From Lachnospiraceae bacterium (lineage in GTDB: Bacteria > Bacillota > Clostridia > Lachnospirales > Lachnospiraceae), in contig JAJQDT010000067.1 of assembly GCA_021202075.1 (NCBI GenBank), positions 6,056-70,055 on the forward strand: a stretch of DNA of 64,000 nt, given 5' to 3'. Under the pieces are notes generated by a model. It was not told the origin of the DNA, did not search any database, and saw only the letters and a list, made by a program, of their open reading frames with translations. The position numbers were made by a program, and so were the translations under genes. This document shows positions 1 through 64,000 of this stretch, piece after piece. Positions within the stretch are counted from its first letter, which is position 1, and every line of letters starts with the position of its first letter.

Positions 1-655
1 TTTCTGCTACCTCGCACATCTCCTTATAGCCCCCTTTCTCACACTTCAAATAGTGGACTCGTTTTGACAAATCTCCCTGGCTCATATCATCGGGATCTGC
101 CTTCTTGAAATACTGCATCATCTTGGCAACTTCGCTGCCATCATCAATCGCCGCATTGACGAATACAACATTTTTTCCGTCATCGTAAGGGATACCTGAA
201 TTTCCGAGTGTTTTGTTCACCGGATAAACGGTCTCCCCGACATGCCAGAGATCGGTCTCACTGATGTAAATGATATACACATCCGGCAGCTCATCATGCT
301 CAGCACCTTTGTCCAGCACACTCTTGTCAATCATGGAGCCGTAATACCTGGTTCTCCTCGCATGGTCCACAGTGTCCCTACGTTGGATTTCGATGTTTAT
401 CATCCGCCCCGTGCTGTCCTGTGCAAACGCATCCAGGATGGCATCCTTCGCCGTAAGGTTCAGGAGCCGGTACTGCCCCTTCACTTCAATAATCCTGATA
501 TCTTCCTTGCCCAGAATCTTGCGGATGACATATTGGCAGGCTTCTTTATCCTCCAGCGCGACAGAAGCAAATGTGTCACTTAAAAGGTTAAGCTTACGCA
601 TGTTTTCAGCGCCCTGCTGTATCGCGTCCAGGCGGCTCTGCTGTTCATCGCCCAT
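1..655 (-). CDS. Rpn-family PD-(D/E)XK nuclease/putative transposase, 3' end cut by window
   Basis: Reading leftward from the ATG at 655, an open frame of about 218 codons runs off the window edge. It has the pattern of Rpn/PDDEXK_2 recombination-promoting nucleases: an N-terminal stretch ending in a conserved K-x-Y-R-L-L-N-L-T strand, then D-A-F-A-Q-D and the acidic strand INIEIQRRD (D...ExQ nuclease core), then R-A-R-R-T-R-Y-Y. These proteins nick or cleave DNA and promote RecA-independent recombination. GAGGTG lies 8 nt upstream of ATG 655; the in-frame ATG at 661 is too close to it. The gene is separated from the recombinase operon by a terminator and is probably host sequence or another mobile element next to the prophage end. 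Confidence 0.75.
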   Translation of the reverse strand, partial: MGDEQQSRLDAIQQGAENMRKLNLLSDTFASVALEDKEACQYVIRKILGKEDIRIIEVKGQYRLLNLTAKDAILDAFAQDSTGRMINIEIQRRDTVDHARRTRYYGSMIDKSVLDKGAEHDELPDVYIIYISETDLWHVGETVYPVNKTLGNSGIPYDDGKNVVFVNAAIDDGSEVAKMMQYFKKADPDDMSQGDLSKRVHYLKCEKGGYKEMCEVAE

Positions 656-826
656 AATCATCACCTCATTTCGGCATGAATAAACCACGCCTATCGTACT
701 AATAGCTTACCACAAAGCCGCCCACATATCAACTTGCGAATTGGAAACTTTGTATGAATTTTTCTCATCACTGGCTTTATTTGCTGCCGTTTTTAGAACA
801 CTGCATATATCTGCCAGAATAAACAG
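656..826. other. Intergenic strip expected to hold one prophage end
   Basis: This strip lies between the flanking nuclease gene and the recombinase terminator. No open frame with a ribosome binding site is seen. Large serine integrases usually lie next to their attachment site, so an attL/attR core is expected about here, but no second copy can be identified inside the window and none is claimed. Confidence 0.3.
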
Positions 827-865
827 AAAAAGCCGCAGGGCGGCAATCTTAACCATCCCTGCGGC
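827..865 (-). terminator. Rho-independent terminator of the recombinase operon
   Basis: GCCGCAGGG (832-840) and CCCTGCGGC (857-865) form a perfect 9-bp stem. On the minus strand it is followed by TTTTTCTG. It begins 10 bp past the stop codon of the last recombinase gene. Confidence 0.9.
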
Positions 866-874
866 ATTTTCCCT

Positions 875-2494
875 TTACTCTGCGCCCACCTGCTCCATGA
901 TGGCCTTCACAGCGTCCCCAAAGCGGAACTTCACCTCCATGCGGTTGTCCCCGTAAATGTAGACCGCCTCCACCATCTTCTCGACCATCGGCCTCGTCAG
1001 CTCCTTTTCTTTTGACTTTTCCATCTCTTCCGCGATGCCTTTCGCCTCTTTGATGAAGGTGCAGGCTGCCGAGTCAAACGGCTCCGGTTCCCCCACAGCC
1101 TTCAGCTTTTCCTGCTCTGCCGCCAAGGCGTTTATCTCCGCATCCACGACCTCCCGCTTCTTCTTGTAGGCATCCAGCGTGATGTTCCCACCAGCGTAGT
1201 TCTCGTAGAGCCGCATCTTTTCTTTCCGGAGGACACCCATCTGCTGGTTCAGCTCCCCAATGCTTTTCTCCCGCTCAGCTTTCCGGCCGGCTTCCAGTCT
1301 GGTGTATTCCTCCATCTTCCCGCTCAGTTCCGCCAGCGACCGGCAGTAGTTGTAGACACTGTACCGCACGACTCCCTCGACCTTTTTCATCGAATAATCC
1401 TGCGGGCTGCAGCCGCTGTGTTTCTTCATCTCCCTGCCGTAGTCACACCAGACCCGTTCGTCCACGCTCCGCAGCTCCACATTCATTGCCCTGCCGCAGG
1501 TACCGCACCGGATTTTACCCTTCAGCAGGTAGTCGTTCTCCTTGTAGAATTCAATCTTCTTTTGCGCACGAATCACGCACTGTGCCTGCTCGAATTCTTC
1601 CCTGGTTACGATGGCCTCGTTTACCCCGTCGTGGATGATCCGTTCCTCATCCGGCACAGCACGGCTGACCTTGCTCCCCGTGATAACCGTCTGCCGTTTC
1701 CCCAACACCAGGGCACCCGTGTATTCGTAGTTCTGGAGTATTCTCCGCACCTTGCAGCCGTCCCAGATAACCACAGCCGAAACCGTGTGGAAGTTGCTCT
1801 TGCCTTTGACCTGCCGCTGGCGGTAGTATTCCGATGGCACCTGCACCCCTTCCTCGTTCAGCCGGTAGGCAATCTGGCTGCACTTGCGGCCTTCCAGCGC
1901 AAGGTCAAAGACGCGGCGCACAATCTCTGCCGCTTCCGGGTCGATGGCGTACCTGCCTTTCTCTTCCGGGTTAGGCATATAGCCGAAGGGAGTAGTGCCG
2001 CAGGTGCGGTACCCTTTCTTCCAGCGGCTGTAGTTGGATGTCTTCAGCTTCTTGGAAATGTCCCTGCTGTACATGGAGTTGACCAGGTTGCCAATCGCCA
2101 TGTCCAGCCCCATGGTCGTCCCCTTGTACTTGTCGCTGTCGTAGTTGTTGTTGACCGCGATGAACCGCACTCCGAGGACGGGGAAAATCTGCTCCAGGTA
2201 ATCGCCCACGCCGATATAATCCCTCCCGAACCGGGACATGTCCTTCACAATCACCGTGTCAATCCTGCCAAACCGCACATCGTCCATCAGACGCTCGAAC
2301 CCCGGCCTTTCGAAGTTCGTGCCTGTGTAGCCGTCATCGATGTATTCCTGGGATGCCTGCCCTTCGAATTCCTCTTTTGATTCCAGGTAAGTCCCGATCA
2401 GGAGCCGCTGGTTCTCGATGCTGTTGCTCTCGTCCTTACCGTCCCTGCCCAGGTCTCCGTCCGCCAGTGAAAGGCGGTAGTATTTCCCAATCAT
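875..2494 (-). CDS. Large serine recombinase D (4th of quartet, intact)
   Basis: 539-residue large serine recombinase. The resolvase domain starts with YYRLS, putting the catalytic Ser at residue 9. It continues with DDGYTGTNFERPGF and the arginine-bearing loop KDMSRFGRDY. Next come the recombinase domain, a zinc ribbon (CGTCG ... C-D-Y) near residues 340-390, and a C-terminal coiled coil. Such enzymes cut attP and attB with a 5'-phosphoserine link and exchange strands unidirectionally. The ATG at 2494 sits downstream of GGAGAGGAGG and directly abuts the stop of the preceding recombinase (2496-2498), so translation is probably coupled. The open frame extends upstream to 2653, but that part is the upstream gene read in another frame. 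Confidence 0.93.
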   Translation of the reverse strand: MIGKYYRLSLADGDLGRDGKDESNSIENQRLLIGTYLESKEEFEGQASQEYIDDGYTGTNFERPGFERLMDDVRFGRIDTVIVKDMSRFGRDYIGVGDYLEQIFPVLGVRFIAVNNNYDSDKYKGTTMGLDMAIGNLVNSMYSRDISKKLKTSNYSRWKKGYRTCGTTPFGYMPNPEEKGRYAIDPEAAEIVRRVFDLALEGRKCSQIAYRLNEEGVQVPSEYYRQRQVKGKSNFHTVSAVVIWDGCKVRRILQNYEYTGALVLGKRQTVITGSKVSRAVPDEERIIHDGVNEAIVTREEFEQAQCVIRAQKKIEFYKENDYLLKGKIRCGTCGRAMNVELRSVDERVWCDYGREMKKHSGCSPQDYSMKKVEGVVRYSVYNYCRSLAELSGKMEEYTRLEAGRKAEREKSIGELNQQMGVLRKEKMRLYENYAGGNITLDAYKKKREVVDAEINALAAEQEKLKAVGEPEPFDSAACTFIKEAKGIAEEMEKSKEKELTRPMVEKMVEAVYIYGDNRMEVKFRFGDAVKAIMEQVGAE

Positions 2495-2495
2495 C

Positions 2496-4181
2496 TCATG
2501 CCTCCTCTCCTGCCTTGTTTTCCACAGCCTCTTCAAATACATCTTTGAATTTGAACACGATCCGGATGTTCTTATCCCTTCCGACCTCAATCCGCTCCAC
2601 CAGCTTCTCCACCAGCTCCTTATTGAAGGACCGGTCCTTGCGGAAACCGGCAAGCTCGCTCGTGCGCTTATGGAAATTCGTGAGCCTCTGCTCCAGTTCG
2701 TGCTTCTCTTTCAGGGCATCCGCAAGCTTCGCCCCCGCTTCCGTTGCCTGCTCCATGTAGGCTTCTTTCATGTAGTTGTAATCGTCCGCCGTCAGGATGC
2801 CGTTTGCGTAATCCTCGTAGAGCCGTTCCCTCTTCATCCGGACCGCCTCGACCGTGGCGGCGGCATCGCTGGCCTTCCTGCTCGCCTGGTTCAACGGGTT
2901 CTTCCCGTCCTGCGTCCTGCACAGATCCCCTAGAGCCTTGTCCCTGTCGCAGACACTGTCGACAAAGCGGAAACATTCGTCCATCACCAGGGTCTTTAAA
3001 AGCAGCTCCGGAATCCGGTGCCCTCTGCACTGTGTCTCACATCCTTCTCCCCTGCACCGGTAGTAATTCCAGTTTTTCTTCGTCCCCTTACACTTGCGGA
3101 TGAAGAGCATCTGTGAACCGCAGTCGGCGCAGAAGACCAGCCGGTTTAAGTCATCCGGACGCTCTTCGCGGAATGCCTCGTTGTTCTTCCTCTGCTCCGC
3201 ATTTTCATGGAACTGCCCGTCCAGCCGTTCCCTCACCGCTTCAAAATCTGCCTTGCTTACCAGCGGCTCGTGCGTCCCCTCGGTGATGTTCCAGTCCTTG
3301 CGGTCCACCATGTGCATGGGCTTGCCTGCAAAAAGGGCTTTCTCCGTCCTGCCGGAAACCATCACGCCGGTGTAAACCGGGTGTTCGAGGATGCGCTTAA
3401 CCGCGTCAGGTCTCCACCTGCTGTCTTTCTTCTCAGCCCTCTTCATGCCAAGCTCTGTCGACCTCTGCCACACCGTCGGAGCATCCGCAAGGTCGAGCCT
3501 CCTCGCGATTTCCATCAGCGTCACACCCTCCAGCGCCCAATGGTAGATGAGCTTCACATACCAGGCTGTTTCTTCATCCGGCTCGTACTTTTCTTCTTCC
3601 CTGTTGTAAATGTAGCCGTAGGGTGCCACGCTGCTCATCGGCACACCCTTTTTCATCTTCTCGCGGGCTGCGCTGTGGACCTTCTTGGAGATGTCCTTGG
3701 CGTACATGGCGTTGACCATGTTCTTGATCGGGACCGCCAGGCTCTCCACATCCTCCTTCCGGAGGCTGTCGAAGTTGTCGTTGATGGCAATCAGCCTCAC
3801 CCCCAGAAACGGGAAGATGGTCTCGATGTAGTACCCAGTCTCAAGGTAATCCCTTCCAAAGCGCGATAAGTCTTTCACAACGATGCACCGGATTTTCTTT
3901 TTCCGCACATCCTCCATCAGCCGCTCAAAATCCGGCCTCTTGAAGTTTGTTCCCGAGTAGCCGTTGTCGATGTAGGTGTCCACCAGCTTCAGTTCGGGGT
4001 GGTCCTTTATGTACTCCTCCAGGTATGCAAGCTGCGTCGTGATCGTGTCGTCTGTTTCATTCCCGCTGTTCTCCAGTGAAAGCCTCGCGTAAGCAGCCGT
4101 CTCCCACCGCTCTTCCGGTTTTGCTCCCTGTGCCTGCGGGATGAATGCGGCTGTTGTTGCTTTCCTGCTCTTTCTTGCCAT
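2496..4181 (-). CDS. Large serine recombinase C (3rd of quartet, intact)
   Basis: 561-residue large serine recombinase. It has a 30-residue basic N-terminal extension before the catalytic AAYARLS motif (Ser about residue 35), then DNGYSGTNFKRPDF, KDLSRFGRDY and LIAINDNFDS. A zinc ribbon begins CADCG and continues with paired cysteines around residues 345-385. A long coiled coil and a basic C-terminus follow. Both catalytic Ser and active-site Arg residues are present, so it should be an active strand-exchange enzyme. It starts 3 nt after the stop of the degenerate recombinase, and its stop lies 1 nt from the next start. The sequence is clearly diverged from its three neighbours, so this is not a recent tandem duplication. 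Confidence 0.93.
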   Translation of the reverse strand: MARKSRKATTAAFIPQAQGAKPEERWETAAYARLSLENSGNETDDTITTQLAYLEEYIKDHPELKLVDTYIDNGYSGTNFKRPDFERLMEDVRKKKIRCIVVKDLSRFGRDYLETGYYIETIFPFLGVRLIAINDNFDSLRKEDVESLAVPIKNMVNAMYAKDISKKVHSAAREKMKKGVPMSSVAPYGYIYNREEEKYEPDEETAWYVKLIYHWALEGVTLMEIARRLDLADAPTVWQRSTELGMKRAEKKDSRWRPDAVKRILEHPVYTGVMVSGRTEKALFAGKPMHMVDRKDWNITEGTHEPLVSKADFEAVRERLDGQFHENAEQRKNNEAFREERPDDLNRLVFCADCGSQMLFIRKCKGTKKNWNYYRCRGEGCETQCRGHRIPELLLKTLVMDECFRFVDSVCDRDKALGDLCRTQDGKNPLNQASRKASDAAATVEAVRMKRERLYEDYANGILTADDYNYMKEAYMEQATEAGAKLADALKEKHELEQRLTNFHKRTSELAGFRKDRSFNKELVEKLVERIEVGRDKNIRIVFKFKDVFEEAVENKAGEEA

Positions 4182-4184
4182 GTG

Positions 4185-5609
4185 TCAGTCCATCTCCTTT
4201 CCTTCCCACCATTCCTGCGGCAGGTACCGTTTTGCGTCCTGGGCTTTGAAATCAACCTTCACACTGCTGTAATCTGCGCTGACGGTCACCCGCTCTGCCA
4301 GCTTCTGGAAAGCAGCCCGGCTTAAGGGCTCCGGAATCTCCGTATCCAGGAACAGCGTAACCCAGGGGTTTTTCAGGCTGAACACCATCTCCATCCGCTT
4401 CAGCTCATCTGTGATTTCTGTGACCTCCGCATCAAGGGATGCGAGGGCTGCGCTGTGCAGGCCGTCTGCCAGGAGCGGCTTCATCTCCTCCAGTGCTTCC
4501 TTCATCCGAACCGAAAGCCGTGCCTTTTCCTGCTGGAAGGAGTCCTCTGCTTTCCCTTCCTTAATCTTCTGTGCGGCAATCTCAGCCCGCTGTTTTTCTT
4601 CCATCAGCTGTTCCCTGGCCTGATCCGTCACCGTCTCAAAAGGAATGCTGTGGGCTATCCTGAGTTCTTTACTGCTTCCATAGAACGCTTTGTCAATGAA
4701 CCCTTCTTCACGCCTCAGCACCATGCTCTCCCCGGAGGCTTCAGAGAAAATCTGGTAGATGAAGGGGTTCTCCCTGTCTGATGTTTTCCGCTGGAAGACC
4801 CGCCGCTCCTCGTCAATCCGCGCCATGATCTTTGCCTGTTCTTCCTCACTGATGTATGCCTCACAGGGGATTTTTACAATCCTCCCGCCGTATTTCCGTT
4901 CAGCCTTTCCTGCGTACATTCCGCAGACCAGCACATCCATCACCTTGCTGGGATTCCATCCGCTGTTCCCTTCCGGCTCCCTGCCCTTTTTCTTCTGCTT
5001 ATAAGCGGCACGGTTCAGGATGCCGTTTTCATTCAGCCAGCGGGAAATACTGATGACTTTTTCCCCCGCAAGGTAGCGCCTGAAAATCTCATCCAGGTAT
5101 CCCGCGACTTCCTCGTCCTTTACGTAAGAAAGCCCATCCTCCGAGACTATAAAACCGTAGGGCGGCCACTTGGGGAGCTTCCTCACTTCCAGCCCGTCCA
5201 GCCACTTCGTAAGGGCTTTAGAGTGCATATCCCGCCGTTTCTGTTCAAAGTAGGCTGCCACCTCTTCCCGGCTATGCTCCGCAGTCTCGAAGCCATCCTC
5301 CGCCACCGCGAAGTGGATGCCAGCTGCATACAGCACTTCGAATGCCGTCTGCCTTGCCGTGGCCGGGTCGGGTCCGAAGTAGGGGAATGCCGCCACAACC
5401 ACCCCGTCGTACTGCCTTGCCATGCCATCGTTAATGAGCTGGCGCAGGCCTTCGCCGTCATCCTGCTTCTTCCGGTCGTTGTAGCGTTTTTCAACGTTCC
5501 AGTCCTTCCCCTTTGCGAAATTCTCAATCACCGCATTCTGCTCCCCGATGGTCAGCACAGTGTCCCTCTCTTCCCAGGGAACCAGCCTTGTGTAGCTTAC
5601 ATAGCGCAT
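4185..5609 (-). CDS. Catalytically dead large-serine-recombinase homologue (2nd of quartet)
   Basis: 474 residues with the outline of a large serine recombinase but without its chemistry. The YxRLS motif reads YTRLV, so Val10 replaces the catalytic Ser. The SRxGR loop carrying active-site arginines reads FPYFGPD. The cysteines of the zinc ribbon are absent (QIFSEASGESM at that place). The recombinase-type DNA-binding segment (SRWLNENGILNRAAY; VMDVLVCGMYAGKAERKYGG) and the coiled coil remain. The frame is intact over its full length and overlaps the upstream gene by 13 bp, so it looks maintained rather than decayed. I infer an architectural or accessory subunit of the other recombinases, for example a directionality or specificity partner. 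A transposase-like role cannot be excluded. Confidence 0.82.
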   Translation of the reverse strand: MRYVSYTRLVPWEERDTVLTIGEQNAVIENFAKGKDWNVEKRYNDRKKQDDGEGLRQLINDGMARQYDGVVVAAFPYFGPDPATARQTAFEVLYAAGIHFAVAEDGFETAEHSREEVAAYFEQKRRDMHSKALTKWLDGLEVRKLPKWPPYGFIVSEDGLSYVKDEEVAGYLDEIFRRYLAGEKVISISRWLNENGILNRAAYKQKKKGREPEGNSGWNPSKVMDVLVCGMYAGKAERKYGGRIVKIPCEAYISEEEQAKIMARIDEERRVFQRKTSDRENPFIYQIFSEASGESMVLRREEGFIDKAFYGSSKELRIAHSIPFETVTDQAREQLMEEKQRAEIAAQKIKEGKAEDSFQQEKARLSVRMKEALEEMKPLLADGLHSAALASLDAEVTEITDELKRMEMVFSLKNPWVTLFLDTEIPEPLSRAAFQKLAERVTVSADYSSVKVDFKAQDAKRYLPQEWWEGKEMD

Positions 5610-7240
5610 CTTGCTTCCTCCTTTGCGAACCCACTGACCGCCTGCAGGGTCTCTTCCATCTCCTCCTGGAAACGGAACCGCACCTCGATCCGGTCCTTAC
5701 TGTAGACGATGACTTTATCAATCAGGCTCACAGCCGCCTGCCTTGTCAGCTCCTCCATGTCCCTGTACCTGCGGAAAACATCCGCCCAGGCGATTCTGCC
5801 CTCGGTGAGGATCTGCGCTCTCCGCTCCAACAGCCTCTCCTTCGAACGCCTTGCCGCCTCCGCCTTTTCCGTGAAAGACTTGGAGAACTCTTCGTAATCC
5901 TCCGGAGTGACCACACCGGCTGCCATGTCCTCGTAAATCTGCCTGCGGAGCTTCACGTACCGGTCAATCTCCGCATCCAGCACCGCGATCTGCTGGTCTG
6001 TTGCCCTCGCCCGGTACTGCCGGTCCGGAATCCTCCCCAGCTTCTTTACCATGTCATCCAGGGCAATGACCGCCGCCACATGGCGCTTTAACTGTTCAAA
6101 AACCGCCGTGTAAAGCTTCTCCTCGTTGACCAGGTGGGAAGTGCATCCCCTCCGGGTGATGTAGGTGCTGCAATGCAGGTAGTAATAAGTCTTATTCTTC
6201 TTTTTCGTCATCCTGCGCACCATGTTCTCGCCGCAGTCCCCACAGACTACCAGCCCGGCCAGCGGTCTCACGGTTTCCGAGTCCGGTGAGCATCTTGTAT
6301 CCATATCGAGAAGCACCTGCACCATGTCAAATACCTCACGGTCAATGATGGCGTCGTGTGTGCCTTCCACGCGAATCCAGTCTTCCTCATCCACCGCCTC
6401 CGACCGCTTGACCTTGTAGTTGATTTTCCGGTTCTTTCCCTGGACCATCGTGCCGAGGTAGCTCTCGTTGGTCAGGATGCGCTTGACCTGCACGGCTCCC
6501 CATTTCGCTTTACCGGAGGATTTGTAGCCGCTGTTGAAGTTCAGCCCCTGCATCCGCTTGTATTCGAACGGGGAGGGGATTTCCTCCGCATTCAGCTTGT
6601 CCGCGATGCGCTGGCAGCTCATGCCCCGCATCCGGCACCTATAGATGTCCCGGATGACCTCCGCCGCGTACTCATCCACCACCAGGTGATTGTGGTCCTT
6701 CTCATCCTTCTTGTAGCCAAAAGCGGCAAAGCTCCCGATAAACTGGCCCGTCCTGCGCTTCACATCCAGCTGGCTTCTGACCTTCTGCGAAATGTCCTTG
6801 CAGTAGGCATCGTTGATGAGGTTTTTGAAAGGCACAATCACGTTGTCCGCCGTGTCCTCCTCATCCGCGCTGTCGTAGTTGTCGTTGACCGCGATGAAGC
6901 GGATGTCCATGAATGGGAAAATCCTGTCCACGTACCGTCCAGTCTCGATGTAGTTCCTCCCCAGCCTGGAAAGGTCCTTTACCAGGATGCAGCTGATTTT
7001 CCCGCGCTTCGCGTCCTCCATCATCCTCGTGAACCCAGGCCGGTCGAAGTTCGTGCCTGTGTAGCCGTCGTCTACGTACTCGCCCGCGATCTCCATCCCC
7101 GGGGTTTTGGCTACAAACTCCGTCAGCAGGGCACGCTGCCCTCCGATGCTGTTGCTCTCGGCCTTGTCACCGTCCTCTGCGGAAAGCCGCAGATAAAGCG
7201 CAGCATCCTCTTTCCTGTTCCTTCCTTTTTTCTGCAACAT
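5597..7240 (-). CDS. Large serine recombinase A (1st of quartet, intact)
   Basis: 547 residues from the chosen start. It has the catalytic LYLRLS motif (Ser20), DDGYTGTNFDRPGF, KDLSRLGRNY and FIAVNDNYDS in the resolvase domain. Then come the recombinase domain with a Y-L-G-T-M-V-Q-G-K strand, a zinc ribbon (CGDCGENM ... LHC ... GC), a coiled coil and a final beta strand. It is the first gene of the operon. The start is uncertain: AAGGAGG at 7253-7259 is 3 nt from ATG 7249 and 12 nt from ATG 7240. I use 7240; the difference is three residues. Its stop overlaps the start of the degenerate recombinase. Confidence 0.93.
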   Translation of the reverse strand: MLQKKGRNRKEDAALYLRLSAEDGDKAESNSIGGQRALLTEFVAKTPGMEIAGEYVDDGYTGTNFDRPGFTRMMEDAKRGKISCILVKDLSRLGRNYIETGRYVDRIFPFMDIRFIAVNDNYDSADEEDTADNVIVPFKNLINDAYCKDISQKVRSQLDVKRRTGQFIGSFAAFGYKKDEKDHNHLVVDEYAAEVIRDIYRCRMRGMSCQRIADKLNAEEIPSPFEYKRMQGLNFNSGYKSSGKAKWGAVQVKRILTNESYLGTMVQGKNRKINYKVKRSEAVDEEDWIRVEGTHDAIIDREVFDMVQVLLDMDTRCSPDSETVRPLAGLVVCGDCGENMVRRMTKKKNKTYYYLHCSTYITRRGCTSHLVNEEKLYTAVFEQLKRHVAAVIALDDMVKKLGRIPDRQYRARATDQQIAVLDAEIDRYVKLRRQIYEDMAAGVVTPEDYEEFSKSFTEKAEAARRSKERLLERRAQILTEGRIAWADVFRRYRDMEELTRQAAVSLIDKVIVYSKDRIEVRFRFQEEMEETLQAVSGFAKEEARCAM

Positions 7241-7249
7241 AAAAACCAT

Positions 7250-7536
7250 TGACCTCCTTACATTTATCTGCCCGGCAGGGCAATAAACCAAGAAATCAAT
7301 GGTTTCCCAAATTTCTGTATGCAGTTTTGTTTATGGCCGGAGCGGGGGTATGCAGACCTCGGCGGCAGCCACTGCCGGCCGGGCACCTGCCCACAACCGT
7401 TTCCGAATTCTCTTTTGACCCACAAGCATCTTACCACATAAGACGGGATTAATCCACTGATTTCTGCCGGGTTATCAGAATTTTAACATATACATATATG
7501 GCCGGAAACGCTGTGGGACTGCAGGGCAGCCGGCTT
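7250..7536. promoter_or_regulatory. Leader of the recombinase operon, no gene
   Basis: 287 bp without a credible gene. It must hold the recombinase promoter unless transcription reads through from the lysis genes. A weak minus-strand candidate is a TAAGAT preceded by TGG near 7430, without a good -35 box. A 5-bp inverted repeat CTGAT...ATCAG lies near 7458-7480. Nothing stronger is seen. Confidence 0.3.
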
Positions 7537-7809
7537 TCACATCCCTGCCAGGATGCAGTCCTTCACGGCGTCCTCCAGGGAGCATTTCCCCGCGAAACTC
7601 ACCTTGACCGCTATGTCCCCTACCTTATAGCAGTAGGGGTTCCCCACCTGCCGGATGAAGTCGAGGATGCGCTCCTTCTGGGGGAGGCTGTTGTCAACGT
7701 TCACATCCCGGATGTCCGTGAGGGTGTCCTTATCTACTGTGCGGATGTCCACATCCCGCATGGCCTCCAGCTCTGCCGGGGTTGGGATTTTGAAATTCTT
7801 ATCTGCCAT
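7537..7809 (-). CDS. DUF6870-like small protein beside the recombinases
   Basis: 90 residues from the ATG at 7809, which has GGAGGG 6 nt upstream. It resembles the small clostridial family DUF6870, with the recognisable core AAMRDVDIRT-like segment (here EAMRDVDIRTVDKDTL), then DIRDVNVD and a C-terminal IRQVGNPYCYKVGD. The function of the family is unknown. It lies between the lysis module and the recombinase operon, downstream of the late terminator (7828-7857), so it may be expressed by read-through. The family name is recalled from pattern, not searched. Confidence 0.65.
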   Translation of the reverse strand: MADKNFKIPTPAELEAMRDVDIRTVDKDTLTDIRDVNVDNSLPQKERILDFIRQVGNPYCYKVGDIAVKVSFAGKCSLEDAVKDCILAGM

Positions 7810-7827
7810 TTGAAAGCCCTCCAATCC

Positions 7828-7857
7828 AAAAATATGGGAGAGGCACATGCCCCTCCC
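7828..7857 (-). terminator. Terminator after the lysis genes
   Basis: GGGAGAGGCA (7836-7845) pairs with TGCCCCTCCC (7848-7857), including one G-U pair. On the minus strand this is followed by ATATTTTTGG. It lies 24 bp past the stop of the LysM protein and 7 bp before the Shine-Dalgarno of the next gene, so it could also act as an attenuator for that gene. Confidence 0.85.
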
Positions 7858-7880
7858 GGTTGGTTTACATCGTATAGTTC

Positions 7881-8648
7881 TTATGGAATCAGCAGTACCA
7901 TGCCCACACGGATCACGTTGGAATTCAGCCCGTTCAGGGTCTTAATGTCCGTGTAGCTCTTTCCGCTGTTCAGCGTAACCTCCGCGATTTTCCACAGGGT
8001 GTCGGCTGGCTGGACGGTATAAATACTGCTGCCTGTGGTCAGGTATTCCCCAGACACATACGCATAGCCGCACCCGGCGGCATCGCTCTTAATCCTGAGC
8101 CAGCCGTTGTCACATTCCTGAAGCACCTCCACCAGCGTCCCCTTGCGGATGACCGTAAGCTTCTGTGCATCAAGGGAGTTGCCAGCACGGACATTCAGCA
8201 GGGTATTTGCCCTGGCGTACAGGATCGGCTCCGTATTGCCGTCATTGGGATATCCTTCTGCGGAAGCGTCCACAGTTTTCTCTGTGGCTGTCTCCGCAGC
8301 GTCTTCCCCAGATGCGTCAGAATCCTCTGTGTCAGGCATTTCATCCCCGGCAGCAACTTCTTCACTGCCCTCTGTTTCCGCCTGCTCCTGCCCGTCCTGG
8401 GTGGGCTCTGGCTCGTCCTGGATGCTTTCTTCCGTTCCTTCGGACGCAGCCACAGTCTCCTCATCTTCGGGGTAAATGGCAATACCCTCGCCCGTAAAAA
8501 TGAAAGAGCCGGGATTTGCGTCCGCTTTCGCAATCGCACTCTTTAAGGTACGGTATTGCCCCAGCTGGGTCTCTTCATCTTCCCAGGCAGTACGTACATA
8601 ATAATAGGAAGAACCTGTGAGCTTGCTCGGATAATCATTGATACTCAT
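7881..8648 (-). CDS. Phage cell-wall-binding protein with SH3 and LysM domains
   Basis: 255 residues from ATG 8648 (GGAGGT 7 nt upstream; the ATG at 8663 lacks a spaced site). The N-terminal 50 residues resemble the 'tyrosine-rich, RTLKSAIAKAD' module seen at the start of some phage wall-binding proteins. A long acidic, Glu/Thr/Ala-rich linker follows (about 60-140). An SH3b-like domain comes next (ANTLLNVRAGNSLDAQKL), then a C-terminal LysM motif (YTVQPADTLWKIAE ... LNGLNSNVIRVGMVLLIP). It has no catalytic domain and no signal peptide. It follows the endolysin directly, so it probably assists wall binding during lysis or is a separately encoded binding subunit. Confidence 0.8.
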   Translation of the reverse strand: MSINDYPSKLTGSSYYYVRTAWEDEETQLGQYRTLKSAIAKADANPGSFIFTGEGIAIYPEDEETVAASEGTEESIQDEPEPTQDGQEQAETEGSEEVAAGDEMPDTEDSDASGEDAAETATEKTVDASAEGYPNDGNTEPILYARANTLLNVRAGNSLDAQKLTVIRKGTLVEVLQECDNGWLRIKSDAAGCGYAYVSGEYLTTGSSIYTVQPADTLWKIAEVTLNSGKSYTDIKTLNGLNSNVIRVGMVLLIP

Positions 8649-8672
8649 GATTTTTACCTCCATAAATATTCC

Positions 8673-8700
8673 GCCCCTGCAGGATTTCTCCCACAGGGGC
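8673..8700. repeat. Inverted repeat between endolysin and LysM genes
   Basis: GCCCCTG (8673-8679) and CAGGGGC (8694-8700) form a 7-bp stem just upstream of the LysM gene's ribosome binding site. No U-run follows on the minus strand, so it is a weak terminator or translation-control hairpin at best. Confidence 0.4.
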
Positions 8701-8706
8701 TTTGGT

Positions 8707-10035
8707 TTACTGTTTCTTCAGATACTCGGATGAACAGAAGCCTGTGTACTTCACGTTTTTATACGTTACTTGCACATACAACCATTTCACCCCGTTGTAG
8801 CTTGTGTAATAGCCGTAGTTCTGGACGTTCGTGCCTTTTGGCAGCGTGACCATCACGGATTTACCGGTACCGGCGCCGTTCCTCATGTTGAGGTTGGCGG
8901 TTGTCACATAGGTTCCCGCCAGAGACTTCGTGAAACTCTTCGCGGCCTCCGTCGCTTTCTTCTCTGTTACCGAGGAAGAAGAACTACTCGTGGAAGAACT
9001 TGTCCCTGCATACGTGTCGTAGTATTTCTGACCGTACTCGGCGCGTTTTTTCTGCACAGCGGAACTCTGGTCTGCCGGCTGCTCATACTTCGTCAGGATG
9101 GCGTTGGACGCCTCCAGGATGGTTGTTGCCGTACACAGTGTGCCCAGCACCGTATTGTAGTTCTCGGACAGCTCTTTAATAATGAAGCCCAGCTGCATGT
9201 CCAGGTTGCCAATAGATGCGTTCTGCGCCTGCGCATAGGCAAGCAGAGCCGCTTTACGGGTGGAATATGTCCACTGGCACAAACCGTAGCCAAGTGAATC
9301 CGATGAAAACTTCGTGTAGCTGCCGTCATCCACAGCTGCCGTATATTCCGCATCGGTCATCCCCAGCTTGGTGTTGCCGGTGTTCTGAAGGTTGATGGAA
9401 AGCAATGCCGACTCCGCATAGAGGTTACCCATCAGACCTGCGACACCGTAGGCGTTTCCGATTTTGCCCAGCAGGTAGTTCCAGATGGTCTCCGGTTTCG
9501 CCGTGGTCGTAGCTGCTGCTTTCGTGCTTGCCGTGGTTGTCGTCTCCGTATACTTCGGAAGGCCGAACCCTCTGATATACTTCCCGTTCACCTGCAGTGT
9601 GCGTCTTTTCACGGAATCAGAGTAATTCCCCTCGATAACCGTGATTGTCGAGCCGGACACCTTTTCCACAATTCCCACGTGATCCGAAGAGCCGGTGTTG
9701 TCACCGGAACCGGAATCCTGCCAGTCGTAGAAGATGATGTCCCCGGCATCCGGAACATAGGAGTCATCCTCTTTCCATCTGCCAAGCCCCTGGTACAGGG
9801 CAATCATCTTGTCACAGCCACATTCAGTCGGCATAATGTCGGTGTACCCCAGCTTGATTGCCACAGCGGATACGAAGGTTGCGCACCAGGCATCGGTGTA
9901 CTGCACCTTGTAGCCCCTCGCCAGCGGGGTGTGTGAATTATACACATCAATGATTGCCTTGTGTGACCCATCGCTTTCATTACATCCCAGCCACGCTTTT
10001 GCCTGCGCGACCACCTTGCTTCTCAAATAACTCAT
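8707..10035 (-). CDS. Modular endolysin: CHAP, tail-lysozyme and SH3 domains
   Basis: 442 residues. Residues 1-165 form a CHAP amidase/endopeptidase domain with catalytic Cys51 (TDAWCATF) and His119 (SSDHVGIV). Residues about 185-345 match a phage tail-lysozyme fold (GVAGLMGNLYAESAL; GYGLCQWTYSTRK). A Ser-rich linker leads to a C-terminal SH3 domain with NLNMRNGAGTGKSV. It therefore has two peptidoglycan-cutting modules plus a wall-binding module. ATG 10035 has AAGGGG 8 nt upstream; an in-frame ATG at 10059 does not. There is no signal peptide, so release should depend on the holin encoded 44 bp upstream. Confidence 0.92.
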   Translation of the reverse strand: MSYLRSKVVAQAKAWLGCNESDGSHKAIIDVYNSHTPLARGYKVQYTDAWCATFVSAVAIKLGYTDIMPTECGCDKMIALYQGLGRWKEDDSYVPDAGDIIFYDWQDSGSGDNTGSSDHVGIVEKVSGSTITVIEGNYSDSVKRRTLQVNGKYIRGFGLPKYTETTTTASTKAAATTTAKPETIWNYLLGKIGNAYGVAGLMGNLYAESALLSINLQNTGNTKLGMTDAEYTAAVDDGSYTKFSSDSLGYGLCQWTYSTRKAALLAYAQAQNASIGNLDMQLGFIIKELSENYNTVLGTLCTATTILEASNAILTKYEQPADQSSAVQKKRAEYGQKYYDTYAGTSSSTSSSSSSVTEKKATEAAKSFTKSLAGTYVTTANLNMRNGAGTGKSVMVTLPKGTNVQNYGYYTSYNGVKWLYVQVTYKNVKYTGFCSSEYLKKQ

Positions 10036-10078
10036 AAAATTCCCCTTTCCGGCCGGCATATTTCAGCCGGCCTAATCC

Positions 10079-10387
10079 TCACTCATTGTCCTTAAACTGT
10101 GAAATTGCCTGGATAACCTTATCGTAGCCGAGCATAGCGCAGAGCCAGGAAAGCACTACCAGCGCCACCACAAGCACTACCAGCTGCTGGGTCCAGGCAA
10201 TCCCCTGCAGTACCGTGTAGCCCACGGCCAGTGCGATGGAAATCACCACAGACACAATCCCTGCCAGCAGGTTTGATTTGTAGGAAATCCCGCACTCGTC
10301 GAGCTGCACCTTGATGGCCTCGGTCACAAGGCCGGTCATCGTTGAGGCTACTAACAGCCCCAGAAGAAAAATTGAATAGCTGATCAT
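10079..10387 (-). CDS. Phage holin
   Basis: 102 residues with three predicted membrane segments (about 4-27, 39-62, 70-90) and a short charged tail. Length, hydropathy and position directly before the endolysin are typical of small Firmicutes phage holins. It should form membrane lesions that release the endolysin. The ATG at 10387 overlaps the stop of the preceding gene by 4 bp. Confidence 0.8.
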   Translation of the reverse strand: MISYSIFLLGLLVASTMTGLVTEAIKVQLDECGISYKSNLLAGIVSVVISIALAVGYTVLQGIAWTQQLVVLVVALVVLSWLCAMLGYDKVIQAISQFKDNE

Positions 10388-10812
10388 CCCATTGCCTCCT
10401 CCGGATTCAGTTCCGGTTCTTCCTCGCCAGCGTCACTGGCGGCGTCAGTTATGGACATCTTGTCCCGCTCCAGTTTGATAATCTCCTCCTGCTTGGTCTC
10501 GTTGTAGCTCTTGGCGGCATACACGGCGAAGGAGATTGACTCCGTAATCACGGCAGTGATGAGGGAATACAATGCGTCAAGGTTCTGGAGTTTCCACATC
10601 ACAACCATGCTGTAGACTTCCACAGCCGTGCAGTTGACCAGAAGGAAAGCCATGATGATTTTGGTGGTCGTGGGGAGCCTGAAGCTCCTCATCGACCGTT
10701 TCACCATCTTCACTTCCAGACGCTTGTCATACAACTCCTTTTCCTTATCACACTGCTGCTTCTCCCTCTCCACCCGCTCCATCTGCCTGTCAAAGTGCTT
10801 CTCACTCCACAT
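10384..10812 (-). CDS. Lysis-module membrane protein with two TM segments
   Basis: 142 residues from ATG 10812 (AGGAGG 7 nt upstream). The N-terminal 55 residues are highly charged and helical, then two membrane segments follow (about 65-85 and 93-113). The acidic C-terminus is E-rich. Its family is not recognised. Position before the holin suggests a holin partner, antiholin or membrane anchor, but this is inference. The open frame continues upstream, but that part overlaps the neighbouring gene. Confidence 0.6.
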   Translation of the reverse strand: MWSEKHFDRQMERVEREKQQCDKEKELYDKRLEVKMVKRSMRSFRLPTTTKIIMAFLLVNCTAVEVYSMVVMWKLQNLDALYSLITAVITESISFAVYAAKSYNETKQEEIIKLERDKMSITDAASDAGEEEPELNPEEAMG

Positions 10813-10825
10813 GGCGCACCTCCTG

Positions 10826-11260
10826 TCACTTTCCAGGCTTGTGTGCCTGTTTGGTGAGGTAATTCGTGATTTCATCGTGGGCTATCTTAGTCGGGCCATT
10901 TGCGCCCATTTCATGCAGTGCATCGATGATGGCCAGCAGCGCCCGCATGGTAATCTCCCGCTCCTCAAGTGATGTCTGCATACTCTGCTTGTCCTCCTGC
11001 TCGGCGCGGAGCAGTTCTTCCAGGCTGATGTAGTCTTTTTTCAGCTTCCCCTCGACATCGGCAAGCCTCGACTCCACTTTCACCAGCCGTTCCTCAAGCC
11101 CTTTCTCCCGGCGCTCGTCCTCCATCTCCTTTTTCGTGCCGCCAGTCATCCGGCGTTTGAACTCCGGATACTCCTTGTAGACGAAATAGGCGATCAGAAG
11201 GAAGATAATCAGCCACTGGAGGATGGCTTCCCCCGTTATCAGATCCGCAATCTTATCCAT
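10826..11260 (-). CDS. Membrane-anchored coiled-coil phage protein
   Basis: 144 residues. An N-terminal membrane segment (ILQWLIIFLLIAYFVYKEYP, about 13-32) is followed by a strongly charged coiled coil (about 45-100) and a short conserved-looking C-terminus (DALHEMGANGPTKIAHDEI). ATG 11260 has GGGAG 7 nt upstream. It is the first gene after the tail-fibre terminator. The topology resembles small phage membrane proteins near lysis cassettes; the function is unknown. Confidence 0.6.
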   Translation of the reverse strand: MDKIADLITGEAILQWLIIFLLIAYFVYKEYPEFKRRMTGGTKKEMEDERREKGLEERLVKVESRLADVEGKLKKDYISLEELLRAEQEDKQSMQTSLEEREITMRALLAIIDALHEMGANGPTKIAHDEITNYLTKQAHKPGK

Positions 11261-11275
11261 AGACTTCTCCCTTCC

Positions 11276-11289
11276 GCCCGTAAACGGGC
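11276..11289 (-). repeat. Small hairpin at the ribosome binding site of the membrane-protein gene
   Basis: GCCCG (11276-11280) and CGGGC (11285-11289) with a 4-nt loop sit immediately upstream of the GGAAGGGAG site for the gene starting at 11260. Confidence 0.35.
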
Positions 11290-11291
11290 AT

Positions 11292-11318
11292 AAAAATAGG
11301 ACTGTCAGATAACAGTCC
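11292..11318 (-). terminator. Terminator between tail-fibre and lysis genes
   Basis: GGACTGT (11299-11305) and ACAGTCC (11312-11318) form a perfect 7-bp stem. On the minus strand it is followed by TATTTTTA. A second stem, ACTGCCGA/TCGGCAGT (11340-11366), lies 21 bp upstream without a clean U-run, so the two may act together. This would reduce expression of lysis genes relative to tail genes. Confidence 0.85.
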
Positions 11319-11339
11319 CGGTTAATGGTATATATAAAC

Positions 11340-11366
11340 ACTGCCGACAGATATGCCATCGGCAGT
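11340..11366 (-). repeat. Second hairpin after the tail-fibre gene
   Basis: Eight-bp perfect stem ACTGCCGA (11340-11347) and TCGGCAGT (11359-11366), 7 bp past the stop codon of the 1105-residue tail protein. It is followed by GTTTATAT on the minus strand. Confidence 0.55.
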
Positions 11367-11372
11367 GGTATT

Positions 11373-14300
11373 TTAACTGGTCAGCTTTGTAATGATCGGA
11401 TACAGGCAGTCGCCAATCTGGTACATTCCTGTTGACGGATGCACACCATCCCCCTGCGAAATTTCCGTCACAGACGAATACCGACTGTTAGGTGTTACAG
11501 TTGCCGTCCCATATCCGTATATCAAATCCACACAGGCATAAGACGGTGCAATCTTACAGAAATCCTCATAGTCCTCTGTCTCAAAAATATCCACCAGTGC
11601 TTTGACCAGGTTCAGGACAGAATACTTTTTCCCGTCCCAATCACGGCCAGAGAAAACAGATCCGCACGGCTCCACCGAGATGATGACCTTCGTTTCAGGC
11701 AGATTCTCATGGATATGATCCACGGCTGTTTGGAAACTGGACGCCAATGTAGATACATAACTGCTCCACACCGACAGGTCATTCCAGGTAAATTGCAACA
11801 CCACAACATCCGGGTTATCAAACTGCCAGAAATCCAGGTAGTAGCTGATATCCAGCTCCCCGGAATCCGGGTTGATGAACGAGTTGTAATAAGCTGCGAT
11901 CGGATTGCTGTAAAAAATCGCCGCATCCCCCTCGCCGCTGCTGTCTGTCCTTGTCAGCGTTCCCTCATCAGGAAACGTAGAGAAATCATCCTCTGTGGCC
12001 TGATATTTTGTCACAACCATATATCCACTGCCGGAATCGTCAATCTTACTTCCACGAACCGTCCAGGAATTTCCGTTGTCATCAACATACGTCCTGCCGG
12101 GATAACCTGTACTTGGTGCCAAAGACACACCAGTGACCTCTACAACACGCGCCACACCCGCACTTGCCGTAAGGAACGTGTTAGACAGGGTGCCTCCGGA
12201 AAGCCCTTCAGCCTTAAACGTAGAATTGCCACAGGTGCCCAGCAGAGTGACTTCTGCCCCATCTGCTTCCAGCAGCCTCTTTGCTTCCTTCAGATAGACT
12301 CCGCCATCGGTAAAGGAATCACCTATGAAAAGAAGGTTCATCTTCTTCCCGGAATTAGCGGAAGGGTCAACTGCTTCATATTGGAATGTCTGGTCTGACA
12401 GTTTATTCAAACCTCTGGATACCACCATCTCAATCGTACCACTGCCAGCATCATCAAAAACGAAATTCATAAGACGGCTGGTGCGCTCTGCCTCCGGACA
12501 GTAAATATCCGCCCCATCATGATACGATTTATAAAGGATATTCTCGTCATAAATGGAGAGAGGCACCCCGGCGCAGAAAAACAAAGTCCCCGGAAGCACC
12601 ACCTCCAGGGAACTGCCGAAATTCCGCTCCAACTCTTCAATCCTCTGCGTGTTACGCAGGGTCGGATAATACTCTGTGAATTCCTCGTATCCGGTATAGG
12701 AATCCCCCTCCTCAAACTGCTGGGTATCCATATTGCTGACTGTACCGCTCAATCGCACATAGGCTCCGCTATCCGGGATTGTCACGGGGGATGTCTTGAA
12801 GCTGCTCACCACCGTCTCCATATCATCCTCGTAAATGCAGTGATACGCGCCGCCCACACCGAAGTTGTAGGCATAGTACGTTTTCCCTGCCTCTACGGGA
12901 ATGAACGGGCTGATATAATACGCCGAGTTTGAGCCAATTCCACCCGATGACGTGAGATAGCTTCCTTCAATGATATCCTCGGAATCTTTGTTGAAAAAGT
13001 TCTTCCCTAATACCTTATCCAGCTTGTCATCTGGAGAATATCCGATTAGGCCAGAGAGTTCTTCCTCCAATTCCGTAAACGGTTTATAAACGGTGTATGC
13101 CTCATATCCGGTAAAAGAATCCCCTTCCTCCACCTGCTGCGTGTCAATTTTGTCGATAACACCGCTCAGTCTGAGGTAGACACCATCGTCCGGGATTGTA
13201 ATCGTATCATCCTTAAACGCCTCCACCACGGTGACCATATCATCTGCAAAGATGCAGTGATAAGCACCGCCCACGGCAAAATCATTAAGGTGGTAGGTCT
13301 TTCCAGACTCCACAGGAATAAAGTGGCTGATATAGTACGCCGTATTTGTCCCATAGCTGCCGCCGGAATTAAGATATTTCCCCTCAATATTATCCTCTGA
13401 GTCCTTATTGAAAAGATTCTTTCCAGGCTCTTTGTCCAGCTTCATGTCAAGTGCAGCTGTAGTATCCACATTGTTTTGCGTTACTGTCTGATAAAGATCA
13501 TACGGCTTACAGAACGGCTCATAGATAGATTCACTGTAGCCTTTTTCCATAAACATCGCTGTCGTACTGCTGACCGGGCAGGTAAGGCGTACATAAACCC
13601 CATCTTCCGGGATTTCCACATCCCCCGGTCCCTGGAAACTGCTTATCCTTTCAAACATGCAGTCATAAATACAGCAATAAGCACCACCGATTGACCCGGA
13701 ATAATAATAGGTCTTCCCAGGCGTGACAGGTATATAACCGGTCACAAAATAGGAAGCATGAGAGCTGATTTCGCCGCCAGAACTCAGATAGCATCCGCTC
13801 TGATTCCACACTGAATCTGTATCCAAAAGGTTTTTACTGCACGAGGAATCGACATGATACACCGCCTCCAGGAATGCCTGTGCGCGGTTTGCGGCTTCCA
13901 TTGCCACCCTGGCTGCCTCCACAAGAGCCTCTGCCTCTTCCAGAATGCCGCCTTTTGAGAACCTTATCCAGATACTGTCCGCACTGCTGCTCAGCGACAC
14001 ACCAAAATAAGCAGTATCCTCCGGGATATAATCCGCCGGAAACACGGCATAATTGCCTTCTACAGTGAAATCAGATTCCAGATAAGAAGTTGAAAGCACA
14101 TTCTTGTCCTTATCATAGAAGGCAATCGCAGCTACAGAGGAGTTTCCAAACACTAGGTATTTCTTTTCCAGCACGATATCCCCGTATGAAGAATCATACC
14201 CGATATCCCCCGTACAGTTTCCTTTGTAGCTATCATGCGTACTGTATCGGATACCTGTTGTTGTGGCAATATAAAGACCCTCCATTTTTTTGCAGAGGAA

Positions 14301-14690
14301 TGACATCTCATGGTCTCGCAGCCTTTCCCCAAGCGTGGTGTGGGTATCTCCCCTGGCATCCACACGGGCATCGACCACTTCAGCCGCATAGTCTGCATCC
14401 GTATCCGTCGAAGCCGCCACATTGGCAGCAATCTGCGCTTTCATGGTATCTGCCATTTCATTTATATCTGAAACGTTGCTTGCAATCGCATTGAGCTGTG
14501 CGGAATAATCCGCACTCTTTGCCCAATACTCAATGTCGGAAATATCCACGCCCGCAGGTACTGCCTTGCGGGACATATAGCTATCCCCGGTATCGGCATA
14601 CAGCACAACCGACAGGGTTTCATATTCTTTGGTGCTGTTCCATGTGCCGCAGTGTTTCGGCACGATCCGGCCTCCAACATACTTAGACAT
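11373..14690 (-). CDS. Giant tail protein with C-terminal SGNH hydrolase and triplicated modules
   Basis: 1105 residues. Residues 1-130 form an adaptor domain (GGRIVPKHCGTWNSTKEYE; GDSYMSRKAVPAGVDI; DADYAAEVVDAR) shared with the next tail protein, probably for virion attachment. The middle holds three copies of a module of about 120 residues, each running from a GKN-[LF]-[LF] start through GGAY-[CH]-CI to a Y-[VL]-RL end, likely beta-sandwich binding domains. From about residue 780 comes an SGNH/GDSL hydrolase: GDSFTDG block, TWND, and the D-x-V-H block (GDGVHPSTG). It probably deacylates host surface glycans at the tail tip. Start ATG 14690 has GGGGAGG 8 nt upstream. Confidence 0.85.
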   Translation of the reverse strand: MSKYVGGRIVPKHCGTWNSTKEYETLSVVLYADTGDSYMSRKAVPAGVDISDIEYWAKSADYSAQLNAIASNVSDINEMADTMKAQIAANVAASTDTDADYAAEVVDARVDARGDTHTTLGERLRDHEMSFLCKKMEGLYIATTTGIRYSTHDSYKGNCTGDIGYDSSYGDIVLEKKYLVFGNSSVAAIAFYDKDKNVLSTSYLESDFTVEGNYAVFPADYIPEDTAYFGVSLSSSADSIWIRFSKGGILEEAEALVEAARVAMEAANRAQAFLEAVYHVDSSCSKNLLDTDSVWNQSGCYLSSGGEISSHASYFVTGYIPVTPGKTYYYSGSIGGAYCCIYDCMFERISSFQGPGDVEIPEDGVYVRLTCPVSSTTAMFMEKGYSESIYEPFCKPYDLYQTVTQNNVDTTAALDMKLDKEPGKNLFNKDSEDNIEGKYLNSGGSYGTNTAYYISHFIPVESGKTYHLNDFAVGGAYHCIFADDMVTVVEAFKDDTITIPDDGVYLRLSGVIDKIDTQQVEEGDSFTGYEAYTVYKPFTELEEELSGLIGYSPDDKLDKVLGKNFFNKDSEDIIEGSYLTSSGGIGSNSAYYISPFIPVEAGKTYYAYNFGVGGAYHCIYEDDMETVVSSFKTSPVTIPDSGAYVRLSGTVSNMDTQQFEEGDSYTGYEEFTEYYPTLRNTQRIEELERNFGSSLEVVLPGTLFFCAGVPLSIYDENILYKSYHDGADIYCPEAERTSRLMNFVFDDAGSGTIEMVVSRGLNKLSDQTFQYEAVDPSANSGKKMNLLFIGDSFTDGGVYLKEAKRLLEADGAEVTLLGTCGNSTFKAEGLSGGTLSNTFLTASAGVARVVEVTGVSLAPSTGYPGRTYVDDNGNSWTVRGSKIDDSGSGYMVVTKYQATEDDFSTFPDEGTLTRTDSSGEGDAAIFYSNPIAAYYNSFINPDSGELDISYYLDFWQFDNPDVVVLQFTWNDLSVWSSYVSTLASSFQTAVDHIHENLPETKVIISVEPCGSVFSGRDWDGKKYSVLNLVKALVDIFETEDYEDFCKIAPSYACVDLIYGYGTATVTPNSRYSSVTEISQGDGVHPSTGMYQIGDCLYPIITKLTS

Positions 14691-14802
14691 GGACAGCACC
14701 TCCCCTCATGGAAAAAGTGCCGGAAAGCCTTATTTTATAAGGTCTCCAATACCCCCCCCCGAGCCGTTTCGGGGCTATTTCATATGCCGTTTTTTTCTTC
14801 AT
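14683..14802 (-). CDS. 39-codon leader ORF with a G9 tract, overlapping the tail-protein start
   Basis: A small frame starts at ATG 14802 behind GGAAAGGAGC (correct spacing) and encodes MKKKTAYEIAPKRLGGGYW followed by a basic tail. It stops at 14683-14685, inside the first codons of the 1105-residue tail gene. It contains nine consecutive G residues (C tract on plus, 14752-14760). Loss of one G would move translation into the frame of the tail gene, but a TGA just before the tail start would end it there. It may be a translational-coupling leader with slippage-dependent output. The peptide itself is not recognised. Confidence 0.5.
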   Translation of the reverse strand: MKKKTAYEIAPKRLGGGYWRPYKIRLSGTFSMRGGAVHV

Positions 14803-14821
14803 TTCCTGCTCCTTTCCGGGA

Positions 14822-17800
14822 TTAACCCTGCTCCAGAATTCCCAGTTCCACCATCTTTTTATAAATGAGGTTGCCGATGACCGTTTTTGTTCCTGACGTG
14901 TAATGGACTGAGTCAGATAAAATCTGGTGCGGCACAGTTCCCACCGCAATCTCGTCCGCTGTCACGTAGGTCGTGCTGCCGTAGGTGTATTCCTCTTCCA
15001 TCTCCAAGCCCTGGTCGTCCAGGCCGTAACAGCTGATGATGTTGCCGTCCTCGTCATAGAGGGCTGTGGAGAGGTACTCGCGCAGGGAAATGAACCGTCT
15101 GCCAAACGCCTCCTGCATTGCCGTCTCGTATGATGCCCTCGAACTTGCCGTCCCAGAGGATAAACCAAGGATGATATACTCCTTGCCTTTAAAGTGGTCG
15201 ATCATCAGCTTGTGCATATTGATAAGGTCATCAACACTCGAATACCCGCCGTTCTGCCCCATGAAGATAATCATCACCGTGTCTTTGCCGTTATGGTTGC
15301 GGTCGAATGCCGTGCGGATGGCAGTCGGACGGGTAATTTCAACCTCATCCCCCGCCTCGCTTCTCGTGAATGTCCATGTTCCAGTGGTATCGGCATAATT
15401 GCTGCCTGTCCACGTAAGCGTACCCTCAATGTCTCCAATCATGACAGAATTAACGTGGGAGGAACCACTCTGCAAAAGCGGAGTGACAGTGTTTCCAAAC
15501 TGTGTGGAAATACCTGTGTCGGTTTCCCGCTCAGCAATGGTCACAGCCTCACACTCTGCAGGAATCGTGATGTTGTTTATCATCATCACGTCTCCTCCCT
15601 GCCTTGCCATAATGGTTTTTGCGTTCTCACCGCCAGTGCCACCATTGTATACGGTAAGCCCGGATAAGGTCTGAAGCGTTGCCGTCCAGCCGCCTCCTGC
15701 TGTCAGGGAATCGCCCCAGCAGACAATAGAAGTCAGGTCTCCGACCTTATCCGCCATCTCCTCGATCTCTGCTTCCACCTCTTTGATTTTTTCATCGACT
15801 TCATCCGAGTCATAGTAATCATCCTGGTCGAAACCGACAAGTTTGGTCGCTATGACCGTGTGGTCATCATCCGTGTAGATGGCTTTGAAATCAATCTGCC
15901 CCTCATACCCGGACACATAGTTCCCATCATCATCCGCAGTGGAAATCCTGCCATCGTAGCCGATAAGGAGGTAGAGTGCCGAATACCCGGACGGGTCAAT
16001 ACCCAGGCTGTCAAGGTCAACTTCGAAGGAGAATTCCTCATCCGCTGTGTGGTTCACATAGACGGTCATTACGGTGTTAGACCAGCTCCCGTAGGTCGTC
16101 GTTATCTTGTAGAATGCCGGCCCGTAAGCCCCTCCCGTGTTCGTGCCGGAGAAGGTGAATTTCACGCCTTTGTCAAACATATCAAGGATGTTATAAGTGG
16201 CAAGCCAGTAGTTCCATATGGAGGCATCCTGGCTGTACGGGCTGTACACCACCGTTGCCGCATTGCCGTCCTTCGTTATGGATTCAATGGCACTGCTTTT
16301 GTTCCTCGCCACCGCATAGATGTCCCTGGTGCTGTACCCGGCATCACTGGCATACTCTGCACTTTTGGCTGCCCCCGCTTCCGTGGCATAATCTGCGTTT
16401 GTTGCCTGGTCTGCCTCTTCCGCATGGGACGCTTCATCAGATTCGGACGCGCGGTCCGCCTCAGCCGCCTTGTCCGCAATGGCAGCGCTTTCCGCATATT
16501 CCGAATAGCCTGTATATGCAGACAATTCAGTATCAGCCGCTTTATTTATGATGGATGCCGTAATCTGTACCTGCCCCATGTCCGCAACCGCGTCACAGTT
16601 CAGGAAGTTCCCATAAAAGAGGATATATAATGGCGTCCCGGCATCAATGACATTCTGCACATAGTCCTCCGGCAGTCCAATCAGGTTCGTGGCACCAATA
16701 GTCACAGTGCTTGTCGTCAGCGGATTAATCTTCGTTGACCATGCGCTGTAGCCATTGACATAGTAGGTTATCTCCATGCCCTCGCCGGTGTGCATCTCCT
16801 TCGTACTGTCCAGCCCTTCAATCTTAAAACTCAGGTAAAGCTGGCTGATGTCGGAAAGGGCTGCTACATACGCATTTGCTGCGCAGAATGAAAAATGCAC
16901 GCTTCCCCATGACGGGGTGACGGAAGCAACGTAGGTCTCGTAGTCGAAATAAAACCGTGCATTGTTTCGTATAATCTCCGCGCCCATCATGGCATCTTCG
17001 ATTGTGTCCAGCCAGCCATTTGTATTGTCCCTCGGTCTGTAGATTGTGTTAATCGAGAACCTCGGTCGAACTACAGTATCCATACTGGCAAGGCGCTCCG
17101 CAAGTGTATCCGCCGTAAAGCCATAACTGTCAGTCCTTGCGTCCTCCACTTCCTGCATGGCCGAATCAATGTCCGCCCTGTGTGCCAGGAGAACCTCCTG
17201 CAGGTTCGAATAACCTGTCCCATCGTTTCTGGCACTTTCAATCTCATCCTGTAAAAGCACAATGTCATCATAGAGTGTCACATACTTCCACAGCAGGTCG
17301 CGTCTTTCATCCATCTCATAGGCGTAGAAATACACTGTGCCGGAAGAAGACGTTGTCCCTTCCTTCCGCAAGCAAAAGTAAAGCGTTTCATGCCCTTCCG
17401 TAAGTCCGGCTGCAAAATCGGCAATCTCCTCTGCTGAGAAATCTATATCTACTACAGCCCTGTAGTGGTTATCCCCTGTGAATGACACACTGCCAAGCGA
17501 AAGACAGGTAACGCTGCCATCAGAACTGCCCCATGCGGTTCTGGCATTCGTGATAAGGACTTCAAAGCTGGTTTCCGTATTACACCACATGACTGCCCTT
17601 ATTGTCTTGTCCGACACATCCGCATAGGTTCCGAAAAATCCTGCGAAGAGTCCGACATAGGACGTACCGAGATAAGAATAGTCCGCTTTAAGGGTTCTGC
17701 CCTTTACTTCAATCATCGCCGTATTGCCTGATGCCGAGGTGACGGCCACGCCAGTATTGGCCGGCGTTATCTTAGGCAGGAGCCCGGACGTGATTGAACG

Positions 17801-18172
17801 GATATTCTCACCGAGGGAATCGCAGGCATTCCCCTCCGGGTCAATCCTGGCATCTACCACCTCCGCCGCATAGTCGGCATCTGCATCGGTCGAAGCTGTG
17901 ACATTCGCAGCCACCTGCTCCTTCAGCGTTTCCAGGTCCGTTTCCAATGTGTCCACATCGGACGCGATCATGGAAAGCTGCGCCGAGTAGTCCGCACAAA
18001 AAGCCCAATAATCGGTGTCCAGGATATCCACTCCAGACGGCACCGCTCTCCTCGCCATATAGCTGTCGCCGGTCGTGCCGTAAAGCACAATAGACAGCAT
18101 TTCATATTCATTCACACTGCTCCAAACACCACAGTGTTTCGGGATAATGCGCTTACCTTTATAAGAGCTCAT
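14822..18172 (-). CDS. Giant tail protein with SGNH hydrolase, paralogue of the next gene
   Basis: 1116 residues. The N-terminal 130 residues (GKRIIPKHCGVWSSVNEYE; GDSYMARRAVPSGVDI; ADYAAEVVDAR) match those of the tail protein encoded at 11373-14690. The middle differs and has an Ala/Glu/Asp-rich fibre repeat near residues 555-620 (A-x-x-A-x-x steps). The C-terminus from about 815 is an SGNH hydrolase: GDSLTAGGG, GGTGGENA, FMGQNGG and the DSVHYTSG catalytic D-x-x-H block. ATG 18172 overlaps the upstream stop, with GGAGG 6 nt before it. It is likely a second enzymatic receptor-binding or glycan-processing tail component. Confidence 0.85.
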   Translation of the reverse strand: MSSYKGKRIIPKHCGVWSSVNEYEMLSIVLYGTTGDSYMARRAVPSGVDILDTDYWAFCADYSAQLSMIASDVDTLETDLETLKEQVAANVTASTDADADYAAEVVDARIDPEGNACDSLGENIRSITSGLLPKITPANTGVAVTSASGNTAMIEVKGRTLKADYSYLGTSYVGLFAGFFGTYADVSDKTIRAVMWCNTETSFEVLITNARTAWGSSDGSVTCLSLGSVSFTGDNHYRAVVDIDFSAEEIADFAAGLTEGHETLYFCLRKEGTTSSSGTVYFYAYEMDERRDLLWKYVTLYDDIVLLQDEIESARNDGTGYSNLQEVLLAHRADIDSAMQEVEDARTDSYGFTADTLAERLASMDTVVRPRFSINTIYRPRDNTNGWLDTIEDAMMGAEIIRNNARFYFDYETYVASVTPSWGSVHFSFCAANAYVAALSDISQLYLSFKIEGLDSTKEMHTGEGMEITYYVNGYSAWSTKINPLTTSTVTIGATNLIGLPEDYVQNVIDAGTPLYILFYGNFLNCDAVADMGQVQITASIINKAADTELSAYTGYSEYAESAAIADKAAEADRASESDEASHAEEADQATNADYATEAGAAKSAEYASDAGYSTRDIYAVARNKSSAIESITKDGNAATVVYSPYSQDASIWNYWLATYNILDMFDKGVKFTFSGTNTGGAYGPAFYKITTTYGSWSNTVMTVYVNHTADEEFSFEVDLDSLGIDPSGYSALYLLIGYDGRISTADDDGNYVSGYEGQIDFKAIYTDDDHTVIATKLVGFDQDDYYDSDEVDEKIKEVEAEIEEMADKVGDLTSIVCWGDSLTAGGGWTATLQTLSGLTVYNGGTGGENAKTIMARQGGDVMMINNITIPAECEAVTIAERETDTGISTQFGNTVTPLLQSGSSHVNSVMIGDIEGTLTWTGSNYADTTGTWTFTRSEAGDEVEITRPTAIRTAFDRNHNGKDTVMIIFMGQNGGYSSVDDLINMHKLMIDHFKGKEYIILGLSSGTASSRASYETAMQEAFGRRFISLREYLSTALYDEDGNIISCYGLDDQGLEMEEEYTYGSTTYVTADEIAVGTVPHQILSDSVHYTSGTKTVIGNLIYKKMVELGILEQG

Positions 18173-18726
18173 GTCGTACCTCCATATTCCACCGTTACAT
18201 TCCCCTCGTCATCCATTGAAAAAGTCAGCCCCAGCCCATCCTCGGAGACGATGACGAAGTATCCATTGTCGTCGATATAACAATCCACAATATTTGCCGC
18301 CAGCAATGAAACCAGCCCCGTGTAAGAACCGGTCGAAAGTGCTTCACTCTCCAGCGACGCTTTCTCCACCCGCAGGATAAAGGAAAAGCTGCCGAGCGCC
18401 GAACCGGAACTGTCGGTAATGGTCACATCCACAGCTGTCCGCCCTGCCGCGCCGGTCATCACATCCGTGATCCAGATGGCAGCTTTCCCGCCCTCCACAT
18501 AGACCACATCCGAGTCCGTGCCGCTCCCATACTGGAAGATCTCCCCGTCAGGCCGTGTGCCGGACACATTGATGATGGTGTCGGAATCCAGAGTCACCAA
18601 TGTGCTACCCTGGTAGATGCTGCAGAGCACCTTCCGCCCCATGCTGTCATATTGCTTGGCGTGGATGATGGTGGGGATTAAATTTTCTGTAAGCGACAGG
18701 TCAACTGTCTGGGTTATCGTTATCAT
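18169..18726 (-). CDS. BppU-like baseplate upper protein
   Basis: 185 residues. The N-terminal 110 residues match the immunoglobulin-like domain of phage baseplate upper proteins: an opening strand IIHAKQYDSMGR, then VSGTRPDGEIFQYGSG and a G-x-x-x-x-F-x-x-x-V-E-K ending. These proteins link Dit/Tal to receptor-binding proteins. It lies upstream of the two hydrolase tail proteins, as expected for the part that holds them. It overlaps both neighbours by a few bases (downstream start 18172; upstream stop 18701). Confidence 0.75.
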   Translation of the reverse strand: MITITQTVDLSLTENLIPTIIHAKQYDSMGRKVLCSIYQGSTLVTLDSDTIINVSGTRPDGEIFQYGSGTDSDVVYVEGGKAAIWITDVMTGAAGRTAVDVTITDSSGSALGSFSFILRVEKASLESEALSTGSYTGLVSLLAANIVDCYIDDNGYFVIVSEDGLGLTFSMDDEGNVTVEYGGTT

Positions 18727-18961
18727 CCGCGCCGCCTCCCTTCGCAGCTTCCGTCACCGGCACTTCTCCAGGCACAGGAGTAGTCTCTTCCTTATATTTG
18801 TTCCGCTCCTTCTGTACCTCACCCGCCCTCTGCCTGCGCACATCCGCCAGAATCTCTGTCAGCATATAATCCAGGATGCAGGCAGGCATCTTCGCCCGGT
18901 TAATGTCATTAATCAGCTGCTCTTTCAAATCCTCTACCCTTGCGTTAATCCCAAGCATCAT
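18701..18961 (-). CDS. Small tail-tip protein, unknown
   Basis: 86 residues. The N-terminal 60 residues are helical (NARVEDLKEQLINDINRAK; ILDYMLTEILADVRRQ), and the C-terminus is Pro/Glu/Asp-rich and disordered. It starts at ATG 18961, 6 nt behind GAGG. Its 3' end overlaps the BppU-like gene by 26 bp. No family is recognised. Its place between spike and BppU suggests a tail-tip or chaperone role. Confidence 0.6.
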   Translation of the reverse strand: MMLGINARVEDLKEQLINDINRAKMPACILDYMLTEILADVRRQRAGEVQKERNKYKEETTPVPGEVPVTEAAKGGGADDNDNPDS

Positions 18962-18969
18962 TCCCCACC

Positions 18970-19218
18970 TCAGCTTTTCGATTCTTCATCCGACGCCAGC
19001 ATCTCTTCCTGTAAGGTGTACACATACTCCTCAAACGCTGCCCTGTCCTCCCGGCATGTGGCGCGGTTTTCCTTGTACAGCGTCTTATTGGATTGTGTCG
19101 CAATGATCGCGGTATCCTCCGGGTTCTCCTGGTCAATCTCCGCCCGGTACCTCTCGGCAGCCACACCGTCAATCGTGGAAGTCCCGGTAATCATGATTGT
19201 CTTTTTCGTTGTCAGCAT
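18970..19218 (-). CDS. Small tail-tip protein, unknown
   Basis: 82 residues from ATG 19218, which is 8 nt from GAGG (ATG 19224 is too close). It has the segment KKTIMITGTSTIDGVAAERY followed by a charged helix. Small proteins of this size after the tail spike often act as chaperones or adaptors, but no family is recognised. It ends 8 bp before the start of the next gene. Confidence 0.6.
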   Translation of the reverse strand: MLTTKKTIMITGTSTIDGVAAERYRAEIDQENPEDTAIIATQSNKTLYKENRATCREDRAAFEEYVYTLQEEMLASDEESKS

Positions 19219-19238
19219 AACCATTTCCTCGCTTTCTT

Positions 19239-21674
19239 TTAGTCAGACAGAGCCATCCGAAGGAACTCCATCTCGGTTTTCAACTCCTGGTTTTCTGTTT
19301 TGAGGTTCTGCACCTCGTATATCAGAAGTGGGATGAATTCCAGATAATTCAGCCCGTATTCTTTCTCAAGCCCATGGTAATTGGGACTGTCTGATTCCTT
19401 CTCGTGCAGCAGAAGCCCGGCAAAATCATCCTCTGTCAGCCCGTTTGCCAACAATGCCTTCAGCACACTCTGCGCGCCCATGCCCAGATGGTATTTCCTT
19501 TCGTCATAGGTGTAATGGAAACCGCGCGGCTCAAGGCAGTTAAAGAAACCGTCATATGCGCTAAGGCTCTTCCAGTCGGTTTTTACCCGTTCATCAGAAA
19601 TCTCCGAAAAAGCCGCCGCCTCCACATAGCTGGACACGGACAGGGAACCAAACACACCGGCGTTGGCATGGATCTCTGTAGTCCCATAGGCGTAAAGCGC
19701 CCCTGTTGTAACCGTACCGTCAATTGTTACCCAGGAGCCAAACTCCGCACCTCCATCACAGCCAAAACTGCCGCCGCAGTCAATACTGCTGGTCGTTTTT
19801 ACTCCGCTAAAGTATGCCGTCACACTGTCTGCCCAAAGCCAGGTGCCGGTCATACTGACATCACAGTAGAAATTCGCCTCACCTGTGCTTGCCACACCAA
19901 GCGATGATGTCTCCACCCGTCCGCCAAAAGTAGCACTGCCGTCTGTTGCCAGAATCAGCTGCCCGCTCGTTATTACAAGCTCCCCAGAACTCAACTGGAT
20001 ACGGTCTGCATTCCCTGATAGAACACCAATGCCATTTTTGACTGTCAGCACAAGGTTTGCAGAAGCGATACTGCTCACTTCATCGGATGTTACATAGGTG
20101 TTGCTCACTTCAAGCAGGATGCCTTCTTCACCCGCCTCGATGAGGGATTTAACCTCCTCTGTTGTGGAATAATCCTCCAGGGTCTCCGTCAGCGTCTTTG
20201 TATAGGAAAGGATAATTCCTTCCTCACTGGCCTCAATGAGTGACTGTACTTCGGTCGTCGTCGAATAGTCCTCCATAGTCTTTTCCAGCGCCTTTGTATA
20301 AGAAAGGGTGATCCCCTCTTCGCTCGCCTCGATCAGGCTCTTCACTTCGGTCGTAGTCGAATAATCCTCCAGTGTCTCTTCCAGCACCTTTGAATAGGAA
20401 ATCGTGATCCCGTCTTCACTTGCCTGGATCATCGACTCCACTTCTGTAGTCGTCGAATAATCTTCCAGTGTTTCCGTGAGGGTCTTCACATAGGAAAGCG
20501 TGATGGATTCTTCCGTTGCCTCGATGAGGGAAACCACCTCGGAAGTCGCCTTGCTGACCGATGAACTGACCAGTGAGGATGCCTGGGAGGATGTGATAAG
20601 CGTTGAAGTAAGCGAACTGTTTCGGCTGGAAGTCACCGAGTTGGACAAGGTCACAGATTTATACCGTTCCAGCAGGCAGTCATATTCCGTCTCCGTAACC
20701 TTCGCCACAGTTTCAATCCCAAGCCGGGTGATATACACGTGGACTGTGTCGCACAGGGAGACCCGCTCCGCTTCCGCGATATCCTCATATCCCGGCATTT
20801 CCCAAAGCTGTGCAAACTCAATATCGATATCCAGATCCGGCTCCGTGGTCGATGTGGAATTCAGGTAAGACTGTGCGTAAGAGCGGAGGGATGCTTCTGT
20901 CGGCTGCTCCTCAAACTGCTCCGAGCAGTCCAGTGTCGTTATCTTTTCAAACGGCAGAGAGGAACTGTCCAGAGTGACTATCTTTTCTGACAGTTCCATG
21001 ATTGTCCCCGACTCTGAATCCTTCCAGTACGGGTGGACGCCGGTCACCATATCCTCGATGGATTTCTCCATCTTGAAGTCCACAAGGTTCTTCCCATAGA
21101 CAATGCGCACACCGTTGTCAGCCCCGCGCGATTTCCATAACCGCACTGTATAGAAATCCCACTCGAACTCCCCGCCATAAGTGTCGAGCAGGCTGCCATC
21201 CGCCCCTCCCAGGGCTGAGCGGAAGGAAACCGGCTCAGTCATGGAAAAGGCCGCGTTGGATTCAATGTCCGTTTCAAAAGAGAACGGGCAGTCCGTTGAT
21301 GCGCTGTCAAGGAGCGCCTCATAAGCCGCTGCCACTTGGTCATCTGTGTCGGCTGCAACAGAGACAGGGGAAACCGTGATAAAATTCATCTGGTAACTGA
21401 TATGCCTTGCAGCCACCTCCAGCTTTCCGTCCAGCGGGGTGGTGATCTTATAAATCCGGAAAGGCTGTGAGGACTTATTATCGGCAGGCTTCGCCAGGAT
21501 GATATTCCCCTCGGTCAGTTCGTCCGCATGGATGCCGTCTGCCGGGTATTCCATCTTCAGTTCGTAGCTGCTGTTTCTCTTCTCAGTCACATAACAGGAG
21601 ATACAGTCCGCCAGCTTGCCGATACCGTTGGTAGTATAAGCAGTCTCCGAAACATCATATAAGCATGGGATCAT
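19239..21674 (-). CDS. Tail spike/Tal with endopeptidase-tail domain, 32-residue repeats and S74 chaperone
   Basis: 811 residues. Residues 1-340 match the prophage tail endopeptidase (Tal/gp18-like) family that caps the tail tube: ELKMEYPADGIHADEL early on, and a D-T-V-H-V strand near 310. Residues about 385-525 hold five tandem 32-residue repeats ending YSTTTEV. A beta-rich stalk follows. The C-terminal 120 residues are an intramolecular chaperone of the peptidase S74 type, starting at ISDERVKTDW (about 694), where self-cleavage before or after the Ser-Asp pair is expected. A trimerising helix closes the chain. It follows Dit and starts at ATG 21674 behind GGAG. Confidence 0.85.
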   Translation of the reverse strand: MIPCLYDVSETAYTTNGIGKLADCISCYVTEKRNSSYELKMEYPADGIHADELTEGNIILAKPADNKSSQPFRIYKITTPLDGKLEVAARHISYQMNFITVSPVSVAADTDDQVAAAYEALLDSASTDCPFSFETDIESNAAFSMTEPVSFRSALGGADGSLLDTYGGEFEWDFYTVRLWKSRGADNGVRIVYGKNLVDFKMEKSIEDMVTGVHPYWKDSESGTIMELSEKIVTLDSSSLPFEKITTLDCSEQFEEQPTEASLRSYAQSYLNSTSTTEPDLDIDIEFAQLWEMPGYEDIAEAERVSLCDTVHVYITRLGIETVAKVTETEYDCLLERYKSVTLSNSVTSSRNSSLTSTLITSSQASSLVSSSVSKATSEVVSLIEATEESITLSYVKTLTETLEDYSTTTEVESMIQASEDGITISYSKVLEETLEDYSTTTEVKSLIEASEEGITLSYTKALEKTMEDYSTTTEVQSLIEASEEGIILSYTKTLTETLEDYSTTEEVKSLIEAGEEGILLEVSNTYVTSDEVSSIASANLVLTVKNGIGVLSGNADRIQLSSGELVITSGQLILATDGSATFGGRVETSSLGVASTGEANFYCDVSMTGTWLWADSVTAYFSGVKTTSSIDCGGSFGCDGGAEFGSWVTIDGTVTTGALYAYGTTEIHANAGVFGSLSVSSYVEAAAFSEISDERVKTDWKSLSAYDGFFNCLEPRGFHYTYDERKYHLGMGAQSVLKALLANGLTEDDFAGLLLHEKESDSPNYHGLEKEYGLNYLEFIPLLIYEVQNLKTENQELKTEMEFLRMALSD
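20100..20515 (-). repeat. Tandem 96-bp coding repeats in the tail spike
   Basis: About four and a half copies of a 96-bp unit encode E-x-I-E-A-S-E-E-G-I-x-[LI]-S-Y-[TS]-K followed by L-E-x-[TS]-[LM]-E-D-Y-S-T-T. Copies differ by scattered substitutions. The number of units may set the length of the spike shaft. Confidence 0.8.
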
Positions 21675-21693
21675 GGCGGCTCATCTCCTTTCC

Positions 21694-22452
21694 TTATAGT
21701 GTCCACCACCGCGGCGTGACCTCCACAGAGGTTATCCCGCCGCTCCACCGGATGGTGTTATCCCCCGGCGCCAGGGTGGGGAATTCGTCTGACAGGATTG
21801 TGTCATTGCAGAAGCCGGAGGCATTGTAAGCGTTCTGCGTCTCAGAGTTTAAGTCTACATAGTCAGTGAAAGAATAGATAATCACCACACTGCTCCCGAT
21901 GGTCAGCATCCCCTGGCTGTCCCCATAGACGCGGATGATTGGCTGTGAATAAAATTCAAAGGGGTTACGGATAACACTTCCGGACGATTCCAGCGCGATT
22001 GCTTTCTGCCCTTCTACGCTCCACCTCTGCGGTTTGCAGTTAAAGACCATCTCCATCTCCGCTGCTTTCTGGCGCGTAACATCAAACGAGACCGCTGAAG
22101 TACATGTCCCCATGCGGAAGAAATCCGGGTCGTAGGTATCCTGCAGCTTGCAGTATCCTGTGGGAGACAGCAGCCAGCTTTTCACAGCCGCTGTTTTTGC
22201 TGGGAGGCCGTTAAAAAAGAACGCCTCGTACTTGATGTCCACGTTGGCAAAGCGTCGGTGGCCTGACTTCGCATTGTTCTGGATCAGGTCACCGTTCATC
22301 CCAGGGATGCTGGTTGTCTCCACATCCGGCGCGGGAGAATCATACACGCCGGGGCCGGACAAATATAACAGGAAATCTTTTGACGACTTCCCGTTAAACG
22401 TGAGGTACTGCCGCTTGAAGCGGCTCCTCATCTCGAATTGTGATACCGGCAT
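21694..22452 (-). CDS. Distal tail protein (Dit family)
   Basis: 252 residues from ATG 22452 (GGAGGGG 6 nt upstream). It matches the siphovirus Dit/tail-component family: a LTFNGKSSKDFLLYLSG opening, the conserved V-x-G-x-x-G-D-L block (SIPGMNGDLIQNN), and a galectin-like C-terminal beta domain (IRVYGDSQGMLTI). Dit forms the hub between the tail tube and the spike/baseplate. It sits between the tape measure and the spike, the usual order, but is separated from the tape measure by the toxin-antitoxin-like locus and a terminator-like hairpin. Confidence 0.85.
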   Translation of the reverse strand: MPVSQFEMRSRFKRQYLTFNGKSSKDFLLYLSGPGVYDSPAPDVETTSIPGMNGDLIQNNAKSGHRRFANVDIKYEAFFFNGLPAKTAAVKSWLLSPTGYCKLQDTYDPDFFRMGTCTSAVSFDVTRQKAAEMEMVFNCKPQRWSVEGQKAIALESSGSVIRNPFEFYSQPIIRVYGDSQGMLTIGSSVVIIYSFTDYVDLNSETQNAYNASGFCNDTILSDEFPTLAPGDNTIRWSGGITSVEVTPRWWTL

Positions 22453-22482
22453 GTCTGCCCCTCCTTCCGAATTTTGTGCATG

Positions 22483-22511
22483 AAAAAAGCACCCCATTTC
22501 TGAGATGCTTT
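22483..22511 (-). terminator. Terminator-like hairpin just inside/upstream of the Dit gene
   Basis: On the minus strand AAAGCATC pairs with GGTGCTTT (with a G-U pair) and is followed by TTTTCATG. It lies between the toxin-antitoxin locus and Dit, about 30 bp before the Dit start. It could attenuate late transcription or stop a minus-strand transcript from the locus. Confidence 0.55.
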
Positions 22512-22540
22512 GAGATTCTTTCCACAGGATAAAATTCCTG

Positions 22541-22569
22541 TGGATAATTTTGTCAGTTTATGGTAATAT
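22541..22569 (+). promoter_or_regulatory. Possible promoter of the toxin mRNA
   Basis: TGGATA (22541-22546), 17-bp spacer, TAATAT (22564-22569) preceded by TGG, an extended -10 form. The -35 box overlaps a 7-bp hairpin (CCACAGG 22522-22528, CCTGTGG 22537-22543). Matches are modest (4 of 6 in each box). Confidence 0.4.
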
Positions 22570-22571
22570 GC

Positions 22572-22692
22572 TTTTCAAGAGCTACCAGCCATGATGGTAA
22601 GGTAGGCGGTTGGTTCCTTCAATCGGAGGGACTGTGACCCTCCGTTTACATAGAAACCCGAAAGGGAATCCGATGGAAGGAGGGCCATGCCA
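22572..22692 (+). ncRNA. Structured 5' leader of the toxin mRNA
   Basis: The leader can fold strongly. CGGAGGG and CCCTCCG pair around a 7-nt loop (near 22624-22644). ATCGGA and TCCGAT form an outer stem ending just before the Shine-Dalgarno. TACCA/TGGTA forms another near its start. Such leaders often hide the ribosome binding site of type I toxins. Confidence 0.45.
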
Positions 22693-22785
22693 ATGAGTGT
22701 GCTTGATTTGATAGCAGTAATCAGCTTATGCCTGACCTGCTTCGGACTTGGATATGAGTTCGGCAAGGATAAATCACGAAAATAA
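22693..22785 (+). CDS. Small hydrophobic peptide, probable type I toxin
   Basis: A 30-codon frame on the strand opposite to the surrounding tail genes. ATG 22693 has AAGGAGG 9 nt upstream; ATG 22687 is too close. The peptide has one membrane helix (VLDLIAVISLCLTCFGLGYE) and a basic C-terminus ending KDKSRK, the usual plan of TxpA/BsrG/holin-like type I toxins that damage the membrane. Its stop codon lies inside a 12-bp inverted repeat that ends the convergent antisense RNA. It is too short for homology arguments from sequence alone, so the assignment rests on topology and locus structure. Confidence 0.6.
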   Translation: MSVLDLIAVISLCLTCFGLGYEFGKDKSRK

Positions 22786-22819
22786 CCGCCATACCCTGAG
22801 AAAGTAAGCGGTTATTTTC
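22778..22819. terminator. Bidirectional terminator shared by toxin mRNA and antisense RNA
   Basis: Perfect 12-bp stem GAAAATAACCGC (22778-22789) and GCGGTTATTTTC (22808-22819), A/T-rich at the outside on both strands. Confidence 0.75.
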
Positions 22820-22868
22820 AAAAACCATTATTCAATCAGGGGCCAGCCGTCTATCGGTAGCCTCTTGG

Positions 22869-22898
22869 GGCATCTGTTGGCGCAGGTGCCTCTTTTTT
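22869..22898 (+). terminator. Second plus-strand terminator of the toxin mRNA
   Basis: GGCATCTG (22869-22876) and CAGGTGCC (22883-22890) pair over 8 bp and are followed by TCTTTTTT. Read-through to this point would give about 120 nt of overlap with the antisense RNA, covering its 5' end. Confidence 0.85.
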
Positions 22899-22906
22899 CT
22901 ACCCCT

Positions 22907-22935
22907 ACTATACCATAATGAGCCGTCTGTTTCAA
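22907..22935 (-). promoter_or_regulatory. Promoter of the antisense RNA
   Basis: On the minus strand TTGAAA (22930-22935), exactly 17 bp, then TATAGT (22907-22912). It sits 30 bp past the tape-measure stop codon, where no tail gene needs a promoter. Confidence 0.8.
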
Positions 22936-22964
22936 GCACTTTTTCAAGCCTGATACGCTTACCA

Positions 22965-25900
22965 TCACTTATAAACGGAGCTGTCCTCATCCAGCATATC
23001 GTTAATCCTGTTCGCCACTTCCTTCGCAAGGTCTCCCGCGTCCTGGTTATCCGAACCGGTCACATAGATAGTCACCCCGCCAAGGTTCGTGGTTTTTTGA
23101 TTGTTGTTTGTAGTCGTTGTATTTGTTGCCCCTGCCCCGGCAAATGCCAGGTCCGGGAGGTTCAGGGAAGACATATCGGGGATGGTAAACCCATCAGACA
23201 TCATGTCCCGCACTCCCGTTGCCACAGTCCTTACATTTTCAAGCACATCCCCCATGTTGCCCTGGATGCCTTTTGCCATCAGTTCCATGAAGTCTGGCAT
23301 ATACTCATCCGCATCAGACAGCGGCCCTTCTTTCGGCAGCGAGAAACCGATGATATTCTTCACGCTCTGTGCCAGCGACTGTGCTTTCGCGATTACGGAG
23401 CTGGCTGCGCTGCTGATGCCGTTTGCGATCTGGGAGCAGATGTCCCTGCCCCAGGATGCCGCGCTGGAAACCAGGGAGCTGAAGGTCGATGTGAACGAGC
23501 TCTTAATCCCCGACAGCCCGGAGGACACCGAAGATTTCATATTGGACAATGTCGAAGAGACAGTGGATTTCACACTGCTCCATGAACTGCTTGTCGTACT
23601 CTTCACCGATGACCACACCGAGGTTACCGTAGATTTTACGGAACTCGTGGTACTGGATACCGTAGACTTTATGCTGCTGAGCGTACTGCTCATCGTCGAC
23701 TTGATACTGCTCCACGTACTGCTGGTCGTGGATTTTACCCCGCTCCAGGCAGTGGAGATGGTGCTTTTCACTCCGCTGGTTGCCGTGCTAATCGTCGATT
23801 TGATGCTTGTCCAGCAGGTGGACAGCGTCGTTTTGATGCTGTTCCAGTCGGACAGGTTGGTCGATTTAATCGCAGACCAGCAGGTGCTGATGGTGCTTTT
23901 TACTGCGCTCGAAGTCGAGGCCACGGTTGATTTGATGCTGCTCCATGTGCTGCTCATGGTCGATTTGATTCCGGACCATGCCGTACTGGTCGTGGATTTT
24001 ATCCCGGACCAGGCTGTGCTTACTGTGGATTTTACCCCGCTGATGGCAGTCGAGACAGTGGTTTTAATCCCGCTCCAAGTCGTGCTCATCGTGGTTTTAA
24101 TCCCGTTCCATACGGTACTGGTCGTTGACTGGATGCCGTTCCATGCTGTTGACACCGTGGACTGCAGCCCACTCAATGTGGTGCTGACCGTGCTCGTGAT
24201 CCCGCTCCATGCAGTGCTCAAAGTCGTGGACACGGTACTCATGGCAGAAGACACCGTGGAACTGATGCTGCCCCATGCAGTCGTAAACCCGGTCGAAATA
24301 CTGTCCACCATACCCTGCAGGGAGGTGCTGACAGCAGAAACCACGGTGTTCACTGCATCGGTCAAAGCAGAGTTCCCGTTGATGCCGTTTGCGATGGTAT
24401 CGATCATATCGGAACCCCAGGTGTCTGCATCAGACAGAGGGCCCTCATCCGGCACCGAGAAGTGCAGGAAGGATCGGATCTTGTCGGCAATGCCTGTCAC
24501 AGCGTCCGCAATCCCCTGGACTTTCCCGGTGATACCATCGATGATGTTCTGGATCATGTCAGAGCCCCAGCTCTTCGCATCACTAATCAGACCCGTAATA
24601 AAGGACACCGCATTATTGAAGCCGGTCTCGATGGTCGTTTTAATAGAAGTCATCTTACCGCTCACCGCCGTCACGATAGAAGTGAAGACAGATGATATCG
24701 CGGTTTTGATGGAATTCATGATTGATGACACGGTTGACTTTATGCTGTTGAACACCGAAGACACCGTCGTTTTTACGCTGTTCACGGCAGTGGACACTGC
24801 CGTTTGGATGCTACTCCACATACTGCTTACCGTGGAACTGATGGCACGCATCACGGTTGAAACCGCTGTGCTTATTGCATTCCAGGCAGTGGATACCGCC
24901 GTTTGGATGCTTGTCAATATCGGAGTGATAAAGCTGACGATTGCATTCCATACCGTAGTCACCGCCGTTTGTACAGCGGTCAGTGCCATAGAAATCGCAG
25001 TCGTAATTCCCGTCCAGATGGTCTCCGCTGTCGTTTTGATGCCCTCCAGGATCGGAGTCAGGAAGGACACAATCGCATTCCAGATTTCGGATATCTTCGT
25101 CTGGATGGCGGTCAGCGCCGTCTCGATTAAAATCTGTATTGCCTGCCAGATCGTCTCGAAGAGGTATTGGAAAGCAGTAAGCAGAGGCTCGATTACGCTG
25201 TATATAGCATTCCAGGTATTCACGATGGTATCTTGGATGGTCGTAATGACCGTGGATACCGCTGTTGAAATCGCTGTCCATACCGTGGTAATCACAGTCT
25301 GGATGCTTGTCATGACTGTTGACACTGCCGTGCTTATGGCATTCCATACAGTCGTGAAGGTCGTCTGAATCGCGGTAAATATGGTCGTGAAGAACGAACT
25401 GATTGCTGTCCACACCGTGGTCGCTACCGTCTGGATTCCGGTCAATATTCCGGAGAAAAAGCTGCTGATGCCGTTCCAGACACCCTCGAAGAAAGTCTTA
25501 ATATTGTCCCAGACCGTCTCCCAGTTGGTCCCGAACCATCCAAGCACCACGTCCACCATGCCCTTGATGGTCTCAAGCACAGTGGAGAGGATTCCGCTGA
25601 TTCCCTCCCAGATGCCGGAGAAGATTTCTTTCACACCAGTCCATGCCTGCTCCCAGTTGCCAGTGAACAGGCCGATAAAGACATCGAGCAGGCCTGTGAT
25701 AACATTCAGGACAGTCGAAAGGATTGTGGACACAGCCGAGAATGCACCCTCGAACAGCGGAGCCAGGAGGTTGCAGAACTCCATCCACGCCGCTTTCAGC
25801 GTTTCCAGGATACCGCCCACACCCTCGAAGCTGATGCCAAGGGCAGACAGCCGCTCCTTTATCCCGTCAATAAAGCCGGTCACCGTGGAACAAATATTGT

Positions 25901-27692
25901 TCCAGATTTCCGTAATGGCTGTGCGGAACTCCTCGTTGTTATCCCATAGTGTTTTGAATGCTGCCACAAGGACTGCAATCACTGCCACCACCGCAAGGAC
26001 CGGTGCCGATATGCCGGAAATAGCGGTCGCCAACTTTCCAGCAGCTCCCGTCCCGGTCTGTACATGGTTGACCACCTTCAAAATCGAAGTACCGAGGTTT
26101 GAAAAATTTGTCATCGCCTTGCCGACCGTCCCGATCAGCGTACCGATGATAACCAACAGCGGACCGATGGCAGCCACCACAGCTGCGATGGTCACGATCG
26201 TCTGCCTTTGGCCTTCATCCATGCTGTTCAGCTTATCGACAAATCCCTGGACAGCCGAAACAATGCTTTTTATCGCTGGCATAAGGGTCTCACCAAATGC
26301 GATAGCAAGGCCCTCCAGTGCGGATTTCAAAATGGTAATCTGCCCGTTTAAGTTATCCAGCTGGGTATCCGCCATCTGCTGCGCCGCGTCCCCACTGTCC
26401 GTGATGGACTGCTGCAGCTCGTCCCAAGTATCCCCCGTGTTCGCAAGCAGAGCGTTCACAGAAGCCAGGTCGGTTTTATTGAAGATGGTGGAGATGATGT
26501 TGTTCTTCTCTTCCGAAGTCATCCCGTCCATGCTGGCGTTCAGGTCGGTCAGGATGTCATTCAGGGAGCGCATGTTGCCTTCGGAATCGTACACCTGCAG
26601 GCCAAGGCTTTCCATGCAGGTCGCCGCCGTATCGGTCGGGGACTGCAATGCCAGGATCACGTTTCGAAGGTGCGTACCACCTTCAGCGCCCTTGATACCG
26701 TTATTGGCAAGGATGCCTAAAGCCGTATTTAACTCGGCTGTCCCACCGGATAATGATTTTGCTGTTGCACCGATTTTCAGGATACCTTCGCCCAGCTGTG
26801 CGACTGAGGTATTGGTCGTGCTGGCGGTTTTTGCCATCTGGTCGACCATCGTCGATGCTTCGGAGGTATCCATGCCCAGGGCGGACATCGCGTCTGTTAC
26901 CATGTCGGACGCATCGGCAAGGTCGATGCTGCCGGCTGCAGCCAGGTTTAAAACCACCGGCAGCGTATCCGCCATCTCCTGCGTATCATAACCAGCCAGC
27001 GCCAGGTAGTTCAGCGCGTCCGCGCACTCCGATGCGGAAAAGGATGTGGTACTGCCCATTTCCTTTGCCAGGTCGGACAGGGCATCCATGGTGTTGACCG
27101 TCTGCCCGTTCAGTTCAGATGTGGCATCAGATGTAATGCCCATGGTCGCCTGCACCTGGGACATGCTGCTCTCAAAGCTTGCTGCCGTGGTCACAGCCGC
27201 CGTGCCAAGGGCAACAAGCGGAGCCGTGACTTTAGTTGTCAGCGATGTTCCTACATCGGAAATCTTGCTGCCGATGTCCTCTAAGGTGGAACCTACCTCG
27301 GAGATTTTATTCAGTGCTGTATTTGCTTCCGCCGCTTCATCCGCGAGGTTCTCAAGTTCCTGCTCCGTAGCAATGATTTCACGCTGCAGCGCATCGTATT
27401 GCTCCTGGGTAATCTCGCCGTTCTGCAGCTGTTCGTTTGCCTGCTCCGCAGCGGTCTTTAATGTCTCCAGCTTGGTCTTGGTGTCCTCGATGGCAGTGGT
27501 CAGCAGCTTTTGTTTCTGTGTCAGCAGTTCCGTATTGGATGGGTCGAGTTTTAAGAGCTTCTCCACATCCTTCAGCTGGGACTGCGTATTTTTGATTTCT
27601 GAATTGACAGATTTAAGGGCTGTCTGCAGACCTGTGGTCGAGCCATCTATCTCAACCGTAATTCCCTTCAGTGATGCACTGCGGCTTGCCAT
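22965..27692 (-). CDS. Tail tape measure protein
   Basis: 1575 residues. The N-terminus is a long coiled coil (residues 10-120, many K/Q/E/L). The TP901 tape-measure core follows (about 150-480: SFESSMSQVQATMG; FSASECADALNYLALAGYD; GIKGAEGGTHLRNVILAL). Hydrophobic helices occur near 500-570. Then come W-x-x-I/V repeats of TVWNAISTAVST type (about 650-960), a conserved H-F-S-V-P-D-E-G-P-L-S-D-A-D block near 1088, a second array of 11-residue W-S-x-I-K-S-T repeats (about 1150-1400), and a second copy of the S-x-P-x-E-G-P-L-S-D-A-D block near 1460. It fixes tail length and passes into the cell. ATG 27692 lies behind GGGGGTG. Confidence 0.95.
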   Translation of the reverse strand: MASRSASLKGITVEIDGSTTGLQTALKSVNSEIKNTQSQLKDVEKLLKLDPSNTELLTQKQKLLTTAIEDTKTKLETLKTAAEQANEQLQNGEITQEQYDALQREIIATEQELENLADEAAEANTALNKISEVGSTLEDIGSKISDVGTSLTTKVTAPLVALGTAAVTTAASFESSMSQVQATMGITSDATSELNGQTVNTMDALSDLAKEMGSTTSFSASECADALNYLALAGYDTQEMADTLPVVLNLAAAGSIDLADASDMVTDAMSALGMDTSEASTMVDQMAKTASTTNTSVAQLGEGILKIGATAKSLSGGTAELNTALGILANNGIKGAEGGTHLRNVILALQSPTDTAATCMESLGLQVYDSEGNMRSLNDILTDLNASMDGMTSEEKNNIISTIFNKTDLASVNALLANTGDTWDELQQSITDSGDAAQQMADTQLDNLNGQITILKSALEGLAIAFGETLMPAIKSIVSAVQGFVDKLNSMDEGQRQTIVTIAAVVAAIGPLLVIIGTLIGTVGKAMTNFSNLGTSILKVVNHVQTGTGAAGKLATAISGISAPVLAVVAVIAVLVAAFKTLWDNNEEFRTAITEIWNNICSTVTGFIDGIKERLSALGISFEGVGGILETLKAAWMEFCNLLAPLFEGAFSAVSTILSTVLNVITGLLDVFIGLFTGNWEQAWTGVKEIFSGIWEGISGILSTVLETIKGMVDVVLGWFGTNWETVWDNIKTFFEGVWNGISSFFSGILTGIQTVATTVWTAISSFFTTIFTAIQTTFTTVWNAISTAVSTVMTSIQTVITTVWTAISTAVSTVITTIQDTIVNTWNAIYSVIEPLLTAFQYLFETIWQAIQILIETALTAIQTKISEIWNAIVSFLTPILEGIKTTAETIWTGITTAISMALTAVQTAVTTVWNAIVSFITPILTSIQTAVSTAWNAISTAVSTVMRAISSTVSSMWSSIQTAVSTAVNSVKTTVSSVFNSIKSTVSSIMNSIKTAISSVFTSIVTAVSGKMTSIKTTIETGFNNAVSFITGLISDAKSWGSDMIQNIIDGITGKVQGIADAVTGIADKIRSFLHFSVPDEGPLSDADTWGSDMIDTIANGINGNSALTDAVNTVVSAVSTSLQGMVDSISTGFTTAWGSISSTVSSAMSTVSTTLSTAWSGITSTVSTTLSGLQSTVSTAWNGIQSTTSTVWNGIKTTMSTTWSGIKTTVSTAISGVKSTVSTAWSGIKSTTSTAWSGIKSTMSSTWSSIKSTVASTSSAVKSTISTCWSAIKSTNLSDWNSIKTTLSTCWTSIKSTISTATSGVKSTISTAWSGVKSTTSSTWSSIKSTMSSTLSSIKSTVSSTTSSVKSTVTSVWSSVKSTTSSSWSSVKSTVSSTLSNMKSSVSSGLSGIKSSFTSTFSSLVSSAASWGRDICSQIANGISSAASSVIAKAQSLAQSVKNIIGFSLPKEGPLSDADEYMPDFMELMAKGIQGNMGDVLENVRTVATGVRDMMSDGFTIPDMSSLNLPDLAFAGAGATNTTTTNNNQKTTNLGGVTIYVTGSDNQDAGDLAKEVANRINDMLDEDSSVYK
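23500..24310 (-). repeat. 33-bp (11-residue) repeat array in the tape measure
   Basis: More than 20 consecutive 11-residue steps of the form S-T-x-W-S-x-[IV]-K-S-T-x. This hendecad periodicity suits a long right-handed or straight coiled coil. Trp positions alternate with Ser/Thr in later copies. The array makes this stretch prone to unequal recombination. Confidence 0.8.
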
Positions 27693-27726
27693 CTGCTACA
27701 CCCCCATTTCCAAGCCATAAAATCAC

Positions 27727-27742
27727 CCCGGAACAATCCGGG
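27727..27742 (-). repeat. Hairpin between the GT frame and the tape measure
   Basis: CCCCGG and CCGGGG pair across a 4-nt loop (about 27727-27742). On the minus strand TGATTTTAT follows, so it could be a weak terminator that lowers tape-measure expression. Confidence 0.45.
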
Positions 27743-27759
27743 GTTTTGGTCATCCATAT

Positions 27760-28301
27760 TTAAAAAGCATCCATCTGCTGCTGTGTCGCCACCAGAGGAT
27801 AGTCATAATCATCATTTTGGTTTTCGATGAACATATCCGTAACCATGCCGATTGTTAAAAGGTCAAGGTCACGGATCGACAGCCCCAGCTGGACACAGCG
27901 CAGCATGAACAGGGCTGTCGTCATTTCGCGCTCAGTTTTGCGAGGTTTTTTTTAGACTCCGCGTCTGTCTGCACGTTCAGGCCCCACAGTTCAATCAGCT
28001 GCGGAAGCACCTGGTAAATGGAAAACGTATTAAACTGCTCCAGCCATTCATCCGGACTGTCCGGCACGCCTTTTGGATCAGCATGCTTTGCCATCACCCA
28101 GGCAAGGTCCTCAAACATCTCAAGGGAAAACATGTCCAGGTTGCTGGCATCCTCATCCCCCTCGCCGACCGCCTTTTCCAGCTGTCGCAGATCCTTGTAG
28201 ATGTCGCGCCCAAACTTAATGCGGTACATCCTCGGCACAGCCGCGCTTGCGCGGAACTTGCTCTCAACACCGTCAATATTGATTGTCTTTGTCAAAGCCA
28301 T
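27760..28301 (-). CDS. Tail assembly chaperone GT, product of -1 ribosomal frameshift
   Basis: The G frame (from ATG 28301) contains the heptamer A AAA AAC at 27951-27945, in the phase X-XXY-YYZ, within an A8 run. A -1 slip there enters an open frame that runs to TAA 27760-27762, giving about 180 residues. The added tail contains TALFMLRCVQLGLSIRDLDL and ends ATQQQMDAF. Tail-chaperone pairs just before the tape measure use this mechanism in many siphoviruses. The T part has no credible independent start. Confidence 0.85.
27921..28301 (-). CDS. Tail assembly chaperone G
   Basis: 126 residues, starting at ATG 28301 behind GGAGG. It is the short product of the chaperone pair: beta strand TKTINIDGVESKFRAS, then RMYRIKFGRDIYKDLRQLEKA and a helical second half ending in LAKLSAK. 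It lies between the major tail protein and the tape measure, where G/GT chaperones recruit tail-tube subunits to the tape measure. The slippery A8 run begins 8 codons before its stop. Confidence 0.85.
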   Translation of the reverse strand: MALTKTINIDGVESKFRASAAVPRMYRIKFGRDIYKDLRQLEKAVGEGDEDASNLDMFSLEMFEDLAWVMAKHADPKGVPDSPDEWLEQFNTFSIYQVLPQLIELWGLNVQTDAESKKNLAKLSAK

Positions 28302-28359
28302 AGTAATTTATCCTCCAATCATGTAAATGAGGCGGGTCTGCCCCGCCCCATATCAGTTA

Positions 28360-28974
28360 TCAGCCATTTGCATCGTCTTCCGTCTCTCCGGAAGTTGTCT
28401 CCGCCGCAGCCGCCTGCGGTTCATACACAGCATCAAACCAGCTGTTGTAGACATCATCGGATGTGGACGAGCAGGTCTTTGCCTTTACATAACCGTTCGC
28501 CAGCGGGGACGCAGTCAGTGACAATGTGTCAGTCTGCGGCTCCTTGGAATCCTCGGTCGTTGCCGACTCCATTGCCGGACGGGAACAGGTGCAATTGTAC
28601 AGCACATGTCTGGTAGCATGCTTGTCACCTTCGAATTGAAACATGAGAGCAAAGTGTTCCACTTCCACTTCCGTGTTCTCTGCCATAACTCCGTTGCTGT
28701 CCAGCTCTTCGTGAAGAATCTCCGTATAGAAACTCTCCGGGATGATGGCAATCTCAAGATCCCCACTGTAACCACTGTTGTTGTTCAGCACCACGTATAC
28801 GATATTGTCCGCGTACCACGGCTCGTTTTCTCCCTCCGGGTCCATGGAAAAGTTGACCGCACCAGGGATACGGGTCGGGGTGCCGTAGGTGACATTGCCA
28901 TCCTCATCAAATGTGGCAAGAGCGTAATATACGTTCTTAAGCCCAAATTTGACCTTATTCTTCTTGTTGGCCAT
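28360..28974 (-). CDS. Major tail protein (phi13-type)
   Basis: 204 residues. It starts KVKFGLKNVYYALATFDEDG and has TPTRIPGAVNFSMDPEG, typical of the phi13/major tail tube family, then an L-E-I-A-x-I-P-E-x-F segment. The end is Ala/Glu/Thr-rich and probably disordered. It polymerises into the tail tube. The Shine-Dalgarno is weak (AAGGTTAGG, about 8 nt from ATG 28974), odd for a major structural protein. Confidence 0.85.
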   Translation of the reverse strand: MANKKNKVKFGLKNVYYALATFDEDGNVTYGTPTRIPGAVNFSMDPEGENEPWYADNIVYVVLNNNSGYSGDLEIAIIPESFYTEILHEELDSNGVMAENTEVEVEHFALMFQFEGDKHATRHVLYNCTCSRPAMESATTEDSKEPQTDTLSLTASPLANGYVKAKTCSSTSDDVYNSWFDAVYEPQAAAAETTSGETEDDANG

Positions 28975-29006
28975 AATCAGTACCTAACCTTTCTTAATAT
29001 TTGCCC

Positions 29007-29324
29007 CTACACCACAAGGGAATAGAGGACTTCATACAGTTTCTCGGATTCAATCCAGACCTCTGTTTTCTCGAAGTACAGCTCGTGTGCTGTCAGAACT
29101 TCCTCCACAGCTTCCTCCAAATCCGGGTTCTTCTCATCGGTATAGAGCTCAATGTCGAGAGCCTTATCGCTGTGAAAAACTATATTATCCGCTGCGAATT
29201 GAACCGCATTCGGATAAAGGAAACAGATAAAAGGCGGGGCAGGAGACTCACCCTCTGCGAAATGATGGTAGGCGAATGGGATGCCCATCTCCCCCACCAT
29301 CGTAATCACTTCTTTGTGTGTCAT
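29007..29324 (-). CDS. Tail completion/neck protein (position-based)
   Basis: 105 residues, alpha/beta, with GIPFAYHHFAEGESPAPPFI and FHSDKALDIELYTDEKNPDLEEAVE. In HK97-like gene order this slot, between the gp10-like protein and the major tail protein, belongs to a tail terminator or completion protein (gp17/DUF3168-like). The sequence pattern agrees with this, but the family call is not certain. The gene ends 32 bp before the major tail protein and starts 1 bp after its upstream neighbour. Confidence 0.65.
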   Translation of the reverse strand: MTHKEVITMVGEMGIPFAYHHFAEGESPAPPFICFLYPNAVQFAADNIVFHSDKALDIELYTDEKNPDLEEAVEEVLTAHELYFEKTEVWIESEKLYEVLYSLVV

Positions 29325-29325
29325 A

Positions 29326-29709
29326 TCAGCCCTCCAACGCTTTCTGAATCAGCTCCACCAGCAGCTCCTCACCCTCTTCTTCAGCCGGAGCGATATGTGG
29401 GAATGCCCTCGCCCTGCCGCCCTGCCTGAGTGCATGGCCCTTTTCGAGAAGGTGGGCAAGCTGGTAGCGGTTCTTCGAATACACAGTCATCTGGATCGAT
29501 TCGGAACTTTCGGAGGTTGCCTTCGTCGCCCAGCTTTTTTTATAAGCGCCTGAGTCTACGGGAGCATTCGCAGAGATGCTTTCCTTTACGGACTTAGCTG
29601 TCTTTTTCACAGCTTCTTTCATGTCCTCCGCAGCCAGGGTCGCGTATTCTTCAAGTTCCTCGTTGATGGCATCCGCCATCTCGTCAATGCTTACCGTCCT
29701 GTTTGACAT
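29326..29709 (-). CDS. HK97 gp10-like head-tail protein
   Basis: 127 residues. It has the typical gp10 pattern: long helix EEYATLAAEDMKEAVKKTAK, then S-A-P-V-D-S-G-A-Y-K-K-S-W (here NAPVDSGAYKKSW), and H-L-L-E-K-G-H-A-x-x-x-G with a following H-I-A-P-A-E. These proteins sit at the neck and take part in head-tail joining. The ATG at 29709 overlaps the stop of the preceding gene by 1 bp. Confidence 0.85.
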   Translation of the reverse strand: MSNRTVSIDEMADAINEELEEYATLAAEDMKEAVKKTAKSVKESISANAPVDSGAYKKSWATKATSESSESIQMTVYSKNRYQLAHLLEKGHALRQGGRARAFPHIAPAEEEGEELLVELIQKALEG

Positions 29710-30053
29710 CAGCTCTCCCTCCTCTCCTTTTCACAGGAAATCTTGATGGATTCCTTCTGGTAGTTCATCATATCGACCGAGGTGATATTATAAGTCTCTC
29801 CCCGGAAGCGTACCCGGTAATGTGTAGAGTCAATCACAGCCAACTCCGAACAATAACGGACAGTGAAAACCAGCCCTCCATCAGTGACCGTGATCCCCGC
29901 CGCCTGCTGCTCCTTCTGCTGATAACTGGATGAGCCTGCGTAGGTATAACAGGCGAAATATTCCTCCCAGGTGTTTTTATGGTTGGCATTTTCATCCACC
30001 GCCGTGGTGTTCTTCTCAAAGGTAACCCTCTCGTTTAACAATGAAATCCTCAT
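29709..30053 (-). CDS. Head closure protein (SPP1 gp16-like)
   Basis: 114 residues, beta-rich: L-N-E-R-V-T-F-E-K at the start, W-E-E-Y-F-A-C-Y-T-Y, and H-Y-R-V-R-F-R-G-E-T-Y-N-I near the end. This matches the head closure/joining family that plugs the portal-connector channel. The start overlaps the preceding stop (TGATG), so translation is probably coupled. Confidence 0.85.
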   Translation of the reverse strand: MRISLLNERVTFEKNTTAVDENANHKNTWEEYFACYTYAGSSSYQQKEQQAAGITVTDGGLVFTVRYCSELAVIDSTHYRVRFRGETYNITSVDMMNYQKESIKISCEKERRES

Positions 30054-30385
30054 CAGAACACCCCTTCCCGGATGGCAAACAGCAGGTTTCGGAGGGTCAT
30101 TACCAGATCATGATGGTCTGCTTCCTCCCTGTGTTCAAAAAGGTAACCGACCGTATACAGGATAGCGACCTTCATCACTTCCCGTATCCGCTCCAGCTCC
30201 TCGTCCGTGTACATATCCTCGTCCTCGATTTCGCCACTCACTACAGACCACTTATCGGAATCGAGCCGCGCCACATCTGCACACAAATGTTTTGCAGTAG
30301 AAAGGAGGACGCCGATTAAAGCGTCCTCATCGGAACTGTCGACCCGAAGATAGGTCTTCGCCTCAGATAACGGAACTAAAACCAT
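30053..30385 (-). CDS. Head-tail connector (gp6-like)
   Basis: 110 residues, mainly helical. It has the family opening V-P-L-S-E-A-K-T-Y-L-R-V-D-S-S-D-E-D-A-L-I followed by a helix bundle and V-x-x-L-L-F-A-I-R at the end. HK97 gp6-type rings bind under the portal. The Shine-Dalgarno is GAGGAGG, 7 nt before the ATG at 30385. It follows the capsid gene after 24 bp. Confidence 0.88.
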   Translation of the reverse strand: MVLVPLSEAKTYLRVDSSDEDALIGVLLSTAKHLCADVARLDSDKWSVVSGEIEDEDMYTDEELERIREVMKVAILYTVGYLFEHREEADHHDLVMTLRNLLFAIREGVF

Positions 30386-30409
30386 ACGGCATCCTCCTCT
30401 CCATCAATC

Positions 30410-31618
30410 TCAGGCACCGGCAGCCATCTGGAGGACTTTCACAGCCTCCGTCAGGATGAGCTTACCATCCACGCGCTGGGTGGTCAGAAAACCAACCTGG
30501 TCGGTTCTTGCATAAAGCTCGTTCAATCTTCTGAACGTTCTCCCTGCTCGATCCGCAATCCAGTAATACGACATGTCTCCAAAGAGCAACACTTTATTCC
30601 CGGCTTCAACAGCTGGCATATAGGACGAAGTCTTCAGCGGACGGTTGAGCAGGGTATCCGGCTCTGCGATGCCAAGGCCCGGCTTCCAGATATAATTCCC
30701 GTTCGCATCCTTGATGGTCATCATCTGCAGCACTAGCGCCTCGTTGCAGAGGAAGGTTGCTTTTTTGCGGTACGGGGATCTTACCGAGTAGTACAGGCCA
30801 TAAATTTCATCAAAGGTCACCGCTGTCTGCGAGGCTGCGGTCACACCAATCTCTGCCCCCGCGTCGTCCAGGATGCCCAGCGGCTGGCCGATTCCGGTAC
30901 CTGTAATAAACGCTTTTTCTTCCGCGTTGCCCATGCTTACGCCAAAGCGGCGCGCGATATAGGATTCCAGGTCAAAAGCGGAATCGTGAAGTAGCTCATT
31001 GCTGATCTTGATCATTTCCCCCAGCTTATAAGCGGAAAGGGTAGCCTGCCCAAAAGTCATCGGCACCTCCGGAATTTCCTCGCCCTCGTCAATCCAGCTG
31101 GCCTCCCCGCTGGCTTCTGCAATCGGGATTTTCCGGGTGCCACTGCTGGTATGGATCACATGTGCCATCCCACGAAAAATGTTGTTCTCGTCCAGCGCTT
31201 CAACCAGCTGGCGTTCGAACTCGTTCGGGACAGTGTAGCCGCCCTCGGAGTCAACCCCAACAGACAATGCATTCTGAATTGCGCCATAATCCCCACGGTT
31301 CCGGATCATGTTCCAGAATGCAGCGTTGTACTCTGCCGTTCCCAGCGGGCTGGAAACTGCCGGCTGCTTATTCGCTGCACCCGGCTTGCTTATCACCGGC
31401 TTCGTGGTCGGGCTGGCGAGCTGTGCGTCAAATGCCTCCTGCTCTTCCAGCCGGGAGATTTCATCCCCCATTGCCTTCACATCCTTGACCATGCGGTTAT
31501 ACTGCTCTACCGCTTCCGCCGGGACAAGGTCATTCTCGCCGCGATGCTTTTCCAGGAACGACTTTGTCTGCTCCCAGAGCGCGGCCCTTTTGCTTCTAAG
31601 CTCTAAAACTTTGCTCAT
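30410..31618 (-). CDS. HK97-type major capsid protein
   Basis: 402 residues. Residues 1-100 are a charged coiled coil (delta domain, scaffold-like), expected to be cut off by the adjacent protease near the Pro/Lys/Ala-rich linker. The mature part begins about residue 105 and has the phage capsid pattern: GGYTVPNEFERQLVEAL, SGTRKIPIAE, AYKLGEMIKISNELLHDS, GTGIGQPLGIL, and a C-terminal VDGKLILTEAVKVLQM. It is the shell subunit. Confidence 0.95.
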   Translation of the reverse strand: MSKVLELRSKRAALWEQTKSFLEKHRGENDLVPAEAVEQYNRMVKDVKAMGDEISRLEEQEAFDAQLASPTTKPVISKPGAANKQPAVSSPLGTAEYNAAFWNMIRNRGDYGAIQNALSVGVDSEGGYTVPNEFERQLVEALDENNIFRGMAHVIHTSSGTRKIPIAEASGEASWIDEGEEIPEVPMTFGQATLSAYKLGEMIKISNELLHDSAFDLESYIARRFGVSMGNAEEKAFITGTGIGQPLGILDDAGAEIGVTAASQTAVTFDEIYGLYYSVRSPYRKKATFLCNEALVLQMMTIKDANGNYIWKPGLGIAEPDTLLNRPLKTSSYMPAVEAGNKVLLFGDMSYYWIADRAGRTFRRLNELYARTDQVGFLTTQRVDGKLILTEAVKVLQMAAGA

Positions 31619-31667
31619 ACGAATACCTCCATAATTTGATTGTTGATGATATAAAAAGAGCCGGGGT

Positions 31668-32507
31668 TCACCGTAAGAACTCCAGCTGCCTTTCCAAAAT
31701 CTGATACGGGACGCTCCCGTCCTCCGTTGTACCGTCCATCCCGATTTTAGGTGTCATCGGCTCCTCCGGCATCCGGTTCGTTACTGCCGAAACCGTTACA
31801 CCGAGATGGTTTAAGATCACCTGATTCATGAGACGGGTGGAGTAAAGGTGTACGCCTTTCTTTTCATCATCGTCCTCATCTTCATCCTCATCCGGCTTCT
31901 TCTTATCCGGCTCATCAGGATTGTCGGGTCCTTCCTCTTCTTCCTCCTCTTCGTCCGGCTCTTCCTTTGCCGTAAAGAGGATTTCGTCACAAAAGCCGTA
32001 TTTCAGGGCATCCTTAGCGTCCAGCCACGACTCATTGCTCATGAGCGTGGAAATCTTATTGTGGGACAGCCCTGTCTTGGCGCTGTAGGCGTTGATGATG
32101 GATTCCTTGACAGCATCCAGCGTTTCGATGGCCTTCTCCATGTCCGCACGGTTGCCCATCGCCACAGTAGCGGGGTCGTGCAGGAACATCATAGCCACAG
32201 GGGACATCAGTACCTTATCTCCCGCCATCGCAACAACGGTCGCGGCAGATGCAGCCACAGCATCAATCTTGACGGTCACCTTACCCTTATAGTCGCGAAG
32301 CATCGTATAGATTTCTGCTGCCGCAAACACTGAGCCGCCAGGGGAGTTAATCCAGACCGTAATGTCACCCTCCCCGGATTCCAGTTCTGAACGGAACCAT
32401 GCAGGGGTCACGGAATTGCCCCAGGTATCTTCCGCATCAATGGGTCCTTCCAGACGCAGCGTCCTCTCGCCAGCGTCATTAGTGACCCAGTTCCAGAATT
32501 TCTTCAT
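31668..32507 (-). CDS. ClpP-like prohead maturation protease
   Basis: 279 residues. The ClpP-type fold shows INSPGGSVFAAAEIY, the nucleophile in AVAASAATVVAMAG (Ser about 87) and H-D-P-A with His about 110. After residue 190 comes an extremely acidic D/E-rich tract (about 195-230), then a C-terminal region that may act as internal scaffold. It trims the capsid delta domain. It overlaps the portal gene by 4 bp (ATGA). Confidence 0.92.
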   Translation of the reverse strand: MKKFWNWVTNDAGERTLRLEGPIDAEDTWGNSVTPAWFRSELESGEGDITVWINSPGGSVFAAAEIYTMLRDYKGKVTVKIDAVAASAATVVAMAGDKVLMSPVAMMFLHDPATVAMGNRADMEKAIETLDAVKESIINAYSAKTGLSHNKISTLMSNESWLDAKDALKYGFCDEILFTAKEEPDEEEEEEEGPDNPDEPDKKKPDEDEDEDDDEKKGVHLYSTRLMNQVILNHLGVTVSAVTNRMPEEPMTPKIGMDGTTEDGSVPYQILERQLEFLR

Positions 32508-33919
32508 GAAAACGTTCTCCCTTCTTTTCGCCTGTTCTCACCCGGCTGATTATCTCTGTCACCTTCGGATTCTCCTTCCTCCGGCTGTTCTTTTGTCTCT
32601 TCCGGCTCCTCTTCATCCGGTGTTTCTTCCTTCGGAGGTGTTCCTTCCGTGTTCACACCATAAGCTGAACCGGCATCCTTAAGTTTGGTATAGCTGCCGT
32701 TCAGGTAATAGTCGTCTCCCCCATCCTCTGCCGGGATCGGGTCGAGGTTCTCTAAGCGGCGGATTTCATTGGGTGACATGAAGCCATTGGAGAATGCCAC
32801 AGCGTAGCCGTTCATCCTGCTCTGGTAATCACCCCGGAGCAGCCCGTCCACATTAAATTTGGGGAAATACAAGTCCTGCTCCTCTTCCAGCAGGAGGTCC
32901 TTAATAATCCCCTGCTCCCAGCGCACCACCCAGGGGGTAATGGAATGCTGGACGAAATCAATGCCCTGGTGTTCAATATTGGAAAACGTGGCGTGTTCCA
33001 GATCCTGCACCAGATGCGGCGGCACACGGAAAATCCGGCAGATTTCAGCCACGCTGAATTTACGTGTCTCCAAAAACTGCGAATCCTCCGGAGGGAGGGA
33101 AATTGCTTTGTAGTGCATGTCCTCCTCCAGCACTGCCACCTTGTGGGCATTGGATGCCCCGCCGTAAGCGATATCCCATGCCTCCCGCACCCGCTCCGGA
33201 TTTTTCAGGACACCGGGGTGTTCAAGGACGCCGCTGGGCTGGGCACCGTTCCGGAAGAATGCGGAGCCGTATTTTTCCACAGCAATGGCACTGCCCAAGC
33301 TGTTCTTCATCATGGCAATCGGGCTGAACCCCACAAGCCCGTTGAACCCCATGCCTGGGATATGGAGGATTTCCTCCCGTTTGAAGTAATAATCCTTTCC
33401 GGTCTCGCCCGCCTTGTCATCTTCATAAGCATGGTAGACATAAAAAATCTGCCCCTGCTCATCCCTGTCCACTTCCACGAACTGCGGCTGCAGCGGGTAT
33501 AGCCCAATGATCTGGTTTTTCCCATCTCTTACAATCTGCGCGTAAGCATTGCCCCACAGCAGAAGGTGCATCGTCATGGACTCCCGGAAGCTAAAGCTTG
33601 TCATCTCCGGATTGGGCTGCCGGTATAAAATCTTGTACAGCGGGTGGTCGGTCGCTTTTTCCTTGGAATCCCCGTCCTTATACCGGTAAAGATGGAGCGG
33701 CAGGCCTGCCACCGTTTCAGAAAGAAGCCTGACACAGGCATATACTGTGGCGATCTGGAGGGATGAATGCTCATCCACCCGTTCCCCGCTGTCTGCCATC
33801 CCAAACATAAATGTGCTGGCAGAGCTGCGGACGCTGTCCTGGATATCCGGCAGCCCTTCCTTCGTCTCCGGAGCATCCCTCGGCCTCCCGGTAATCCCAA
33901 GCCAATCAAATAATTTCAT
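32504..33919 (-). CDS. Portal protein, HK97 type
   Basis: 471 residues. Portal signatures include ATVYACVRLLSETVAGLPLH, HPLYKILYRQPNPEMTSF, LLLWGNAYAQIVRD and, near 260-290, the VAEICRIFRVPPHLVQDL block. The last 60 residues are Glu/Pro-rich. The dodecamer forms the DNA entry channel at one capsid vertex. ATG 33919 has GAGGAGG 6 nt upstream and lies 15 bp after the terminase stop. Confidence 0.95.
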   Translation of the reverse strand: MKLFDWLGITGRPRDAPETKEGLPDIQDSVRSSASTFMFGMADSGERVDEHSSLQIATVYACVRLLSETVAGLPLHLYRYKDGDSKEKATDHPLYKILYRQPNPEMTSFSFRESMTMHLLLWGNAYAQIVRDGKNQIIGLYPLQPQFVEVDRDEQGQIFYVYHAYEDDKAGETGKDYYFKREEILHIPGMGFNGLVGFSPIAMMKNSLGSAIAVEKYGSAFFRNGAQPSGVLEHPGVLKNPERVREAWDIAYGGASNAHKVAVLEEDMHYKAISLPPEDSQFLETRKFSVAEICRIFRVPPHLVQDLEHATFSNIEHQGIDFVQHSITPWVVRWEQGIIKDLLLEEEQDLYFPKFNVDGLLRGDYQSRMNGYAVAFSNGFMSPNEIRRLENLDPIPAEDGGDDYYLNGSYTKLKDAGSAYGVNTEGTPPKEETPDEEEPEETKEQPEEGESEGDRDNQPGENRRKEGRTFS

Positions 33920-33934
33920 CTCGTGCCTCCTCGT

Positions 33935-35554
33935 CTACAAAATGAACATATCGCGGGTGTCATAGACGCTGCCCTGCTCCTCATGCCGGATGCAGCGGTC
34001 CAGTGCCATGATTGCTGCCACGATGCCGTCAATCTTCTCCGGGGACTTCCTCTTCGTCGGCTTAATGTTGCCAGCCGGGTCCGTCTCAACAACAACGTTT
34101 CCTGCCATCCATCTCAAAACCGGATGCCCGCCGTGGATGATTTCGCCCTTCATCAGCAGTTCATAAAACGCTTTGGTAGCCGGGCTCATATCTTTGAACC
34201 CCTGCCCGAAAGGTATGACCGCAAATTCCTCACCCTCAAGGTGCTGAACCATTTCCACAGCTCCCCACCGGTCAAACGCGATTTCCTTAATGTGGTACTT
34301 CTTCCCCATCTCATCAATGAAATGTTCAATAAAGCCGTAGTCAATCACATTCCCCTCGGTTGCCAGCATATACCCCTGTTTTACCCAGACATCATAAGGA
34401 ACCGAAGCCCTCCGCACCCTCTGGGGGATAGTATCTTCCGGCACCCACATGAACGGCAGGATGATATATTTCTCATCCGGGGTCCTCGGCGGGAATACCA
34501 GGACAAAAGCCGTGATATCCTCCGAACTGGACAGGTCAAGCCCGCCGTAGCAGTCGCGCCCCTCCAGCGATTTCAAATCAATCGGTTCACTCCCCTGGTC
34601 GTAGATATGCTCCGGAATCCACCGGACGGTCGATGCCACCCACTGGTCAAGGCGGAGCTGTCTAAACAGGTTCTCCTCCGCCGGGTTTGCCTTGGCATCC
34701 CGGAACGCATCCCTCATACGGTCCACCGGAATGGTAATATCCAGCGATGGGTTTGCCTTATACCAGTTCGACTCATCCGACCAGTCGTCATCGTCTCCAA
34801 TGCCGTAAATCACCGGGTAGAAAGTCGGGTCAACCCTCCGCCCTTCCAGGATGTCCTTTGCCTTGGTGTGTACCTCAAAGCCGATGCTGTTTCGGTCCGT
34901 ACCCGCCGTAGTGATAATGAAACTCAGCGGATTCTGGCGTGCGTCAGACGCGCCCTTGGTCAGAACATCATACAGAGCCCTTGTCGGGAGCGAATGCAGT
35001 TCATCAAATACCAGACCTGATACATTCAGGCCGTGCTTGGTATTCACTTCTGCAGACAGCACCTGGTAGTAACCGGCAAGCGGATAATTGACCAGGCGCT
35101 TTTGGGCAGTCATGATCTTGCTCCGCTTTAACAGCGTCTTGTTCTGCTCCACCATCCGCTTTGCCACATCAAAGACGATGCTTGCCTGCTGGCGGTCGGA
35201 AGCTGCCCCGTAAACCTCCGGTGAAGCCTCCCCGTCCGCATACAGGAGGTACAGCGCGATTGCAGCCGCAAGTTCACTTTTCCCGTTCTTCTTTGGGATC
35301 TCCACAAAGGCTGTGCGGAACTGCCTGGTCCCGTCCGCTTTCACGATCCCGAAGACATCCCGGACAATCTGTTCCTGCCACGGCAGAAGCCAGAAGCGTT
35401 TCCCTGCCCACTTTGACTTTGTGTGGCAGAGCTGTTCAATAAAATTCACTGCCTTGTCGCCCTTCTTCTTCTCATAATGGGAAGTCGGCAGCATAAACCG
35501 GCTTGGCTTATAATCTTTCAGTTTCGGATAATTTACCGGACGCATCTCATCCAT
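33935..35554 (-). CDS. terL: Terminase large subunit
   Basis: 539 residues from ATG 35554, which is 8 nt from AAGGGG; three upstream in-frame starts are too close. Walker A is EIPKKNGKSE (about 85-94), and the Walker B strand is LVFDELHSL (about 178-186). The C-terminal nuclease region contains YGGLDLSSSEDITAF and AFDRWGAVEM. It translocates and cuts phage DNA during packaging. The start overlaps the small subunit gene by 8 bp. Confidence 0.95.
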   Translation of the reverse strand: MDEMRPVNYPKLKDYKPSRFMLPTSHYEKKKGDKAVNFIEQLCHTKSKWAGKRFWLLPWQEQIVRDVFGIVKADGTRQFRTAFVEIPKKNGKSELAAAIALYLLYADGEASPEVYGAASDRQQASIVFDVAKRMVEQNKTLLKRSKIMTAQKRLVNYPLAGYYQVLSAEVNTKHGLNVSGLVFDELHSLPTRALYDVLTKGASDARQNPLSFIITTAGTDRNSIGFEVHTKAKDILEGRRVDPTFYPVIYGIGDDDDWSDESNWYKANPSLDITIPVDRMRDAFRDAKANPAEENLFRQLRLDQWVASTVRWIPEHIYDQGSEPIDLKSLEGRDCYGGLDLSSSEDITAFVLVFPPRTPDEKYIILPFMWVPEDTIPQRVRRASVPYDVWVKQGYMLATEGNVIDYGFIEHFIDEMGKKYHIKEIAFDRWGAVEMVQHLEGEEFAVIPFGQGFKDMSPATKAFYELLMKGEIIHGGHPVLRWMAGNVVVETDPAGNIKPTKRKSPEKIDGIVAAIMALDRCIRHEEQGSVYDTRDMFIL

Positions 35555-36026
35555 CATCATCACCCCTTAACAGCTTCTCCATCTCATCTGTCGTGTCCGC
35601 CTGAATCTCCGACGCAACAATCCTGCTCCGTGCCGCGGGCGTCAGCCCAAACTGCTCCGCAAATTTCTCCATCAGCTTCAGATAGGTCTGTGCAATGGAA
35701 ACCTGCGGTACCTGCTGCAGATACCCGGACGGCGTCCGGACAATCGTGCCGTGCTGGGTCAGGAATTCCTCTGCCTCCTTGTAGCGCGCCCATGACTGGC
35801 AGTAGCCAGCGAAGGCAGTCATATCAACTTCGGTGAGGATGCCCAGCGCCTCCATCTGCTTTGAAAGCCGACGCCACTCCTTCTTTGCTTCCTTCTCCAG
35901 CCACTTGGGGCACGGCGGAGCTTTCCGTTCCGGCTTCGGTTCGTTTTCGTTCAACGGGCGTTTGCCCGGATTGCCTTCCAGTTCTTTAATGACTGTTGGC
36001 GTTGGTTTTCTTCCTCTGGTCGCCAT
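35547..36026 (-). CDS. terS: Terminase small subunit, P27 family
   Basis: 159 residues from ATG 36026 behind GGGAAGAAGG. The family start MATRGRKPTPTVIKELEGN is followed by G-K-R-P-L-N-E-N-E-P-K, a helical core with F-A-G-Y-C-Q-S-W-A-R-Y-K-E-A-E and a C-terminal G-L-T-P-A-A-R-S-R-I. It recognises the packaging site and recruits the large subunit. The longer frame to 36146 has no spaced ribosome site. Confidence 0.92.
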   Translation of the reverse strand: MATRGRKPTPTVIKELEGNPGKRPLNENEPKPERKAPPCPKWLEKEAKKEWRRLSKQMEALGILTEVDMTAFAGYCQSWARYKEAEEFLTQHGTIVRTPSGYLQQVPQVSIAQTYLKLMEKFAEQFGLTPAARSRIVASEIQADTTDEMEKLLRGDDDG

Positions 36027-36114
36027 ACCTTCTTCCCTTTCTCCAAAAATGGACAAAATAAAAGAGCCTCGTTCGAAGCCCTGCCAAAATCTATATTCAC
36101 CGGTTTCAGTTCCT

Positions 36115-36294
36115 TCAGAAGAACTGGAACGCCGTGTCATCATCAATCCAATTACGTGTCCCGTCCGCCTCCGTCATCAATGCGTGTTCCGCATCGACCA
36201 GAGAGACCACGCCGTCCGAGTCGTATACACCATCAAATTCCTCGGTGTGCATGTGCAGCCTGTCCCCTGTCTTCAGCTTCCTGTAATCGACCAT
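36115..36294 (-). CDS. 59-residue protein upstream of terminase
   Basis: ATG 36294 lies 6 nt from GGAGG. The product starts MVDYRKLKTGDRLHMHTEEF, contains a repeated acidic pattern (D-G-V-Y-D-S-D-G-V-V-S-L-V-D) and ends DDDTAFQFF. It resembles a small beta-barrel. No family is recognised. It is the last small gene before the terminase pair. Confidence 0.65.
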   Translation of the reverse strand: MVDYRKLKTGDRLHMHTEEFDGVYDSDGVVSLVDAEHALMTEADGTRNWIDDDTAFQFF

Positions 36295-36313
36295 ATCTAT
36301 CCTCCATACGAGG

Positions 36314-36333
36314 CACAGCCCCGGCAGGCTGTG
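36314..36333 (-). repeat. Short hairpin between small genes
   Basis: CACAGCC (36314-36320) and GGCTGTG (36327-36333), perfect 7-bp stem with a 6-nt loop, no U-run. It lies between the stop of the 75-residue gene and the ribosome site of the 59-residue gene. Confidence 0.35.
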
Positions 36334-36343
36334 TTCCCGCTTC

Positions 36344-36571
36344 TCATAAGCTTTCTGCGTATGCCCTTGCTTCCTTCAAGGTTCCTCCGAAAAGTGTACA
36401 CCAACCGGCTGCCCCGAGCCTTGTGCCATCCTCTGCGTAGTCTGCGCAAAGCCCAATGACCTGGTATTCACCGGTCGGCATCCATTTGGTCAGCTGGATT
36501 TTTTCAATCTCGTGTTTCCCTACCTTCTTTGCTCCTCTTGCCAGTTCCTTTTCCTCGCCTAATCTCATCAT
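36344..36571 (-). CDS. 75-residue phage protein, unknown
   Basis: ATG 36571 has AAGGAGG 8 nt upstream. The product is basic at its N-terminus (LARGAKKVGKHEIEKIQLTK), then W-M-P-T-G-E-Y-Q-V-I-G-L-C-A-D-Y and ends in a helix with LKEARAYAE. The family is unknown. It is preceded by the first of three TGACTGGAT leader motifs (36641-36650). Confidence 0.65.
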   Translation of the reverse strand: MMRLGEEKELARGAKKVGKHEIEKIQLTKWMPTGEYQVIGLCADYAEDGTRLGAAGWCTLFGGTLKEARAYAESL

Positions 36572-36640
36572 TGCCGTGTCCTCCTTGTTTTGGGGTGTTC
36601 CCCCGTTCGTTATGAGCATATTAACTCTCATTCCCCTCTA

Positions 36641-36650
36641 TATCCAGTCA
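36641..36650 (-). promoter_or_regulatory. Leader motif copy A (TGACTGGATA)
   Basis: TGACTGGATA lies 79 nt upstream of the ATG at 36571. Close copies occur upstream of two other genes (37435-37444 and 39802-39811). In all three the reading T-G-[YF] follows an ATG or TTG, so these may be short leader peptides. Confidence 0.4.
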
Positions 36651-36680
36651 ATTATGGGTCATATGCTGCACAAAGATTCG

Positions 36681-36729
36681 CAGAGGACAAGCTGGGGGAT
36701 CTGTCGGTATTACACATCCCCAGCCTCTG
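36681..36729 (-). repeat. Strong hairpin without U-run after the 61-residue gene
   Basis: GCTGGGG (36691-36697) pairs with CCCCAGC (36718-36724), flanked by CAGAGG/CCTCTG with a 4-nt bulge. On the minus strand it follows the stop of the gene at 36733-36918 and precedes leader motif A. The lack of U residues argues against a simple terminator. Confidence 0.45.
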
Positions 36730-36732
36730 ATT

Positions 36733-36918
36733 TCACTCAACATAAAGTTCTGAAAGATTTCCATCCTCACCCGTCACAGAACCTTCAATCCCGAAAATTT
36801 CCCCCGTCGCATCGCTTATCACGCAGTCCTCCACGTAATACCTGCTTTCGAGATGGAAGATTCCCTGGTCAGTCGTTAGCCGGCCATTGTCATTGCTGTA
36901 AACCTTTGGCGTCATCAT
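36733..36918 (-). CDS. 61-residue phage protein, unknown
   Basis: ATG 36918 has GAGGTGGG upstream. The product is beta-rich with VYSNDNGRLTTDQGIFHLES and ends GNLSELYVE. It starts 9 bp after the stop of the preceding gene, so the two are co-transcribed. No family is recognised. Confidence 0.6.
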   Translation of the reverse strand: MMTPKVYSNDNGRLTTDQGIFHLESRYYVEDCVISDATGEIFGIEGSVTGEDGNLSELYVE

Positions 36919-36927
36919 CTTCCCACC

Positions 36928-37368
36928 TCAGTTGACTTTGAACAGGTAGCCGTGGGCTTTCTCGTAGCCCTCACCGCCGAAATTACTGTACTGGCTGTTG
37001 ATTTCAACAATTCCCTCCAGCGTGCAGCCATTCTGCGTGAACAGCCATGCGGTTTCTACTGCGCTCGACCATGTGGAGCTGAAGGTGAAATGCGTAATGC
37101 CAAAGCTACGGAAGCGGCTGACCATCGGCTCCACATCCCTGTCCCAGATGCATTCTGAAACATCAATGTACTCGTTGCCCCTCTCCTTCGCGTCCTTGTA
37201 CATGTTAAACATCCGGTTGTACCCTTCCGGCTTGTCAGCCATCGAGTCAAGCAGCCCCCTGACCTTCTGTCTTGCTGCCTCTTTCCCAGCCTCATCCGCT
37301 GCCGAATCGTATTCAGCCTCGCAAACCTTGTAAGTTTCATATTCCTGTGCAAAATTGTTCTGAATCAT
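36928..37368 (-). CDS. 146-residue phage protein, unknown
   Basis: ATG 37368 lies 7 nt from AGGAGG. The N-terminal half is helical and charged (QEYETYKVCEAEYDSAADEA). The C-terminal half (ITHFTFSSTWSSAVETAWLF; YEKAHGYLFKV) looks like an alpha/beta fold. Related unnamed proteins occur in Lachnospiraceae elements, but I cannot name the family. It follows leader motif B. Confidence 0.65.
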   Translation of the reverse strand: MIQNNFAQEYETYKVCEAEYDSAADEAGKEAARQKVRGLLDSMADKPEGYNRMFNMYKDAKERGNEYIDVSECIWDRDVEPMVSRFRSFGITHFTFSSTWSSAVETAWLFTQNGCTLEGIVEINSQYSNFGGEGYEKAHGYLFKVN

Positions 37369-37434
37369 GGTGTGTCCTCCTATTTTCCGGCCTCTGCCTT
37401 TTGGTATGTACATCTTACCGCCATCTGCGGAGGA

Positions 37435-37444
37435 TATCCAGTCA
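37435..37444 (-). promoter_or_regulatory. Leader motif copy B (TGACTGGATA) with upstream promoter elements
   Basis: TGACTGGATA lies 67-77 nt upstream of ATG 37368. Here the motif is in a frame MTGYPPQMAVRC that stays open for 21 codons. Upstream on the minus strand are a perfect TATAAT (near 37498-37503) without a clear -35 and a TTGACA (near 37475-37480) without a well-spaced -10. Confidence 0.45.
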
Positions 37445-37554
37445 TATTAAAATCATAAAGTACACGATCTTTCAGGCTGTCAACGGCAGGAAAATTGTGT
37501 ATTATACAACGTGGAACAGGCTCCCGAAGGAGCCGCCCCGCTGTAGCGTTCGTC

Positions 37555-37743
37555 TTAGGATTCTTCGACACCTTCACCTGTCAGGATGAAGTTAGCGTAC
37601 TCCTTCCTGTGATCCTCCAGATACACCACCAGTTCGTACAAGCCCATCCTGTCAGCAATCACCTGTACGGCATTCACATCAAACATGTTCGTCTTGCCTG
37701 TGTCCCTCACTGCCAGAATCTGATCCCTGATTTTCCCTGTCAT
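37555..37743 (-). CDS. DUF5049-family protein
   Basis: 62 residues from ATG 37743, 7 nt behind GGGGAGG. The family pattern is KIRDQILAVRDTGKTNMFD followed by a helix ending in E-Y-A-N-F-I-L-T-G. The function is unknown. It is clearly related to the first 60 residues of the protein encoded immediately upstream (37746-38459), so the two share a duplicated module. Confidence 0.75.
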   Translation of the reverse strand: MTGKIRDQILAVRDTGKTNMFDVNAVQVIADRMGLYELVVYLEDHRKEYANFILTGEGVEES

Positions 37744-37745
37744 CG

Positions 37746-38459
37746 TCAATCCTCCCCACCTTCTTCTTCATCGTCTTTGAAGAACCGGATTTCCAGGGAG
37801 GTAATTTCGCCGTCGTGATTCCGTTCTGCGAACACAGGGTATTCGCCGTCCCCATCGCCGGAAGAGCTGAAGAAGCATCCCTCTTCCAGATAAGTATCCC
37901 TGCCATTCATCTCTTCACACAGGCGGCTCCACTCCTCATCGCTGTAATCCGGCTTATTGTGGAAGAACCCCGCCAGCCCAGCGTCCACGCCGATGGTGCC
38001 GATTTTTTCAAAGACCTGCCTCGTGGACGCGTTGCCGCCCAAGTAAATCCCGATGGTAAGGACGCGGTTTGCGTCCTCCGGGTTTTTGGCGTTTTCATCC
38101 TTGCGGATGAAGCAGCCGTACTTCCCTTCTGCAATCTTCACATCGTTCATCCGGCACCGGACATCCCGGTCATAACAGGGATCGGTGATATCTACGCTGC
38201 CATGGAAGTCCATCATGCCAGCCACATGGAAGTACTGCGGGATGTGAATCTTCTCCTTCGCCACCGCTTCCTCGAAGGCCCTGTCCGTTTCCCCCGTGTC
38301 GATGTAGGCAACGTACTCCTCCAGATGATTATTCATGAACTCGACCAGTTCACTGTGGCCGAGATCCTCCGCCATCCAGCGCACTCCATTGATATCGTGC
38401 ATGTCTGCGACGTCAATGAAGCGGATGTCTAAAATCTGCTCCTTAATTTTCTCTGTCAT
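37746..38459 (-). CDS. DUF5049-like module fused to a DUF4241-like domain
   Basis: 237 residues from ATG 38459 (6 nt from GGAGGG). Residues 1-58 (TEKIKEQILDIRFIDVADMH ... EYVAYIDTGE) repeat the fold of the DUF5049 protein encoded 3 bp downstream. The rest contains G-S-V-D-I-T-D-P-C-Y-D, E-G-K-Y-G-C-F-I-R-K and G-T-I-G-V-D-A-G-L-A-G-F-F, which resembles DUF4241. The C-terminus is acidic. Role unknown; possibly a host-takeover or regulatory protein. Confidence 0.65.
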   Translation of the reverse strand: MTEKIKEQILDIRFIDVADMHDINGVRWMAEDLGHSELVEFMNNHLEEYVAYIDTGETDRAFEEAVAKEKIHIPQYFHVAGMMDFHGSVDITDPCYDRDVRCRMNDVKIAEGKYGCFIRKDENAKNPEDANRVLTIGIYLGGNASTRQVFEKIGTIGVDAGLAGFFHNKPDYSDEEWSRLCEEMNGRDTYLEEGCFFSSSGDGDGEYPVFAERNHDGEITSLEIRFFKDDEEEGGED

Positions 38460-38470
38460 CTTCATCCCTC

Positions 38471-38866
38471 CTAGTCTGTGCAAAGGCTCCTTCCCATCAC
38501 AAGCTCTGCGTAAATTTTCGAGTATCGGCTGCACTCGCTGGAATCGGGGTCGCAGCCCATCATTGCCTGCAGGAAGAACTCCCGTGCCTTCTGGCGGCTC
38601 GTCCACTCCTCCTTCTGCCCGTAGCAGATGGTGGTTGCCTCCACCTTTGCCACCTCGTCCTCACCGTAGATGACGTTCAGGTGACTGCCGTTATCCCACG
38701 CCATTACCAGGCTGGCCGTATCGTCCACTGCTGTCACGGTTCCGAACGTTCCGATTGGGGGTGCCTGGACATCCTTCATCCTCATCAGGCACACCCTTGT
38801 GCCGGAGGGGTACTGTTTCCGTACCCGCTCCACAATCTCCTGCCTTGGAAATCTCATGTTACTCAT
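38471..38866 (-). CDS. DUF4314-like protein
   Basis: 131 residues from ATG 38866, 9 nt from GGAGG. The core V-C-L-M-R-M-K-D-V...P-I-G-T-F-G-T-V-T-A-V-D-D and W-D-N-G-S-H-L-N-V-I-Y-G-E-D-E-V is the small SH3-like barrel of DUF4314. A C-terminal helical part (REFFLQAMMGCDPDSSECSR) follows. Function unknown. It overlaps the upstream gene by 8 bp. Confidence 0.75.
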   Translation of the reverse strand: MSNMRFPRQEIVERVRKQYPSGTRVCLMRMKDVQAPPIGTFGTVTAVDDTASLVMAWDNGSHLNVIYGEDEVAKVEATTICYGQKEEWTSRQKAREFFLQAMMGCDPDSSECSRYSKIYAELVMGRSLCTD

Positions 38867-39746
38867 TCTCTGCCACCTCCGTTTCTGCATCCTGCCCTTC
38901 CGTATTCTCCTGCTCCGCTGCAGCCGCAGCTTTCGCGGCTTTCAGCGCATCCCTTTTCTGCTTTTCCTTCGCTTTGAACTTCTCGGCATCCTCTTCCGTG
39001 CGAAATGCGGAATTTCCGTCCAGGTTTTCCAGGAGGATTTTTCTTGCCTCCTTGTACTCGCTTCCACCCATGCCAAGCCGCAGGAGCCAGATCCGGAAAG
39101 CATACTTCTCGTTTTCTGCTGTGGTTCTTTTCGGCTGGATGCGCTTCTGCGTCAGCGCCATCTTGTTCATCAGGGCTGTGAGTTCTGTGCAAACCTTCAT
39201 GTGGTCGGCATCCATCCCCTCGGCAAATCCCTCGAAGACTACCTTCTCCGGCGTAATCGTCAGCCCGCTGATCGACAAACCGTGTTCATCCTCGTAAGCA
39301 GCGACCGCCTTGCGGAACTCAAGGGTGGAAACTATGCAATCCTCATTCTTCAGCGATTCCACCAGCCCCTCATCTACCTCAAAGTGTGAGCCGATGGCTT
39401 TGTTGATCAGCGGTCCCCTGCTGTAAAGCAGGTTGATGAGGTTGCGCAGTGATGTCCCCGTGTGGTGTGCGGCAGGAAAAGCGACTTTCAATGCAAGCGG
39501 TTCATCCTCCTCTTCCCCGCCAAGGTCAGCCCTCACAATCAGGCCTTCCTCCATCAGCGTTTCCAGGATATCCCTGTCGATGTTCTCTTCCTCAATGGTC
39601 AGGGCACCGTCCTTCTCGACCGTAAAAAGGCCAATTTCGTAAGCGCAGCGGGGAACCTTCGTGTAGTTCGCCGGTTTGCCGGTCAGTTCTGAAACCCTCG
39701 CGATCAGCTGTTTCTTGTCATTAGTGTTCATTTCAAATCTCATCAT
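38859..39746 (-). CDS. Conserved protein of clostridial elements ('virulence-related'-like)
   Basis: 295 residues. N-terminal SELTGKPANYTKVPRCAYEIG and TIEEENIDRDILETLMEEGL resemble proteins often labelled 'virulence-related' in clostridial mobile elements, though no biochemical role is known to me. Residues 80-230 look alpha/beta, and the C-terminus from 235 is a charged helix rich in Lys, Ala and Glu. ATG 39746 has GGGAG about 9 nt upstream; ATG 39743 is an alternative. It follows leader motif C. Confidence 0.6.
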   Translation of the reverse strand: MMRFEMNTNDKKQLIARVSELTGKPANYTKVPRCAYEIGLFTVEKDGALTIEEENIDRDILETLMEEGLIVRADLGGEEEDEPLALKVAFPAAHHTGTSLRNLINLLYSRGPLINKAIGSHFEVDEGLVESLKNEDCIVSTLEFRKAVAAYEDEHGLSISGLTITPEKVVFEGFAEGMDADHMKVCTELTALMNKMALTQKRIQPKRTTAENEKYAFRIWLLRLGMGGSEYKEARKILLENLDGNSAFRTEEDAEKFKAKEKQKRDALKAAKAAAAAEQENTEGQDAETEVAENE

Positions 39747-39801
39747 AGCGTTTTGCTCCCTTCGTTTTGGTACTGTAATTAATCACTCTAATCGGCTTAG
39801 A

Positions 39802-39811
39802 AATCCAGTCA
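39802..39811 (-). promoter_or_regulatory. Leader motif copy C (TGACTGGATT)
   Basis: The third copy lies 56-65 nt upstream of ATG 39746. It encodes MTGFLSRLE then stop. Upstream, CAATTTC (39847-39853) and GAAATTG (39861-39867) form a 7-7-7 inverted repeat that could be an operator. Confidence 0.4.
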
Positions 39812-39893
39812 TTTATCTGCAATGATGAGCGATTCTACGTTATCGACAATTTCCATTTCAGAAATTGTGCAGTTTATGTATTCAGGCAGTCCA

Positions 39894-39930
39894 CTGTATC
39901 ACTGAGTAAAAAGATGCCCCAGTGATACAG
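39894..39930. repeat. 11-bp perfect inverted repeat after the C5-methylase gene
   Basis: CTGTATCACTG (39894-39904) and CAGTGATACAG (39920-39930), loop of 15 nt with a T-rich segment on the minus strand. It starts 14 bp past the methylase stop. There is no U-run after the stem, so it may be a protein site or an RNA-stability hairpin. Confidence 0.55.
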
Positions 39931-39943
39931 CAGACCCTGTATT

Positions 39944-42064
39944 TTACTGCTCTTTCCATGTTGCCCAGGCGATGCCGCTCAACACGAAGAAAGCGCAATT
40001 TAGCTGGATGCCATTTCCCCAAAGGCGATATTCTGCGGAATCGGAATACGGGTCAGCCAGCCATTTGCGGACCTGCTTCTCTGTTTTTGGCTTGGAAGCA
40101 TGCGACACAACCTTGCGATGGGTTTCCCACACATCCATCCAAAACGCGACTTCTTCAGCGGTCGGATTGGGATTGCCCAAGTCATGGCACCACCAGTCTG
40201 GAAAGCCCTGGAGCCTCGCACACTCGGTCGGGGTCAGGCGGCGCACCGTGTAATGCGTTTCTGGTTTGGGAACCGGTGCCACTGTGGTTGGGTCTTTGTA
40301 ATCCCGAGCCATGAGTGTCGGTGCTTTCTCTTCGGATACCTCCATGAAGGAACCCGTAGTCATGGCATACACGGAAGCATCCGGAGTTGCAACCGCATGG
40401 CGGTCAACATCGGTAAGCGTGTAGCACACATCCTCGCTGACTCCACAGCCCTGCGGACCGTTCCTGTCATCCCTGCCGATCATGTTGCCCTGCAGGACGT
40501 AGGTCTGCTGCTTCGCTCCCGGCTCTGCCTGTAACGCACCGGACTTGTCGCCAAGCTCCCGGACTTCATTCCTCTGGTTCTGCGTGAAAGCCACAGTCTC
40601 CTGCTCCACTACGCACACACCGCCCTGATTGCAGCCTGGGTTCCCACCTGCTGCGTCCAGGGTCCTGGAAGTCTCCGCTTCATAAATCCCGGCATGTGGA
40701 TTGTCGGAGAGCATTGCGTGTGACTTATAAGAGCTGATGCCGAAAACAGTCTGTTTCGGTTCATCAGCTTCAAGCACACAATTGAAATTCTGCTTGTCCG
40801 GCATCCGCTGGACACCTCTGGCATTCTTGTCCGTCAGCGTTCCGGCTGTCTGGCCGCCATCCCAATAACAGGATTCAGCAGTCTCCGGCACAAACACAGA
40901 CTGGTCATTGCTGCAGCCGAGCGTCCCGGAAACATCGGTCTGCACCAATGCCCCCTTCCCTCCGCCATCTTTGCCAGCCCTCATGCGGAGTGCCATAACC
41001 TCCTCTGTCACGAACGGCTGGTTATTTCCGCCTGTTCCATAAGTGGAACTTACGGTCGGAGCGACATCCAGCGGACCGGTGTAGCGGGTATCCTGGGAAT
41101 GGTTCTCATACATCTGAACCGCCGGTACTACCCCGGCACGGAGCGTGGGGCTTTTCTCTTCCTCGTATCCGATGCTCCTGCTGTTTGCGGAATGCTCGGT
41201 ACAAAAGCCCGCCGCCCCATCCATCACACAGGGTGGATGGCCGTGTGTCTCAGCGCGGAGGGTTGAAGTGATGTCGCTTCCAACATCAATCCTGCTTCCG
41301 CCCTGGTCTTCGAGGATCAGTCGCCCTCCTCCATCTCCGCCGCCTGCCTTTCCAGGGCTTTGCGTAAGATTTCCGGGAGTTCCTTCCCACGAACGCTGGC
41401 TCTGTGGAGTATACCCCGACAGGCCTTCGCTGATAAATAATACTTCTCCTGCACTCCTACCTGCAAAATCTGCGACAAGATAGATTCGTCTACGACGCTG
41501 GGGTGTTCCCCAGTATTGAGCGTCCAAAGTTCGGTAAGCAACGCTCCATCCGTCTCCCAGTAAAACGTCAGCATAGGGCCAGTTCCCTTTTTCAGGCATA
41601 GGCACCGGGGGTGTCTCTGGTTCTGCGATCCGGATGAACGCTTCGAGGACGGCTTTGAAGTCCTCCCCTTTGTGGGAGGAGAAAGCGCCGAAGACATTCT
41701 CCCAGACTGCATATCTTGGATATTGTCCATCTGTCTTTTCCCTCATTTCTTTTATGATACGGATTGCCTCATGGAACAATCCGGAATGTTCCCCGTCAAG
41801 CCCTGCCCGCTTGCCTGCTATTGACAGGTCGGTACAAGGACTTCCGAAGGTGATAATATCAACTGGCTCCAGCTCTGCGCCATTTAACGCAGACACATCA
41901 CCGTAATGTTTCACATCCGGAAACCGCTTGCAGGTGACTGCAATCGGAAATGGCTCGACTTCCGAATTCCAGATTGGCTTTATTCCTGCCATCGCCCCCG
42001 CCAACTCAAAACCACCTGATCCGGAAAAGAGGCTGCCGAGTGTCAATCGTTTATTCTGTTCCAT
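39944..42064 (-). CDS. C5-cytosine DNA methyltransferase with a repeat-rich insertion
   Basis: 706 residues from ATG 42064 (GAGGAGG 7 nt upstream). Motif I is SLFSGSGGFE, and catalytic Cys77 sits in GSPCTDLS (G-S rather than G-F before PC). Motif VI is ENV and motif VIII is QRRRRIYLV. The end carries T-V-R-R-L-T-P-T-E-C-A-R-L-Q-G-F-P and NGIQL. About 280 residues between motifs VIII and IX hold about nine repeats around a [ASC]-x-T-[LV] core, much larger than a usual target-recognition domain. It should methylate phage DNA against restriction. It overlaps the next methylase by 14 bp. Confidence 0.92.
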   Translation of the reverse strand: MEQNKRLTLGSLFSGSGGFELAGAMAGIKPIWNSEVEPFPIAVTCKRFPDVKHYGDVSALNGAELEPVDIITFGSPCTDLSIAGKRAGLDGEHSGLFHEAIRIIKEMREKTDGQYPRYAVWENVFGAFSSHKGEDFKAVLEAFIRIAEPETPPVPMPEKGNWPYADVLLGDGWSVAYRTLDAQYWGTPQRRRRIYLVADFAGRSAGEVLFISEGLSGYTPQSQRSWEGTPGNLTQSPGKAGGGDGGGRLILEDQGGSRIDVGSDITSTLRAETHGHPPCVMDGAAGFCTEHSANSRSIGYEEEKSPTLRAGVVPAVQMYENHSQDTRYTGPLDVAPTVSSTYGTGGNNQPFVTEEVMALRMRAGKDGGGKGALVQTDVSGTLGCSNDQSVFVPETAESCYWDGGQTAGTLTDKNARGVQRMPDKQNFNCVLEADEPKQTVFGISSYKSHAMLSDNPHAGIYEAETSRTLDAAGGNPGCNQGGVCVVEQETVAFTQNQRNEVRELGDKSGALQAEPGAKQQTYVLQGNMIGRDDRNGPQGCGVSEDVCYTLTDVDRHAVATPDASVYAMTTGSFMEVSEEKAPTLMARDYKDPTTVAPVPKPETHYTVRRLTPTECARLQGFPDWWCHDLGNPNPTAEEVAFWMDVWETHRKVVSHASKPKTEKQVRKWLADPYSDSAEYRLWGNGIQLNCAFFVLSGIAWATWKEQ

Positions 42065-43334
42065 CCGGTGCCTCCTCGTCTGTAAGCTGTACCACTTCCT
42101 CAAGCCGAAGTTTCTGGCTATCCCGCATAACATAAATGTCAGATGAATTGCCTTCTTTAAATGACAGGTACCTCTTTACTGCCACATCGACAAACTTGGG
42201 TTCCAGCTCTACCCCATAGCAGGTCCGGTCAAGCTGCTCACAGGCAATCAACGTTGATGCCGAACCAAGGAAACCGTCCAGCACCAGTCCATTTGTCATC
42301 GTACACTGTTTGATGAGGTACGCAATCAGTTGTACTGGTTTGGAGCTTGGATGTCCGAATCCCTCTTCTTTGGAGCTTTTCAGCCTGGGGAATTCAAAAA
42401 CGGTAGTCTGTTTCTGGTCACCATACCAACGGTGCCGCCCATCTTTGCGCCATCCCCATATAATCGGTTCATGGATGTATTTCCAGTCTGTCCGGGTTAG
42501 CACGAGCCGGTCTTTTTTCCACACCAGCCCCGCCCCTACTTTGAATCCGCTGTCTTCAAAAGCATCATGGAAGATGCGGGTCTTTGCTGTAGCGTAGAAT
42601 ACATAGATGGATGCGTCATCCGCCATGGCCTCGTGGAAACACTTAAAAGCATTTGACAGGAATTCCAATGCGGACACATCATCCAGGTCATCATTTTTAA
42701 TCTTCCCGGATGAACTTTCCAGGTTAACCATATACGGCGGGTCCGTACATATCAGGTTGACTTTCACCTTGCCAAGCAGTTTTTCATAAGTCTCCGGCAG
42801 GGTGGAATCGCCACAGATGACACGGTGTCGGCCAAGATGCCAGATGTCTCCCTCTTTGGAAAACGCCGGCCGTTCCAGTTCTGCCTCCTCATCAAAATCA
42901 TCCTCTTTGACATCCTTGCTGTGAACGTTGTTAAACAGCTCGTCAATCTCCGGTGCGTCAAAGCCGGTCTTGCCAAGGTCAAAATCGGAATCGCTGATAT
43001 CCTTCAGAAGGTCAGCCAGCAAAGCATCATCCCATGCACCCGTGATTTTATTCAGCGCGATATTCAGCGCCTTCTCCCTGGTCTTGTCCACATCAACCAC
43101 GGCGCATGGCACTTCGGTGTAGCCCATTGCCTTCGCTACTGTCAATCTCTGGTGTCCTCCGATGATTGTCATATCGGCATTGACCACGAGAGGATCGGCA
43201 AAACCAAACTCCTCGATGGAATTCCTGATTTTCTCGTACTCCTTATCCCCAGGCTTCAATTTCTTCCTGGGGTTGTAAGCAGCCGGCTTGAGTATGGTCA
43301 CCGGCAGCATTTTCAATTCAGCTGTTGGTTTCAT
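42051..43334 (-). CDS. ParB-domain N6/N4 DNA methyltransferase
   Basis: 427 residues. A ParB/Srx N-terminal domain (NPRKKLKPGDKEYEKIRNSI; IIGGHQRLTVAKAMG, about 20-75) is followed by a linker and a beta-class amino-methyltransferase. Motif IV is TDPPY (about 198), and the SAM-binding motif DGFLGSAST comes later (about 355). The gene likely modifies adenine or cytosine amino groups. ATG 43334 has AAGGAG 7 nt upstream and overlaps the zinc-finger gene by 17 bp. Confidence 0.92.
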   Translation of the reverse strand: MKPTAELKMLPVTILKPAAYNPRKKLKPGDKEYEKIRNSIEEFGFADPLVVNADMTIIGGHQRLTVAKAMGYTEVPCAVVDVDKTREKALNIALNKITGAWDDALLADLLKDISDSDFDLGKTGFDAPEIDELFNNVHSKDVKEDDFDEEAELERPAFSKEGDIWHLGRHRVICGDSTLPETYEKLLGKVKVNLICTDPPYMVNLESSSGKIKNDDLDDVSALEFLSNAFKCFHEAMADDASIYVFYATAKTRIFHDAFEDSGFKVGAGLVWKKDRLVLTRTDWKYIHEPIIWGWRKDGRHRWYGDQKQTTVFEFPRLKSSKEEGFGHPSSKPVQLIAYLIKQCTMTNGLVLDGFLGSASTLIACEQLDRTCYGVELEPKFVDVAVKRYLSFKEGNSSDIYVMRDSQKLRLEEVVQLTDEEAPDGTE

Positions 43335-43641
43335 CTGCTGCTCCTTTCCCATCCTTCCCGTCTCCCTTTGGTTTGTGCGCCCTCGCCCGGTTTGCACAGG
43401 CGTGGCTGCAGTATTTCCGGGGTTTCGGTGTCTCGCGGCTTGCCAGGAACTCCTTCCTGCACTGCGGACATACCGCCACCCTCGTACTCGACCAGTTGGC
43501 CGGGTTGGGATGTCTGTTCTTCCACTTTTTCCGGCAGCTTTCCGAACAGAATATCTTCGGCCGCCCTTTGTGGTTCATTTCAAATTCCTTCAGGCACTGC
43601 GGACAGATACGGGGTTCCTCTGCTTCATAAATCAGCCCCAC
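43318..43641 (-). CDS. Double zinc-finger protein
   Basis: 107 residues with a GTG start at 43641, 9 nt behind GGGAGG (the TTG at 43650 would lie on the ribosome site). Two similar fingers occur: CPQC-x(16)-FCSESC and CPQC-x(16)-YCSHAC. The rest is basic. It is probably a nucleic-acid-binding protein. It sits just upstream of, and overlaps, the ParB-methylase. Confidence 0.7.
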   Translation of the reverse strand: MGLIYEAEEPRICPQCLKEFEMNHKGRPKIFCSESCRKKWKNRHPNPANWSSTRVAVCPQCRKEFLASRETPKPRKYCSHACANRARAHKPKGDGKDGKGAADETNS

Positions 43642-44085
43642 GATAATCAACCTCCCCTCTGAAAAAAATCCATATTGCGCCGTAAAGAGCGGCTTCAGCC
43701 GTCCATGCTGCGCCGAAAATGCCCGTTTTTAAACGAAAAACGTGAAAAAACGAATAAAAAATGATGCCGTTTTCGTTGCGGTTCCGGCATCGCGTTTCGC
43801 GGCCCATACCGTAACAAAATGCATCCGTTTCTGTTCCATCCGAAACATGACAAAGCTCAAAAAAATACTGATTTTCCTGCATTTTTTTAAGTTTTGGCTC
43901 ATTTCGGGTAAAATCAGGGAGGGATTCTGCGCCCCTCCCAAGTCGTACATTTTTCAGTTCCATAAAGCGCCGAAAGTCTCATAGGCCCCCGGCCCTACAA
44001 TTTCGCGGATTTAAAAAGGAACCCCCGCGCCGTTCCCAGCAAAAGCAAATCACAGCTTTTCAGACCGGGCCCCGGGGGCTGCGCC
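43642..44085. other. 444-bp stretch without a convincing gene
   Basis: Minus-strand frames of 112 and 73 codons cover parts of this stretch, but they are low-complexity (A-runs, Phe/Ile-rich) and have poor ribosome sites, so I do not call them. Half of the stretch is A/T-rich with A5-A7 runs. The other half has a GC-rich hairpin (GGGAGG/CCTCCC near 43916-43938) and a GGCCCCGGGGGC block near 44065. It may be a decayed gene, a packaging or regulatory site, or the target of the HNH enzyme. Confidence 0.4.
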
Positions 44086-44451
44086 TCAGTAAGTGTAGGT
44101 CGGGTTGATGTCCTCAGTCAGCGTCTTGCGGTCATGGCAGCGCTTACAGAGTGCCTGCCAGTTGCTCTCATCCCAGAAGAGTTTCGGGTCACCTCTGTGC
44201 GGGATGATGTGATCCGTCACCGTTGCCTTGGTGTAGACCGGCGGGTCCTTCGCAAGGCAGCGGACGCAGAGCGGATGGCTCTGGAGGTAACGCCTGGACG
44301 CCTTCTCCCAACGCCTGCTGTAGCCCGCCTTCCTTGCCGACCGCACCGCCTCCGGATGCATTGCCCTGTGCTTCTCACAGTACCGTGTCCCCGGCTCCAC
44401 CAGTTCAGGGCATCCCGGATGCTGGCAGGGAACACGCGGTTTGCGCGGCAC
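44086..44451 (-). CDS. HNH endonuclease
   Basis: 121 residues, GTG start at 44451. The N-terminus has a zinc-binding CQHPGCPELVEPGTRYCEKH. The HNH core is VTDHIIPHRGDP, then W-x-x-L-C-K-R-C-H-D-R-K-T, with Cys pairs at LCVRCL and LCKRC. Phage HNH proteins of this size assist terminase cleavage or act as free-standing nucleases. Unusually it is 8 kb from the terminase genes and lies between SAM synthetase and the methylases. It starts 4 bp from the SAM synthetase stop. Confidence 0.9.
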   Translation of the reverse strand: MPRKPRVPCQHPGCPELVEPGTRYCEKHRAMHPEAVRSARKAGYSRRWEKASRRYLQSHPLCVRCLAKDPPVYTKATVTDHIIPHRGDPKLFWDESNWQALCKRCHDRKTLTEDINPTYTY

Positions 44452-44454
44452 GGC

Positions 44455-46485
44455 TCACTGCTCCCAGGGCATCGACGGGTCGGTGAAGTGTCCGTAAGCC
44501 GATACCTTGTTGTAGTCCACATCCAGCAGCCCCAGCGTCTTAATGATGCCTTTCGGCGTCAGGTCGTAGCTGTCACGGATGTAAAAGTTTATGAATTCCA
44601 GCGGCTGGGTTTCTGTACCGAAACAATCCACCGCGATGCTTACCGGCTCCGCCACACCAATTGCGTATGCCAGCTGGACTTCGCATTTATCCGCGTAACC
44701 AGCCCTCACAATATCCCTCGCGATTTTCCGCGCCATATATGCGGCTGACCTGTCCACCTTTGTGGGGTCCTTGCCAGAATTTCCAGTTACAAACACTCGG
44801 TTTTCTCTACGTAGAACAAGCATTCCTGTTGGGACACTGAAACAGTACATTTTCCCATCAGATGGAAAGTACCGCTCAACCGTCATAGTATTATTTGTAC
44901 AGAGGCTCGCCTTTATCTGAGTCTTGGTCACTTCTTTACGGTAAACCTTATATAAAATACTTTTCCTTGTATAGCCGTTCCCAAAAGGCTGACCCATGCG
45001 ATCATCCACAGAAATGCTTGCATTTGTTCCGTATGAAGCCATAAATGCGAACTGCACAAAATCGGCATCCTTCTTCTTGGTAGTCCGAAAGATGCCTTCT
45101 TCTCCATCCCATAATTGAACCTCATCTGCAATTATTCTTAATTGCCTGGAATCAGCCCCCTGCAAACACTGATGCAACAATCTTGACTCTATAGGAGGCT
45201 TAAACCAAAAAATGCGGAACTCATTGTCCGCAGTTTCCGTATATTCTGTATTTGTATTTTTCAGAAGTGCGCGCATCCGCTCAATTTTATGGGGCTTTTT
45301 TACACGAACACGATCACGATCCTTGCCTTTGATAATGGTTCCGTCAGCGCAAAAAGCAACCTGCAGACAGATTTCGTCATCCGTCATATACAGATTGCTC
45401 TCATTCTTCTCATATTGGAAAGACACTGGAATAAATCCATGATTACCATTCTTTATCGTCCCATTTTCAAATACTTGCTTAACCTGTTTTTTTATCACAT
45501 TTCCTTTACCCGTGATTATCACCATATCATGGTTTTCTGATAACACCATATCAAGCGCATCTGAAGAATGAATGTGATACATTACCCCTGCTTCATCTTT
45601 AATGAACGCATTCGGTTTTACAAATTCAAGCTTTCCAAAATTCCACTGTCCAACCAGATCTCCATCGGTGTAATCACGTATTGATTTGAATCCTTCGGGA
45701 GTGAGAAATTCCGTGTCTCCATCAACGCAATGAGCCCCTCCGCCGATTCTGCCGATTCCACCATAGGTGTCGCACGCCAGTTTCCGTCCCGTCACACCGC
45801 AGTCTGCGAAAGAGCCTCCCTTCACAAATCTGCCTGTCGGATTGATGAGCGTTTCAAAGTCGGAGTTCAGCCCATATTCCATAGCCGCCATAATCATGAG
45901 CGTTTCTACAATCGTGCGGAAATCAGAAGCGGTCACATCCTCGCTGTGCTGCACGGAGCAGAGGAATGTGGTGATTTTCCCGGTATCGTAATCGTAGGAA
46001 ACCTGTGCCTTGGCATCCGCCCGGAACATCCTGGAAGGATGCTGCTTTAAGAGCTTCAAAAAGCGGGTCGTCACCATATACGGAACCGGGAGCAATTCCG
46101 GCGTCTCATTGGAAGCCCATCCGTACATAATGCCCTGGTCGCCAGCGCCATTTTTGCCATCCACGCCAAGCGCAATATCCGGCGACTGCTCACTGACCAT
46201 AATGCCGATATCGTAAGGCGCGGCATAAATTGGTTCATAAACAAAGCCGCTTCTCTCGCGGCCTATCCTTTCAAATACCTCATCCACAAGCTGCCTGTAA
46301 TCCGGCTTATGTCTGCTGGTCAGCTCGCCAGCAATAATGATGTGGTTGTCCTTTATCAGTACCTCCATCGCGACACGGCTGTCTTTATCATGTTTCAGGC
46401 AATCTGTCACGATGGCATCCGCGATCTGATCGCATATCTTGTCCGGATGACCGTCTGAAACCTGCTCACTCGTGTAAATCCTCAT
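44455..46485 (-). CDS. metK: S-adenosylmethionine synthetase interrupted by an intein
   Basis: 676-codon frame. The exteins (252 + 107 residues) make a 359-residue MetK: TSEQVSDGHPDKICDQIAD at the N-terminus, GAGDQGIMYGWA, and, after splicing, G-G-G-A-H joined to SGKDPTKVDRSAAY. The enzyme makes SAM from ATP and methionine. The real start is ATG 46485, 8 nt from GGAGG; the open frame upstream is the neighbour read out of frame. The intein (44779-45729) splits the most conserved active-site loop, so the enzyme should be inactive until splicing. SAM would feed the two downstream methylases. Confidence 0.93.
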   Translation of the reverse strand: MRIYTSEQVSDGHPDKICDQIADAIVTDCLKHDKDSRVAMEVLIKDNHIIIAGELTSRHKPDYRQLVDEVFERIGRERSGFVYEPIYAAPYDIGIMVSEQSPDIALGVDGKNGAGDQGIMYGWASNETPELLPVPYMVTTRFLKLLKQHPSRMFRADAKAQVSYDYDTGKITTFLCSVQHSEDVTASDFRTIVETLMIMAAMEYGLNSDFETLINPTGRFVKGGSFADCGVTGRKLACDTYGGIGRIGGGAHCVDGDTEFLTPEGFKSIRDYTDGDLVGQWNFGKLEFVKPNAFIKDEAGVMYHIHSSDALDMVLSENHDMVIITGKGNVIKKQVKQVFENGTIKNGNHGFIPVSFQYEKNESNLYMTDDEICLQVAFCADGTIIKGKDRDRVRVKKPHKIERMRALLKNTNTEYTETADNEFRIFWFKPPIESRLLHQCLQGADSRQLRIIADEVQLWDGEEGIFRTTKKKDADFVQFAFMASYGTNASISVDDRMGQPFGNGYTRKSILYKVYRKEVTKTQIKASLCTNNTMTVERYFPSDGKMYCFSVPTGMLVLRRENRVFVTGNSGKDPTKVDRSAAYMARKIARDIVRAGYADKCEVQLAYAIGVAEPVSIAVDCFGTETQPLEFINFYIRDSYDLTPKGIIKTLGLLDVDYNKVSAYGHFTDPSMPWEQ
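44779..45729 (-). mobile_element. Intein in MetK, with degenerate LAGLIDADG-like endonuclease
   Basis: 317 codons from Cys1 (CVDGDTEFLTPEGFKSI, block A) to the final Asn (block F/G YCFSVPTGMLVLRRENRVFVTGN), followed by extein Ser. Block B is SENHDMVI. The penultimate residue is Gly rather than the common His, a variant known in other inteins. The centre resembles a DOD-type homing endonuclease: LQVAFCADGTI, then an I-A-D-E-V...D-G-E-E-G-I-F-R-T-T-K-K-x-D-A-D-F-V-Q block. The first LAGLIDADG acid is present, but completeness is uncertain. The intein is A/T-richer than its exteins. Confidence 0.9.
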
Positions 46486-46861
46486 CGTTCTCTTCCTCCA
46501 TATTCGCCTTTCTTCCCATCCACCAGTCACACGGCACATCTTTCCCGCACCTGCAGCGGTAGCGATACTCCCCTTTTCCCTGTAACTGGTAAGGAACCAT
46601 CTCGAATCCGCATTTCGGACATTTCCGTCTCGGAACAACCACGGCATTCGCTTCAATACCCCCATCTGCCGCCAGATTATAAGGCAGGACTTCCGTATAC
46701 CCGTCATCCCACTCAACCAGCGCAAGGCAGTAGCTGTAAACGGTCTCATCACAGCCGATTTTAATATCCGTCCCCCTGCTTGTCCTCAGTTCCGTCATCA
46801 CCGTGCAATTCCTCGGCAGCGGCATCATCTGTTTGATGTTGTAATCCCTGTTTTTCTTCAT
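46466..46861 (-). CDS. Zinc-ribbon protein upstream of SAM synthetase
   Basis: 131 residues, ATG 46861 behind AGGAGCAGG. The N-terminal half is a small barrel (IKIGCDETVYSYCLALVEWD). The C-terminal half is a zinc ribbon (RKCPKCGFEMVPYQ ... YRYRCRCGKDVPCDWW). It overlaps MetK by 20 bp and MazF by 101 bp. The overlap with MazF falls in the acidic tail of MazF. Function unknown; nucleic-acid binding is plausible. Confidence 0.65.
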   Translation of the reverse strand: MKKNRDYNIKQMMPLPRNCTVMTELRTSRGTDIKIGCDETVYSYCLALVEWDDGYTEVLPYNLAADGGIEANAVVVPRRKCPKCGFEMVPYQLQGKGEYRYRCRCGKDVPCDWWMGRKANMEEENDEDLHE

Positions 46862-47324
46862 CCTGCTCCTCCTCCATCATTCCAAGCCTGATTAATACGG
46901 CCCTTTTGATTTCACCCAGCGTTTCCGGGTTTGTAATCTCGCCCATTTTCTTAATCAGCCGTTTCCTGTCAATGCTGGTCATCTGTTCGACCAGCGCCAT
47001 TGAGCTGCATCCGCCGTCAAATCCAGAATCCGGCTCAATCACGATATGTGACGGAACCTCTGTCCTCTTTATCTGGCTGGTCAGCGGAATCACCGACACA
47101 ATGTTCGCATAGCCGTTATCGCTGTTGCTCACAATCAGCACCGGCCTTGTCCGTTCCTGCTCACAGGAAAACGAGTGCCTCCCAAGCCTTGCCAGCCAGA
47201 CCTCCGCATACCGGACATCCACCGGCCTCGGACTGCGCCGGTTCAGCCAGTCATCACATTCCTCCGGCGTCCGCAGTTTCGGAATCTGCTGCGGCCTGTA
47301 ATACCGATTCTTCCCCAAAATCAT
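46761..47324 (-). CDS. MazF/PemK-family protein without a visible antitoxin
   Basis: 187 residues. The MazF core is RYAEVWLARLGRHSFSCEQE, RPVLIVSNSDNGYANIVSVI, PLTSQIKRTEVPSHIV and a C-terminal ITNPETLGEIKRAVLIRLG helix. MazF proteins cut single-stranded RNA at short sites. The usual catalytic Arg and Thr/Ser positions appear present (G-x-x-R-P-V; L-T-S). An acidic tail of 40 residues follows. No antitoxin-like gene precedes it. Starts are ATG 47324 (only 2 nt from AAGGAGG) or TTG 47318 (8 nt). It is the first gene of the proposed late operon. Confidence 0.82.
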   Translation of the reverse strand: MILGKNRYYRPQQIPKLRTPEECDDWLNRRSPRPVDVRYAEVWLARLGRHSFSCEQERTRPVLIVSNSDNGYANIVSVIPLTSQIKRTEVPSHIVIEPDSGFDGGCSSMALVEQMTSIDRKRLIKKMGEITNPETLGEIKRAVLIRLGMMEEEQDEEKQGLQHQTDDAAAEELHGDDGTEDKQGDGY

Positions 47325-47342
47325 CACCTCCTTGGTTGCATG

Positions 47343-47376
47343 AAAAAACCGGAGTCAGGGGGAAATCCTGCTCCGG
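47343..47376 (-). terminator. Attenuator-like terminator before the MazF gene
   Basis: CCGGAG-T-CAGG (47349-47359) pairs with CCTG-C-TCCGG (47367-47376), followed on the minus strand by TTTTTTCATG. It lies between the promoter at 47404-47432 and the MazF ribosome site, so it would terminate most transcripts unless antiterminated. Confidence 0.8.
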
Positions 47377-47403
47377 CTGTGTGCCTCTCTATCCATTTCT
47401 GGC

Positions 47404-47432
47404 AGTATAAGAATACCACAATGAAATCTGAA
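47404..47432 (-). promoter_or_regulatory. Candidate late promoter
   Basis: On the minus strand TTCAGA (47427-47432), 17 bp, TATACT (47404-47409). The -35 is weak and the -10 is good, as expected for an activator-dependent promoter. Four 11-bp direct repeats start 16 bp upstream. Confidence 0.6.
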
Positions 47433-47447
47433 AAACAGGCGATTTTA

Positions 47448-47491
47448 GTTCCACTTCGGTTCCGCTTCAGTTCCGCTTTGGTTCCGCTTTT
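47448..47491 (-). repeat. Four tandem 11-bp direct repeats upstream of the late promoter
   Basis: Plus-strand units GTTCCACTTCG, GTTCCGCTTCA, GTTCCGCTTTG and GTTCCGCTTTT are contiguous (47448-47491). The core TTCC-[GA]-CTT is kept in all. An 11-bp period places every copy on one face of the helix, as for an array of activator sites. The gene next door encodes an ArpU-like regulator. Confidence 0.85.
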
Positions 47492-47496
47492 GAAAA

Positions 47497-47526
47497 TAAA
47501 AAAACCGGGAAGGAACTCCCTCCCGG
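47497..47526 (-). terminator. Strong terminator of the early operon
   Basis: CCGGGA-AGG (47505-47513) pairs with CC-TCCCGG (47518-47526); on the minus strand TTTTTTTATTTT follows. It begins 6 bp after the stop of the ArpU-like regulator gene. Confidence 0.92.
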
Positions 47527-47531
47527 CACAC

Positions 47532-47948
47532 TCATATCTGCGGGTGTCTACCCGCTTCCACGGCCATCTGATGCAGGCCCCGTTTTCTGATCCTCGATAT
47601 GCTTGACCTGTTCATACAATAACCATCTGTATCCTTAACGCTGCTCCAGCTGATCCCATCAATATAAAGCTGGCGCAGGACCGATGCCTCTTTCTCCCCG
47701 ATACACTGGATAAGGAAATCCACCCTCGTCACTTCCCGCATGGCAGCCTGCCTCTTGGCTGTCTCTTTCGCCTCCATCTCTTCCACCAATTCCCGGTCCG
47801 TCTGGATTTCGGAGAGGTGTTTCTGAAGGATGCCCATGTACCGGTCACAGGCCTCAACCGTCTGCCTGTTCCCCGCATAGCGGCTGCAAAGTTCCGCCAT
47901 TTCCGTAATTTCGCTTTCTTTTACTTCCGGCAGCTTTGTCCTTGCCAT
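47532..47948 (-). CDS. ArpU/RinA-type late transcription regulator
   Basis: 138 residues. The N-terminal two-thirds are helical. The C-terminal 60 residues look like a sigma-region-4-type helix-turn-helix: EKEASVLRQLYIDGISWSSV, then a recognition helix N-R-S-S-I-S-R-I-R-K-R-G-L. Proteins of this type end the early or middle operon in many Firmicutes phages and activate late transcription. ATG 47948 has GGAGG 9 nt upstream. It lies directly before the terminator, the repeats and the candidate late promoter. Confidence 0.78.
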   Translation of the reverse strand: MARTKLPEVKESEITEMAELCSRYAGNRQTVEACDRYMGILQKHLSEIQTDRELVEEMEAKETAKRQAAMREVTRVDFLIQCIGEKEASVLRQLYIDGISWSSVKDTDGYCMNRSSISRIRKRGLHQMAVEAGRHPQI

Positions 47949-48501
47949 TCTCGAACACCTCCTTCGTCCCGATCCTCTGTGCCAGCAGGTCTATGAACTT
48001 CTCCGTCTCCTGCTTTGATTTATACTCACTCAGTTTCCTTCCGTCCGCGCCCCTCGCTTTATTTTCATGCACTCCCCTGATAAAGACCTGCTGAGCTACG
48101 GAGTATGTATCCCCGTACTCTTTTGGCTCCGTTTCCATCAAAAGCAGCGCCCAGGTCATTGCGGATTCGAAGAGCGAGACGTTTGACTTCGCCTCTTCCA
48201 GGGAGCTTTGCAGTTCCTCCCTCATCTCCCGCTTCATCTGTTCTATCTGTTCGTCGATGGAAATCGCGATCCGGCAGGTCAGGTCGGAAAGGTTGCTGGT
48301 CTGCACCCTCTCCTGGCAGCCTCCCCCTCCGGAAAGCGCGGTATACGCATCCGCCCACGTAATCTCCGGAAGATGATCGGCTTCCCTCCGGTACTGCTCC
48401 GCCAGTTCCTTCCAGTGCAGGTATCCATGGGCAATTGCGGATGCCCTTTCATGATAGGTTACGGTTTTCTCCTCTTCCGGATTCTTCTTCGCCTTGCCCA
48501 T
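47854..48501 (-). CDS. Phage protein of unknown function, long overlap with the regulator gene
   Basis: 215 residues from ATG 48501 (GAAGGAGG 7 nt upstream). Helical, with EEEKTVTYHERASAIAHGYL and coiled-coil segments around 75-110. The last 32 codons overlap the start of the ArpU-like gene in another frame (47854-47948) and read as basic, low-complexity sequence. This overlap is longer than usual here and could reflect a frameshift that extended the gene. Function unknown. Confidence 0.6.
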   Translation of the reverse strand: MGKAKKNPEEEKTVTYHERASAIAHGYLHWKELAEQYRREADHLPEITWADAYTALSGGGGCQERVQTSNLSDLTCRIAISIDEQIEQMKREMREELQSSLEEAKSNVSLFESAMTWALLLMETEPKEYGDTYSVAQQVFIRGVHENKARGADGRKLSEYKSKQETEKFIDLLAQRIGTKEVFENGKDKAAGSKRKRNYGNGGTLQPLCGEQADG

Positions 48502-48521
48502 TGCCCTGCCTCCTTCCCGCC

Positions 48522-48839
48522 CTACAGTTCCCCGGACGATTTTGCCTTCTCAATCTCCGCCTCGATCTGCCTCTTCAGCTTCCGCTCCTCTTTCTCGGCT
48601 TTGCGCTTCATTTCTTCCTCGACCTGCTCCTTCACCTTACGGATTAAATAATCAGCATCCACAGTCGTCAGCTCCGAATACCAGCCGGAATGGAAGAACC
48701 TCTCAATCCGCTTCGCCTCCTCCGCTGCGCCCTTTGCTTTCGGGTTCCGATAAAGGACGCGGAGCTGGGATTTATAATCTTTAACCGCCTTTACGATTAT
48801 GGCATTCGCCAGCCTGATATAGCCTTCGTACTCCTTCAT
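48522..48839 (-). CDS. Phage protein with C-terminal charged helix, unknown
   Basis: 105 residues from ATG 48839 (GGGGAGG 7 nt upstream). It has YIRLANAIIVKAVKDYKSQL and FFHSGWYSELTTVDADYLI, then a Lys/Glu-rich helix to the end. Proteins with this pattern are common next to ArpU-like genes in Lachnospiraceae phages, but I know no function. Confidence 0.65.
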   Translation of the reverse strand: MKEYEGYIRLANAIIVKAVKDYKSQLRVLYRNPKAKGAAEEAKRIERFFHSGWYSELTTVDADYLIRKVKEQVEEEMKRKAEKEERKLKRQIEAEIEKAKSSGEL

Positions 48840-48972
48840 TGCTTTCCTCCCCGGTTTTCCTATCCTGCCTTGGTTTCCTCCTGCGCCGTTTAGCCCTATG
48901 GTATTCCGCCATCATCCTGTCAAGGGCGGCCCCGGCAGTCGGATCAGAGTATCCTTCGCCATTCCTATACAT
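48781..48972 (-). CDS. Small basic protein with NGEGYxDPTAG motif
   Basis: 63 residues from ATG 48972. The N-terminus YRNGEGYSDPTAGAALDRMM is a motif I recognise from many clostridial phage proteins of unknown function. A basic stretch HRAKRRRRKPRQDRKTG follows. The ribosome site is weak (AAGGACGG). It overlaps RusA by 8 bp and the downstream gene by 59 bp, so the 3' part may not be conserved. Confidence 0.6.
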   Translation of the reverse strand: MYRNGEGYSDPTAGAALDRMMAEYHRAKRRRRKPRQDRKTGEESNEGVRRLYQAGECHNRKGG

Positions 48973-49372
48973 GGCCGTCCTTGATTTCCCCGACCTCGAT
49001 GTAAATCCCGCAGGGCTCGGAAGACCATCGCTTCTCAACATACTCCTGGACAACCAGGGCATCGTCTTTCCAGAAACCGGTCTGTGTCATGCAGTCTTTC
49101 AGGAGCTTCTGCAGGTTGTCGGTATCCGGCTTTGTCTTTCGGAACTCCCCGTTCTTATGGCTTTTGCCCTTCGGGAACAGCCAGATGACTTTCAGCGACA
49201 CCGCACCCTCCATCGGCTTCTCCGGCTTATGCTGTGCGAGATACCCGCTCAGTGCCTGCCTTGCCTCCTTCACTTTCGGAGGGTCAAAGAACACCGGCTT
49301 GTTATTGACTACCCTGACCTGCTTCATCTGCGCCGTAACGGTCGGCGGATTCATTGCTATAAAAAATTCCAT
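48965..49372 (-). CDS. rusA: RusA-family Holliday junction resolvase
   Basis: 135 residues. RusA signature: MNPPTVTAQMKQVRVVN at the start, the catalytic block R-K-T-K-P-D-T-D-N-L-Q-K-L-L-K-D and, further on, F-W-K-D-D-A-L-V-V. Three acidic residues of the active site are present. It resolves four-way junctions formed in phage replication and recombination. ATG 49372 has GAGG 8 nt upstream. Confidence 0.92.
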   Translation of the reverse strand: MEFFIAMNPPTVTAQMKQVRVVNNKPVFFDPPKVKEARQALSGYLAQHKPEKPMEGAVSLKVIWLFPKGKSHKNGEFRKTKPDTDNLQKLLKDCMTQTGFWKDDALVVQEYVEKRWSSEPCGIYIEVGEIKDGHV

Positions 49373-49568
49373 TTTTCACACCTCGGAAAACGCTTTCAAT
49401 TTTTGTGAAATCCCCCCATTCCCGTTTCGTGTGGGGAAAGGCGGCTGTCGAGCCTTTCCCACACACGGAACGATCCGGAACGGAATCTGTCTTTATTTAA
49501 GGTCTATTTCCGTTGGAAGAAAACGGACGTTTTTTCCGCTTTTCCTCCCGGAACGGAATAGCCTGTTT
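49373..49568. promoter_or_regulatory. Non-coding strip with a large hairpin and CCGGAACGGAAT repeats
   Basis: 196 bp between primase-helicase and RusA. GTGTGGGGAAAGG (49429-49441) and CCTTTCCCACAC (49453-49464) form a stem of 12 bp with one bulge and no U-run. CCGGAACGGAAT occurs at 49475-49486 and again at 49548-49559, and a shorter CGGAACG at about 49465. It could be a replication origin or a regulator site. Confidence 0.5.
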
Positions 49569-51578
49569 TCATTCCTTTTTCTTTTCGTACTTACCGACCG
49601 TGCCGCCCTTGCACCAGTACTCATCCTTCATCTCTTTGAGCCGGTCCCGGACGCAACGCTCAGTCACCTCCATGTACTCCGCCATGGCCTGCACCGTCAC
49701 CGGCGGAAACGGGGAGAGGAACTCATAAGCCGCATTCACGGAGTCCTTCCGCTCCTCCTGTGTGGTATACTTGCTGCTCTTCATCAGGTTCGCCATGGGG
49801 CTGCCCTCCGGAGCGCATTTCGCCAGGTCACCAGCAGTGTCCAGCCGGTGGATCGGATATTCAAACCAGAAATTAATCGGCTGGATATTCTCGAATTCCC
49901 GCAGGCTGGATTCCAGCCTCCACGCCGTCGCGTGACCGTCCTGGACATAATTCTTCAAATCCTCCGTCAGCTCCAGCTGGATCATGTCCAGCTGTGCATC
50001 CGGGTCCCTGGCAAATACCCCCGAACCGCTGGCGCGATCCATGGCCTTCTTGTACCCCTGCGCGCCTTTGGAATGATGGTGACAGTAAATAGTGGAACAC
50101 CCTGTCTCTGTGCAGATTTTGTCAAACTGGTTGCAGAACTGCCCCATCTCAGAAGCGTTGTTCTCATCCCCCGTTATGACTTTGTAAATCGGGTCGATCA
50201 CGATGGCGTCCAGCTGCAAATCCTTCACCCTGCGGATTAGCTTCGGCACCAGCTCACTGAGCGGGATAGCATGCCCCCGCAGGTTCCATATCAGGATGTC
50301 TGCCGTGTTCGCCATCTTAATCCCCAGCGCACCGTAAATCTTCATGAAGCGCATGATGCAGGAGGACGGGTCAATTTCCAAGTTGATATATAAGACCCGG
50401 CCTTTCCTGCACTGGAACCCCAACCAGGAGATGCCCTCCGCAATCGCGATGCACAGCTCCATCAGCAGGAAGCTCTTCCCAGCCTTGGAGGAACCGGAAA
50501 TCAGCATCTTATGGCCGCGCCGCAGGATGCCTGTTATCAGCTCCTCCGGCAGCTCGGGAGGATGATCCTTGAAATCCGCAAAGCTGACAAAGTCCGGCAG
50601 TTCGTCCGATATGCCCTCCGCGAAATCCATCCAGTCAATCCACGACTTCCGGCCGATGCCCGTAGCGAGGAGCCGCTGCCGGTTCCCGTTCCTCGTGACC
50701 CCTGGCATCCGGGACAGCCTGGACGGGTTGCGGTTCTGCTTGTCGATGGGGACGCCGTTCTTCTCCATAAAGTCGTACAAGAAGTCCACACGTTTGCGGT
50801 ATTCGTCATAATCCTTCGCGTCTATGTGGACGATAGCGTGGAGGCTCTTGCCCCCGCTGTGTACCAGCGCCGCTATCGGCAGTTCCAGCTTGCGGAACAG
50901 GCTGTCCTGCTCCGCGACCGGGATGGTATCGGACTCCACCAGCGCGTACCGGAATGCCGTCACGTTCTCGTTCTTCACGCCCTCCCCATCCACCGGGTTA
51001 AACCGTATCCATGCGCCAGCCTCTTTCTTCCAGTCCCCGACGGTGGCACCCAGATCATCCGGATGCCGTTTCAGGGTGGCGATTATCTCATCCCTGGTAC
51101 GGTCAAAAGAGCCTTTGTACGGCACCCACCTGCCATCCGCATCCTGATGCACATCGTTGGTGACATATGCGATATGGTCTTCCGGCTCGAAGACCGCCAG
51201 CAGGTAATCCATCAGTTCTTCGGTCGGTTTCTTCTCCTCTGCAGGGGTAAACGCTGCATAGTAGCTGTCGCCGTCATACTCAATCGGGTCATCAAAGCCC
51301 ATGCAGCCGTCCTCACCGAACGGCTCCCAGCCCCGCTCCTTCGCCATCTGGACGATGGTGCCGCCCTTGACCGGGTTGCCGCTGCCATGGAAGCTCTTCC
51401 ATTTCCGCTCACATTCGCCGGGATGGTATCTGGTGTCGTTCTTACTCCACTCATCCCACACACTGCAGTCCTGCCCTTCCTCCTTCAGCGCCATGCCTAC
51501 AGCGATCCACTCCGCCCTCGACATGGAAGCTACATCCAGGAACTTCAGTGCTGCCAGTACATTGCTGTTACTTTCCAT
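49569..51578 (-). CDS. Primase-helicase (PriCT-2 plus RecA-like RepA ATPase)
   Basis: 669 residues. Residues 1-85 are a PriCT-2 domain (SRAEWIAVGMALKEEG; ECERKWKSFHG). Residues about 160-320 resemble archaeo-eukaryotic-type primase sequences (SGGKSLHAIVHID; NPSRLSRMPGV). From about 355 there is a RepA/AAA_25 ATPase: Walker A ISGSSKAGKSF, Walker B LDAIVIDPIY and the YCHHHSKG sensor. A winged-helix-like tail ends the protein. It should prime and unwind at the phage origin. ATG 51578 overlaps the DEAD helicase gene by 11 bp. Confidence 0.88.
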   Translation of the reverse strand: MESNSNVLAALKFLDVASMSRAEWIAVGMALKEEGQDCSVWDEWSKNDTRYHPGECERKWKSFHGSGNPVKGGTIVQMAKERGWEPFGEDGCMGFDDPIEYDGDSYYAAFTPAEEKKPTEELMDYLLAVFEPEDHIAYVTNDVHQDADGRWVPYKGSFDRTRDEIIATLKRHPDDLGATVGDWKKEAGAWIRFNPVDGEGVKNENVTAFRYALVESDTIPVAEQDSLFRKLELPIAALVHSGGKSLHAIVHIDAKDYDEYRKRVDFLYDFMEKNGVPIDKQNRNPSRLSRMPGVTRNGNRQRLLATGIGRKSWIDWMDFAEGISDELPDFVSFADFKDHPPELPEELITGILRRGHKMLISGSSKAGKSFLLMELCIAIAEGISWLGFQCRKGRVLYINLEIDPSSCIMRFMKIYGALGIKMANTADILIWNLRGHAIPLSELVPKLIRRVKDLQLDAIVIDPIYKVITGDENNASEMGQFCNQFDKICTETGCSTIYCHHHSKGAQGYKKAMDRASGSGVFARDPDAQLDMIQLELTEDLKNYVQDGHATAWRLESSLREFENIQPINFWFEYPIHRLDTAGDLAKCAPEGSPMANLMKSSKYTTQEERKDSVNAAYEFLSPFPPVTVQAMAEYMEVTERCVRDRLKEMKDEYWCKGGTVGKYEKKKE

Positions 51579-53169
51579 CTGCTGCCTCCTTTGGCCTGTA
51601 GGTCACCGGATCAATCCAGTGCGGGATGCGCCAGTGGTTTTTCGCCAGCAGGGAAATCAGTTTGTTGGCACCCTCGAAGGACCATGTGCCGACCTGCCGG
51701 AAGCCGTACCTCTCCAGGCAGCGGATCTGTCTCGGGGTTGCCAGCCCTTCGTCCTGCCTGCGTTTCAGCCGGTCGATCAGCAGGGAGGCATACCCGCAGT
51801 TCTTCACTTCATCCGGGAGGATGCCGCGCCGTTCCAGAAATTCCAGTTGCTTCAGCGATGGCGGGGCCGTCTCCCATGCGAATGTCGGCACGTATCTGGA
51901 CAGATCCTCCGCCGCAATCGACATGGCGTACTGGATCGGGTCTACCAGCTTGCGTTTCTTCGCCCGCATCTCCGCCAGCTCCTTCGCAAGCGCAGCCTCG
52001 CGTTCTGAAAGCACATCCCGTTCCGCCTGCTCCTCTGCCTCGATTAAGTCAGCGCCCTCCGCATTCTCCAGGATGGAATCATCAATCTTTTGGGCAATCT
52101 TCTCATCCTTGCTGATGAGCGCCGACGGCCTGCAAAGGTCATGCCGGTCGGTCATCCATAGGAAATCCAGTAGCAGAAGTTCCTTCTTGCCGGGATAGAG
52201 CCGCATGCCGCGCCCCACCATCTGCTGGTACAGGCTGCGGATTTTGGTCGGACGGAGTACCACGATACAATCCACGCTTGGGCAGTCCCAGCCTTCCGTC
52301 AGGAGCATGGAATTGCAGAGCACATCATACTTCCCATCCTCGAAATCCTTTAATATCTCCCCTCGTTCATCACTGGTGCCGTTCACCTCCGCCGCCGTAA
52401 GCCCGGCCTCATTCAGCATCCTGCAGAACTTCTGGGATGTGGCAATCAGCGGGAGGAACACCACGGTTTTCCGTCCCCTGCAGTAAGAAACCATTTCATT
52501 GGCAATCTGGTGCAGGTACGGCTCCAGGGCACACCCAATCTCCCCGGCGCTGAAATCACCGCTCGACATCCCCACATCCTTGATGTCCAGTTCCAGCGGG
52601 ATCATCTGCGCCCTGACCGGGCTTAAATAGCCGTCGCGGATTGCCTGCGTCATGCTGTATTCATATGCCTTGGAGTCGAAATACTCACCAAGGTTCTTCA
52701 TGTCTCCCCGGTCAGGCGTTGCTGTGACACCGAGGATATTTGCCTCCGGGAAATGCTCTAATACACGCTTGTAGCTCTCCGAAAGGCAATGGTGCGCCTC
52801 GTCCACGATGATGTCCTGGAAATAATCTTCCGGGAACTGCGAGAGGCGTTTCTCCTGGCAGAGCGACTGGACAGAGCCAACCGTCACCGGGAAGAAACTG
52901 CCCAAGCTGGAGGAATCCGCCTTTTCCAGCACGGACTCCAGCCCTGTCGCCTCACGCAGCTTGTCCGCCGCCTGGGAGAGCAGTTCTCCCCTGTGCGCCA
53001 TGATCAGGACGCGGTGCCCCTGTTTTACCTGTTCTTCTGTGACTGACGCGAACACCACCGTCTTGCCTGTGCCTGTCGGCAGCACAAGAAGCGTTTTCCT
53101 GTGCCCCGACAGCCACTCGTCCAGGACAGCCTGTTTCGCCTCAGCCTGGTATGGCCTGAGTTGAAACAT
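51568..53169 (-). CDS. DEAH-box superfamily 2 helicase
   Basis: 533 residues from ATG 53169 (GGGAGG 6 nt upstream). Helicase motifs: Q-like LRPYQAEA, Walker A PTGTGKT, Ia A-H-R-G-E-L, DEAHH (motif II), VTATPDR (III), and VGRGMRLYPGK (VI). The C-terminal 120 residues are helical with a lysine/arginine-rich segment. UvrB/RAD25-type phage helicases like this accompany DUF669 and AAA proteins in replication modules. Confidence 0.93.
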   Translation of the reverse strand: MFQLRPYQAEAKQAVLDEWLSGHRKTLLVLPTGTGKTVVFASVTEEQVKQGHRVLIMAHRGELLSQAADKLREATGLESVLEKADSSSLGSFFPVTVGSVQSLCQEKRLSQFPEDYFQDIIVDEAHHCLSESYKRVLEHFPEANILGVTATPDRGDMKNLGEYFDSKAYEYSMTQAIRDGYLSPVRAQMIPLELDIKDVGMSSGDFSAGEIGCALEPYLHQIANEMVSYCRGRKTVVFLPLIATSQKFCRMLNEAGLTAAEVNGTSDERGEILKDFEDGKYDVLCNSMLLTEGWDCPSVDCIVVLRPTKIRSLYQQMVGRGMRLYPGKKELLLLDFLWMTDRHDLCRPSALISKDEKIAQKIDDSILENAEGADLIEAEEQAERDVLSEREAALAKELAEMRAKKRKLVDPIQYAMSIAAEDLSRYVPTFAWETAPPSLKQLEFLERRGILPDEVKNCGYASLLIDRLKRRQDEGLATPRQIRCLERYGFRQVGTWSFEGANKLISLLAKNHWRIPHWIDPVTYRPKEAADGK

Positions 53170-53180
53170 AGGCACCTCCC

Positions 53181-53678
53181 TTACTCGAACGGAAGTTCCA
53201 GGTCATCCGGGATGTCCATGAATTCGTCCTCCGCCGGGAAGAACTTCTCATCGTAGTCGTAGAACCGCGTCACATCATTCTTGGAGCGTTCTTCGCCGTC
53301 CTTCTCATAAGTGGCGGGCTTGAAGTGGGCGCGCCCTTTCCTGCCGATGATGTCGTTCCAGTCGATGACAAGCCGCTGGTCCTTTTTCTTCTGGCCGATG
53401 CAGCGGAAGAACGACGCGATCTTCCACTCCATGGAGCGGTACCAGATCAGGTCAGTGAAGCAGTTTGCCACACCCTTGTCGGTACGCACCTGCAGGGTGA
53501 ACGTGACCTTGTTGCATGCCGGGATTTTCTTCCCGCCGGGGAAGCGCCCACGTTCGTAATCGACAACCTCAAAGTTGTAGTCACCCTCCTCGAGGATAAC
53601 GAACTCCTGGCCGTCGTTCTCGATGGCGTCATCCCAGTCCATAAACCCTTCATTGGGGTTCTGATGATTATTGCCCAT
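53181..53678 (-). CDS. DUF669 protein, probable ssDNA-binding protein
   Basis: 165 residues. The DUF669 pattern is E-E-G-D-Y-N-F-E-V-V-D-Y-E-R-G-R-F, K-V-T-F-T-L-Q-V and W-K-I-A-S-F-F-R-C-I-G, with the usual acidic C-terminal tail ending PDDLELPFE. The acidic tip is like that of SSB proteins and could bind helicase or nuclease partners. It starts at ATG 53678 behind AGGAGG. Confidence 0.88.
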   Translation of the reverse strand: MGNNHQNPNEGFMDWDDAIENDGQEFVILEEGDYNFEVVDYERGRFPGGKKIPACNKVTFTLQVRTDKGVANCFTDLIWYRSMEWKIASFFRCIGQKKKDQRLVIDWNDIIGRKGRAHFKPATYEKDGEERSKNDVTRFYDYDEKFFPAEDEFMDIPDDLELPFE

Positions 53679-53693
53679 AGCAATACCTCCTTG

Positions 53694-54689
53694 TTATTCT
53701 GCGGCCTTCTGGCCTGCGTTGATAAGCTGCAGTACCCGGTTCCAATAGCGGATAAGCCAGCCGGTAATGAAGCTGTCCGGGTAATTGTCAATAGGGTCTC
53801 CCGCCGCGCGTTTCCCCTTCTCAATGGCAACTCTCTGCACCTGCTCGTCCGTGACACCGGACTCTGCCATCAGTGCGCGGAGCTGTTCGATGGGTTTCAA
53901 TTCAGCCGGCGCATCCGGGATTGGCAGTTCAGCAGCCGGCTCTGCGGGCTGTTCTGCAGGAGCCTTTGCCGCCGGAGTGAAAATAGACGCGATTGCCTTA
54001 TAATCCAGCGGCAGCTCATTGGGCAGCCCATGGCGGTTTTTCGCGTCCCAGCACGGATGGTGGGTGGTGTACATGACACGCTTCCCACCCTGCACCTTGG
54101 CCTTCTCCATCGCGTTGTCACTCTGGACAACGAAAGTCTTATAGTTGCAGAACAGGAGTAAATCACACCATTCTTTCAGCAGCGGTGCCACCTGCCTGGA
54201 GAGCTTCATCTCCCATCGGTCATAGGACCCCTGCTCGTCGGGCTGCTCAAACTTGCGCATCTTGGCGTGGGCAGTCACCACGACATTCATCCCGGCAGCA
54301 ATCACCCGGTCTAAAGCCGTCAGCAGGCGGGCGAACTCCTCCCCCACATAGGTGTAGCCTTTGCCGTACCCGAATGATTCCAGGCCGTTGACCTTGTACT
54401 TGTCACAGATGTCCTTGATGCACTGCATCTCTGCCCAGTCGGCAGTGTCGATGACCAGCGTCTTACAGATCCCAGGTGTCGCAGCCACCTCATCGACAAT
54501 CATGAGCAGCTCCTCCCAGTTCCTGGGCTTGTCAACCCTTCGGACATCCAGATGGGATGTCCCGCCCTCGGTGTCAATAAAGAGCGGGTTCGGGAACCTT
54601 GCCGCCAGCGAGGTTTTGCCCACGCCCTCCGCGCCATAAATCGTCACCTTCTGCGGGCGGTCCACCAATCCTTCAATGATTTTTAACAT
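53694..54689 (-). CDS. AAA_24/Sak4-like recombination ATPase
   Basis: 331 residues. Walker A is YGAEGVGKTSLA (about 19-30), and Walker B is KTLVIDTADWAE. The family segment GKGYTYVGEEFARLL follows, then VVVTAHAKMRKFE. The last 100 residues are a Pro/Ala linker and a helical tail. The Sak4 type anneals single strands in phage recombination together with an SSB. Start ATG 54689. Confidence 0.88.
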   Translation of the reverse strand: MLKIIEGLVDRPQKVTIYGAEGVGKTSLAARFPNPLFIDTEGGTSHLDVRRVDKPRNWEELLMIVDEVAATPGICKTLVIDTADWAEMQCIKDICDKYKVNGLESFGYGKGYTYVGEEFARLLTALDRVIAAGMNVVVTAHAKMRKFEQPDEQGSYDRWEMKLSRQVAPLLKEWCDLLLFCNYKTFVVQSDNAMEKAKVQGGKRVMYTTHHPCWDAKNRHGLPNELPLDYKAIASIFTPAAKAPAEQPAEPAAELPIPDAPAELKPIEQLRALMAESGVTDEQVQRVAIEKGKRAAGDPIDNYPDSFITGWLIRYWNRVLQLINAGQKAAE

Positions 54690-54698
54690 AATGACCTC

Positions 54699-54881
54699 CT
54701 ATCCTAAGCTGCAGGGATGGTCCCCTGCGTTATTGGTTTCTTTCTTACTGTCCCAGAATTCTTCCAGTTCCTTCGGAAAAATGTCCGTAGCCGTCAGCGT
54801 AGTTTTTCCCAAACCCTCAGCTCCGTAGATAAGCACGCCCCTGGGCTTAATGGCCTGTGCGATACTAATTTGGATGCTCAT
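54699..54881 (-). pseudogene. Truncated P-loop paralogue of the recombination ATPase
   Basis: A 60-codon frame from ATG 54881 (GGAGG 7 nt upstream) has GVLIYGAEGLGKTTLTATDI, closely matching the first 35 residues of the 331-residue ATPase encoded 10 bp downstream. It stops before any Walker B. It may be a duplication remnant. The intact ribosome site suggests that the short peptide is still translated. Confidence 0.65.
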
Positions 54882-54895
54882 TTCTCTTCCTCCGT

Positions 54896-55411
54896 TTACC
54901 TTAAGCTGCAGGAAACGGACTCGACAATTTCGCAGCCGGGTACCTTCGTCCCTGCGTTGATGAGTTTCTTCACGCTGTCCTTTGCTACCTCCGGTTCCGG
55001 TACGCGGTAGCATTCCGGCATCTTGTGGCGTTTCAGCCAGCGGATAGCTTTCTGTGGGTCTGACACTTCCAGCCTCTTGTTATTGCGGTAATACATCGTC
55101 GCAACTCCGAGCGGGGTCTTCTGTCCGCCGCATTCCCGCTTAAGGGCATCCATGATACGGCTTTCCTTGGCATCCAGGCGGGAACGGCGCTTTTTGAGCC
55201 GTTCTTCCTCCTCTTTGAGTGCGCTGGATTCTGCCCTCGTATTCAGCACCAGCTTCGCCAGGTATTCGAGAATCCGCTGTTTCTCCATTTCCAGGGCTTC
55301 CAGTTGCTCCCACTGCACTTCCCCCGTCGGCACGAGGATTTCCCCGGTCTCCGGGTCAAGCACCTCTTCGAAAATCTCTTCGATTTTCTGGTTGACTTCA
55401 TAAAGCTTCAT
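54896..55411 (-). CDS. Gp157-family siphovirus protein
   Basis: 171 residues from ATG 55411 (AAAGGAG 7 nt upstream). Gp157 pattern: MKLYEVNQKIEEIFEEVLDP-like opening (LYEVNQKIEEIFEEVLD), a central coiled coil (RAESSALKEEEERLKKRRSR), and a small C-terminal beta domain (GVATMYYRNNKRLEVSDPQK). The family has been linked to phage resistance in streptococci, but the mechanism is unclear. It lies in the recombination module. Confidence 0.85.
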   Translation of the reverse strand: MKLYEVNQKIEEIFEEVLDPETGEILVPTGEVQWEQLEALEMEKQRILEYLAKLVLNTRAESSALKEEEERLKKRRSRLDAKESRIMDALKRECGGQKTPLGVATMYYRNNKRLEVSDPQKAIRWLKRHKMPECYRVPEPEVAKDSVKKLINAGTKVPGCEIVESVSCSLR

Positions 55412-55439
55412 GCTCTGCTCCTTTCCGGGGGAGAATGTT

Positions 55440-55658
55440 TCACTCCCCCAATGCTGTAATGACATCCTCCAGAAGACGATCCAGAGGGCTGCGCTCCGGT
55501 TCCTTTGAACAGCAGCCACAGCAGCCTGCCTTCTGTGCCCCTGTCCCTTCTGGCTCCGGCGAGTAATGGGTCGTACTGCTGCAGTCACCAAACTGGATGC
55601 TGACGCTCTCGATATGAAATGTCACGCTGATAGGCTGATTCTGGTTTTTCTCATTCAT
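55440..55658 (-). CDS. Cys-rich small protein, unknown
   Basis: 72 residues from ATG 55658 behind AGGAGGG. It has VTFHIESVSIQFGDC and a cluster CCGCC with a following CSKEPERSPLDRL; the C-terminal helix is acidic. The cysteine cluster could bind a metal. It overlaps the upstream gene by 8 bp. No family is recognised. Confidence 0.6.
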   Translation of the reverse strand: MNEKNQNQPISVTFHIESVSIQFGDCSSTTHYSPEPEGTGAQKAGCCGCCSKEPERSPLDRLLEDVITALGE

Positions 55659-56100
55659 TGGATATGCCCTCCTGTCTTTCTGTGGGGCGATCTGTTATGC
55701 CGCCCAAATTACCGTGTTCCTCAAGGTACTTTTTTGCCAGTTCTTCCGGTTCCCCTACGGCAAGAACCGGGATGCCTTTTTCCCTGGCGATGCTGATTTC
55801 CTCAGCCATGTCATCTGAAATCCGCTCCCCCGCCACCCATACTTCATCAGCTTCTGACAGCCATTCCAGGGACAGGAGTTTAAACTCCTGTTTCCTGGCT
55901 TCACCGTCAGTATCCATGAACCGGGGGAAGTAAAGCGCCGGTGAAAGCGGCATACAGCCGACCAGCGTGAGCAGCCTGCAGGTTTTCAGAATACACTCTG
56001 TATTCCGCCGCAGTTCCAGTGCCATCTCATCGCGTCTGATAGAGGTCGGCCAGTACGGTGCGCTGACATAGACTTTTGTGATTGTGTTATCTTCACTCAT
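55651..56100 (-). CDS. DUF4406/DUF7768-like nucleoside-deoxyribosyltransferase fold, copy 2
   Basis: 149 residues from ATG 56100. The TKVYVSAPYWPTSIRRDEMA start, the conserved P-x-S-P-A-L-Y-F-P-R-F middle and the S-E-A-D-E-V-W-V-A-G-E-R-I-S-D-D-M-A-E-E-I end match small phage proteins with the NDT-like Rossmann fold. They may cut or recognise nucleosides, but the role is unproven. It overlaps the related gene upstream by 8 bp. Confidence 0.7.
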   Translation of the reverse strand: MSEDNTITKVYVSAPYWPTSIRRDEMALELRRNTECILKTCRLLTLVGCMPLSPALYFPRFMDTDGEARKQEFKLLSLEWLSEADEVWVAGERISDDMAEEISIAREKGIPVLAVGEPEELAKKYLEEHGNLGGITDRPTERQEGISNE

Positions 56101-56710
56101 CACCACTGCCCTCCGAATCTTCTTCCCTGATAATAAGGCCATAGACCGGTGCCTGTTCTGCTCCTGATTTATAAACAGATTTTTCAATGATTCCCATAAG
56201 GTACTTGTACCCCTCTTTCTCATCCATTTTGGATGTTTTCGAGTTGACAAGATCAAAAAATACCTGCGGCTCCGGAAAACACTTGATCGGGATGCCATGG
56301 TTCTTCGCCATATGGATTTCCGCCCGCATCCCTTTCGAGATTGAGGCAGTACCGGCATATCCGAAGATCCACAGCTCTTTGCACAGTTTCAGCCATGCCT
56401 GCCCGATACGGATTCCCATCTCACGCTCATCTTCCTCACGCTCATCAAGAAACTGCGTCGCATAAATATGCGGGCAGAACGGGATGAATCCAAGCATGCT
56501 GACGAACCGGCTGGCCTCAAGCCCACGGTCCATATTTATTGCCCACTCCTTTTTCCATCCCTCTTCATTTTCACTGTCCGGCCTGCATTTGGAGCAGATA
56601 AAAATCCCATGATCCTTGATATACTTTGCGGCCATCTGGTCAGCGTAAGTCAAACCATCCACTGCCTTTACCGTAACCTTTGGTGCCTTCGATTTTTCGT
56701 TCTTTGACAT
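56093..56710 (-). CDS. DUF4406/DUF7768-like protein, copy 1
   Basis: 205 residues, ATG 56710 behind AAAGGAGG. An N-terminal extension of about 35 residues precedes the same fold as the next gene: FICSKCRP, FVSMLGFIPFCPHIYATQFL, then C-K-E-L-W-I-F-G-Y-A-G-T-A-S-I-S-K-G-M-R-A-E-I. The C-terminus has a further 55 residues with low similarity. It is the second early gene after the Cro-like regulator. Confidence 0.72.
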   Translation of the reverse strand: MSKNEKSKAPKVTVKAVDGLTYADQMAAKYIKDHGIFICSKCRPDSENEEGWKKEWAINMDRGLEASRFVSMLGFIPFCPHIYATQFLDEREEDEREMGIRIGQAWLKLCKELWIFGYAGTASISKGMRAEIHMAKNHGIPIKCFPEPQVFFDLVNSKTSKMDEKEGYKYLMGIIEKSVYKSGAEQAPVYGLIIREEDSEGSGDE

Positions 56711-56725
56711 TTTGGAATCCTCCTT

Positions 56726-57016
56726 TCATTCAGTCCCGCCACAGGTCTGCACAATGCTGATAGATTCCCGGATGCTCTCCTCTGCGGGAATTCCATCATT
56801 CGGTGTGAGTTCCGGCTCCTGGACCAGGAAGTCTTTCGCATCCATTTCGGGGAATGCCTTCAGCAGGCCCTTCAGGACTGCCATACCACCCTGCCGGCTG
56901 CCATTGAAAAGCTTGCTGACGTAAGCCCTGGACAGACCAGACTGCCGTGAAAAATCCGCTTTTCTCCAGCCCCGCTCTTCCATCAGCTTTTCGATGAATT
57001 CAATATCGAAAACCAT
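56726..57016 (-). CDS. XRE-family Cro-like regulator
   Basis: 96 residues. Helix-turn-helix at about 15-60: GWRKADFSRQSGLSRAYVSK, then L-F-N-G-S-R-Q-G. The C-terminus is Glu-rich. It is the first gene of the leftward early operon and divergent from the repressor, as for Cro. AAAGGAGG lies about 8 nt before ATG 57016. Confidence 0.85.
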   Translation of the reverse strand: MVFDIEFIEKLMEERGWRKADFSRQSGLSRAYVSKLFNGSRQGGMAVLKGLLKAFPEMDAKDFLVQEPELTPNDGIPAEESIRESISIVQTCGGTE

Positions 57017-57212
57017 CCTAATTACCTCCTTTCAAATTACATTTCGTTTTCTCTGTTATTTTTGTCCACCTGTGGCACATTTCAATTTAAAAAAATAGGC
57101 GGACTACTCCTGCGTCCAGTCTGAGCTTTCCAGCCCACCCCCGGCCCTCTGTCTCAAGGGTGAACCGTAGATTGCTATTGTGGATTTAGTTTCGTCCACC
57201 TCCAGCACATTC
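57017..57212 (-). promoter_or_regulatory. Early leader with direct repeats and possible attenuator
   Basis: 190-nt untranslated leader. GGTGGAC occurs in two similar blocks, AATGTGC-x3-AGGTGGAC-[AG]-AA (57192-57213 and 57059-57080 by plus coordinates). A GGAC/GTCC hairpin (57097-57117) is followed by TATTTTTTT on the minus strand, a weak terminator that could be controlled. The copies flank the leader, one at the transcription start and one before the Cro-like gene. Confidence 0.5.
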
Positions 57213-57241
57213 ATTCTATCAAAGGCGCGTCCGATTGTCAA
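57213..57241 (-). promoter_or_regulatory. Early promoter PL
   Basis: TTGACA (57236-57241), 17 bp, TAGAAT (57213-57218) on the minus strand. The spacer begins ATCGGACGC. The gene start lies about 190 bp downstream. Confidence 0.9.
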
Positions 57242-57341
57242 TACAAATTTGCTGTAAATTTCGTTTTTTGTTCCGCATTTAAATCTACACGTTTAATTTC
57301 TCTGTTTTGCGAAACGCTCCACACATTTTAGAATAAATTTG

Positions 57342-57370
57342 TTGACTCCAGGACACAATTATGGTATACT
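57342..57370 (+). promoter_or_regulatory. Repressor promoter
   Basis: TTGACT (57342-57347), 17 bp, TATACT (57365-57370) preceded by TGG. The spacer begins CCAGGACAC, sharing GGAC at the same place as PL and the promoter at 61406-61434. Confidence 0.9.
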
Positions 57371-57401
57371 AAAATCACTTCAAAGTAGGAGGTTCATATA
57401 T

Positions 57402-57845
57402 ATGACTGATAACAATCTGGCCGCCCAGCAGGATGGAGATGACAATGCAATTGATCCAAGGCTTGGGCTGCGTATGAGGGAGGCCCGGAAAGAACAGCAT
57501 ATGACCATCGTAGAGCTTGCCCAGAAAGTCGGCTGCAGCCATACACATATCAGTCGCCTTGAAAATGCCCAAAGACGGGTAGACTCAATGGCTCTCCTGA
57601 CCGCTCTTTCCGATGCGCTGAATATCCCAATGGAAGAAATGTTAAGCCTCGCTGGTCAGGGAATACAAAAGGAAAAATCTCTTGTCCGTGTAGCTTTCCC
57701 ATCGTTAAATGAAAACTACCAGGAACAGGCTGTAATAGAATTTGCAAAGCTTGTCAGCTCTGGTCTTACGGCAGAGGAAATCGAGAGTATGCTTACCCAT
57801 GCAAAAGCATACGCACAATATTGCATTAATAAAAATAATGGTTAA
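57402..57845 (+). CDS. XRE-family lysogeny repressor (CI-like)
   Basis: 147 residues, ATG 57402 behind AGGAGG. Residues 20-80 are a helix-turn-helix domain (LRMREARKEQHMTIVELAQK; VGCSHTHISRLENAQRR). There is no S24 peptidase domain; a helical tail follows (QAVIEFAKLVSSGLTAEEIE), perhaps for dimerisation or an anti-repressor. It is the only long plus-strand gene in the phage, divergent from the Cro-like gene, and ends at two terminators. Loss of the autocleavage domain means that induction would not follow the RecA/LexA pattern directly. Confidence 0.88.
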   Translation: MTDNNLAAQQDGDDNAIDPRLGLRMREARKEQHMTIVELAQKVGCSHTHISRLENAQRRVDSMALLTALSDALNIPMEEMLSLAGQGIQKEKSLVRVAFPSLNENYQEQAVIEFAKLVSSGLTAEEIESMLTHAKAYAQYCINKNNG

Positions 57846-57847
57846 CG

Positions 57848-57881
57848 TATGGCTGCGGTTGTTTCGCAGCCATAATTTTTT
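57848..57881 (+). terminator. Terminator of the repressor gene
   Basis: ATGGCTGCG (57849-57857) and CGCAGCCAT (57865-57873), perfect stem, followed by AATTTTTT. It starts 3 bp after the stop codon. Confidence 0.95.
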
Positions 57882-57885
57882 GCAC

Positions 57886-57940
57886 AAAAAAACCACGGCA
57901 GATTTGGTTCTTTCAAACCTCTTCCCCCGTGGTTCTTTTT
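57886..57940. terminator. Bidirectional terminator after the repressor
   Basis: A7 then ACCACGG (57892-57898), paired with CCGTGGT (57927-57933), then TCTTTTT. An inner stem AGATTTG/CAAACCT extends it. It can end both repressor read-through and minus-strand transcription from the accessory gene at 58504. Confidence 0.85.
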
Positions 57941-58503
57941 ACATTTGTTTCCTTCACCTTATTCCGTCTGTCACCGGAATCCTCCCTTGAGCATTGCTGA
58001 CTTTTTTTCGCCAGCCTTTATTGTTTCTTCTTTTCACTGCCAACCAATCTGTTCCTTGCTTTCCCGCTAAAGATCCATCTTCTGGATTCTTCGCTTGTTT
58101 CCCGGAGAAAGTTAGTTTTTTGCAGTTCCAGGATCAAAACTTTTTACATAATCGTAATATGAAATCTATTCTTTTTTTCGAACTTTTTTCTACGACCATG
58201 CCGGAGGTGAACCTAACAAATTTCTGCTGTTTTTCCTGACAGCTGTTATGGCTGCCCTTTTTATTTTTGGCCAGGTTCTTCTGCAATGGATTTGTTCCTG
58301 CTGAAATATTTTTTATGGAATTCCTGTGTGTGCTCTCCTGCCTTCTGTCCTTCCGGGGCAGCGTGACAACAGCCAGGCTTCCTATTCCGCCGTTTCACAA
58401 AATCTCATTCCCTGACCCGCTGGATTGTGGATTTGTTTCTATTAATCCAGCCTTACACACCTCCCGTTTTTGACGGGAACATTATATGTATGGTGTGCGT
58501 CCC
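57941..58503. other. 563-bp stretch without a recognised gene
   Basis: T-rich on the plus strand with many short frames, none with a good ribosome site or recognisable product. It holds a CCCGT/ACGGG hairpin near 58467-58482 next to the 3' end of the minus-strand accessory gene. It may be a decayed gene or a site of past cargo exchange. Confidence 0.4.
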
Positions 58504-59409
58504 TTATGCAGCCGCCATCGTTTTAACGACCGTTGGAATCCGTGCACATAACAAATTCCAACGAGGCTGCGTGTTAAATCCGCGCTCATTCTCTAAGCAC
58601 TCAATATCACAACTATTCAAATGACAAGGTGCAATCCATCGCGGTCTGGCATCCGGTGGCCCAGCGCCATGTGTCCAGACATCCTGCCAGGATGATCCGT
58701 TCCACATACGGCCATTTTTCCGTACCAAATCGCAAATTCTACTCGTCTCGGTTATACGGTCTGCTTTTACAAGGCAGACAAATGAATCTACAAGATTATC
58801 AATCATGCATTCCATTTCAGGGCTTTCGGAAATCGGACAGCGTAACTCCTCAAATTCACGGTTAAGCTTCAACTCATAAGCCATATCCAATTCTTTTTCA
58901 GCAGCACACTCATCCTGTTCCCGGTCAAATAGACAACCGATCTTTTTTTCCAGCCATCTGCATATTTGAAAATTGTCAGAGAAAACTTCTTCTTTTATTT
59001 CATCGCATACAGTTTTTGTTTTTTTAATATCTTCGAAATGAATTTTATATTCACTTTTCTGAATATATTTAGCGAGTAACTCAAAACAACCAAAAGTTGG
59101 TCCAGTCCAGAGCTTTAGAAAGCTTTCGTTTTTCTTTTCACTTTCCAAGCAAGGTAGTTCAACAAATCGAAGTTTCTCTACAAGCCGAATCCTCGCTTCT
59201 TCAAGTATCCCGGAACCAATACCGCCAATGCCAATAACCATGTTTAAATGTGATTCTTGTTCTTCATTTGGAAGCAAAAATTCATATTTACCCACGTGGC
59301 GTACTTCAGCTAAATACACTTCGCGCTCACATAGCATAGTCTTTGAAGCATCAACATGTTGCATGATTACCATACCAGAAGGATGATCTAACGAGTTTGT
59401 CCCTGCCAT
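58504..59409 (-). CDS. Accessory gene in the lysogeny region, unknown
   Basis: 301 residues from ATG 59409 (AAGGAGGG upstream with a 7-nt A-rich spacer). No domain is recognised. It has a central acidic/Cys-containing region (CRWLEKKIGCLFDREQDECA) and 11 Cys overall, many Glu/Lys, a G-I-G-G-I-G-S-G loop near residue 60, and no membrane segment. Lower GC and codon use differ from the structural genes. The position between repressor and the next module is the usual place for superinfection-exclusion or abortive-infection genes of prophages. I infer that type of role without proof. Confidence 0.6.
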   Translation of the reverse strand: MAGTNSLDHPSGMVIMQHVDASKTMLCEREVYLAEVRHVGKYEFLLPNEEQESHLNMVIGIGGIGSGILEEARIRLVEKLRFVELPCLESEKKNESFLKLWTGPTFGCFELLAKYIQKSEYKIHFEDIKKTKTVCDEIKEEVFSDNFQICRWLEKKIGCLFDREQDECAAEKELDMAYELKLNREFEELRCPISESPEMECMIDNLVDSFVCLVKADRITETSRICDLVRKNGRMWNGSSWQDVWTHGAGPPDARPRWIAPCHLNSCDIECLENERGFNTQPRWNLLCARIPTVVKTMAAA

Positions 59410-59448
59410 TTTTTATCCCTCCTTTCTTCAAATTTCTGTCTTTGTCTC

Positions 59449-59504
59449 CAGTTACATTAATTTTCGTGTTATCCTGCTGTATTATTTTCTGTCACATTAA
59501 CTTT
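59449..59504. repeat. Direct repeats before the accessory gene
   Basis: CAGTTACATTAATTTT (59449-59464) and CTGTCACATTAACTTT (59489-59504) share 12 of 16 bases, with a 40-bp period. They lie in the probable promoter region of the gene at 58504-59409 and could be regulator sites. Confidence 0.5.
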
Positions 59505-59541
59505 GGGATAGTATCCCTGTAGACCGATGCGATCTACAGGG
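59505..59541. repeat. Overlapping palindromes between accessory genes
   Basis: GGGATA-G-TATCCC (59505-59517) is a perfect palindrome. CCCTGTAGA (59515-59523) and TCTACAGGG (59533-59541) form a perfect 9-bp stem that shares bases with it. They sit 25 bp after the stop of the gene at 59566. With no U-run, an operator or RNA switch is more likely than a terminator. Confidence 0.55.
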
Positions 59542-59565
59542 GCAATCCCATAGTCGCTGACAGAA

Positions 59566-59991
59566 TTAAACAGCAGATTCTGATTCGGTGATATTCGCTT
59601 CAGGAGAAGTACATTCCTCCCCTGACAGTCCCCCAGAGAAATAATCCTCTTCCCTCTGGAGAAGGCACATAAGATACTGGCGCTGCTCCGGCAGCAGATT
59701 TACGGCCAATAATTCGAGTTCTGGATCTGAAATAGCACGACGATATACAATAAATTCCGAAATCTTATCTATCAACGTTGCTTCGAAATCTGAGACGTAG
59801 TCACAGACCTCCATTAATTCCCATCGCTCTTCTTTAGTAGCACCAAGTTTCTCATAAGTCCTATCGGCTCTCTGAAGCTCCTCCTTGATGTCGTTAAATT
59901 GATCATCGACAATCTGGCTTCTGTTAACCGCATCATCAATCTCATCTGAAATCTGTCTGGCGACCCTTCCACGCAATTCTGAATCACTCAT
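59566..59991 (-). CDS. Helical accessory protein, unknown
   Basis: 141 residues from ATG 59991 (AAGGAG 8 nt upstream). Highly charged helical protein (RQISDEIDDAVNRSQIVDDQ; REEDYFSGGLSGEECTSPEA). No family is recognised. It follows the helix-turn-helix gene after 106 bp and is probably its partner. The longer frame upstream lacks a ribosome site. Confidence 0.55.
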   Translation of the reverse strand: MSDSELRGRVARQISDEIDDAVNRSQIVDDQFNDIKEELQRADRTYEKLGATKEERWELMEVCDYVSDFEATLIDKISEFIVYRRAISDPELELLAVNLLPEQRQYLMCLLQREEDYFSGGLSGEECTSPEANITESESAV

Positions 59992-60097
59992 GGCTGAGTC
60001 TCCTTCTATATTCCAAATTTTCAATTTGCTAAGGGTTTGCCTGCCTATCCAGCAACCGAAGGGGATCTCCGACAGTCTGCTTATATCAGGCAATAGC

Positions 60098-60889
60098 TCA
60101 AACAAGGCTCAATGGCATCTCTTTTATCTGTCCATTATCACGTATCCATCTCATCTGCTCATCTGAGACGATGAATTTCTGATCCGTGATTTCCTTGTCG
60201 TCCGCCGTGTACAGAACCGATATGATCTTCTCTTCTGACGGTTTCAACAAAGAACAAAGGTCTTCATATAGAAGCTGGTTGTCCGTCAGAAAAAAGTATA
60301 AGATTCTATCGTTCCGAAAGGATGTAACCAGGTTGGCCATCGCTGTACTTTCAACAATAGCCCTTTTTTCATTATCTGCACAAAGTGCTGGGATTACTGT
60401 AAGTTCCTCTTCGGAATTCCCTTTTATCGTAAAACTGCTCGGCTTAAAGCTAATGGTGAAATCCGGTACCATACCTTTACCCACCAGTGCCTTAAGCACA
60501 ACCTCTAACGGGAATACCGGTGATTTGGACGAGTAAACTGATGCAACTGCATCAGCAGCCCTGAGCCCCGAGTTTTGCGCAGCACGTGGGAAACAAGGCT
60601 CTGGATTATCCGTCTCATCTGGTTCATAACCGGCAGCTGTAAACAACTGTTCTGCGGTTATCCCATTCTCCGCATATTCATTGTTTGCGCCAGTGAACCT
60701 TCTTAAACTGCGCTTTGTAGGTCTTGCCAGATTATCGGAAGCATTCACTATCTTCGATATGAATGATGTGCTGAGTCCAGTCAGTTTGCTGTAGTCTACA
60801 AGAGTCCTGCTTCCCACGCAAAGCCTCGACAGCCTCGACAACTCCTCCAGGTCAACACCTGTCCTTTTTTCTATATTTGTATTTTTCAT
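60098..60889 (-). CDS. HTH protein with large C-terminal domain
   Basis: 263 residues. N-terminal helix-turn-helix (residues about 25-70): LVDYSKLTGLSTSFISKIVN and RPTKRSLRRFT. A linker precedes a C-terminal domain (about 125-250, FTISFKPSSFTIKGN; ILYFFLTDNQLLYEDLCSLL) that looks alpha/beta but is not named. It may be a regulator with a sensing domain. The ribosome site is weak (AGGGAA, distant). Upstream direct repeats lie at 60928-60953. Confidence 0.65.
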   Translation of the reverse strand: MKNTNIEKRTGVDLEELSRLSRLCVGSRTLVDYSKLTGLSTSFISKIVNASDNLARPTKRSLRRFTGANNEYAENGITAEQLFTAAGYEPDETDNPEPCFPRAAQNSGLRAADAVASVYSSKSPVFPLEVVLKALVGKGMVPDFTISFKPSSFTIKGNSEEELTVIPALCADNEKRAIVESTAMANLVTSFRNDRILYFFLTDNQLLYEDLCSLLKPSEEKIISVLYTADDKEITDQKFIVSDEQMRWIRDNGQIKEMPLSLV

Positions 60890-60927
60890 CTGTTTTTATT
60901 TCCCTATGGCACAGGACACGGCCTCGC

Positions 60928-60953
60928 TACTTTACAATTCAATACTTTACAAT
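60928..60953. repeat. Two 11-bp direct repeats upstream of the HTH gene
   Basis: TACTTTACAAT (60928-60938) and TACTTTACAAT (60943-60953), identical, 15-bp period. They lie 39-64 bp upstream of the HTH gene and may be its autoregulatory operator. Confidence 0.6.
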
Positions 60954-61080
60954 ACGCCGTCCATGCTGTTGTGGGTATCTGTTAATCAAATATTCTGTTA
61001 TAGGCTTCTTTTGCAAGCTACGCACACAGAAGCGCCTACCATGCCGTTTTGTTGCTTCAGAACTGCCTCCCGCCTTTTTT

Positions 61081-61224
61081 TCAGCGAATAAACATCTGCT
61101 TAAACACCATCCGGTTCGACATCATGCCAACAGCGCGGTCCTCCGTTGTCATGCTGCGGTTCTCTGGCTCCCGCTTGTTGTCTTGCCTTCGTCTTTGTGA
61201 TGATGAATCACAATCCAAATCCAT
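61081..61224 (-). CDS. 47-residue basic peptide upstream of the HTH gene
   Basis: ATG 61224 has AAAGGAG 12 nt upstream. The product has a basic N-terminal half (SSSQRRRQDNKREPENRS) and Met-rich end (VGMMSNRMVFKQMFIR). It is the first frame downstream of the promoter at 61406-61434. No family is known, and the spacing of the ribosome site is long. Confidence 0.4.
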   Translation of the reverse strand: MDLDCDSSSQRRRQDNKREPENRSMTTEDRAVGMMSNRMVFKQMFIR

Positions 61225-61375
61225 CGGTACTCACGCTCCTTTCCCGCTTATCCAGCCTCCCTCAAAAGAGGTACCAATGCCAGCCTATCTTATAATTAAG
61301 AAATACGCCCTGCATCTAACGGCTCACCTACATACAGCACACAGCAGCTTTCCAGTTGGTTTTTGAAAGCCACTG

Positions 61376-61392
61376 AAAAAGGGGACACCCCC
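61376..61392 (-). terminator. Promoter-proximal hairpin
   Basis: GGGG-GTGT-CCCC followed by TTTTTC on the minus strand, starting about 10 nt after the predicted transcription start. A short stem, so at best a weak attenuator. Confidence 0.4.
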
Positions 61393-61405
61393 GTTTATGT
61401 ACATC

Positions 61406-61434
61406 ATTCTACAGGATTTGTGTCCGCCTGTCAA
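61406..61434 (-). promoter_or_regulatory. Promoter of the accessory operon
   Basis: TTGACA (61429-61434), 17 bp, TAGAAT (61406-61411). The spacer begins GGCGGACAC, with GGAC at the same position as in the early and repressor promoters. Confidence 0.88.
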
Positions 61435-61476
61435 CAGTTTTTTATTTGTTTCGATGATTTTTTATTAAAAAATACT

Positions 61477-61503
61477 CGTTTCGAGTATTTTTATATGATT
61501 GCA
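61477..61503. terminator. Terminator after the DUF6809-like gene
   Basis: AAAAATACTCG (61478-61488) and CGAGTATTTTT (61492-61502), 11-bp perfect stem with TTT loop, U-rich on both strands. It lies 3 bp after the stop at 61506. Confidence 0.92.
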
Positions 61504-61505
61504 GG

Positions 61506-61850
61506 TCACTCTGCCTTCACCAGCCCCAGCATCTTCATCATCCTCACACAGTCCTCAAACCCGGCAATGTAGCTGATGTCTGCTGCCGTCTGCCCGAATC
61601 TCTCAATTGCGGTCTTATACTCGTCAACCACCATCCTCTGCTCCTCAGTCAAGTCCAGCTCCATATAGGCATCTTCTGCCCGATTGACCGCCGCATCATC
61701 CTCCTGGTATGCCTCGCTCTGCTCCGCCAGCCTGCTCCTGGATTCATCCATCAGGTCTCCAAAGGTACTCCTAACCGAAGGACTTAACAGGTCATTGACC
61801 GAGAGTGCGCTGGCACTGTTAACCAGGTTCTTTACTGCTTTTTCGTTCAT
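61506..61850 (-). CDS. DUF6809-like small protein
   Basis: 114 residues, ATG 61850 behind GAGG. Helical; the C-terminus DLTEEQRMVVDEYKTAIERF followed by Y-I-A-G-F-E-D-C-V-R-M-M resembles DUF6809, common in Lachnospiraceae. Function unknown. It starts 10 bp after the stop of the large upstream gene, so the two form an operon. Confidence 0.6.
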   Translation of the reverse strand: MNEKAVKNLVNSASALSVNDLLSPSVRSTFGDLMDESRSRLAEQSEAYQEDDAAVNRAEDAYMELDLTEEQRMVVDEYKTAIERFGQTAADISYIAGFEDCVRMMKMLGLVKAE

Positions 61851-61860
61851 TGTGTTTTCC

Positions 61861-63900
61861 TCATTTTTCTCTCTTCTTTATTTCACCCACCATCACATCA
61901 GCGCATCTTCTGGCGCTGGCGTAATTTAGATGGATGTATGGAACCTTCGCATTCCTGCAAGCGTCACAGACGGTCCAGTAGCCGCTGTGGTCAGTCTTGT
62001 TTATCTGCAGGAACACAATGTCCGCATTCCGGATCGGGTTGACATCAATATGAGCCGACGCCCCCACAATCCTCACATCCGGCAGGAGCTTCTGCAGCTC
62101 TCTGTGGAACACCTCAAATCCACCGTACACCACCACTTTGAGTTTCGTGCGGTAAGGATACTCGATTTCTTCCTCCGGCTCGGCTTCTTCTGCCTCCTCT
62201 TCCTCTGGTGCTTTCCGCTCCGTCAGTTGGTGACGCAACCGCTCAACTTCCCTCTGGAGGACGCTTATTTCATGGCGGCAGGACTGGTTCTCTTTCTGTG
62301 CCTGTTTCAGCTTGCGCTCCAGATCTTCCCTGGCTTTGTCATCCGCAGGATTCGTTTCTTCCGGCTGCACTTCCGCAGTGATTGTTTCCACAGTTGGAAT
62401 CTGCTCACCATCGCTCTCCCCCAGGTCGTACAGGTTCTCGTATTCGAATGTATAGCCGCCGGCTTCCTGCCTGTTCATACTGGAAAGCAGCCCCAGGACG
62501 ATAGCGAAGTCTCTGGCTCTCCGGTCAGAGAACCCGGCATCTTTGAACACCTTTATGTGGCTCTTGCGTATGTACAGATGCGGCTCTATCACCTTTCCGC
62601 CGTACTTGGACAGGACGCTGGACAACGGGAGCGTGATGGTTTCCATCCCGTTCACACTGTCGGTCTTTACTTCCATCAGGTCATCCTCGTCATAAATCTT
62701 AAGCCCAAGCTTTCCATTCCCTTCTGTGCCGACGAAGTCCCACTCATCCTCGTCCTCTAATTCTTCGAAATGCACTACCGGGATCGGCAGGGCAGACTGG
62801 CTCATGAAATCCTGCCAGATGTATCTCCCAATCTTCAGCTTGAAAATCTCGTCATCCCCGTTTACGATGGCACGGAACGCATCCTCGGCCACAGCCGGCA
62901 TGTACTCACACTGCATCCACTCATCTTTGTCCGCCCATATTTCGTCCTTGATATCGTCGGCCTTCTCCAGTATCTTGTCAAAGGAGCCGGTGATTGCGCT
63001 GTACTCTTTTTCAGCCCGGTCAATCACAGCCCTTGCCTCGGCTGGCATGGCTGCCTTTCTTCGTGCGATCAGCCTTTCCACATCCGCAGTCGGCACCATA
63101 TCTCCGCTGTTTATCGCCTGAAACAGTTCCATGAATTCATCAAAAGAAACATCTTCCACAGGTTTTGCCAGCGGTGCCGTCATTTTTGTACTGGGCTTAT
63201 TTCTCATGAGCCGCATTACTTCCCTGTCCCGCTCATCATCGATCTTCTTCAAGCGGTTCTGCACCAGCTGGAAGGCCTCATCCATCTCAGCAGAAAAGCA
63301 TCGCTGTTTGATGAGGAACGCTGTGTGGCGCAGGACAAACGCATCGTACTCGTTTGCTTTCTTTAACTCCGATAGATCCATGAGATATAGGAGCAAACCT
63401 TTGTCCAGCATGTAGTTTGCCAGCTTTTTTAAGCGGATTAGAGCCGGGTTTTCTTCTCTCCGCTTTCCCCGCCGCCACTCACTTTTATCCGCCAGCGCAT
63501 CCTCCAGCGCATGGGCCACCAGGAACACAGCCGGCTGCAGTCTGGTACTTGGTACTGCCTCCGGCTCTATCCCATTGCCTTGCCGGACATAGTCTTCCAT
63601 CTCTTCCGGAGTGTAGCCGGTGATTTGGAGCATCTCGGAAAGCTGGGATATGGATGGCTGCTGCATGTTATGCACAGACAGGTTTGCAGCGATGGAAAAT
63701 GCAGTAAACATCAGGAAAGCATCGTGTCCCTTTTCTTTCGGGGATGCGTACTCAAGGTAGGATGAAAAGCGAGGGTCTGACTCTGCCCTGTACGTTTTGG
63801 GGCTTTTCTTCCGATTCTTCATAAGCTCATGGAACTCATCCGGAACGATTTTAAAATCCTGCATGCAGGAAAGCCGTTCCAACAAATATTCTCTTTTCAT
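61861..63900 (-). CDS. Large protein with C-terminal DUF2325-like domain
   Basis: 679 residues, ATG 63900 behind CGGAGAAAA. The first 400 residues are helical and unrecognised (FTAFSIAANLSVHNMQQPSI; acidic segments around 390). A coiled coil at about 535-585 (KAREDLERKLKQAQKENQSC) and a Glu-rich linker lead to a DUF2325-like end: KVVVYGGFEVFHRELQKLL, then ADIVFLQINKTDHSGYW. Function unknown; may regulate or bind nucleotides. It may be host or element sequence outside the phage. Confidence 0.65.
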   Translation of the reverse strand: MKREYLLERLSCMQDFKIVPDEFHELMKNRKKSPKTYRAESDPRFSSYLEYASPKEKGHDAFLMFTAFSIAANLSVHNMQQPSISQLSEMLQITGYTPEEMEDYVRQGNGIEPEAVPSTRLQPAVFLVAHALEDALADKSEWRRGKRREENPALIRLKKLANYMLDKGLLLYLMDLSELKKANEYDAFVLRHTAFLIKQRCFSAEMDEAFQLVQNRLKKIDDERDREVMRLMRNKPSTKMTAPLAKPVEDVSFDEFMELFQAINSGDMVPTADVERLIARRKAAMPAEARAVIDRAEKEYSAITGSFDKILEKADDIKDEIWADKDEWMQCEYMPAVAEDAFRAIVNGDDEIFKLKIGRYIWQDFMSQSALPIPVVHFEELEDEDEWDFVGTEGNGKLGLKIYDEDDLMEVKTDSVNGMETITLPLSSVLSKYGGKVIEPHLYIRKSHIKVFKDAGFSDRRARDFAIVLGLLSSMNRQEAGGYTFEYENLYDLGESDGEQIPTVETITAEVQPEETNPADDKAREDLERKLKQAQKENQSCRHEISVLQREVERLRHQLTERKAPEEEEAEEAEPEEEIEYPYRTKLKVVVYGGFEVFHRELQKLLPDVRIVGASAHIDVNPIRNADIVFLQINKTDHSGYWTVCDACRNAKVPYIHLNYASARRCADVMVGEIKKREK

Positions 63901-64000
63901 ATCGATTTTCTCCGTTGTGTTTATTTCAAAAGTGCCGTAGCAGCCAGCCCAATGCCACGCCGCACTTGTGCAAGCCTGGATCATGCAAAGAAAAAACCTT
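63901..64000. other. Upstream region of the DUF2325-like gene
   Basis: 100 bp to the window edge. It holds the palindrome GCACTTGTGC (63962-63971) and the ribosome site of the gene at 63900. The open frame continues to 63984 but has no start with a ribosome site there. Confidence 0.3.

Follow-up and report, generated by a model that had tools for sequence, protein, structure and literature searches.

The serine-integrase triplets of streptococcal ICEs consist of three integrases encoded in one orientation near the end of the element, and the proteins cluster according to their position in the set (Ambroset et al. 2016, PMC4701971). As described there, these ICEs possess direct repeats of 2–8 bp and insert into genes, among them a gene that belongs to another ICE, and the authors report a Resolvase domain with the conserved serine for all 42 serine integrases of the study. 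Judged by its description, this triplet is the closest known system to the set of four large serine recombinase (LSR) genes, here called a quartet, that we found in a prophage of a Lachnospiraceae bacterium. When set against that description, three quartet members (A, B, and C) and the corresponding members of triplets are likewise of the active type and cluster by position, and one triplet element has a 5-bp repeat (AAGGA) inside a gene of another element. Unlike the streptococcal triplets, the quartet possesses a fourth gene, P, which lies between A and B and whose product lacks the catalytic serine; quartets also occur in a prophage and beside relaxase genes.

CcrA and CcrB of SCCmec are another case in which one mobile element carries more than one LSR gene, though the gene number differs from that of the quartet, and we know of no catalytically dead member among them. 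The use of a serine recombinase for architecture instead of cutting is exemplified by the resolvase dimers at subsites II and III and by Sin at its regulatory site; in those systems a single active protein serves for both tasks, whereas the quartet has a separate dead paralogue. Pseudo-enzyme subunits are well known in other systems. Among openly licensed papers, we found no description of such a subunit for site-specific serine recombinases, nor of a dead LSR subunit or a recombinase quartet, and our literature search found no experimental work on the multi-gene serine-integrase sets of Lachnospiraceae. According to PMC3783163, which also mentions CcrA and CcrB of SCCmec, the coiled coil governs which sites may pair in LSRs, and the zinc ribbon or the coiled coil of the integrase could be where recombination directionality factors (RDFs) act.

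Gene content of the cassette

The window, by which we mean the whole stretch of 64,000 nucleotides that was analysed, has four consecutive LSR genes on the reverse strand (875–7249) in the order A, P, B, C. The cassette lies at one end of a siphoprophage, and to its right are the genes for terminase, portal, major head protein, head protease, tape-measure, and endolysin. Gene A (5597–7249, reverse strand, the start codon at 7249 or 7240 being our reading) encodes an active-type LSR with YLRLS, SRLGR, and the zinc cysteines, and its last 13 bp overlap P. Gene B (2496–4181, reverse strand) follows 3 bp after P and encodes an active-type LSR that starts with MARKSRK and has YARLS and SRFGR. The last cassette gene, C (875–2494, reverse strand, start codon again our reading), is also of the active type, with YYRLS and SRFGR. 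All three match the Pfam Resolvase and Recombinase models, and Zn_ribbon_recom is matched above the cutoff by A and B and slightly below it by C; their matches to the CcrA, CcrB, and CcrC models are far below the cut-offs. A gene for a small DUF6870 (PF21757) protein is found upstream of A (7537–7809, reverse strand, with the start codon as we read it).

The P gene (4185–5609, reverse strand) is an ORF of 474 amino acids with an ATG start located 7 nt downstream of the ribosome binding site AAAGGAGG (5624–5617); this site and its spacer (5610–5624, reverse strand) lie within the 3′ end of A, which stops at 5597. The product begins with MRYVSYTRLV, with Val10 at the catalytic position, and has FPYFGPD where the neighbouring recombinases have SRxGR. 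It also lacks R68 and R71. Only two cysteines (229 and 249) are present, both in the recombinase domain and neither in the zinc-ribbon region. The only Pfam domain that P matches above its cutoff is Recombinase (PF07508, E 1.3e-9), neither the Resolvase catalytic domain nor the zinc ribbon being recognised. The original prediction had described a recombinase homologue with YTRLV in place of YxRLS, FPYFGPD in place of SRxGRx, no zinc-ribbon cysteines, a full open frame with RBS spacing and DNA-binding motifs retained, and a 13-bp overlap with the preceding recombinase gene; the ORF translation and the comparison with the neighbours bear out each detail that could be checked.

From the alignment and the structural model, we read the P protein as an N-domain (residues ~1–147), a recombinase domain (~148–270), a cysteine-less zinc-ribbon-like part (~271–322), a coiled coil (~323–408), and a C-terminal part with an NPW motif. 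The domain order (N-domain, PF07508, ribbon, coiled coil) and the fold are those of the TP901-1, A118/LI, Bxb1, phiC31, and SPbeta YokA integrases, from which P differs by the absence of the serine and of the full set of R45, R68, and R71, and, in most P, of zinc cysteines. A full LSR fold is predicted by AlphaFold (pLDDT 87.8, with the TP901-1, Bxb1, phiC31, and SPbeta integrases as structural matches), in a model whose pTM of 0.44 leaves the domain arrangement unsure. The mean net charge of the P recombinase domain (+3.7) falls within the range of the partners (+2.2 to +4.9), and that of the coiled coil is −6.1, against −2.1 to +0.2 in the partners.

Elsewhere in the prophage, inspection of the ORF translation by eye suggests that an S-adenosylmethionine-synthetase-like frame (44455–46752) is interrupted by an intein-like stretch (CVDGDTEFLTPEGFKSI ... 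VTGNSG).

Homologues and gene order

Our collection comprises 35 distinct P genes from 34 loci, 33 of the genes with open frames; besides these, two loci (L035 and L161) have a diverged relative, P′, and a further one (L160) has a P that is decayed. Two further P genes, with 31 and 33% identity, are present in the window's own genome. The first search of 98 genomes (E ≤ 1e-12) gave matches in 10, namely the own genome and nine others, all of the same genus and one of them (G042) carrying the diverged P′. With a profile of 11 P sequences (E ≤ 1e-60), P was found in 9 of 47 genomes of the genus, including its own, and outside the genus in two (G102 and G353) of 397 sampled genomes of the family, where P-like scores (at least 332 bits) are well separated from the next matches (at most 202 bits). 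In the search of the order (392 genomes), at least one genome besides the own (G756) has P; the counts for family and order are lower bounds, taken from the best three candidates per genome.

A contig search contributed 15 further P loci from MAGs of Lachnospiraceae and other Clostridia and from one isolate, Blautia luti MSK.16.34, whose quartet (L093) has all four frames open; seven of the 15 were taken to be the same contigs as stretches already collected and were removed from the counts. IMG/VR yielded eight P loci, after a first scan with the window P alone as query had given no P matches, and one more locus came from an unannotated faecal phage record. Rarity of homologues had been named beforehand as a sign against a maintained accessory subunit. 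The 35 distinct genes speak against such rarity, but outside the window's genus P is indeed rare among the genomes searched.

The order of the genes is highly regular. Gene B follows P in all 35 cases, although it is cut by contig ends in some and truncated in L032. Gene A lies upstream of P in 31 of the 32 cases that can be evaluated (three loci begin at P), the exception being the second P of L089, which lies behind a C gene. Gene C comes after B in 29 of 30 evaluable cases, L032 being the miss, and is split in L095. For 31 long P or P′ genes the gene upstream is available; in 25 of them the overlap between the start and the preceding stop measures either 4 bp (22 genes) or 13 bp (three genes). 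With 35 distinct genes, 33 of them open and all of them before B, P is no isolated relic.

One locus (L089, 14931–19830) has a second P-B-C block right behind the first cassette, giving the order A-P-B-C-P-B-C, in which the second P overlaps the first C by 4 bp.

Active-site residues

The catalytic serine is absent from all 34 long P proteins (33 P and the diverged P′ of L035) and present in every partner that could be scored (26 A, 35 B, and 29 C). R45, R68, and R71, which we take to be the phosphate-binding arginines, are retained in 3, 15, and 11 of the 34, respectively, and in none of them together. Asp36, in contrast with these residues, is kept in 33 of 34. The first zinc cysteine remains in seven of 34, the window P having none. 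Lacking both the YxRxS serine and the complete arginine set by which an active LSR is recognised, P would not be classed as an active enzyme from its sequence.

The residue after the catalytic position is serine in 25 of 34, proline in the window P and seven others, and threonine in one. Cutting by a nucleophile shifted to this position is rejected because nine P have proline or threonine there and none has the complete arginine set.

Selection and broken copies

The P gene is under purifying selection, which is weaker than that on its partners. The comparison of dN/dS among homologues, a check named in advance, gave 0.08–0.26 for 10 pairs of P (Nei–Gojobori), far from neutral, whereas comparable pairs gave 0.02–0.07 for A, 0.02–0.10 for B, and 0–0.14 for C; dS exceeds 1 in some pairs, for which these values are rough. 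Within pairs, the ratio of P to partner dN/dS ranges from ~0.9 to 9 with a median of ~1.7 (24 ratios, one pair with a dN of 0 being excluded). When pooled over six pairs, the N-domain (0.108) and the recombinase domain (0.119) are the most constrained parts of P, followed by the ribbon (0.147), the C-terminus (0.227), and the coiled coil (0.234); the N-domain of A gives 0.037 in the pooled comparison. Such a low value for an N-domain devoid of its serine is not expected of a protein freed from function.

Broken copies do exist. The P of L033/L101 has a frameshift and that of L029 a premature stop, with B and C open in both; A is open too in L101 and is cut off by the contig end in L029. The decayed P of L160 is missing the recombinase domain, and the P′ of L168 is reduced to an N-domain remnant. 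The other cassette genes also suffer damage, since A is broken in L096, C in L095, and A is split by insertions in L009, L095, and L097. A decaying pseudogene is ruled out for the P family by the dN/dS values and the open frames, single broken or decayed copies (L029, L033/L101, L160, and the P′ of L168) notwithstanding. Frameshifted or neutrally evolving homologues, which would have spoken against the original prediction, were thus found only as two broken copies of 35 and the decayed L160 lineage. Its claim of a maintained non-catalytic member of a multi-recombinase set is supported by the conserved place of P, the usual 4- or 13-bp overlap with A, the history shared with the partners, and the purifying selection.

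Shared history with the partners

In a tree of 120 rows, made with a quick method and containing some long branches, P forms one clade (31 rows), and quartet A (13), B (14), and C (14) each form one clade with strong support, separate from the A, B, and C of triplets. The same main split recurs in all four quartet clades: the window, L024, and L082, joined by L100 in those clades that contain it, stand apart from all others. A more careful tree, made for B, unites the 15 quartet B proteins, including that of L160 with its decayed P, in one clade (100/100) and places the P′ lineage as sister to it with moderate support (90/73).

Distances between P proteins correlate with those of A, B, and C in 17 cassettes (r 0.82–0.86; 0 of 2000 permutations each), and the correlations among A, B, and C themselves are 0.75–0.83. 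The partial correlations (P–B 0.48, P–A 0.42) are only weak hints at contact because they mirror gene adjacency, and linkage alone may suffice.

A profile of B, built from 13 B genes of quartets that had been found through P, was used to search the same genomes. The 13 best B in the 47 genomes of the genus (at least 651 bits) all adjoin P, two of these P being broken, and the only two others above 650 bits in the 397 genomes of the family also adjoin P. The next-best matches in the genus are L160 (585 bits, decayed P), two P′ loci, and then triplets. No quartet-type B without P or its remains turned up in these 47 and 397 genomes; since eight of the 15 matched B were already in the profile, the search shows just that a P-less quartet-type B did not surface. 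For one further match (G208, 543 bits), nothing was found at the site on the one strand read.

Triplets, the DUF6870 gene, and insertion sites

Triplets of A, B, and C without P are abundant in the Lachnospiraceae searched; P is therefore an addition and not a general need. Several multi-LSR sets of family genomes contain other serine-less or truncated LSR genes, namely L119 (7000–8649 and 4630–5385), L128 (11244–12932 and 9987–11243), and L116 (1663–2508), some of which are without any catalytic domain.

All 20 triplet-type cassettes have a DUF6870 gene upstream of A, a count that takes in L116 and L128 with their other odd LSR genes and L129, which is cut by a contig end. Among the 21 quartets for which 400 bp or more of sequence upstream are available (three insertion-split A genes left out), 15 have it as well, and so does one of five single LSR genes (L125). 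The predicted structure of the DUF6870 protein (pLDDT 78.5) has no PDB match at E ≤ 0.001, so its function is not readable from the fold, and none of the papers found in a literature search mentions it.

A MobA/VirD2-type relaxase gene stands beside the quartet in the four loci tested (L024, L088, L091, and L101). With quartets present both in the window prophage and beside relaxase genes, the cassette seems, from its gene neighbourhoods, to be mobile between different kinds of element.

At the expected ends of the window prophage, an 11-bp direct repeat, AGCTTACCACA (704–714 and 64024, the latter just past the window), is a weak candidate for the att core; by our estimate, chance alone would give roughly one match of this kind in the zone searched. 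An empty site of this prophage was not found, and in the four best relatives the match starts no earlier than the first gene past the junction and runs inwards from there.

In one genome (G000), a triplet element is seemingly inserted in a quartet A gene at the SRLGR codons (L009, 8822, contig C91, and L187, contig C59). The 5′ half of the split gene is on C59 and the 3′ half on C91, and the 5 bp AAGGA are common to the two junctions. An integrase gene would here be the target of another integrase element. Two other genomes show this element end at an identical position in quartet A genes that differ (L097/L025 near 833, and L095 near 8601), and the target has therefore been used repeatedly.

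Possible roles of the fourth gene

We suggest, with a rough probability of 0.5, that A, B, C, and P together make up a heteromeric serine integrase in which P is a regulatory subunit, non-catalytic and DNA-binding. Being unable to cut, P would itself carry out no strand exchange. Because serine recombination proceeds by cutting every one of the four strands, a core tetramer that included P would be blocked; P would have to act away from the positions where cutting takes place, or else keep the complex in an inactive state. The helix of its N-domain would dimerise with an active partner, the neighbours A or B being our first guesses, and P would bind an att half-site or a flanking site. The acidic coiled coil could serve as the contact to the coiled coils of the other subunits, and P would then set when and which att sites pair. 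Its effect might be control of synapsis, a brake, or an architectural one. The original prediction had proposed an effect on directionality or target choice, perhaps exerted as a heteromer with the neighbours; both may apply.

We favour a regulator of synapsis because the oligomerisation and DNA-binding parts are kept and the coiled coil, the site-pairing part in LSRs, is unusually acidic. Against a regulatory subunit stand the many triplets that do without P, the loci in which P is broken or decayed, and its faster evolution compared with the partners. The zinc ribbon, moreover, is a DNA contact in LSRs, and its cysteines are lost in most P.

P could instead be a built-in brake, in which the dead protein joins the tetramer or occupies the att sites and blocks exchange, the element staying integrated for as long as P is not outnumbered, much as truncated transposases repress their own transposons. 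A dominant-negative subunit needs just what P retains, since the nucleophile is lost while the oligomerisation and DNA-binding domains are kept, and a P within the core would stop four-strand cutting. However, with the start of P lying within A, the two proteins are probably produced jointly, which would leave the brake always on unless there is other control, and freer loss would be expected than two broken copies of 35. We regard this alternative as unlikely.

Somewhat less probable is an architectural subunit at accessory sites that shapes synapsis without cutting, by analogy with resolvase at subsites II and III or with Sin. The intact DNA-binding domain and the constrained N-domain would fit such a role, in which phosphate-binding arginines are dispensable, but the extra binding sites that it calls for were not located.

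It is improbable that P is an RDF recruited from a recombinase copy. The possible action of RDFs on the zinc ribbon or coiled coil, as given in PMC3783163, would suit the unusually acidic coiled coil of P, yet the coiled coil and the C-terminus are its least constrained parts. Triplets without P must excise too, and a DUF6870 gene precedes A in every one of the 20 triplet-type cassettes as well as in 15 of the 21 quartets counted above. Because it accompanies the P-less triplets, P is less likely to be the excision factor, and in multi-LSR cassettes the DUF6870 protein is, in our view, the better candidate for that role.

That P cuts with the next-position serine seen in 25 of 34, or is a slowly decaying relic of which two copies are broken and others decayed, is very improbable given the proline or threonine in nine P, the arginines that never occur together, and the dN/dS of 0.08–0.26 with 33 of 35 frames open, which exclude neutral decay of the family.

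Returning to the regulatory subunit, we tentatively picture an obligately heteromeric integrase of three cutters and one pseudo-enzyme that governs synapsis or directionality. P may have arisen once, in an A-B-C triplet before the split of P′, and the cassette may since have moved between phages and mobilisable elements of gut Clostridia.

Multi-gene serine-integrase sets, both quartets and triplets, are common in the Lachnospiraceae searched. If P controls the pairing of sites, DNA cutting would be separate from synapsis control in the quartets, and directionality, an open question for LSRs, could be tested by adding or removing one gene. A non-cutting subunit that acts in trans would also be a natural switch for LSR tools.
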